Assembly (NCBI RefSeq): GCF_036417845.1
Contig: NC_089980.1
Location: 58,960,501-59,024,500 of the forward strand
DNA length: 64,000 nt
Direction of reading: 5' to 3'
From: Apteryx mantelli
Taxonomy: Eukaryota; Chordata; Aves; Apterygiformes; Apterygidae
The position numbers and the translations under genes were made by a program. Under the pieces are notes generated by a model that had not been told where the DNA came from, ran no database searches, and worked only from the letters and a program-made list of their open reading frames with translations. Shown piece after piece: positions 1 to 64,000 of this stretch (position 1 is its first letter; each line of letters starts with the position of its first letter).

Positions 1-896
1 TATCAAACTGACATTGCTCTGATTAAGCATAGGTGGTCCCTGCTGAACTGCATCACATAATTAACTGTACATAAAAGCTAAAGAGATACTGTAATACTGA
101 ACTACTTGATAAGGAGGTAGTCTGTGGGTACTGAACTTTTTGACAAACAGGATGGGAAAGGCTTTAGCACACCTCAGTTTATGCTCCTACACAGATGAAA
201 AGACAACAGGACTGCCCAATTGTATCTGCCAGGTCTAGCTACAAAAGCACGGGAACAATGCTCTGAAAGTCATTGCTTGTGTTGGCTATGATGGACAAAT
301 AACACAACCATTGCAGATGTCAACTTCAGTGCTATGTGCCTGAAAGCGCAGATGTTGGAAAAGGCTCCTATCAGGTCTCTGAACATCCTGCTGAAATAGG
401 TATAAAATAGCAACAGTAGTGGTGGAAAAACAGGCTATTTTAGGTAGTCACTGTTTGTACACAGTTAATATAAAACATTATGGCACAGTATTTCTAATTC
501 TAAAAGTAGCAGGACTGGACAAATGTGAAAATTAATCAGGGAAAGATTTCTTGAGGGCACTATTACATGACATTTTTTAACTTGGGTTTGGTAACAAAAA
601 ACAAGGACAGGGAAGCAAGTCCAGATAAAAATGTTACTTCTGTTAATAAAAAGACAAAGGAATAAAAGTCAACTGGAGTGGTTGACAAAGGGAAAGCAAA
701 GACACCATATCAGGACATTGCCATTAGGCAGAATAAAATAGAGGAGAAAAAAAAAAAAAATCAATTGTTTCTACTAAAATAAAACTTCTTAAATTGATTG
801 AATTTATAGAGATAACATGATTTTTACCTCAGAAATGTAATTACTGATCTTATTGTATCACAACATCAAATATGATGCTACGTTTTGCAGACTTAC
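1..896 (-). other. B3GALNT2 intron 7 (partial)
   Basis: AT-rich intronic sequence running off the left edge. I see no exon, RNA gene or recognisable mobile element. Confidence 0.75.
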
Positions 897-21859
<20,963 letters not shown>

Positions 21860-22006
21860 TGGCCGCAGCCAGCCCCGTCCCGTCCCGTCCGCGCCGGCCT
21901 CCCCCAGCCGCGTCGCGGCTACGGGCCCACTCGGCCGCCCGCAGCTCCTCCCTGCGCCGCCGCCGCCGCTCGGTCGGGCCGGGCCTGGCTCCGCTGCCCC
22001 GCGGCC

Positions 22007-22021
22007 GCCGGGAGCTGCAGT
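22007..22021 (-). promoter_or_regulatory. Possible second, weaker ZNF143-like site
   Basis: On the minus strand ACTGCAGCTCCCGGC resembles the core of the same motif (ACTACAACTCCCAGC) with three differences. It sits about 50 bases from the better match and faces the opposite way. It could be chance in GC-rich DNA. Confidence 0.3.
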
Positions 22022-22072
22022 CCCGCCCCGGCCCCGGCGGGCGACGGCGACGCGGGCGGCGGTGGCGGCCGC

Positions 22073-22090
22073 CTACAACCCCCACAATGC
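22073..22090 (+). promoter_or_regulatory. ZNF143/SBS-like site in the B3GALNT2 promoter
   Basis: CTACAACCCCCACAATGC closely matches the known ZNF143 (Staf, SBS) motif CTACAACTCCCAGAATGC, with two differences. It lies about 215 bases upstream of the B3GALNT2 start codon, in the CpG island where such sites are usual. Motif match only. Confidence 0.5.
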
Positions 22091-23048
22091 CGCGGGGCGG
22101 CGCGGGCGGCTGAGGCAAGGCGGGCCGGGCCGGGCCGGGGAGGGGGCGCCGCGGCGCGGGGCGGCACCTGGGAGGGGGGGCTTTGCCTCATGCTTTATGT
22201 GATACTGGAGACTAAATGGTGGGGGGAAGGAGAAACATACCTCCGAGCGAAAACAGCACTGTTTTTCCCTGAAGGAGCGCGTTAAAGGAGGCCCTGGCTG
22301 ACGGGAGGGGCGCGGGCACCTCGGTGCCCCCTGCTCTCGGTCACTTCTTTTCTCTCTCCCCGGTGCTGGCAGTTGACCGTAAGGCAGCGAAACACCCAAG
22401 AAACGTGTGGCAGAAGTCAGCTGCATTGGGGTCACTTAGCAGATGAAAAGCCGCATATATATATATACTGCCTCTAAACCCGCTCTGAGGCGGTGGCCCG
22501 CAGGCCCCGAGCGGCGCCTGTCCCGCTCGGCATTGGCAGCCCCCAGGCAGGCCCGAGGCCAGGCCGGCTGCCGTCCCACGGCCCGCCCGTGTCGGGGAGC
22601 CCAGGGAGCAGGAGAGGCTGGAGCGCGAGGGGGAAGGACGTGGCTGTGGAGGACACTGGGCTTCTCTAGTTTTGCTGCTCATAAGAACAGCTTTTGTTTA
22701 TGCCTAATGCCAAAGGTTAATCGGTGATGTCTCCAAGTGCACCTCTCAAATGGAGGAAATATGTTACTGTTTCAGTTCTTTCCTTCTCAGTGGAAAAGTT
22801 GCTTGTCCTGTTATTATTCAGGCTCCCTTTTAATCAGAAATTTGAAATGTAGGCATTTAAATCCATTTCCTGATTAGGTGTCCTCACAATCCCTTATAAG
22901 CTGCATGGACACCCCAAGCATGTATCAAATCAAATCTTAGACTCCAGAACAGCGACACCTTACATGTCTACGATACCACTATAAAATGGAAGCACCAACA
23001 CTTGCATTATTCTGTGCTAGCAGCTCCCTCTGCTGCTATTGATATTTT

Positions 23049-23125
23049 ACAACATCCTTGAAAGCTACTTATTGTTTTACCCCTTCCACGGAGAGGGGAG
23101 CTGAGGCACAGAGGCTGTGTCTGGA
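23049..23125 (+). repeat. Possible MIR-type SINE piece
   Basis: The order of ACAAC...TTATTGTTTTACCCC...GGGAGCTGAGGCACAGAGG matches the middle of the MIR consensus (counterpart ATTATCCCCATTTTACAG then CTGAGGCACAGAG). Old and diverged. Confidence 0.4.
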
Positions 23126-23410
23126 GCAGTGAACTGGACAGTGCCAGGGCACCAGTGCAAGCATAGCTGTCCATAGTGTTTAACTGCCATCCTGCCACCA
23201 ACGTCCCTGATGCAGTTTTGGCCCTGGCCTACCAGCACTCATACACGCTATCCCAGGGGATAGCACGGGCCGGGGACTGTGCCCAGGAGGCCGTACAACC
23301 ACCCTGTTCTGGGGGAAGAGAGTTTAGGTGTAGAGATGCAAGCTGTGCTGTACCATCCTGAGGGCCAGAGAAGGGGCTCTGCCCCTATTTAGCTGAGTAA
23401 ATAATCAGAG

Positions 23411-23510
23411 ATGCCAAGCAATTTGTCAGTGGTCTCTCAGAACTCTGTGAAACAGCCAGAAGGTGAATATGGATATTTCATTCTCAGCTCTGTGCCTTTT
23501 CTTAGTGCCA
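23411..23510 (+). repeat. Possible continuation of the MIR-type SINE
   Basis: CCAAGCAATTTGTCAGTGG and CATTCTCAGCTCTGTGCC resemble the MIR 3' half in order and orientation. It would continue the piece about 290 bases to its left if that gap is a later insertion. Confidence 0.3.
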
Positions 23511-23959
23511 TGGAAAGGAGGCAGGGCTTTGAACTGTATGGAAGCCGTCCTTGAAGACCACATCTCAGTAGAGATGTAGACCTGCTAGAGAAACTCTATC
23601 CTGGCTACCCTAATGAGCTAAAGCAGAGACAGAGTGCTAAAGGATGGCCATTTTAGCTAGAATATGTTGTACTCTGGTCATCCCCTGGTAGCAGATTGGT
23701 CCTCCCAAGCTATTACTGTTGATTGTAAGGCCAAATAGCCTTGAGGTCCTGCAGACTGGTCACACCTCAGAAAATAACTTCTTTCAATTATAATGGATTA
23801 TATTATGTATTATTATTATAAGAGATTATTTTATATTTTATTCTTTTGATTATAAGAACACAAGAGACACAGCAGTAGCTCTTTTTCTCTGGGGCTTTCA
23901 TTCTTGTGCTCATTGTAGCTCTGAAGGACTAGCGAAAAAAAACTTCCCTAGTTAATCTT

Positions 23960-23961
23960 TA
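23960..23961 (+). repeat. TA target-site duplication, left
   Basis: TA directly precedes the CAGGCATACC terminus and is repeated after the right terminus at 26377-26378. This shows a genuine transposase-mediated insertion. Confidence 0.85.
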
Positions 23962-26376
23962 CAGGCATACCTTGTTTTATTGCGCTTCGCTTTACTGCAC
24001 TTCGCAGATATTGCATTTTTTACAAATTGAAGGTTTGTAGCAACTCTGCGTCAAGCAAGTCTATCGGCGCCATTTTTCCAACAGCATGTGTTCACTTCAT
24101 GTCTCTGTGTCACATTTTGGTAATTCTTGCAATATTTCAAACTTTTTCATTATTATTATATCTGTTGTGGTGATCTGTGATCAGTGATCTTTGATATTAC
24201 TATTGGAATTGTTTTGGGGTGCCACGAACTGTGCCCATATAAGACAGCAAATTTAATCGATAAATGTTGTGTCTGTTTTGACTGCTCCATCGACCAGCCA
24301 TTCCCCCATCTCTCCCCCTCTCCTCGGGCCTCCCTACTCCCCGAGACACAGCGATATGGAAATTAGGGCAGTTAATAACCCGACCGCAGCCTCTAAGCAT
24401 TCAGGTGAAAGGAAGAGTCACATGTCTTTCACTTTAAATCAAAAGCTTGAAATGATGAAGCTTAGTGAGGAAGGCATGTTGAAAGCTGAGATGGGCCGAA
24501 AGCTCGGCCTCTTGCGCCAAACAGTGAGCCACGTTGTGAATGCAAAGGAAAAGTTCCTGAAGGAAATTCAAAGTGCTACTCCAGTGAACGCATGAATGAT
24601 AAGAAAGCGAAGCAGCCTTATTGCTGATATGGAGAAAGTTTTAGTGGTCTGGATAGAAGATCAAACCGGCCACAATGTTCCCTTAAACCAAAGCCTAATC
24701 CGGTGCAAGGCCCTAACTCCCTTCAGTTCTAGGAAGGCTGAGAGAGGTGAGGAAGCTGCAGAAGAAAAGTCTGAGGCTAGCAGAGGTTGGTTCATGAGGT
24801 TTCCGGAAAGAAGCCGTCTCCATAACATCGAAGTGCAAGGTGAAGCAGCAAGTGCTGATGCAGAAGCTGCAGCAAGTTATGCAGAAGATCTAGCTAAGAG
24901 AATTGAGGAAGGTGGCTACACTAAACAACAGATTTTCAATGTAGACGAAACAGCCTTATATTGGAAGAAGATGCCATCTAGGACTTTCATAGCTAGAGAG
25001 AAGTCAATGCCTGGCTTCAAAGCTTCAGAGGACAGGCTGACTCTCTTGTTAGGGGCTAATGCAGCTCGTGACTTTAAGTTGAAGCCAATGCTCATTTACC
25101 ATTCGGAAAATCCGAGGGCCCTTAAGAATTATGCTCAGTCTGCTCTGCCTGTGCTCTATAAATGGAACTACAAAGCCTGGATGACGGCATATCTGTTTAC
25201 AACATGGTTTACTGAATATTTTAAGCCCACTGTTGAGACCTACTGCTCAGAAAAAAAGATTCCTTTCAAAATATTACTGCTCATTGACAATGCACCTGGT
25301 CACCCAAGAGCTCTGATGGAGATGTACAGTGAGATTAATGTTGTTTTCATGCCTGCTAACACAACATCCATTCTGCAGCCTATGGATCAAGGAGTCATTT
25401 TGTCTTTCAGGTCTTATTATTTAAGAAATACATTTCGCAAGGCTATAGCTGCTGTAGGTGGTGATTCCTCTGATGGATCTGGGCAAAGTAAATTGAAAAC
25501 CTTCTGGGAAGGATTCACCATTCTAGATGCCATTAAGAACATTTGAGATGCATGGGAGGAGGTCAAAATATCAACATTCACAGGAGTTTGGAAGAAGTTG
25601 ATTCCAACCCTCCTGGATGACTTTGAGGGGTTCAAGACTTCAGTGGAGGAAGTAACTGCAGAGGTGGTGGAAATAGCAAGAGAACTAGAATGAGAAGTAG
25701 AGCCTGAATATGTGACTGAATTGCTGCAATCTCATGATAAAACTTTAATGGATGAGGAGTTGCTTCTTATGGATGAGCAAAGAAAGTGGTTTCTTGAGAT
25801 GGAATCTACTCCCGGTGAAGATGCTGTGAACATTGTTGAAATGACAACAAAGAATTTAGAATATGACATAAACTTAGTTGATAAAGCAGCAGCAGGGTTT
25901 GAGAGCATTGACTCCAATTTGGAAAGAAGTTCTATTGTGGGTAAAATGCTATCAAACAGCATCGCATGCTACAGAGAAATCCTTCGTGAAAGGAAGAGTC
26001 AATCGATGCGGCAAACTTCACCGCTGCCTTATTTTAAGAAATTGCCACAGCCACCCCAACCTTCAGCAGCCACCACCCCGATCAGTCAGCAGCCATCAAC
26101 ATCGAGGCAAGACCCTCCATCAGCAAAAAGATTACGACTCGCTGAAGGCTCAGATGATGGTTAGCATTTTTTAGCAATAAAGTATTTTTTAATTAAGGTA
26201 TGTACATTTTTTTTTAGACGTAATGCTATTGAACATTTAACAGACTACCGTATAGTGTAAACATAACTTTTATATGCACTGGGAAACCAAAAAATGTGTG
26301 TGACTCACTTTATTGCGGTATTCACTTTATTGCGGTGGTCTGGAACCAAACCCACAATATCACTGAGGTATGCCTG
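23962..26376 (+). mobile_element. Tigger1-type DNA transposon, near full length
   Basis: A 2415-base element of the pogo/Tigger branch of Tc1/mariner. It opens with CAGGCATACCT (23962-23972) and closes with the reverse complement (26366-26376). It is flanked on both sides by TA (23960-23961 and 26377-26378), the family's target-site duplication. The left subterminal TTTTATTGCGCTTCGC and the right paired 15-base repeats (26305-26319 and 26322-26336) are typical transposase-binding regions. The 5' leader, transposase frame, AATAAA at 26176-26181 and 3' end follow the mammalian Tigger1 consensus, as I remember it, along the whole length with only scattered substitutions. The insertion lies in the spacer upstream of B3GALNT2. 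Such preservation in avian-type DNA is unexpected. Confidence 0.93.
24386..26164 (+). pseudogene. Tigger1/TIGD1-like transposase, broken by three in-frame stops
   Basis: One reading frame of about 590 codons, the length of human TIGD1, runs without any frameshift to TAG at 26162. It is interrupted by TGA at 24593, 25544 and 25691. The expected start codon position (24386-24388) now reads GCA; Met codons upstream (24269) and downstream (24422, [12 protein letters not shown]) remain. Domains in order: a CENP-B N-type helix-turn-helix ([15 protein letters not shown]...LRQTVSHVV), a second CENP-B DNA-binding domain ([13 protein letters not shown] to [15 protein letters not shown]), and a DDE_1 catalytic domain. 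The catalytic Asp codons are all present: FNVDET (24944), LLIDNAPGH (25286) and QPMDQG (25385). The last pair is separated by 32 residues, as in Tigger. The first stop replaces an Arg codon as by CpG decay. The copy is now probably inactive. Confidence 0.9.
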
Positions 26377-27984
26377 TATTTGTGCAACACTACAATTATC
26401 TGCAGACTGATCCTCTTAAAAAGTCATTGTGTAATAAAAAAGTAGCTTCCCAGAACAATCCTTTATTAATCCAATAAAACTAACAGAGTGCTTCACTTTG
26501 GCAAAGAACTGCAACAGCATTACAGCACTCAGCAACCTAAGTGTTTCTGAGTGCGCTATGTTATTCCAAAAAGTGGAATATGTTATTTGACTAAAATTAC
26601 AGGGGAACTTTAGAAAATCAAAGTGTCATGACTGTAGCATGGCCAAGAAATGATGGTAACATTCTTGCTCTTGAGAAAGTATGTTATGAGATGTTAATAG
26701 TCCAAGCTCAATTTTGCATCTCACCTACAGCCACCACTTTCAGTAGCTGGGAGGGTCTAGACTGACCAGGCAGGAGGGGCACCATCCACAAAACATTGCT
26801 CACTGCAGTGCAGTGCTGTGGGTTTAAATAAGGTTAGATAAGATTAGCATAAGATTGTAGGCACTTTGAGAAGTTTCTTGTTTCTGATCTTTTTGAACAC
26901 AGATAGCAGAGAAATATTTCCCTGGCCTTCTGCAGGGTGAATTTGTCTGAAAAAGTGATGTGCATAAATAATCAGGTGCTTCTGAGGAGTTAATGTATAA
27001 TCTAAAAGTTAATGTGTAATGACTATAAGGTGTAAATGAAGGCTTGCTGATGCTTTTCTATCAGAAACACATAATTTAGTAATAGAACCGGATACATATA
27101 AAGTATAATTGAAGGGAAGGATTGAGTTTTTAGGAAAAGCATAAATTTGGTTTTGAAAATCCTCAAGCTGTAAAAAGTGATTGGAAAATGTTTAAAGTCC
27201 TTTTGCACAGTTTAGTTAAAATTAATTTTTTGTCAGCTGGGGTGAGATATTGCAAGGAGAACAAATGATTTTAACTTTTATATATTGGGTTTAAACAGCA
27301 AAAGGAAAATGTGTTGGAAATACATCAACTTTATTTTGTTTGCACACGCACATATTTAATACACAAATGAGTATATACTTGGCGGCAAGTAATAGTACTA
27401 GGAAAAAAAATAAGAAAAAAATGTTAGTGTTATTAATCACCATTTCCATTTGACTTGCCTTTTAGCAGATTCAGCTGCAGAAATGAAAACTGGTCCAACT
27501 GTTAACATTACTGTGTATTTTCCTATATTCCTTATAGTTAATAGGTTCTCTCCCTAAGCTTTACTCCAGTCCAGGTGAACTGATGGGGATCTTACTAATA
27601 AACATGTCCATTCCTGCAGACAAAACAGAGGACCCAATTCCTTAATACCTTGCTGTCTGTACAATCATGCACTCACCATGCTCAAGGATAAAGGACTATA
27701 TAATGTACAAAACGGGAGAAAAATTTTCCTAGTTTTATTTATCCTGGTCAAAAGGACGATATATATGCATTTTTATTGGTCATGAAGGATTAAAAATAGA
27801 GTTCATTCACAAAGGACAACTTTTTTACTTCATTTGCTGTAAAACTTTCTCCAAGATTTTTAAAGCCAGAGATTTGACCTAAGACTCTCAGCTTCATAGT
27901 CTGCTAATGGTGCAAGCAGCAGTACTTCTCGCGTTGTGTATAACATTGAAAGTGTGCACCTCTCTCTAAATCTTGAGATGATCA

Positions 27985-28170
27985 GACACGTAGGTACCTA
28001 AATATTAACCTGGTTTTCAGAAGTGCAGATTTCCATTAGCAAACCACTTTCCATTCACATTCTTGAGGGCTATGGAGTGACTAGTATTTTGGGGAAGCAA
28101 GTTAATATCTGAGTATGTAAATATGGATTCAAGATTTTAGGCACACTTTTTGAAAAGTCTTGGCCCATAT
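27985..28170. repeat. Possible ancient amniote repeat
   Basis: GGTACCTAAATATTAACCTGG with TTTTCAGAAGTGC on the left and GATTTTAGGCACACTTTTTG on the right form imperfect inverted sequences. They are like an old dispersed non-autonomous element seen in bird and crocodile genomes. Family not identified. Confidence 0.22.
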
Positions 28171-31100
28171 GTTCTTTTAAAAATGAAAGTTTTCCAGAGA
28201 TTTTAGAATCATGAAAATAGCTACTATGAAAAGACAAACCCGCCCTGACTGGGTGGCTGGGATTTCTTTAGGACACTAGCAACAGACAAGAAGAACAAGA
28301 AGCACAGTAAAGCCACATGGATTTTAGCAGAGTTTATCCCCAAGGAGTTGTATGTTTTATTATTGATCTGTGTGTGCTCCATTTGAAAGCAAAGGAAGGA
28401 GTGGTGAGAGATTCCATTTTGGGATTTGGGGCTAAGCTTTTTCCACACCTTCCAGTAATACTGATATATCTCATTCCACAATGTCATTCTGCCTTCAGTT
28501 ATTTAAAGAAAATACATTCAAAGAGATTACAAGTCAGGGTAAAAGTGGTTTTAGTTTAGTTTAAAGGGTTGCAAGTTTGCATCCTAGGAGTGTGGGAAAT
28601 GTTACTCTTAGTTTTTCCCAGAGTTCATAACCTAAACAGATTCACTGTATGCACTGAGGAAGTTAGGGAATTATCAATCCTTTTCTTTCCTTCCTTAGGA
28701 TTGTTAGGAGAAACGGATTTTGCTTATTTTCCCAAATGGAAGAGATGTCTCCCTGCCTCTCCTTTTGGCCTTCCCACTGATGATGATGAAGTACACATAC
28801 AGACAAGTTCCTAGAGTGCTCAGCTTGGGCTGTTAATGCAATCGGTATCTGTGGGGTCTCCTGAGGACAGACTGAGGAACTCCTCTGAAAACTGATCTCT
28901 GGAAAAGTGGCTGTCTTTCTGAAGGGTCTACCAGCTCATATAATTAGTAGAGGCAAAGAAAAGTCAGCGGCATGTGACCAGCCAACTTTCTAAAGACCAT
29001 GATGGGCAGGTATGAAGAGAGATGCTATCAGAAAGCTTTAGACAGCAGACACTGTGGAGCTGGTGTGGCATGAAGCCTGCACTCATTTGTACACTGAATG
29101 GAGGCAAGAATCTAACAAGATTTTGCCCGTGGCTATTTTCCTTAATGGTGTCTGAAGGGAGACTGACTAGAAACTTAAAAAAAAATCCAGATACATTATG
29201 ACTATCAGTTCTGCTCTATGTGCTCCTTTATTAAGAGTTTCAAGGAACTAAAAAGATCAAAAAGTCAGTATTTCCTTTATAGAACATACACTGATATGAC
29301 TCTTTTCATAGTGGTGGTTAAAATGCTTCAGGACTTGGTTGCACAAGAACTGAATCTTGCAGTCCCTTCATACCAGTTGATAATAAAATAGCCTGTAGCT
29401 GGGAGCTGTAAGAATCACCAAAACTACAGCGCTGTAGGGTGTCATAAGTAGCACTGTATTTTTGGTTAAGGCTGCCCAGTGCTTCCCACTTGAAGAATAC
29501 CCTTTCTCTTTCTTCAAACTGCTCCACGCTGTAGCTGCTTGGGCTGAAAGTTGCAGTGACAATGACCTGTTTCACACTGAAATGTTTGGTAAGTTTCAGC
29601 AAAAGCAATTTAATAATTTCTGAAAAGTTAAGGAAGGTAACTAAAAGAACATTAAGAAAAAATGTACTTGTTTTGTCTAAAATTATTAGTCTGATTTTGC
29701 AGACCTTTTTTTATTTGAAAGTTCAATTATTCTCATGTCTATTTGGAGCAAGGGCTTGAAATTTTGCTGGAGTATGTCTTTTGCAACAGGGTTATAACTC
29801 GCTCTTCTTCTTTCCTGTTATTTTCTTTCACCATTTTAAACAGTTTTGGCACATTGCTGTGAGAAGCCCCAGCTTAGACTGACTTCTCTGAGGTCCAAGA
29901 ATATTCTGACCAGGGTCTTCCTTTCACTGGCATTGCAAGAGCTTAGCTACCAAAACAGTTCTCGCATCTTCTTCAGACAAAAAATAATCCAACCTTCCTC
30001 AACTCACTTTCATTTTGGGAAAGGTGGATCTTCACATTTCATTTCTATTCACAAAGTGGCCACATCAGCATCTCCTGGTGGGTGACCAAGTCACCATCCC
30101 TTATGCTAGAAAGGGGTAAATTAGAATATCCTTGTCATTGCTTGGAAAGAAGGGGTTGTTTAATTGTTTGGGGTTTTTTTTAATCAGATCCAACCTAACC
30201 TGCACAAGAGTTTATAACTACCATGCAAAATTGGCTTGGAGGACATCATAGTAATCCAAATGTATCAATACAGCAATAATAAATATCATATTCCAAGTTG
30301 ACTTGTTGTCATGTTCATGATCAACAAAAATAGAAATGGACTCAATACTGCATATATGCTAGCTGCTAAATCTTGACAGGCACATCTCTGAGAGCAGACA
30401 GGGGAATGTCTTGCAGAGATGCTGAACAACCCCAAATATCTAATAATCAGGCAATAGCCAGTTGGTAGGCGTTAGCTACTTCACATGTAGCTAATATACA
30501 GCTAACTGACAAGTGGCACAAAGACTTCAGGCTATGCATATGGAAGAGAGTAAGGCTTCCAGAAAGTCCTGCTGAGACCTATGACAGCAACTTTGCTTCT
30601 TAATCACATCTAGTAGAAAGTTAAGCTTATTATATAGCTGCATATTATTTATCATGTCATTATTATCTCTCATTGGATTGATAATATGCAGGCTGTATTT
30701 CATAAAAAATATTTTTACCTCACTGTGTGCTCTTTTTCCCACATAGGACCTGCCCTGCTTTAGAATGGCTATACTTTGCTGGAGAACATATCAGATGGCT
30801 GCTTCATTTGTTGCAGAAGATGTGAGATGAATGAGATGGGACCACCAAAGAAAGAGTGTCACAAGGCTAAGGTGCTCAGTGCTCCTTAGAATAACTGTCA
30901 TTGCCTCTGTGTGATACCAGGAAAATAATGAAACTAATATTTCACATTGCTTTTCCCCTCAGTTTCTGTGTGCTTGACTTGCAAAAGTCACCCCAGTTTG
31001 AAGAATTGAGTATTCATAGCTGAAGTGAATGCTGCAAATTTAACTATGACATTTTCTAAATGAATGCTTAAGTTACTTTAACTATCTTTTAATGTAGTTT

Positions 31101-32650
31101 TATGTTTATTCAGCTACTGTTTAAATATCCATAAATATGTTCATATCCTTGTTGCAAATATTTGTTCAGCTGATATGGGCAGAACTGTAAAGCAATATAA
31201 TCAGTTTTACAGCCCTATCTAATTTCTCATTAATAGGCATTTCATAGTTACTATCTATAGTTATTTTCCATAGTCTGAAGCAAACATACCTGAACAAAAC
31301 ATACATGCACAGTTTGAGAGAGAAGAAAAGACCTCAAAGAGGCTATTATACATTCCATATTTTCTCAAATTTCCTGTTGAGGTATTTCTTCATGAGAATC
31401 TTGGCATCTGAAGTTTTTTCACATGATCTTTTAAGGTATGACAGACATATTCATATATCAGCACTGCAGATATGTATACTGGAAATCTCAGTTCAGTATT
31501 CTGATGAGTAGGATAGAGGCTGATGTGCTCTCCAGGGAAACTCAGTCAAGAATCAGTACAAGAACCTTGGTAGTGAACAGAATTTTTGGAACAAGAAAGT
31601 CAAGGATAATTTTTCAGTCAAAAGTCATGTGAGCCACATTTGCCAGAGAGAGGCTGTTACATTACAAAAATCTTTAAATTGATGCCATGTGAAAGGTTTT
31701 TACAATTGTTTGTTTCTATAAATACCAAGCTGACAGAAAGTTTGGATCATTCCTTCCTTTGAAAAAAACAGTGCATCTCTTTAGAGCACGCTGTACAAAA
31801 CACAAAGGGCTGTCGTATGCAGCCCAAAATTGAAAGGCACAACAGGATATGGTGCAGTGAGAAGATACATAACGTAGATTTTGTGGAATAGGTGGTCTTT
31901 TGAAATACACACTTATGTCATGCTTCGTGCATTTTCAGTAAAATGCTATTCCAAGGGTAAGCAGTGGCTTACGTTCAGTTCTATCTTTATACTTACCCTG
32001 TGGCATACGAGAAGATATTTGACCTAGATTCCAATAATTGGAAAAAACATGAAATAAAAAAAAACAGGAGAGAAGCCAGGAGAGAAGTTTAAATGTGAAA
32101 GAATAAAGCAACTATCAGTTACATGAAAGGAAAGCAGAATAGATTATTAGTAGCTCACTGTATTGGGGGCCCACTTCAGCCCTAGAGCCAGGACTTATTG
32201 CCATTTGCAATCACACCACCTTCTGAAGGGAGAAAAAGGGCAAAGGTGTAAGTGGTGGCACAGCTGGTAAACGCTTCGCCAGTGAGGGAAAGGCATCTAG
32301 AATTACATCTAGAAACTGGAAAAATGAAATAAAAAAAAGCAGGAAAGGAGTAGACAGCAGCTCCAACTGATGCTCCCAAAGATCCCCAAACTTTTTAATG
32401 GTTTATATCTAGACACTGGATCTATTTAACCAAACCCTATACCTGAATTTCATCTTTTCATAAACTGAGAAGTTTGGAACTCAACTGTGAGGTTCAAGCA
32501 CATCTCAAAAGTGACATGGTGACACATGATACCTTAGAGAATGCAGACCATGAAAATTAAAATACTCACTCTCTGTTTCTGTGTGTACAAGTATTAATTT
32601 AAAATCCATTTTTAAGGTCATTCTAGTTGAGGCTTATTTATTTGCATTTT

Positions 32651-32705
32651 TATTTATTGTTATTTACATTTTGTTATTTACATTTTTATTTACATATTAT
32701 TTACG
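32651..32705. repeat. Imperfect TTATTTACAT tandem tract
   Basis: Several copies of a TTATTTACATTTT-like unit follow each other with small changes. Low-complexity sequence in the intergenic region. Confidence 0.7.
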
Positions 32706-35700
32706 TTTTTCTGTTTCAGTCAGCTATTTATCACTTTATGAGTAGGTGGCAGTAATAGACGATCCCATGCAATTTCTACTTCATAACAGGAATTTAGGAA
32801 AGAAAATGTCCTATTTTAGGGTAAAGTGTCTCATTTCGTTTATTTACAAGTTTGAGTGATGAAACTGTATTTGATAAACTCAGACATGCATCTTCCTCTT
32901 AACAAACAGAAAAGTTGTTCCCATATCAGTTCTGGTATTAATGGCTACACTTAATTTAATAATTCTGAATTCAATTAGATGCAATGTACAATATTTATTT
33001 CAAATTTGCTCACGGCATTGTACTTCACTGTCACTTTCAAGGTATCATTCTCCCTAAAGAAGAAATATGCAGATGCCTATAATACTTTATATAGCAATTA
33101 TTCTGGTAATTTTGCCTGTTATTCTTCACATGTTATGGTACTATTTAAGTCACTGTATTGATTTAAACTAATTATTATTGCTTTTCTGTACAAGAAATCT
33201 CTATTTCTTAGGAAAAAACTCCCACAAGTTTTCTTTAGTCTCCTTGAAGCAACAAATCCAGATTCTGATGTAACCCTAAAGGAGTGCCATAACCATGATA
33301 TTTTCTAGCCCAAAGCATAAAGATTTTTACCTATACAGTGAGAAGACAGGAAAACTATATATCAAGTCCTACCAAAGTATATATTTTGTTCCTCCATTGG
33401 TATCAGAAGAGTAACTTGATTAACAATTACTGTTTTAGACTTTAATATTCACCTTTTCAGACCATTGTTTTTAAAGTGTTCTTTCCTTCTGCCAAAGTTG
33501 ATTCTATTGTTACAAGTCACTGCAGCGAAAAGTCATTGTCCCATTAGCTCCCTTGTTACATGATACTCAAGCCTTCTTCTCAGAGCCCCTGAACCAGTTG
33601 GGAACACCTCTGGGGTTTACCTTTGTGTCGCTGACACCAAAGTTTGTATTTATTTTAATGTATAGACTGACCTAGAATAGCTTAATTTAAACTTCCCGCC
33701 AGTATTTCCCTTCCTTCCTCCATAATTTTGTAGAAGCTGGCTTAAAAATCTTGTCCATTAGCACTAGCCAAGCAGCCTGCTACTAATTTAATATCCTGTG
33801 TAGGAAGGAGAATTTGGCACATAATGGAGAAAAGGGAAACAGTTTTCCGTACTGAAATGATGACATTTTAAACTGAATATAAGCCAAGGAGATGAATCTA
33901 AGGAATGCAAAACAGCCCACCCCACAATACTACTGATACATTATAATTTACCATTAACTCACCATTGGGAAGTCTTACTTTATCATAGCAGCAAACACTA
34001 GGATAATATGAAGAATGAGTTGCTAGTAATATGTCAACTTGAATTCAGCTTCCGTTTTTAAAATTCTCATTCCGTAAGATGACAGCCACACCTCACACTC
34101 TTAACAGTGAGCATGCATTATTTTCTGGGCCTGAAATACAAAGTGAGAAGCCTAATGGCACATGAAATAAAACTCAGACAGCACCGAATACAAGACTAGG
34201 AGGGTAACAGGACTGTTTTTTTCTCACTGAAGTCAGTGAGAATCAAGTCAGCCAGTTTGATGAAAATAAAAAGTCATTGGTATAGAAGATACCTTACTCT
34301 TGGACAGTCCCATATTTGGGGTTTTTTTTTTGTAAAACTTGTGGTACTTCATGAAAGAACATGTATTTATTTTTAGAAAAATGTTCAAAACCTTTCAGAT
34401 ATTTTTGTGTAGAGTTTGAGGCAAGATGTTTGAGCATTAAACTCTAGTAACAATAGCAGACTATTCAAACCATTGCAAATGTCAAAACAGCAAGAAATAC
34501 AATAATGACAAAGACATTTTATGGTTTGGAGGGCATGGATGAAAAGACAGTCTTTAAAATGTTGATTTGTGGATAAAGCTGGCATGAAATAAGAACAAAT
34601 CATGCCATTTTCTTCAGAGAATCAATGTTTTGATGCTGTTCTTGAATAAAGGCATATATTCCTATGCAATCCAAAGCTATCATAATTATTTTGAACCGCT
34701 GATCTTCCAGGTCCCTTTTTCAAATTGGCAATTTGCCAGCAGTATATATCCATTCAAAGAAGTGGTAAATAAGGCCCCTGTAAGTAAGGCCATCCTGTTT
34801 TCCATGAAGGTGATTTGCTTACAGTGTTTAACCTCTTCAGGTATATTATAGACATCTGCTATAATAAATATGCAATATATTATACTCTAGTTGTTTCCTT
34901 TTTTAAAAAATTGGAAGCACAAAACCATCTTAATACGTATAAAGTGAATTATCTGATTAAGTTGTGAACTGATGAAAGAAACCACACAAATAAGGGTTTT
35001 GGCTATTAAAAATATGACGTCCGATCCCTTCACAAATAATTCAAGAAAAGTTTTGAAGAAAAACCTCACGCACAAAACCCTCAAGCACAAAACAAAGACA
35101 TTCTTCCTCTTATGACTGAGAATACTGAATTTTTGTAAATACAGCTTTTACAACAAGTGATGCTCAAAGCTACTGTGAAATGTTTCCATCTGAAGGCCTT
35201 AGATGCTAATGTTAATTGGAAACAGAAATCAAGCTGGTTGAAATATTGCAATAAGCTGTTGCAATTTTGTTATTTTAGATGGGAATGTTAATGATGAGCC
35301 ACAAATGCAAGTTCTTACAAAGCCTTTGAGAATAAAGCTGAATGGCTTATATTCCTCTCCTTTGCTGTTCCAGTTAAAACCATACATGCAGAAGGACAAA
35401 TGAACATGTTGCCATGGTGATCAGAGCAGTTACCAAATCATTTACAGTGTAGGAAGGATTCCCTAAAGAACCTTAATAAGCATTTTGTTGCTTCTTTTTA
35501 AAAAATATTTTCAGAAAGCCATTTTTATTACACTGTCAAAAAAATAGCTACTAGGTCAACTAAAGCCTATTTCTCTACCCCAAAATAAAGCCGAATACAC
35601 CAGGCATTAACAAGTATTCTTGTTAAAAGTTAGAAATAGGAATCTTAAACTGAAAAGTTTGTAATGGTTCAATATAGAACCTAAACAAGAAAAATCTACT

Positions 35701-37394
35701 TTTCGAAGAACGCATACAGTATCCTACAATCCTAGTCAAGACATTTGAATGTTTCTCAGAATAGGTACTATGAAGCTGCTCTATGCCTCCTAGACTACTG
35801 ATGTTTTCAGCTGCCAAATCTTCAAATGAAAGATGTCACAAAAGTCTATTGGTTACAAGGAATATAGTTTTTACAATAATATTACAAGAAGTAAATTAAC
35901 AGGGAGGTTCAGTTTACAACAAATTTGGTGAATGAGCTGGCCTTTGGCAAATCCATCTGTTTTGTGTGATTAGACTGGTGGCTGAATGTAGCTGGTTGCA
36001 TCACGCTATCCAAGCTGATTGGCAAAGCAAATAAAACCTCTACAGTGACGGTATCTGGTATTTCTGCTGTACAAAACAGAACAACAAACACTGATGGAAA
36101 TGGCTAAAAATATGCTGAGGAAAGAATACTGTATGCACTGTGGGCTAAATCCAAAAGGTTTAATTCATCAACCTGCCCTTTTTTTAGGATCCAAATTTAA
36201 CATTTAGGTATTTCCCAAGACCTTCTGTTCGTCAGCTATTCTTTGCTTTGCAGGTATTTATGGTGCTTATGAAATCCAAGTCTTTGCACAGGAAATATAT
36301 TCTGTTATGGATGGTTGTTCGGAGCCTTGACTCATTCAGACTAGTGAAGCTCTCTAGAGAAATTCTCTTCAGCCTGATTTGTAGGGCCTGATTTCATAGG
36401 CATTTTCAAGGAGTGCTTCTCAGATCAAGCCCCAGCACTGAAAAACCCAAAGATACAATTCCCAGAACACTGATACACCACACAAAATACAGCAGTGAGG
36501 GAACTCTCCTCGTGTGTTTGACTCAGAGCCAAGTTCTCACTATGCCCACTTTGGAAAAGGGATGCAAATCCAAACCTTCACTATCTCAGATCAAGATCCA
36601 CCATGCAAAGCCACAGGTGTAATCTTAGGTGAATGTCCCATTGGGCTAAGGATATATTTCAGTTTGTATAGTGAAATAATTATTGAGAGAAAAAAAAAAA
36701 AGGCTAACTCTATTTCAAAGGATTGTCTTAAACACCAGGTATATAAGAGGGCTGGACTAAAAACTTGCCAAAACATAGCAGAGCAGGGATTTTAAAAACA
36801 GTCCTACAGCACATAAAAAGATCCCCTTGCTGAAAAAAGGTGGACTTGTTCTAGATGCTTCTTTTTGAAGGAAGAGAAATTCAAGAAAAAATAGCAATAA
36901 AGTAACAGTTACTACTGTCAGATGCCTTGACTGAGATTAATTTTACTTAATGAAGAAGAAAGATCATTCAAATTCCATACCTCATTCTTTTCCTCAAGCT
37001 GCACTTTAAGCAAAGTCAAAACAAAAAACCTCCTAGAACCTCCACAAATTGCTTGCTGACAATTCATCTCATGACAATTTTCAGGCTTCAAAACATACAA
37101 ATTTAGTAGGTGTTGTCGATGGCACAGTATTCTCACTTAATGTGTATTCTAGAACGACCTTCATTTACCATTGCCTTCCATCCTCATAAAGTCTTGCTCT
37201 CATGGGCAAAAGCATATAGACAGAACTGCTTAGAAAATGTAATCCTCCTGCCTACACTGATCAGGGCAGAGTTTAAGTCCTTCTCTGAGACTCTCATGAA
37301 CAGCCAATACATTACAGTTCAGTTTACTTTCTAAAGTAGTTTGAATCATTATCATTCAAAATAAATTACAAGCAGCCACATATTTTTCTACAGC

Positions 37395-37996
37395 TTTATT
37401 AATGCAGTCCTAGTGTGTAACTATACATCATTTTGCTTATGGTTACAATGTTGCTTTACTAAGATTGTTTTTGTAGTCAAGTTTATTATAGCATTCACTA
37501 AACATATTTGTAAATACCATATACTGTATAGGGCTGATCATTACAAACATCGTAAATCACTGGCATTTTTTCCTAAATAGTGCTACTTGAGGAAAGGTCA
37601 CGCTACTCTTTTTAGATATAAATTTGTAAAGGCAGATGAAGCAAATAAATTAAATTCACCTTCCAGAGAAAATAAGAATGTTAAAAATAGTTTCGGAGTC
37701 TGTATGACTCATTTGGATCTCAGAAAAACCTATGACTGGCAAAGATATCTACAATTTGATACTGTAACTCAATACTTTCATTAAGACCAAAAGAATCTTT
37801 CTGAAGAGCTGAAATTAAACTTGTGCATTGGTCTTCAATTTGTTAGGAGTCAATTTTATTTACCATAAAATGCACTACCTTCTAAAATATTGTAATTATG
37901 GGTTAATTATTGATAACTGAAGAAAAAATGCTAAAACTAAAAGCATGCATCACTGATACCAAATTTTAACAAAAGACATTTTAATTGAAAACTGAT
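37395..37996 (-). other. GNG4: GNG4 3'UTR, proposed extent
   Basis: AT-rich sequence after the stop. AATAAA hexamers on the minus strand lie at 37497-37492 and 37400-37395. The more distal one is taken as a possible end; a longer 3'UTR is possible. Confidence 0.4.
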
Positions 37997-38125
37997 TCAA
38001 AGGATAGTACAAAAGAGTTTCTTCTCCCTAAAGGGATTTTCAGATGCAGGCACTGGAATAATAAGGGGATCTTCTCCAATATGAGCATCACAGTATGCCA
38101 ATAAATCAGCAGCAGCCTTGGATAC
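37997..38125 (-). CDS. GNG4: GNG4 coding exon 2 (C-terminus, CaaX)
   Basis: Starts after a TTTTAG acceptor with [12 protein letters not shown] and ends [10 protein letters not shown] followed by TGA (37999-37997). The strongest identifier in the gene. Confidence 0.96.
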
Positions 38126-41100
38126 CTAAAAGAAGAGAAGAAAGAACTGTTTTAAGACTTAATTCTGAACCAATCATCATTGCATAAATATTCTTCATAT
38201 AACATAAGATATTGGAAGCTTTCATAAAATAGGAATAGATTGGTTTAGAGCCCACAACTCTGAGTTTGCTCTTACTAGGCCTAATCATCCTTATATGCAT
38301 TTTATTTAATGTACTGACATGAAATGGTATTGATTTATATGATGGCTGTTTAACTGTTCCTCTTCCATCAGAAACAAGGTCAGGAGCATACACTGATGGA
38401 AACATGCATATGCTAATAATAAGGAAGCAATACGGATTCACAGTGAAATATGTGTTTCTGTAGAGGCCTTCTGCCTCAGCTCTTAATCCCAGTCATCAGA
38501 GAAGCAAAGTTGTAAGGTTTTCCATAAAGACCCTCTCCGCCCTCTCCTCCTTTGGATGCAAAAAAAAAAAAAAAATTCTCTGTTCTTTAGGCACATTAAC
38601 ATGAAATTAAAAAGCAGTAACAAATCAGGAGAAAAATGTGATCATTGTGAGTCATAGCTTCCATTTAAGCTAAATATTGCCCTTTTTGATGATTTCAGTC
38701 TAATATTTTCTGTTTAATCAGTCTAATATTTTCTGTTTAATAAATTATTATAAGTAATGCTGTATCACATCAATTTAAACCTGATAATTACCTTAAGGTT
38801 TTTTACACTTCTAGAATAAACAATTCTAAAGTTTCCAAATTTAGAATTCTACTTTAGGTTTACTGAGAAGTCCTACAGAAATATAACAAAACATGAAAGT
38901 CTTTCTGTAAATTTTGAGAAATATATAATCTATAATCTAGCAGAAATCTATGACTTGTTGTGTAAATCTGTGAATGCTGTTATGTATGTTTTATCCAATT
39001 TGTGGAGCAGTTTTAATAGAATGTTCTGTTTCATGGGGTCAAATTCAATATAATTCTCATCAAGATACAGTCACAGTCTGCCAATGCACAAGGTCAGTGT
39101 GTTGGCAGTCAAAATATTTTGTATGAAATTAAAAATGAAAACATTTCAGCTGTAGCTGAAATTTTGTAACAGAATCACAGAATCGCTGAGGTTGGAAGGG
39201 ACCTCTGGAGATCATCTAGTTTGCAGCTTTGTGCCATTAAAACATTGTTGACATTAAGCTCACTGTGACTCTTGTAAGTTTTTCAAGAATTTAGAATTCA
39301 TATACAAAATATTTTTGTTCTGCTCAGTTAGCAAGATAATTTTTACAACAATCGGAATCTCTTTGCTTTGTTTAATTATTGTGTTTTCAGTATTATGATA
39401 GAGACTGAGATGGGAAGTCTTTATAAAAGACTTATAAAAGAGTTTTACTGTAGTAAAGAGGAAAAATAAATCTGATTTCTGGTATTTTTCTGGCAGATGT
39501 GTCATCACTCTTATGTAGCTTCCTCATACCCAGCTTCCTTTGGCAGGAGTACAGCTTGTAGTAGGCTTTAGATTAGACCTATGCAGTCAGTCGGTGTTGC
39601 ATCAGCATTCATATGAAATTTCAATCCATTTCCAGAAGGAAAGAACTGACTTCCTATAATTGAAATATCCATTAAAATATGTCCTGCTAGAATTCTTAAA
39701 ACCACAAAGTACTTATGGTTGGCATCCCAGTAGAAACTAGGATAGCTGAGGAAGCACAGATGTGTAGATTACTTAAAATTAGCTTGATTTTGAATTAGAC
39801 GGTGAGACGAGAGGGTAGGCAGAGACATTACATGTGAACAATGGATTGCTGGGCCAATACAAAGCAGAAGGCTGAGTACTAGACTGAGCAAATCACCAGG
39901 CAGAGATATTCAGAAGGACCAGTGCATCTGAAAAGAGCGGCAGCTCAAACAAAAATGAGCCGTAGAGACTGACTTCAAGTGTAAAGAAAGGATTTTGAGT
40001 ATTTTCAGACATTCTTCAATTATTTGCTTACTAAGCAAGGACAAAAGGATGAAATTTACAGTTTGATGGCACAGTCTAGAGCCAGAGAGGTAGAACTGTA
40101 ATGGTGAAATAGAAAATTGAGACTGCTATCATATTCATAATTTTCATTTAAGCTTGCTAGTGAATTTAAAAAAATTGAATTCTCCAAACAGAGGCACAAT
40201 GTAGGCAGAGTATAAAATTCTTATCAAGCTCAAGAAAGATCAAAAGACAGCAAAAATACTTCTCTTTGCTAATGACCTGTGCTGTATCTCAGTAAAGTAT
40301 AAACTACATAGAATATATTCACTGAAGAGGAGGTTAACATGTTCCCAACAGCTTTAGGAGGAAGGTACACCACAGCCTTTTGGAGAAGCATTTTCAAGTA
40401 ATGAGAATCCCAATTATAATTATTTAACATACACATTTTCACTTTTCTATTGTCCTTCAAGCTCAGCTGTCTCTCTGAAAAGATAGTTCTATGCTCTAAT
40501 TTATTAGCTGGTCCTGAACTCTCATTCAAACTGAGCAAGTCAAACTCAGAGCCACAGGTGCCCACAGAAAGCTCAGTGACATTTTCAGTGCTATGTCACA
40601 ATAAACTTTACTGCCCTAAAATCTAACAGAGGGCTACTCTAATTCTCTGGGCCCCATAAACAGAGGTTATTAAAGATGCCTGGCACATTCACCTTCAATT
40701 ATTAAGCTGCTGAATGAGTTATTCTGTTCAAGAAACCAACAATCTTTTCAAGAAGACTGATCCTGCAAGAGCAGGGAACCAACGCTGCACTTCAACAGAC
40801 TGATCTTCCCATAGCTATTTTGCTTGTTCCACATACAGATAAGCAGCATCAGCCTAAGTATATTGCTTTTTGTTGGATGGAAGAGAAGTACAATTTCAAC
40901 CACATTTTTTAGAAGGGAAAACCCCAGTAATACCATTTTTTAATTGTTTCTCTACATTTTACTGTGCTTTCACATCACCTAAGAATTAAAAGGGGTTTAT
41001 CACTAGCAAAAAGCACAATATAAATATTCATATCCAACTTGTCCTCTGATACGCTGGTAGGGATGTGAAACAGCACAAAGCAGAGCAAGCAGATTCCTCA

Positions 41101-44100
41101 ACAATGCAGCGTTTAAACAACACAAACAAATGAGTTTGCTCTTAGACAAAATATAATACAGTTTAGAGGAAAACAAACCTGCAAAAAGGAACTGAGGAAC
41201 ATACATTTCAATGTACACAAATTCACAAACTGAATTCTGTACCTCTTAGCCTCTATTAGGCCACATATTTTCATGCTTAAAAAAGGGGGGAGGGATTGGG
41301 GAGATGAAATCCTCCTACACTGGGATTACAGTGGTTATAAAATTCAATTATGGCCATTTCTTCACTCAAATTGGAGTAGATCATGGCTGAGGCAGTAGAA
41401 TAATGATCACTGGAGAGTTAAGTTAGCTGATGACATTCCAGCAGCAATGAAAACATTTCTCACAACCATGAGAACTAAAATATAATGTTGCCTCCAGCAT
41501 GTTTCCTACTCAGTATTATTCAAAACAACAGAGGTGGAAGACTATAGCAAAGACAGCTTCTTTAGCATATGTCAGCATGCAGGGGTTGCCTAATGACCAA
41601 TAATGTGATTTGTTATTATATAAAATTACATCCTAATCATCCTATTTGTATCATGGAAGAAGTTAAATGAAGATCAGTCTATCATAGCTTGTACTCACCT
41701 TTAGCTTTTTTTGTAGATGAAAGTTGCCGGACAGTTTCAGAATGGCTTTTACCAAGAATTAAAATAAAAATATGTAATTTGAATATTCAAATTAAACTAA
41801 CATACATTTATCATTTCAGCTCTCCTACGCAATACAGCTTGAAGTACAGATTCAAAGTAATTTATACACACTGCAGAAGTGGCTAAAGAAAAAAAAATCA
41901 GACTCCACTTTGATTGATGAATTTTAAGAGAAAATTACCATTCCACATTTTTTTTATTTTAAAATGTATAGATACAGGAGCTGGAATACATATGTATCAA
42001 GCCAATCTCACATTTTATGCAATATTTTTTATTCTATGTGGTGTAAAAATACATCTGGCTGTCAAATTATCAGGGAAAAAAAAAGCCAACCCTGACGCTT
42101 TAAAGAATTAGTCTCAGGAGGACTGTAGAATTTTACCATTACATTTCAGAGTATCAGAGGTGATAAAAACAGCCAAAGTTAGAACATAATCCTGTTAGCT
42201 GCACTAATAATTATAAGCTTCAGTGACAGGGGAAAATGCTGCAATTACTATGTCATCTGCCTTGTCATGGATTGTGACTAATTACTATCCTTGCTATGAA
42301 ACCCACTCTGCTTATCCTTTACATCTAAAATGAAGAGATTCACACACATTTATCAGCAATCCCACCGCTTATCTCTTATCACTATTCAGAGCCAGTTAGG
42401 AATATTTTCTACCTTAAGAAAAAAAGAATAGTAGCTGATACACCATGGTTCTTAAATGTCAGAATATTCCTTCTTGCCTTTCTGTTTGTGAGGAGAAGAT
42501 TAAATAGTGCTTTACCCTTGGAACAACTGTGATGAAGCACCAATATTATCTTTGCTTTCTCAACTTCACTGCTAATATTTCTGGAAGATACATTATTCTA
42601 CTAGTCATGAGGCCATTGTCTGATTTTGTTTGATGTCTTCTAGCATGGAATCTGCTCTTCCTGATTTCTACTTACTTACTTCTGCATTATAATTCTAGCC
42701 GGTCCTTCTATGGAGAAGTAAGACAGATTCAGTTTATGATCCTTCTAGGATTCTTTTAGCTTACAAAAAAAATACTGCAGTAATACTCATTCCACCTACC
42801 AATGAATATACCAATACCTTCACCCTTTCCTCTCCTCTTAAGCTGTCCAGTTTCTTTCACACCTCAACCGTGAATTTTCTTTGTGGAGCTCAGAACACCG
42901 CATTGTTTGCTGCTCTGAATGGTTAGAGGACTTGATTTTTAAATCAGTTGAACAATCCAAAACACAGTGGGGAATGGGCAACTATAAACATACTTATAAC
43001 TACAAAATTTTAATTGAGTGGACCTAACTCTTGCTGGTTACAGCAACTACTCTGCACAGTAAACAAACTGTCCCTGTAGTAGAATAGTGAGCTTGAATTT
43101 TTCATTTCCCTACTCAATAAGGAGGGCACTCTAATGTTAACAATGTGGTCTTGTCTATTAAGGGAATAATCAGTTGGTTATAGCTGCTTGCAAAATAATG
43201 TTTAATGAAATTATTTTGGAAGTACTGTTCTTTTGTTAAATGTCTAATTAGTTCAAGCAGCTGCAAAACAGGAGAAAAAAAAGGAAAATGAGTTAATTTC
43301 TCTACCTTTACAGTTACAATCCAAGAACTCAAAAACCCCTGCTGAAACCATTGGAAAGTCTCTCGGTAAAACTTGGCTAGGCTGAAATAAACACTTACTA
43401 TTTCCAAGATTAAAAGCAAAAGCAGTTCTGGAGGGAATAAAAAACAAACCAACCCTTCCTCACAATCCCTCATATACTTGTTCAGAGAAATTCTGGAAAT
43501 CAAGGTATGAACCTTTTGCAAATCATGGTCTATGTTAGTATAGGAACCATTAAAATACTGAAACACAGTAGATTTTTTGGTGCTTTTGTTTTGTCCCAAG
43601 CTGTCTTGAAAGGTGAAATAATTGCACTTTTAAGCTATCTGGTTTCTAGATCTGCCACACCTGCTAATAACTGTGCTTTTTAAAATTAAATTAACTGCAA
43701 AAATAACCGAATGTCTTTTCTACATATGTAATTAAGAACATTACAAATCTAACAAATGAAGCTGTCCACATAACTGAGCTAATGATTTGGTACTTGAAAG
43801 GTATGATTTTATTATATAAAAGCAATTTTAAGACAATCTACCAAGCACTGACAATTTAAAGTTACAACAAACTCGGCCATATTTTTCCGACCTTTTCCTC
43901 TGCCACTCATTCACATCTTTTCCTTCTTGTCAGTTCCATTGTTCATGCAGCTGCAGGATGACCTGGGCCGGGGGACTAACCCAACTGAAAACTAACCTGT
44001 AGTTTTACACTACAAAAAGGCAGGCCCATAGTTAAGGAGGTCTGAAGTACCTGCAAAAGTTGACTAAAAAACAGTACAGTATGCTATACAATATATGTAT

Positions 44101-47100
44101 GCATTATTTTTGAAGATGCCCACAACTCTTTTGGGAAGCTAACCAATTAAACTAAAGATTAAGCAAAGAAGTTGTGCAGAATGACTATGGACTATGGTAC
44201 TTATTTCCTCACTTTTTAGTGTTTCCTTTGGTGATGCACAAATTCAGAGACAAGATCCCAAATCCAGTCTGCACAGGAATTTAATAGTTCAGAGTTAATC
44301 ATTAAGGAATACTTAAGCATCAAGGTTAATTATCATGCATATGACTGGGGGGGGGGGGAAAGAGTTCTCTTCCATGTTACCTTTACAGCTCTGATTCTAC
44401 CCCTGAACATCAAATTACTGCACAACTCTACTGCACTATCCCATTCTGCTTCCCACTTCACTGTTACCAATGTATGTTTTTGGTGCAACTCTTTTTGTTT
44501 CAATTTAAGAGCACTACTTCCCATAGCAATTGTATTCCATGAAAATCAATTAGTTTTCATTTATTTATAAAGGTAATTTAGTGGCTTGGTACAGAAAAAA
44601 GTGTGACCTTAAATGTACTCCAAGTGGTAAGAAAATAAACCAAAAGCAAAGAGTTTGTTTTTGTAATTGTCACCATGCAGGCTGAAAAATTAGAAATCTG
44701 GGAATTTACTACCATGTTTCTAAACTGAAATTAGTAGAACATCTGTAGAACTCTAAAATGGGCAATCAGGGATTTCTGCTTTGATGAGGTGATAGGAACA
44801 CCAGTTCCGTACTTCTGCTCATCCTTAAGCTCCTACTTCCCTACTGTGCACAAAACTGTCATTTATGCAAGGCCTTTTCAATGTACTCTTATCTCTTCCT
44901 ATCCTTTGGGGAGCTACTGCAAAGTGCACTAGAGAAAGCACTACTGTATACAGCTCTAACTGCAATCCCATGAGGCCAAGGTCGATGCTCCACAGCTGGT
45001 TCAAGAAAAAAACATTAAGCAGTTAAATCCACAGGAATTTCAATTAAGAATTTGATACCTGTACATGGTTTAATCCAAGAGATTGGATTATCACTGAGAA
45101 AAGGAACTGCTGAGGAAGCCCAGGGTTGACTGAGACTGTGATCATAGAATTGGGTGACATGGAGGAGGAAAGAGTCTCTGTGCCAAAATCTCTGCAGTCT
45201 ATCTTGAAGCTGATTTTTTTGCTCTTAGGTGTACTGAAGTAGCAGTATTTCAGGAAAAAGTCTCCTTGGTCCACCAAAACTTAGACATATGAATAGAATT
45301 AGCGGCTGATGTACACATGAGTTGCAATGGCATGATCTGGGCAAAGAGACACCTAACTAAGGTATATCAGTATCTGAGTCGTGTTCCTGCATTGTTCCTC
45401 CCTAAGGGCGCGAGGGAAGTCAACCTGTTATCCTGCAGTCCTCAACTTTGTTGCCAGATTAGCAAGGCGACTACACTCAAACCTTGAATAAATGTACAAT
45501 GTATGTGCATAAGGTAGTCTGTATGTTAGGAGACTTTGTGCTGACACCATTATGCAGCACTGCTTCAGCACCAGTAACAGTTATACTTTTGAAGTCACTG
45601 GAAGCTGGGTTAAGCCCTTCATGGAAAGAAAGATAGAATACAGACAACCTAGATATGTCCTGGACTAAACTAGTTATACTATCTAGAAAGTTTTGCTAAT
45701 GGTGCTGACATTTTGATCAGAAAAAGTACTTGCATATGGTCATGTGTATGTGGTGTGTCACAAGTACCACCTGAAGCAAGGTCAATCTAGAACTGAGTGT
45801 TAGAAACCAGTACATACTTCGGCAAAGTATAAAAGTCCACATAGTGTGAGAAGCAGATGGGATGCCAGGAGAAAACACACATAAGGAGACATTTTGTATT
45901 GCTGCCAAAAGAGTTCTGGGCTCAGGTGAGATGAATACATCAGGGGACTAACCCAACTGAAAACTAACCTGTAGTGTTACACTATAAAAAGGCAGGCCAA
46001 TAGTTAAAGAAATAGAAATAACTGCCCCTAGCGATACGCATCTAACACATGATGAATTTGTCAAGATACTATACAAGATACAAGCAAGAAACCATAGTTA
46101 TGCAAATTCAATTCACTTTATAAGACATTCCTAAAAACTGGGGCAAAAAGGAGCAACTAAAATTTATATTTTCATATAAGCAAGAGTAACTACTCATGTG
46201 AATTACTAATATTCATGAATTAAAGGTACTATCTTATCAGTGAGTTTACGATCTGATACTGTTTTGAAATTGTAATTATATAACATTACTCCCATATTGA
46301 CTACATCCAGGATTTCAGCTCACAGGAAGGATGGGCAAACAGACTGAATTAAGACTACATAAGCAATTTAAAGTATAATGTTTTTTAAACCACATTACTG
46401 AATTTGTAACCTAAAAATGTTAAACTACATTTGATTCCAGGAATTATAGTCACATCCCAGGAAATTATAAAGCTTTAAATAAATTAATCTCTAAATAACT
46501 GTATTTAAAGAAAGAATATTGTCATTAGGAAGCTGTATTTAAAATTTTTATAATTTTAGCACCAGCACTGACATATGATGATAACAATGACCACGTACTT
46601 ATGGGCTAGTTCAGCATTTTTAGCATTAAAACGTTAATCCCTACCAAATGAAGTTCCACCTCAACGTACATGTGATATAATCACAAAGTTTATTTGAAAT
46701 AAGAACTCTCCAACAGCTTTCTTTTCCTGTTTACTCCTGCAATAAATTTGCTGTACAATTCTGGGGTTAGCTGAGCCTTCATCTGCCCTGAATCAAACTG
46801 CACTGCTGCACACGTTTATCAGGTACTTAAACAAAGCTATCCTGTTGTAAAACTAGGCAGTGTCGAGCCCCAGCTTGTGAACTTCCTTATATGAGGTCTT
46901 CACATACTCAGGGATTTCTGTACTGCACTCCATACTGAAGAGCAGACACATTCTTGCTTTGTATCTTACATGCTATAAGCAAGCATTTCACTCTAGTTTC
47001 AGTATTACAGATAAAATTCCTACAGTCCTCTCAAATCTTAGCAAAAGCAGAATTTCCTTGACATCATAGAGACTGAAACGGTAACCGTAAAAGAGCTTTT

Positions 47101-48735
47101 CCAAGATCCCATTGCAAGTTCTGATCGGAGGGAGCTGTCAAGTTATGAACCCACTGCTTTTAGTGCTGCTAAGAGTCTGTGCAATGCTATTCTACCCTTC
47201 TGCCCCATAGCTGCAAGTTAATGCTGAGAATCCTCTAAATGCTATGGAGGCTACACCAGCCACTAGAATAACTCAAGAATTACAAGTACTACTTCAGGAG
47301 TCTCACTGACCTTTCTTGAGCTATTGGATTTCCATTTCTAGCACTTGAAAAGGCATATGACACACTGGTATAATATAATACTGTTAATAACAAAACAGTA
47401 TTTATACTGGCAACGCACGATTCTTGCTTTTATATTCTATGATAACCACAGACTATTAAGAATTGAAGACAAGAACTAAATATTGGCATTAAAGTCTCTG
47501 AACACAGATACTTGTATCCCCTGTTTTCTAAGTGGTTTCATTCCATTTTAAAGGACATCAGTATTACTAAAAATAAACTATGTGCAATTATCTTAAGACT
47601 TTCCAAATAATACTGTGTAATAATTTTAAAGAAATGCACTTATTTGTCAAGAGAGTTGTAAAAAAATCTGTTCAAGTGCTTCCTATATTTTTTAAAAGTT
47701 ACAGCTCAAAATTAACCTTCAGTACAAATACTGGTACTAGCATTACACAAAAAGGAATGCTGGAAATCCTCATCAACTTTGCAGAAAAATTGATTATATA
47801 AACGCATTCCTTCTTCCAGTCTTTCCATCTCTAAGGTCTTCTTACTTGCTAAAGGCTGGATTTTTCATCCAAACAATTAATCACAAATTTCAGAGCAAGA
47901 GAGAAAAAGAGAGATAAGCACCGCTTCCTTAAAACTTTCTATGGCATTATTAGTTTTTAGGTGCCTGATTTAATCACAAAATCTTAGCTTAATGGAAGAC
48001 AGAATGAAGGGGAAGAATGATTCTATGGTCTTTTTTGTTTACAAATGTTAAGAACTTCTGTATAATAACGCCTTTAACTAAAATGTTTAATCCACATACG
48101 TTTAGAGGTGTGATAAAACCCAGTCTCCACATATAACAGACTATCCAGTGTGAAGAAATCAGAACTGAACATTGCAATCATTACACTATTTAGTGCAAAG
48201 ACATCTGTGCTAAAACAAAGCAAATCAAATCAATTCAGCTTGTCTCATCATTATTTAAAAGCATTACAATGTCTTAAAGACTTATTCAAGTTCCTAAAGA
48301 GACACTTACCCTAGCACCAAGGAACCTGAACAGCACTTATATTCAGGTGCAGGTGAAAAAGGAGAGCAGCTGTGCATCAGTTAGCTGATTTAAACAAATT
48401 TCACAAAATACTGCATTTGGCAGATGTCATATAAAAATAGACTAGAAGCCAGTCTTTGAAAATTGCTTCACTAGAACCAAGCAGTTAGTAAATAACTGAT
48501 TCATAGGAGCTGAATATTGTTTTATATCTCAACACAAAATTTTGATTTCAGCTGATCAAGTCTTTCTTCAGTATTTAAGGGAAGCTGTACCACAAAGTAC
48601 TGAGTGAATACAAAATATCAACAATAAGTCTAAGTTTACCTTCATCCTATCCATGTATGCTTCCATTTTTAATTGCTCCACAGCTTTCCTTGCTTGAGAT
48701 ATATTGGTTGTACTGTTGGACATGAGCTCCTTCAT
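37997..48735 (-). CDS. GNG4: GNG4, G-protein gamma-4 subunit (two coding exons)
   Basis: Gamma subunit of heterotrimeric G proteins. It pairs with G-beta and anchors the dimer at the plasma membrane by a prenyl group. Exons at 48640-48735 (32 codons) and 37997-38125 (42 codons plus TGA) join at a codon boundary into a 74-residue protein. The N-terminal helix contains [19 protein letters not shown]; the C-terminal half contains [27 protein letters not shown] and the CaaX box CTIL, whose final Leu predicts geranylgeranylation. It is one residue shorter than human GNG4 (75 aa as remembered): a single Asn precedes STT where human has two. Gamma-2 and other paralogues fit less well. Upstream Met codons in the first coding exon frame lie in the intron. 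Confidence 0.95.
38696..38741 (+). repeat. Perfect 23-base tandem duplication
   Basis: Two identical adjacent copies of CAGTCTAATATTTTCTGTTT plus AAT. A recent local slippage or duplication event. Confidence 0.9.
39171..39222 (-). mobile_element. CR1 LINE 3' end, avian type, heavily truncated
   Basis: AGAATCACAGAATCGCTGAG followed by GTTGGAAGGGACCTCTGGAG and ATCATCTAGT is the reverse complement of the terminal segment of avian CR1 elements, including the ATTCTGTGATTCT tail. Only about 52 bases are present. This is the best single marker that the window is avian. Confidence 0.8.
43971..44038 (+). repeat. 68-base direct repeat, copy 1
   Basis: Starts GGGGACTAACCCAACTG and ends ATAGTTAAGGA. 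It is the same length as copy 2 at 45943-46010 with four substitutions, 1972 bases apart. Flanking sequence does not align. Confidence 0.85.
45943..46010 (+). repeat. 68-base direct repeat, copy 2
   Basis: Partner of the sequence at 43971-44038. It contains ACTATAAAAAGGCAGG, a TATA-box-like motif; the partner reads ACTACAAAAAGG at the same place. It could be an LTR fragment or another short repeat. Confidence 0.85.
48640..48735 (-). CDS. GNG4: GNG4 coding exon 1
   Basis: ATG at 48735-48733 begins [11 protein letters not shown]. The exon itself starts at 48745 after a CTTCTAG acceptor, giving ten bases of 5'UTR, and ends at an ATGAAG/GTAAAC donor. The acceptor implies an upstream non-coding exon. 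Confidence 0.94.
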
Positions 48736-48745
48736 TCTGTTTTCC

Positions 48746-51700
48746 CTAGAAGAGTCAAAGTTGAAACAATTGAAAAATATACCCCAGAGCAAATAAACCA
48801 CAAAGGAATAACTTTTTAACTGCTTTTATCTCACATAGTACAGTTGTTCAAAGACAACGCAAAGATAGTTGTTCCTTCTCCTTTTTAAGATATGTAATCT
48901 GTGCTGTAAAATGAGATGGTAGAATACAAATATGGTGAATCATGCTCAACACTATTTTGAAGAAACAAATTAACATTTCAGTACTTGTAAAAGTTTGGGT
49001 TTAAATTATATCAGTTGTATGAAAATAAAACAAGAGCTTTATATTTGCCAATACAAAGAATGTGTTTTCTATACGTGTGTTAACTAGTCGAATGAAACAC
49101 AAGTTTCTCCTTTAAGTGCCCTTTAACCAACTAAAATCATGTTAGAACACACTAGCATCTTTCTTTTTGGCCTTTGTTTACATTCTTCTAGCTCATATTC
49201 ATCACAAGGTACAGGATTAAATACATGTGGAGGAGTTGGCTTTACATAAAATTCAATGCACAATACAAAAAAACCCTAATCAACCAATCAGTCTCCAAAC
49301 AACTTTCAGATTTGTTTTGATTTGCAATGGACAAGCAGGAAGGAAACCAGTCATTCACAGGATCAGAGTTCTGAATTCTAGCTTATCTCTGGACTTTTTC
49401 TTTGGCTCAGACCACTAGTTTTTAAGCCTTGATTTCCCTGTAAAAATAAGAATAAACATATTTACCTCTGCTTAAAAAATTATACTCCCACAAGTATGAA
49501 TGACTTAAATTTTTTTATCTCCATGGGTAGACTACAAAAGACCACAGAGCCCAAAAATCAAAGATAAATAAGCCACAGAGCCACTTCTGCATTTGCCACA
49601 GCTCAAGTCCAGAGGCAAATTAGAAATTTAATTTTGTATCATTCATTTAAATTAACTGAATTAAGCAATCGAAACTCCATGAATGATCCAGATTATTCCA
49701 GTTCTCCCTAGCTTTTCTGGAAATTCATTGTCTCAAACAGTGAAAGTTATAAACATTACACCAGACAATTTGAACAGTCACTGGCTGGATCACAGTTGGA
49801 GAGAACAACACTTTCTAGTACTTCCAGCTAGTTTTTAAGTGTCTATTGAATAAGAGATTCAGTTAAGACCATAACGGCATGTTGAAAATGCTATTAGGCA
49901 TAAAAGTGCTTTTAAAAATCCAAACCATATTTCCTAAGCAATGCCACAAACACAGTATATCCTTACCTATATTCTGAAGCAGCAAATGAAAAAAAAGGGG
50001 AAAAAAAAGAAAATATGTAACTACTCTGGTAAACTGTTTCATAGTATCAGAATAAGAGAGTTCATAAAAAAGAGTTCTAGAATAGCTATTTTGGCCGCCA
50101 GAGAAAATTTCCATTTATCCCTAGTAAGAGGTTTGTTTATACTTTGAAGCATAAAGATTTGTTCTGTTCCAAACCCTGCTCCTACCCTGGCCTTTACATA
50201 CATTTAAATATTTAACTGCTGTATTCCTGAAAGTGTTCAGTATCCATTTAAATATCTAATCTCTTTTTTCATATAGACAGTTCTGGTTCAAGAACTTTAC
50301 AAGGCAGATGTCTCCTGTTTCACATTTCACTTACCAAGCAAAATGTACCTCTAACTCCTTTCACTCTTTGCAAATTGCAGTATGTATTTGCATATCAGGT
50401 AAGGCCCTATCACATGTTAAGTGATGTTGACAATGAGAATTGCTCCCACTTTCAAACCAAACTATGGGCTACAATATGATGAACTGGTCCTCTTAGCATT
50501 TATAGCTTTGGTTCAGACCTGGTTCTGTTCTCCTTAGGATCTACAATACTCTTTAATGTTCTTAACCCTAATATTCTTTAATTAAATAACATTGTTATTT
50601 GGAAATAAAGTACTGGAAGGAAAAGAAATTTTAGTAATAAACCAGTCTATTACACATCCTTTCCTGAATGATCATTGCCTAGAATCTGAGGAAGACCCCG
50701 TCTTCAAACACAGTTGCAGGAGCTCTCTCTCAGCGTTTCATTTCAGTCTGCAGCCTGAGAAATGGCTCTAACCTTCTCTCCTGAGAGCTCCTTTTAAATA
50801 GTCAAGTATTCTTTAGACCTTTAGACTCCCAGGATGGCACAATATTTATCACATTTGGAGACAAACTAGAGGATCCTCAAAAGGAGTAACTTTTCCCCAT
50901 CTTTTAAATTACCTACCAAGCCTTAAATCAGAAATTACTGAGCTGGGTTCACTACGTTGACTCCTGCTTGGATTTTCCAGCAGCCCATTATTAAGTTAGA
51001 TCAATACATATGTACATGGGTTCTGATAATCACCTTAGTTACAGTAACTATGCTACTGATCAGACTACATGCAGTCTACATGTTAGTGCTACATGCTAGT
51101 AGTCCTAGATTACATAGGAGCTCATTGTTCATGCTGTATGTTGAGGTCATTAATCCAGGTCTCTGTGACTCCTTTCTTTAAAGGGAAGGCTGATCACATT
51201 AACAAAGAGTGACATCAACTATGTGGCTTTTTTCAGCCAAAGTAGTTTCTGCTGGCTGGCAAACCAGGTTTGTCAGCTGTTTTCTAAAGTGTAGCTCTTG
51301 AAAGCTCCATAATGATATTCTTCCATCTAGCTGAAATCTACTTAAAAAACAAACAAACAAACAAACCACCTCATACGAACTTCCTTCTATTTTCTGGATG
51401 CTGTCAACTTATCTGTGCCAAAGATTATAATCTCCAGGGCTCATAAAAGTGCTTGTGAAGAACAACTTTTCTTTATTTGTTTTTAGAACAGAGTAAATTA
51501 TATCCACCAGCACTTCAAAGGCCAAGTACGGCCTGATAACACAGGAAGTTGCATAAATACTTGCAGGTACAGTTTGACCTTGCATAGGTAAGGGGCACAA
51601 CCTCCATTTACCAAGCTCTATAAATACTTGGCAGTAAAATGCAGAAAAGTCTGAAAAAAAAAAACATGTAGCAAGGAAGCAAAATACAGTTTTCAAGCTC

Positions 51701-54481
51701 TTTGGTGCAGGTGTCTTCTTATCATATACACAGCACAGATTTCTGATTGATTCTTGTAGAATCTACCAGATTTCTATAAGGAATAAAGATGAAAAGTTGC
51801 ACTGCAGATTTTCCATCTTCCACTTTCAAGTATAAACCTAAAACATCACACCAAAAGAGCATCCTGTAGAATTAAATCTAGAAATCCCCAAAGCCAACTG
51901 TTGCCTTCTATTTTCTTTTAGCAATCTAAAGTGATGGAACTGAAATTACTAAGTTTTATAGTACAGTCTAGAGAACCCAGTATCCATGTCTCTAAAGAAG
52001 GCCTTTCCTACAAGATCTATAGTTCTTGGAACTATGCAGTGCAACAGAAAAGTTAACCCAACCAGGCGAACTCTTAGTCACGTAACAAGCCCTACTGACA
52101 TTAGTGGGAACAAGCACTGAATAAGGACCTGCAAATCAGATTCTAGATTGCAGAAAGATCCCCACACTTCATCATCCACTTGCAAACACACCCATCATAC
52201 AAACAGCAAAATTTACAGCCTCACAGCTGTTTGATGACAAACTGACATGTCAAAGGAGTTTCAGGGAGGAAAAAAAAAAAAAAGGTGTTCTATAGTTGCT
52301 ACTAGGCAATAGAAACTTAAAAAAATACCATTGCACTAAGAGTGCCAGCTCTGCATAGCATCACTGTCCACAGGATATATAATTTCTCCTTCTTCTGCAG
52401 GGCAAGAATGGGATAGGAACAACTGCTCCTGTTTTGTCAGATCTTACTCAGATTTCCCCCATCTGATACAGCTCTGTAAACGCAGATGAGGCTAGGGAAT
52501 CCCTTCACTTTCTCTACCCCATGGCTACATGAAAAAAATTGAAAATGAGTACAGTTTTCTACTGTGTCTGTTAAGGAGAAGCTTATTAGTATCAACAGAA
52601 ATGACTGAGATTAAAGGCAAGACAATGCTGTTCACAATAAGGAAATAATATCATTTTCATTCCATAAATATGGTGACTTCAAAATCAACTGCTACAGAAG
52701 AATTGCAGAATAAAAAATGCGAACATTTCTTAGGCTCACACTTGCAGTCACACTCATTCCAAGTGTAGCAGGATGATGGAAACACTAATAGAAAAATATT
52801 AGGCGCTCACTTAGGATTATATGCTAAAAGGAGAAAAATGAGACCTCCTGCAGTTGGACACCTCCAACATTCTGTTTTGAAGTCAGTATTCCCATACTAC
52901 TGTTGCACCATTTTTCACCAGTTATTTTCAGCTTATACCACAAAGGAAGTTTTTGTGTGGATATACCAGTAAAACACCCTTTTTTATTTTATTTTAAAGT
53001 GAACTAAGAATTAAAATGGCTCTATTTTATTTCATTGAGTATTTAGCAGTTTTCAAGCTGATCGTGTAACTGCAAACAGCCAGACTTCAACAGCTCTTTC
53101 TTTTGCCAAATACAGCTTTTAAACAGTAAATATACCCAGTCCAACTGACAAGCTCCAGAAACTCTTCTCTCTTATGCCCAAACCTTTGATTAGAAAACAT
53201 CATCTTGCTTGTCAGCATTTAAAAATCTAAGAAAAAAATGGCTGAACTAATGTGGCATTTCACAATGACGATCTTTTTATGTAATTTATTACCATCAGCA
53301 TACCGGTTATGTGCACAGATGACTTTAGTCTCCAGTAGATCAGAGATCCAGAAGGTCTGAGACAGGAAGATGGGACCTAACTTACTATTTTTCTTCTTCC
53401 ACTAAGCTCAAAAGATAGTTGTGAACTTTTAAAGAAATACATGAAGAAATTTGATTATTCCAGTTAAATCCTGCTTTAAATGTATCTGGACTGAACTGTA
53501 ATGTATAGAAGTAGAAAAATCACCTCCGAGAAGCTCGGCAGCTTATTTTCCACAGGACAGAAATGTTTTTCAAGTTGTTATTCTGAATTTTCTGTTTCAC
53601 TGCACTACCTTAATCGGTTTGCTGTGCAGCAGTTTACAGCACTGCACATTAATAATAACTGCCAACAGCAGTTGGGCAGTAAAATTTATGCCTCCATCAG
53701 CCCAAACTAGTCAGAAGGAAAAGAAGCTGCTTTCTTGAATCTAACAGTAACCAGCTAAAGGAAGAAGAAATAAGCACTTCGGACAGAGCCCCAAGATTAG
53801 TGTCCGTATTAACACACAAATAGGATTAAAGTCGCTTTTTCTTAAACAAAAACATCCTCCCCCCCCCAAAAAAAAAAAAAACTTCGACTTTCGGGGATAA
53901 TTTAATGATTTCTACAAAGCAACTACCAGTAGCTAAGGAAGAAGGACTTATTTAAGAACACATGACACGAGAAAACCTCGCTGTCAGATACTGCCCGGAA
54001 AAAATACATCCGCCGCTCCGAGCGGCAGGTCGCGTCCGCGGGCGGGCGGGGGCCACGCTACAGGAGAGGCGGACGGACACGGGGAGAAGCCCAGCCGCCC
54101 GCTCTCGCCCCTCCACCGCCTTCCGCCTACTCCCCGAGCCGCTGAAACAGTATCAACGACAACGAAGAAACCCTCCCGCTGGGGCTAAGGAGGGCCGCTC
54201 CGACCTGCAGGGCCGGCGCCTTTCCCCGTCCTCGCGCGCACCTCGGGGGGCTCCAGAGAAGCCGTTAACGGCGGCGGGCGGGCGGGCGCGCGCAGCACCG
54301 GCCGGGGCGGCCCGCGCTCAGCGCCCCCTCCCCGCGCCGCGGTACGCAGCCCGCGCCCCCGCGCCGCCACCGGTCCCGCCGGCTCTGACCGCCGCCACCC
54401 CGCCTCGCCGCGCCCCGCCCGGCAGCTCCTCCTGCCTTTCCCCTCCGGAGCGCGGCGGCTGCTCCCCGCCGCGGCACTCAC
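48746..54481 (-). other. GNG4 intron 1, inferred
   Basis: Lies between the acceptor before the ATG exon and a strong donor in the CpG island. Contains simple repeats such as CAAA units near 51345-51367. No coding exon recognised. Confidence 0.6.
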
Positions 54482-54770
54482 CGTGCGGGGGGCCGCGGGA
54501 GGGGACGCTGCTCGCACCGCGGCTCGGCACCCAGCGGCGGCAGCGGCACATGGCGCGGCGAGCGCTGCCGGGAGCGGGGCGGGGCGACCCCCGGCCGAGC
54601 CGTTGCCAGCGAGCGCCGCCGCCCTCGAGCGCCGCTCCTCGCGCCTCTCGCACCGCGGGCGACCGCGCCCCACCGGGAACGGCGCACGCGCCCGCCCGTC
54701 CGCGTCACCTCACGCGGCGGGAGCAGCCGTTATCCGCCCGCGGAGCCGTTGGGCTGGCGACCCGCATACT
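53990..54770 (-). promoter_or_regulatory. GNG4: GNG4 CpG-island promoter and probable non-coding exon 1
   Basis: A dense CpG island upstream of GNG4. On the minus strand a consensus donor CACG/GTGAGT ends at 54482, and a spliced 5'UTR exon finishing there would join the acceptor at 48745. Transcription probably starts between about 54500 and 54680. The long arginine/alanine/proline-rich open frames here on both strands are products of GC richness. Confidence 0.7.
54682..54691 (+). promoter_or_regulatory. NRF1-type site
   Basis: GCGCACGCGC is the palindromic core of the NRF1 consensus. It lies about 200 bases upstream of the proposed GNG4 exon 1 donor, consistent with a CpG-island promoter. 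Motif match only. Confidence 0.5.
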
Positions 54771-54779
54771 ACAGCAAGC

Positions 54780-57384
54780 TATTAGTTCCAGCTGCATAGC
54801 ATGCTGCAGTAGGTGAGGCTGGGGCACGATTCTGCTGCTGATACAGTCCTGTCCTACAGTCACAGGCAGCAACAGCTCAGTGTCCCTTAACAGGATGATG
54901 CTAATCATGTACTCATGCATGTCTTTTTACTACATAAGGAGGAAGCCTGCATGAAATTAATTACTTTGATTATTCTAGGCGGGGGTAGAGATCAAATAAT
55001 CTTTTACATGTTTCTAAAACATCAAATTCACAAGTCTTGCATGATACAGGCACTTCCCCTTTGGGGTAAGATATCATACAGTCTTTCCTCACACTGAGCA
55101 GAAAGACTGAATTTTTTAAAAAGCCCACTGGGGGAAAAAATATGCTAAAACCATTAAGACTCACTCATCACTTACTATGACTAATAGGCCATAATAAATT
55201 GATTCAGCTTTATATATTGATTTTGTACATACTTTTTCCATTACAAATTGAGAGTCAACCAGAAAGGTCAGAAGCAGTTAAAGTGCCAATTAAAGTTTTT
55301 AAACTGAAAATTAGTCTCCTGTATGAATTAACATGCTATAATGGTACTCCTGCTAACAATCTCATTTACTTTGTGCCCCCCAAAAGGCTGTTATTCCATC
55401 TGTAGGGATATACAGATGTTTAGGCATGTTACCTCTTTTCCCTTACCCCAGTTTCCCCCCTCTCATTCTGTCATAACAGACCTTAAGCATTTCCAGGTCA
55501 TTTCACTTTCTATACTAGAAAGAACAGGGAATAGTCCTCTTTTTAAAGATGCTTTGAAGCACACAGCATCTTCTTTAAAGACTGAGTCAATGGCTTTTAG
55601 GATGATTATTTGGGAGAAGGAAACAGCAAGAAATAGGGCAGAACACATTGCATATTTATATTCAGTAAGTTCACAAGCTTACCTTAGTTCCAAAAACTGA
55701 TCTGAAACAGAACCCATCTTTGTTGCTGTTGTTTCATTCACATTTAATTGCATCATCATGATCTTTCTACAAAAGGTTCCATTTACCATGTGAAGGATGT
55801 ACATGCTATTAGATAAACAGTACTGTTAAATGGTTAAGCAATCTGAGCTGTCACTGTTGTGAGCCACATTTACACAATCTATGCACTGTGGGATTCTAAT
55901 AATTTTTATCCTTTAAGCTAAAATTTAAGGAAAAGTTATTTGAAAAGGTATTCTTATACTATATATGAATATAGGAAACAAGTCTATACTTGTTTTCTTC
56001 TAAGCTTTTGCAGACTAAAGAGTTGCAACATAAGAGTCAGAGTTAGCTATGGGCTTTGAACACAGTGCCTTTAACTGCTAGCATGAATTTCTGTTCCTTG
56101 AATCAAATGAAGGATTACTTCTACATGAACTAGCCATTAGTGAGGGTTATGTTGGCATTATTCAAGTGCTTTTAGAGAATGAGGATTTTCAAATGTTTCC
56201 CAGGAACACTAGTTTGCAAATTGGAAACTGAACAGGCTAGTGTTTTCGCCTACTTTGTGTCAGGTAGCCCAGGAGAGTGCAAGAGTAATCACAGTTATGT
56301 ACAATTGAGGTGGATCACTTGTGAAAGGGAGGACTGAGAACTGTGAAGTACACAGCATAGCCTATTACAGAAATCCAGATGCAGAACCAATGGCCTTCTC
56401 ACCCCACTCCAGAACAGCAAAAGGCAAGGAAATCTCTATCACATACCTTACAGTAAGGTGCTCCTTGCTGGTATGTCAGCAATTTGTAACATTCTACAAT
56501 ATTGAAGAAAATGCTGTCTGTACCTCTAGGTGCTTAATATATTCTAATGGCTATTTTTCAAGGCAAGCAGCAGCTTTTAAATAGCATTTGTTTTCTATTA
56601 TTGTGATAGAGTAGCAGCATATGGAAATGACCTCCACTTCCATATTAGACATTGCTTTTGTTTCATGGGTTTACCTACAGGAGTAGGTCTCAAACTTTAA
56701 ATCAGGATTCCTTTTTCTTGTAACTTAGGAGAACTCCTCTCTTCTCTCCCCCCAAGTGGTATCTGGCCTTCCTCCCCTCATCACACATCTCACCCTCAGA
56801 GCATAATGACCTGGGTTCACCACAAAATCTGCAAGTGCTATCAGCCCTGGCTCTGTCATATGACCCTCTCCCAAACTTTGGCTTCCAACAGGAAGATCCT
56901 TGCATCCTCCACCAGAATTCTCCCAGAGATCCTGTGCTCCTGTTTCTGCCAGCACCTTTCCATTCCTTCCTTGCATGGATCCTCCTTTCCTCAGCAAATC
57001 CATAGAGGAACTGTTTTTCCACATTTCCTTGGCTAAGCTAGGTTTCCAGGCAGAATGAGGCAGGATGTGCATGTGTGGGTGTGTCTGCCTGGACAGCCAT
57101 CACTTTGCCTGAATTACAGCCTTGTATCCCATGGGAAGGAGGGACATGTGCACATACAATGTAGAATATTCCTCGGGGTTCCCACTTCCAATCTCATACC
57201 CCTCTTATCCAGTTTGAGAGCCACATAATGTAGTCCATAAGCAGAACCTCCCCACTTTAAAAAAAGTCTTGAAGATGAAAGACATGAAAGCCAGCAAAAA
57301 CAAAACTGGATCAAAGTGAGCAAAAGATCACTAACAGAACAGAGGAGAAACTAAGTCAGAGACATGGTTGTAACCATCTCATAA
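54780..57384. other. Intergenic spacer between GNG4 and LYST
   Basis: Only about 2.6 kb separate the GNG4 promoter from the LYST 3' end. A pyrimidine-rich, moderately GC-rich block spans about 56710-57060. Overlapping open frames of 106 and 115 codons there on the minus strand match nothing I know. Confidence 0.6.
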
Positions 57385-59401
57385 GCAATTTGATACAAAG
57401 ATCTGTTTATTACCCAACAATGTGACAATATATACAAAGACAGTGTGGAATGTGACATTTACAGGGAATTTCATTATGACATGCACATATACTACTGAAG
57501 TTGTTAATAGTTCCAGAACATGTTATTAAGCTGAATAAATATTCCCTGCTTCAAAAAAAATCATTTTTACTTTTACATAAAAATATAATATTGCACTCTT
57601 TACAAGGCCAGCAATTTTGCATATTGATTTTTAACAAGTGGAATTCTGCTTTATAAAAATAAGCCTTTACGAGCAACACCCCAGACCAGGGAGCACAAAA
57701 GCACCCCCAAACCACAAGATTTGTGTTTTATTTCTTTTAAATAATGCACATCACTTCAGCATGAGCCAAAAAACTTTTCAAGTCTGTGCTTGACCTTACA
57801 TTAACATTTGGATAATGAAAAACATGATTAAAGCCATCCCATACAATGGTGCTATAATATATGCAATTTAAAATTCAATTCATACAGTATGCAGCCACTT
57901 GCTTAATTAAACCAAAGATCAGTCTTTGTCACAGACTACAAGACTTTTCTAGATCAAGTTTTTCTAGTTAGAAAAGTTCTTCAAATCTGGAAGTTGCAAG
58001 AATTTCTGTAAAGACTGTTTGGAATTTTCAAAGTGTACAGATCTCTTGTGTACACATTTTCTTCATCACAACTTGACATTCTCAGTTACAGTGTTTTCAG
58101 GGCAGATGAACCTTAAACATAAGATATAGCAGTTCATCTGTATGGCAATAGTGGAATATGTAAGCGATGAAAAGGCAAAACAATTTAAAAGAAAAATGTA
58201 ACTACACCAAGCTTAAGTAGCATTCTTGTTTTACCTTTCAGATGACTAGCAGGTACAGTGTGAATCAGGTTTACAGGCCTTAAAAATCCATCAATTGAAA
58301 TGTTAATTTTTGATCTGGCCTAAGACTTCAAATTTTAAGCCTTTCACAATGGAGGCTTATTTTTTTTCCTCTCAAAAAAATAGCACCTAGGAATAAATAG
58401 CATATTTGCACAATGTATCTGTGTAAACTCTTCCAAATCATCTGATGCCTATGAACATTGATTATTCAGGCAGTTAGGTTCAAACATTTTACAGTGTATT
58501 TAACTTCAATGACACTGGAATGGGAACACACCTGTACCTTCCTTAATACGTTTCTTTAGAGCTCTGAAGATAAGCTATATGTATATCCCGCCACAGAATC
58601 ACAATAGCTAGTGTTACAAATTTGTGGAGTTAACACTTTACATTGGGGAAAACAAAACAAAAAAGTCCCCCACAAAACCCTGATCTAACTATTGCTTCAT
58701 GATGCCATGAGATGCCTGCCCATTACTAAGACACAGGTATTTTGTTTTTGTCTGCTGTAAAGACTATTATCCTATCCCAACAGAGAAGACAGCAAAAATT
58801 ACAAATATAAAGGTAACAGAAATTTTTTAGCATTACAATACCATAAGATAGTGCAAAAAGCACCTACTGAGTCCTTTGCTTCTCAAAAAAGCAATTTTGA
58901 TTCATCTTGGATTTTTAGTTTCAGGTCAATTATCCCAGAGCCAACTATACCACACTCACCTAATCAGATATATATATGCTGAAATTTTCATAAAGAACTT
59001 TACACTGCTGATATTTTACATCAGAAAAGAGGGGGAAATCACTATTATTGATTCAATTGTTGAAATTGTGTCCAAGCAGTGAATTAAAAAAATACTATTA
59101 CATTTTATATTGCAGCATTTTGACTTGTAGGTTAGAGCATTTATGTGCCACTTTGCTGGTATTGGAATATATGACCAGAGCTTCCCGTTGACCTTAATAT
59201 TCAAGTTTGTGCATGTGTATACACAATTTTACAACAATCTTAGACTGCTGTTTCTTTTTTTTTCCCCATTTCTTTAAGTCTACTCAGTCATTTTAAAGAC
59301 ATTTAAGCTATCTCAAAAATCCAGTTAAATAAGAGATTCTGTAATTTATTTTGGATTTAAAGTGCATCAGAGACATAATGAGTTAGCAGCAAAAATAGTC
59401 A
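57385..59401 (-). other. LYST: LYST 3'UTR, proposed extent
   Basis: AT-rich sequence after the LYST stop. A minus-strand AATAAA at 57411-57406 gives a 3'UTR of about 2 kb; another AATAAA lies near 57727-57733. The exact end is not determined by sequence alone. Confidence 0.5.
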
Positions 59402-59540
59402 TCACCCAGCTGCATAGCTGCTAAGGAATGAATAGAACATGGGTAGCTTCAAGCGCTGCTGGTCCTTGCGACACCAAGCTATAACATTTCCATCACTATT
59501 AGCTGTGAACAAGTGATGACCATCACAGGAAAATGTAAGG
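59402..59540 (-). CDS. LYST: LYST last exon
   Basis: A 139-base coding part encoding [31 protein letters not shown] and the C-terminus SSYAAG, with TGA at 59404-59402. Confidence 0.96.
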
Positions 59541-62481
59541 CTGAAAAACAAGAAAACAACCTGTTTTTGCATCAAATTTGGCTATTTAAAAATAGTAGTG
59601 AATATATTAAACACCACAAGAGTACAACCAATAAATTAGCTCTCGAGTAGGGGAGTCCCAGCAAGTACATTAGCGCAGTAGTGTGTTTGCCAATACCTAC
59701 TTAATCAGTCTTGTAACCAATCTGAACTGCAGTTTTGTCCAGCAATTTAACATGTCATGCAGTTTAGCACTTTCATTTATTTGCAGTGTCAAAGAAAGTC
59801 AGCTGTGCTGATCCTACTCACTCCCTGGGCTGTCCCTTCTATCTTCTGAAACTAAATCTGTCAGGTTTTGTGACACAGCATAGGACTTTTGTTCAGTTGG
59901 ATATTTCCTAAGCTATAACAGCAGTAAAACTCTCCAGTCATGCCATGGATATTGTTAGAGAGCATTAAGATCATCATCCATTTTCCATCTCATTTAAGCA
60001 AACTTCTTTAAATTATTCAGTAGCTACTAAATCATTATCAACAAGCTTTGTGAAATATGTTTCTTAAAGGGGATAATTGAATGACAGTAACTGCTATCAG
60101 ACAGGGCTTTTTCCTTCTAAAAGCCAATGATTAGTGGTTTGTTTTTTTAAATGGTGTTTCAGCAATGGTCACAACATAAAATTCCTAGAAGTGATCTGTT
60201 GGGTGAATTACTCACCAACAAGAGAAGTGATTACTCTACAAAGGGACAGATATCCCTATGGGCATATCAAGAATTGGATGCTTTGACTGTGTTCTGAAGA
60301 TGCTTTGACATGAGAATAATCCTGCTTATATAAATGATCAAGCAGACTCTCTAATGGGCAAAATTACACAAGCACTCTAAAATGGCAGCTTCCACCCTAC
60401 CTTAAATTTCATTTTCTCCTTTCTTTACTGCTTCCCTCCAGCCTCAGAAAAACTGGCTGAGGGGAAATGCACTGTCTTCATTTATTTCTGAGGGAGAAAA
60501 ACCTCTTATGTCTACTTGAGACTGCTCAAGTTAAAAGATTATCTCCTGATTATTACACAGCTCCTGGGGAAAAATACTAAACTTAAGAATAAAGAGTAGC
60601 TATTGTTTATTTCAAGGGAATCCTGCTGATTTCAATCTGTTTATCTTGTCCTGCTAGCAGCAGAAACTAGTTATTACTGTCATTACAAATACAGTACATT
60701 TGTGCTCTTTTCACTTCCATGACTAATTAGTAGGATGGCATGCCCATTTTCAGACATGGTTGTTTATCCCCTGTCCTCATGTCAAATTCCTGTTCAATAC
60801 TCAAGGCCAGTTTTCAGTTTTGTTTTCAAAGAAAAATACATTTACTGTAAGTTTAAAATATTTTTACCTTACAATAGGTTTGGCTGACTTTGAAAATGTT
60901 ATTTCTCGCACTGGCTTCAAGTCCCACGTACTCCACAGCCTGAAAGAAAGCCATTTTCCTTCACCTTTAATTTTAAAATATTTCAATGTTAAACATAACT
61001 AATTTTAGCAACTGCTAAGTTCAGAAACTGGACAACAGTTTGCCCAGCTTCTTTAAAGCCAAATATCAGTGTGACTGAGTCTACACGCTCTCAAAATGTG
61101 AGCCAAGTTATAAAAGCGTTTTAATAAATATAGAAATTCAAACACTTACCTTACAACTCCATTTTCTAGCCCCCCTGCAATCACATTGACAGATATTCCT
61201 TCAGGCTGGTTAGAGAAAGCAACAGAGCAAATACTTTCCCTGCAGTGTACATGTCCCACGAGATCACCATTAACTGTCCAAAGTCTCAAGTCACTACCCC
61301 CTCCAACTGTAACAGAACATAACACGGCAACATTAGAAGAAACCTAAACCACAGTTAGGGCTATGAAACAGAATTTAAGTGTTAAAAAATTCAGCTTCTC
61401 AAAGGATCAAAAGGTTTAAAGTGACTCCAAGTCACATGTGCTGCAGTACACAGTTCTCTTCTCTGCTTTTGTCATAATCAGCATGTGTAACACCAAGCTA
61501 CCGTAAAATGGTTCAAAAAATGTATCACTTCAGATCTGTGGGACATCGTACTTAACAAAATACTATATGAATTTATTTTTAATGATTAGTTTTCATGTAC
61601 TAGGAGGGAAACACTAAGAGAGAATTCATATAATCTACTTTAAGCAGCTAGTTTTTGAACCCTAAGTTAGGTCTGTCAGGAATCTGTTCCAATTTCAGGT
61701 CTTTATAAAGGGATAAAGCCATTAGCTATTGAACCTCTACACTTCACTCAAACCACTGCCTAATCATTTCTGGAGAAATTCATATGCTTCTTCTGTATAA
61801 AAAACAACTCCCTGCAAACCCCCCCCCCCCAACACACTCTTATTTGATCTTACAGATCCTTGGATGATTAATACACACTTGGTTACCAATATAACGGCAC
61901 ATCTCATGATCTATCTGGTCTACAAGTCAAAACAACTTTTCTTGACCCTCAAATGTACCTGAATCACAAACTGTTGCAATATCACCAGTTGTTTCACTAG
62001 CTGAAACTGCAGTCACAGGACTCTTGTGTCCGGCCAGACTCTGGACGTAGCACAACCTGAACAAAAGCAGAACAAGCCCAGAATTCAGACTCAAACACAG
62101 AAAAGGTTCTTCAAAAACATATTTAAGAGTTATCTTCATTTCAAGTAACATTTCACATAACAGCATTATTCATGTTCATTCTAGAATTCCAGTACACTTT
62201 GTGGGAACAAAACACTAAGGTTTTGCTTCACATTAAGATATACATGGAACGCGTTCTGTTAATATTAAAGGGTAGATACCCAGTTGAAAACCGGTATTTA
62301 CAAGCTAACCAATAGTAAATCTTATACGCATACACTTGTACCTGTTCAAATCCCAAATAATGCAGGTTCCATCTTTGCTGACACTTATCATTATACTGTA
62401 TGGTTTGCACACAAACAAGCTTGTTATCTCTGCTGTGTGACCGTACAGATGGACTTGTGACTCCATTTCTATCTCAGAAGG
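59402..62481 (-). CDS. LYST: LYST, C-terminal WD40 region (last five exons)
   Basis: Lysosomal trafficking regulator, a very large BEACH-WD40 protein (about 3800 residues in human) that controls size and trafficking of lysosomes and lysosome-related organelles. Loss causes Chediak-Higashi syndrome in people (established knowledge). Five minus-strand exons (62342-62481, 61959-62056, 61150-61306, 60868-60939, 59402-59540) join in frame with GT/AG borders to encode the last 201 residues and TGA. Four WD-type blades are visible, with [32 protein letters not shown] and DGNVIAWC near their ends. The protein terminates SFLSSYAAG. The BEACH domain and the rest lie off the right edge. Confidence 0.96.
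59541..60867 (-). other. LYST last intron
   Basis: AT-rich intron. No recognisable element. Confidence 0.75.
60868..60939 (-). CDS. LYST: LYST exon, second from last
   Basis: A 72-base exon encoding [20 protein letters not shown] then PIV, between TTTCAG and AAG/GTAAAA. Too short to notice without splice phase and similarity. Confidence 0.94.
61150..61306 (-). CDS. LYST: LYST exon, third from last
   Basis: A 157-base exon encoding [20 protein letters not shown], then [19 protein letters not shown] and LENGVV. Borders TTACAG and AAG/GTAAGT; phases match both sides. Confidence 0.95.
61959..62056 (-). CDS. LYST: LYST exon, fourth from last
   Basis: A 98-base exon encoding [20 protein letters not shown] and GDIATVCDS, bounded by TGTTCAG and CAG/GTACAT. 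Confidence 0.95.
62342..62481 (-). CDS. LYST: LYST exon, fifth from last
   Basis: Follows a TTTTTCAG acceptor. Encodes [38 protein letters not shown] and IIWDLN, and ends AACAG/GTACAA. One complete WD blade. Confidence 0.94.
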
Positions 62482-64000
62482 CTGAAAAACATCAAGATGT
62501 AATGTGAACTCAGGACTAAAGTGTTAAAGTCTTTCTGAAAAGGGACAAGTATCATTCTTGGATTTCCACAGATGACTCCCATTGCTTTTAAAGGGATCAG
62601 TTTAACAATGCTGTTAATGCTTTATTATGTTTAATGCTTTATATGTGATAAGCCATACATATCATTAATATTAGCGTTCAATTTTTTGCTTCTAGGGCTT
62701 TAGTCTAAGCAAGTATTTTGACATAGTCCAATGAATTGAAGTGTCACCTGTGAAAAGGTACTGTACTTTGTCTCAGCTACAGACCTTGAAATTAGCTGAA
62801 TCATTTTCTGCAAGACTGTGCGGTTTCCACACAATATAGAAATGAGAGTCCTCAATGTTTTAGTTATCTACAGGATGCACTTGGAAAAGTAGAGGGGGGG
62901 AAAAAAAACCCTATCAGCTCAGTAGGTAATACACAGCATGTATGATAAATTACTGGGAATTCCTTAAGCTGGTGCTAAGATGGAAAAATATGCAAGAAAT
63001 CAATAATCTAGAAATTGCTAGAAAAAAATTAGAGCTGCAAATTGAACACAACACAAATTGAACACTGTATTCAATTTCTGTCATTTGAAGTGATTCGGAC
63101 TTCCTGAAAACTGGCTCTAAATTGAAAGAGCTGCTTAATCAGAATATTAATGTTTTAATTCAGAAAATTTGCTGTACAGAGATTAGAATAAGCTTTGTAA
63201 AAGAAAAAAATTTCTCTGCTGTATTTCCTCACATGCAGCAGAATACCTTGTCCACATATTTGTATGAGGGTACAGGATATATATAACAGGTCTATAAACT
63301 TGAAAGTAGAAACAAACAAGTGAAAAAAATATACAGAGACTTTCCTCTTACTTTATAGAAAATTCATATTTTTGTGCTAAAAGAGATGATATAATCTGTG
63401 TAATACTGCAACAGTCAGTTGCAGTCAGTCAACTGCTTCTCTTTCTGCTTACCAGACAACCCTAACAGTCAGCAAGTAAAAGCTGGAATAAGTCACTTGG
63501 CAAAACCTGAAACACTTGGCTGATTTTTTCATGAAGGTATGGCTTATTTATCAAGATAAATCACCATCAGTACTTCATTTGTTTTTTTAAGCCATCTTAA
63601 GCAACAGCTAGGAAAAACAGACCATTTGAAGTACAACATAGAGCTATTTTTTGAGTTCTGACAGCATGGCTCTTTGGACTCTCATATCCAGTTAACAACA
63701 TACCTGTTTTTTGCCTGTGTGTTAAATTTATAGAAACATGAATCAGGGCAAAATGTTCATGTTTCAAGTATTTCATTATAACAGACTGTTCACTGTCACT
63801 GCACAGCTGACTAGATGCATACAGAACAGATGCTAGGAAGCCCATTTACATTCTCTACAGCCCTGGCTCAGATAACTGACTCAACAACAGGAGCTACAAA
63901 ATTGGCAGCAAGGTCAGTCCACCTGGGGCATGTAAATCTGTCAGTGCTGAGGAGTTCAGCAGAGATGGTCCCAAAAAGAAACATCTGTGCAGCAAAAAAC
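62482..64000 (-). other. LYST intron, partial
   Basis: No further LYST exon could be recognised up to the right edge. AT-rich sequence with a short G run near 62894-62900. Confidence 0.65.

What the first reader, a model, noticed from the sequence alone, without database searches (positions are those of the whole stretch)
23962..26376. Near-intact Tigger1 transposon in an avian-type locus: candidate horizontal transfer
The element has exact termini, TA target-site duplications, a complete 5' leader, a frameshift-free transposase frame and a complete 3' end. It matches the mammalian Tigger1 consensus and human TIGD1, as I remember them, nearly base for base. The surrounding locus looks avian (CR1, compact B3GALNT2-GNG4-LYST). 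Vertical descent from the bird-mammal ancestor would have destroyed such similarity, so transfer between lineages is the simplest explanation. Exact boundaries with a TA duplication argue against a chimeric assembly join.
Basis: partly seen in the sequence, partly recalled or inferred. Interest (0 to 1): 0.92.

Follow-up and report, generated by a model that had tools for sequence, protein, structure and literature searches.

The report
Mammal-type jumping gene in a bird
A DNA transposon known from mammals sits in this bird genome in hundreds of copies, most simply by transfer between species, and neighbouring copies on one chromosome appear to be overwriting each other by gene conversion.

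Summary
23962-26376 is a 2415-bp Tigger1 element between two TAs; its transposase frame is unshifted but has three in-frame stops. The host is a bird: beta-keratin arrays with feather-type frames, 8319 avian-type CR1 tails, compact B3GALNT2-GNG4-LYST. It is no contaminant or chimera: the host assembly (1.504 Gb) holds 257 copies of a catalytic-region 53-mer and 452 of a 5'-end 34-mer. Thirty copies fetched by score form a star; their commonest states equal the mammalian Tigger1 consensus, as recalled before I saw them, at 2395 of 2417 columns. Two Rfam families of Tigger-derived human microRNAs (a third weakly) match independently. Vertical descent cannot explain this; horizontal transfer is best. 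Donor, direction, date and species are open.

An unanticipated second result: copies within 2 Mb on one chromosome share mutations (20 of 24 pairs; 88 of 2187 otherwise). Seven close pairs are near-identical inside (22 of 15088 sites differ) but diverged in their outer tenth (88 of 1570), and changes favour G+C. That pattern is GC-biased ectopic gene conversion, in which the window copy appears to take part; a polishing artefact is the serious rival.

The parts
23962..26376 (+). Tigger1 (pogo-like, Tc1/mariner) DNA transposon copy, complete end to end
   Evidence: read directly; full-length matches elsewhere in the host genome
23960..23961 (.). 5' TA target-site duplication
26377..26378 (.). 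3' TA target-site duplication
24356..26164 (+). transposase frame, unshifted, with in-frame TGA stops at 24593-24595, 25544-25546, 25691-25693
24410..24568 (+). CENP-B_N DNA-binding domain (PF04218)
24623..24820 (+). HTH_Tnp_Tc5 DNA-binding domain (PF03221)
25031..25543 (+). DDE_1 catalytic domain match (PF03184); aspartate codons at 24944, 25286, 25385 (32 residues between the last two)
24623..24707 (-). stretch matching Rfam mir-1261, a Tigger-derived human microRNA family
   Evidence: 60.6 bits, E 7.1e-11, gathering score 91 not reached
25765..25830 (+). stretch matching Rfam mir-1255, a Tigger1-derived human microRNA family
   Evidence: (34.8 bits, gathering 63 not reached)
24965..25019 (-). 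stretch matching Rfam mir-1256 (weak)
   Evidence: E 0.07, 23.8 bits, gathering 70
898..21859 (-). host gene B3GALNT2, seven exon matches (first exon 21859-21782); the element lies about 2.1 kb upstream of it
   Evidence: tblastn with a recalled human protein
38000..48735 (-). host gene GNG4, two coding exons
   Evidence: recalled protein; PF00631, 6.9e-13, second exon
59405..62481 (-). host gene LYST, last coding exons
   Evidence: tblastn with a recalled human protein; Pfam gives only weak WD40-type hits
39168..39230 (-). CR1 3' tail of avian type
   Evidence: 94% over 52 bases to a recalled tail, E 5e-15

Best explanation
A Tigger1 DNA transposon practically identical to the mammalian family entered the germ line of an ancestor of this bird by horizontal transfer (inferred). 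It multiplied by cut-and-paste at TA sites into hundreds of dispersed copies (copies, ends and TA sites shown; the enzymatic step inferred from the DDE transposase). Most copies then decayed; the window copy is one of them, with three stops. Since insertion, copies on the same chromosome, chiefly within about 1-2 Mb, have exchanged internal sequence by ectopic, GC-biased gene conversion. This leaves the interior near-identical in recent pairs while the outermost ~100 bp keep older differences (pattern shown, process inferred).
For: Bird host: PF02422 with 229 candidates, 150 scored, every listed row over the cut-off, in arrays; feather-type keratin frames (type recalled); 8319 avian-type CR1 tails, 0 in the backwards control; contigs of 222.9, 173.4, 141.1, 90.8, 26.7 and 7.8 Mb. 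Family: 257 places for a 53-mer (up to 3 mismatches) and 452 for a 5' 34-mer (up to 2 mismatches), controls 0. 30 copies: exact TA directly on both sides in 15 of 30 by my count; star tree, terminal median 0.0452, internal median 0.0017 (longest internal branch 0.051, leading to a near-duplicate pair), recalled Tigger1 branch 0.0066. Recalled base equals the commonest state at 2395 of 2417 columns; at 143 columns where the window copy departs from it, the commonest state of the other 29 sides with it at 128, with the window at 12, with neither at 3. Conversion: 20 of 24 pairs within 2 Mb share a variant against 88 of 2187 others, 0 of 2000 shuffles reaching it; 7 close pairs differ at 88 of 1570 outer and 22 of 15088 inner sites, 406 unrelated pairs have an outer/inner ratio of median 1.37, range 0.62-2.83; divergence rises with distance; W>S 1736 against S>W 703. 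Window copy: the three C3 neighbours fetched rank first to third of 41 other copies in shared derived sites; two of the three show clustering, 1 and 2 of 5000 shuffles.
Against: No mammalian Tigger1 sequence could be fetched; the full-length comparison rests on a recalled consensus (validated indirectly) plus short microRNA references. No other bird or reptile genome could be searched, so the empty site, host range, donor and direction are untested. L011/L012 are identical from end to end (0 of 2416), which recent transposition explains as well as conversion; L046/L047 have 3 differences, too few to tell. The runs test is weak for the nearest C3 neighbour L057 (390 of 5000). Three of the five close pairs in the score-chosen set belong to one C13 trio. 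Close pairs among L046-L054 were chosen because they share a variant or scored alike nearby. The GC bias is measured against the recalled consensus. The species was not identified.
Confidence: 0.87

Rival explanations
1. Vertical descent: Tigger1 was present in the amniote ancestor and survived in birds.
For: Domesticated TIGD genes are old and syntenic in vertebrates, birds included (PMC7325037, passages). Published repeat tables list some TcMar-Tigger hits in birds: 273 covering 49,514 bp in an Amazon parrot and 528 covering 39,074 bp in the spotted owl, though these average under 200 bp and need not be Tigger1.
Against: The copies form one star with about 3.65% non-CpG divergence per copy around states that equal the recalled mammalian consensus at 99.1% of columns; in the window copy changes fall on codon positions 1/2/3 as 38/25/31, as in neutral decay. 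The barn owl table lists 0 TcMar-Tigger.
Confidence: 0.03
2. Contamination or chimeric assembly with human DNA.
For: None found beyond the similarity itself; in the window a MIR probe has one weak match (23063-23113, E 0.002) and an Alu probe one in the CpG island (22053-22109, E 0.006), against 0.33 and 0.92 in the reversed control (probes recalled).
Against: Hundreds of copies on many long contigs with their own flanks; an Alu probe finds 2 weak places in the whole assembly, 80% over about 77 bases, probably 7SL RNA.
Confidence: 0.01
3. Transfer did occur, but both mammals and this bird received Tigger1 from a third host (parasite, arthropod, reptile), or the bird lineage was a donor. Not exclusive of the main account.
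For: Published Tigger transfers involve arthropods, turtles and crocodilians (PMC9219625, section 11). The bird copies look younger than I recall mammalian copies to be, so an active source must have lasted somewhere.
Against: None testable here.
Confidence: 0.4
4. Near-identity of neighbouring copies reflects recent local hopping by a still active transposase, not gene conversion.
For: L011/L012 identical over all 2416 bp, 12.7 kb apart, unrelated flanks; 2 of 30 copies have neither stop nor frameshift against the recalled frame.
Against: In five of the seven close pairs the remaining differences sit mainly in the outer tenth, at 4.6-11.1% against at most 0.28% inside; transposition copies the whole element and cannot produce this.
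Confidence: 0.15
5. The homogenised interiors are an assembly or polishing artefact: short or linked reads anchored only at the ends.
For: The unhomogenised ends are about one short-read length long; linked reads could confuse neighbouring copies.
Against: Close pairs reach 205, 308 and 478 kb and similarity grades over 1-2 Mb, beyond usual linked-read molecules (recalled); the GC-ward bias and the mosaic sharing of the window copy at 1.0 and 1.8 Mb are not expected from polishing.
Confidence: 0.12

Closest known systems
Tigger1 of mammals (pogo clade, Tc1/mariner; source of human TIGD1)
   Same: Termini, TA sites, length, domain order, DD32D spacing and nucleotide sequence (full-length reference recalled).
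   Different: Host is a bird; the bird copies look young (half pairwise divergence 3.65%) and show neighbour homogenisation.
Tigger element of the single bird species in Guan et al. 2022 (PMC9219625; passages, sections 9 and 11)
   Same: A Tigger reported in birds, 584 aa, TA sites (table passage).
   Different: Listed as 3808 bp, intact copies 'ND'; species not named in the text I saw; no bird in the transfer events of section 11 (supplements not seen). Identity with this family unknown.
AviRTE transfers between birds and nematodes (Suh et al. 2016; recalled, seen only as a citation)
   Different: A retrotransposon; different partners.
Ectopic gene conversion among neighbouring Alu elements (recalled; no paper searched)
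   Same: Non-allelic, distance-dependent, GC-biased homogenisation of dispersed repeats.
   Different: Here between 2.4-kb DNA transposons in a bird, near full-length tracts, reaching hundreds of kb.

Membership tests
Tigger1 (pogo-like DNA transposon) | CENP-B-type N-terminal DNA-binding domain and DDE_1 catalytic domain in one frame | tested here: met
   (CENP-B_N, HTH_Tnp_Tc5, DDE_1 above cut-offs), on the pieces between stops; one frame
Tigger1 (pogo-like DNA transposon) | Three aspartates with DD32D spacing (TIGD1 is DD32D, PMC7325037) | tested here: met
   32 residues between second and third D
Tigger1 (pogo-like DNA transposon) | Short terminal inverted repeats and TA target-site duplication | tested here: met
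Tigger1 (pogo-like DNA transposon) | Nucleotide identity to mammalian Tigger1, not only to pogo elements at large | tested here: met
   short independent references, below Rfam gathering; full length only against a recalled consensus:
Tigger1 (pogo-like DNA transposon) | Grouping inside Tigger1 in a tree with real mammalian copies | not testable with these tools
   no mammalian copies found in the collections searched
[quoted passage not shown]
   the host clock is established knowledge, not measured here
[quoted passage not shown]
   no other vertebrate genome on hand; searches give only published repeat tables (barn owl 0, Amazon parrot 273, spotted owl 528 TcMar-Tigger hits)
[quoted passage not shown]
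Ectopic gene conversion | Homogenised interior with diverged ends between copies in unrelated flanks | tested here: met
   clear in 5 of 7 close pairs, the other two have 0 and 3 differences; flanks of 1500 bases compared for 6 pairs without a match, for the rest only the adjoining 20 bases were seen
Ectopic gene conversion | Similarity decays with distance on the chromosome | tested here: met
Ectopic gene conversion | GC-biased changes | tested here: met
   per-site W>S 0.0421 against S>W 0.0271 at non-CpG columns in 30 copies, relative to the recalled consensus

The most novel reading that the evidence does not exclude
A mammalian-type transposon that crossed into a bird not only amplified to hundreds of copies but is now held in chromosome-local networks of ongoing GC-biased gene conversion, reaching about 0.5 Mb strongly and 1-2 Mb weakly, which keeps the interiors of neighbouring copies almost identical. 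A few uninterrupted copies, and one end-to-end identical pair in unrelated flanks, leave open that the element is still mobile.
Probability: 0.75. Interest if true: 0.85.

Novelty: new member of a known kind. Interest (0 to 1): 0.8.

Why it matters
Transfers of transposable elements involving birds or mammals are rare in a survey of 307 vertebrate genomes (24 of at least 975 events; PMC7070016, passages). A family shared nearly letter for letter between mammals and a bird gives a traceable case. The dispersed copies also act as reporters of ectopic gene conversion: identical interiors, diverged ends, distance decay and GC bias can be measured genome-wide. This bears on how repeats are dated, since homogenised copies look younger than they are, and on how GC bias acts in birds.

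Tried and rejected
Host mitogenome for naming the species: a COX1 probe finds only broken pieces on C2 and C15, 59-68% identical, taken as nuclear mitochondrial fragments. Relatives of the transposase in viral contigs, bacterial and archaeal genomes, phages, plasmids and E. coli: none useful; one 34%-identical stretch over 64 residues in a spirochaete bin, L001. Printed Tigger1 sequences by letter search of papers: 11 papers listed, none about Tigger by title; seen as a listing only. PDB relatives by sequence: none up to E 1. Local hopping was my first reading of the near-identical neighbours; the diverged ends turned me to gene conversion. Dating: half the median pairwise non-CpG divergence, 0.0365 (26 copies after dropping 4 near-duplicates L012, L015, L024, L025), gives 16.6-36.5 My for recalled rates of 2.2e-9 to 1.0e-9 per site and year; conversion makes this unreliable. 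The recalled consensus could have been coloured by my having read the window; the test on 29 copies seen only later argues against that. It departs from the commonest state at 22 columns; which side is at fault is unknown. In the window copy 11 CpGs stand where the recall has TG or CA, against 28 the other way.

Full report
What was checked. Its transposase frame runs unshifted from 24356 to 26164 but is interrupted by TGA at 24593, 25544 and 25691. The pieces between stops carry CENP-B_N, HTH_Tnp_Tc5 and DDE_1; the two C-terminal pieces have no Pfam match. The second and third catalytic aspartates are 32 residues apart, as reported for TIGD1 (PMC7325037, passages). The window holds no second copy.

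Which family. No Dfam or mammalian sequence was on hand, so I used two kinds of reference. First, independent but short: Rfam families mir-1261 (E 7.1e-11), mir-1255 (E 5.4e-5) and mir-1256 (E 0.07) match the element, all below their gathering scores (none at gathering). PMC10136691 (table passages) lists miR-1255a and miR-1261, and as I read its merged cells miR-1256, under TcMar-Tigger; PMC10671384 and PMC3495686 (passages) place miR-1255 in Tigger1. The mature human miR-1255b-5p as printed fits 21 of 22 bases at 25770; 20 shuffles reach 17 at most and the rest of the window 16. The recall was tested on sequence I had not seen. In 30 copies fetched later from the host genome (the window copy among them) its base is the commonest state at 2395 of 2417 columns. 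At the 143 columns where it departs from the window copy, the commonest state of the other 29 copies sides with the recall at 128, with the window at 12 and with neither at 3.

Which host. Coding exons of B3GALNT2, GNG4 and the end of LYST lie on the minus strand in compact order (probes recalled; GNG4 also by PF00631). The host assembly has 1,504,198,195 bases in 408 contigs and the window is C3:58960501-59024500. PF02422, the beta-keratin family of birds and reptiles (recalled), gives 229 candidates, of which 150 were scored, every listed row passing the cut-off, mostly in long arrays. Two short stretches translate to feather-type keratin (type recalled) and a third to a related keratin. An avian-type CR1 tail pattern occurs at 8319 places with 0 in the backwards control. 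Contig lengths of 222.9, 173.4, 141.1, 90.8, 26.7 and 7.8 Mb fit a bird karyotype as I know it. An Alu probe finds only two weak places; in the window, MIR and Alu probes give one weak match each, E 0.002 and 0.006.

A resident family. The whole-element query has 913 first-look candidates, of which 40 were scored; the coding region has 578, the 5' end 756, the 3' end 869. Whole-assembly counts by pattern: a catalytic-region 53-mer with up to 3 mismatches at 257 places and a 5'-end 34-mer with up to 2 mismatches at 452 places, controls 0. Of the 30 best-scoring copies fetched, 15 have an exact TA directly on both sides by my count; in the others an end is mutated or the match stops short. The 30 copies form a star: terminal branches median 0.0452, internal median 0.0017, the only long internal branches leading to near-duplicates, and the recalled Tigger1 near the centre on a branch of 0.0066. 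Against the recalled frame, stops per copy have median 3 and frameshifting indels median 1; 2 of 30 copies have neither.

Transfer. Dead copies about 4% from the mammalian consensus at non-CpG sites (median 0.0415, range 0.027-0.050) are incompatible with neutral descent since the bird-mammal split (established knowledge, roughly 300 My). Contamination is excluded by number and flanks. Horizontal transfer remains. Direction and donor are untested. The library holds one bird species with a Tigger in Guan et al. 2022 (PMC9219625; passages and sections 9 and 11), listed at 3808 bp, not named in the text I saw and absent from the transfer events of section 11. Repeat tables of three bird genome papers list 0, 273 and 528 TcMar-Tigger hits (passages). 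Searches of the library for Tigger or Tigger1 with birds found no report of Tigger1 moving into birds; preprints and most subscription papers are not in it, and I opened only some of the papers listed.

Neighbours rewrite each other. Among the 30 copies chosen by score alone, all five pairs under 3% lie within 2 Mb on one contig (three of the five in one trio on C13), against 2 of the 430 other pairs. In the 67 listed copies with one mismatch in the 53-mer, 20 of 24 pairs within 2 Mb share the same variant against 88 of 2187 other pairs; 2000 label shuffles average 1.17 and reach 6 at most (the listing was cut after 100 of 257 places). Flanks of 1500 bases were compared for six pairs and none matches; for L046-L054 only the adjoining 20 bases were seen, and they differ. 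The remaining differences are not spread evenly. In seven close pairs the outer 10% of the element differs at 88 of 1570 sites and the inner 90% at 22 of 15088; 406 pairs among 29 unrelated copies differ at 11.9% and 8.3%. Two of the seven pairs have too few differences to judge: L011/L012 with 0 and L046/L047 with 3. Inner divergence rises with distance: median 0.05% under 100 kb (4 pairs), 0.26% at 100-500 kb (4), 4.2% at 0.5-1 Mb (6), 6.2% at 1-2 Mb (6), 7.6% at 2-5 Mb (5), 8.0% at 5-20 Mb (20), 8.6% beyond (104), 8.35% between contigs (712) (L046-L054 were picked for sharing a variant or scoring alike nearby, L055-L057 for proximity). Changes from the recalled consensus at non-CpG columns in 30 copies favour A/T to G/C, 1736 against 703, or 0.0421 against 0.0271 per site. 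Whole-element hopping cannot leave diverged ends around identical interiors; gene conversion limited by the edge of homology does. A polishing artefact with end-anchored short reads is the serious rival.

The window copy. Of 41 other aligned copies, the three that share most of its 143 derived sites are exactly the three fetched from its own neighbourhood on C3: L055 (1.84 Mb away) 64 of 142, L056 (1.02 Mb) 55 of 143, L057 (0.54 Mb) 42 of 116; the next best has 31 of 143. Shared sites are clustered for L055 and L056 (1 and 2 of 5000 shuffles) but not clearly for L057 (390 of 5000); three unrelated copies tested show no clustering (976, 1077 and 2797 of 5000). W>S changes are not clearly enriched among the shared sites: 36 of 64 and 33 of 55 against 40 of 78 and 43 of 88 unshared for L055 and L056, and 20 of 42 against 39 of 74 for L057.

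Verdict. The unexpected part is the conversion network.

Noticed in passing
window 43971-44038 and 45943-46010: A 68-bp direct repeat, 94% identical, start-to-start spacing 1972 bp, containing a TATA-like stretch; perhaps remnants of an LTR or a local duplication.
   Followed up: no
L057 (C3:59524800-59526800); C1:85689602-85691370, C3:106010429-106012238, C4:78640224-78641300: Internally deleted Tigger1 copies of about 1.1-1.8 kb; read directly only for L057 (1831 bp), the others inferred from the spacing of their ends. 5' ends (452) outnumber the internal 53-mer (257), though the two patterns differ in stringency.
   Followed up: partly
window 24997-24998, near the mir-1256 match: The window copy lacks 3 bases against the recalled consensus; 3 of 30 copies, itself included, have the short form and 15 the long form by exact-string test. 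The Rfam mir-1256 consensus also lacks them. Shared variant or repeated slippage.
   Followed up: partly
G000 C15:26341346-26653072: Very regular arrays of near-identical beta-keratin frames at about 5.6-kb spacing, 191-aa open frames.
   Followed up: no
G000 C13:8471752-8486903 (L011, L012): Two Tigger1 copies 12.7 kb apart in opposite orientation, identical over 2416 bp including ends, with unrelated flanks: complete conversion or a very recent transposition.
   Followed up: partly
L001 (spirochaete metagenome bin), 3001-3201: A stretch encoding a 34%-identical relative of part of the transposase in a bacterial bin, perhaps eukaryotic contamination.
   Followed up: no
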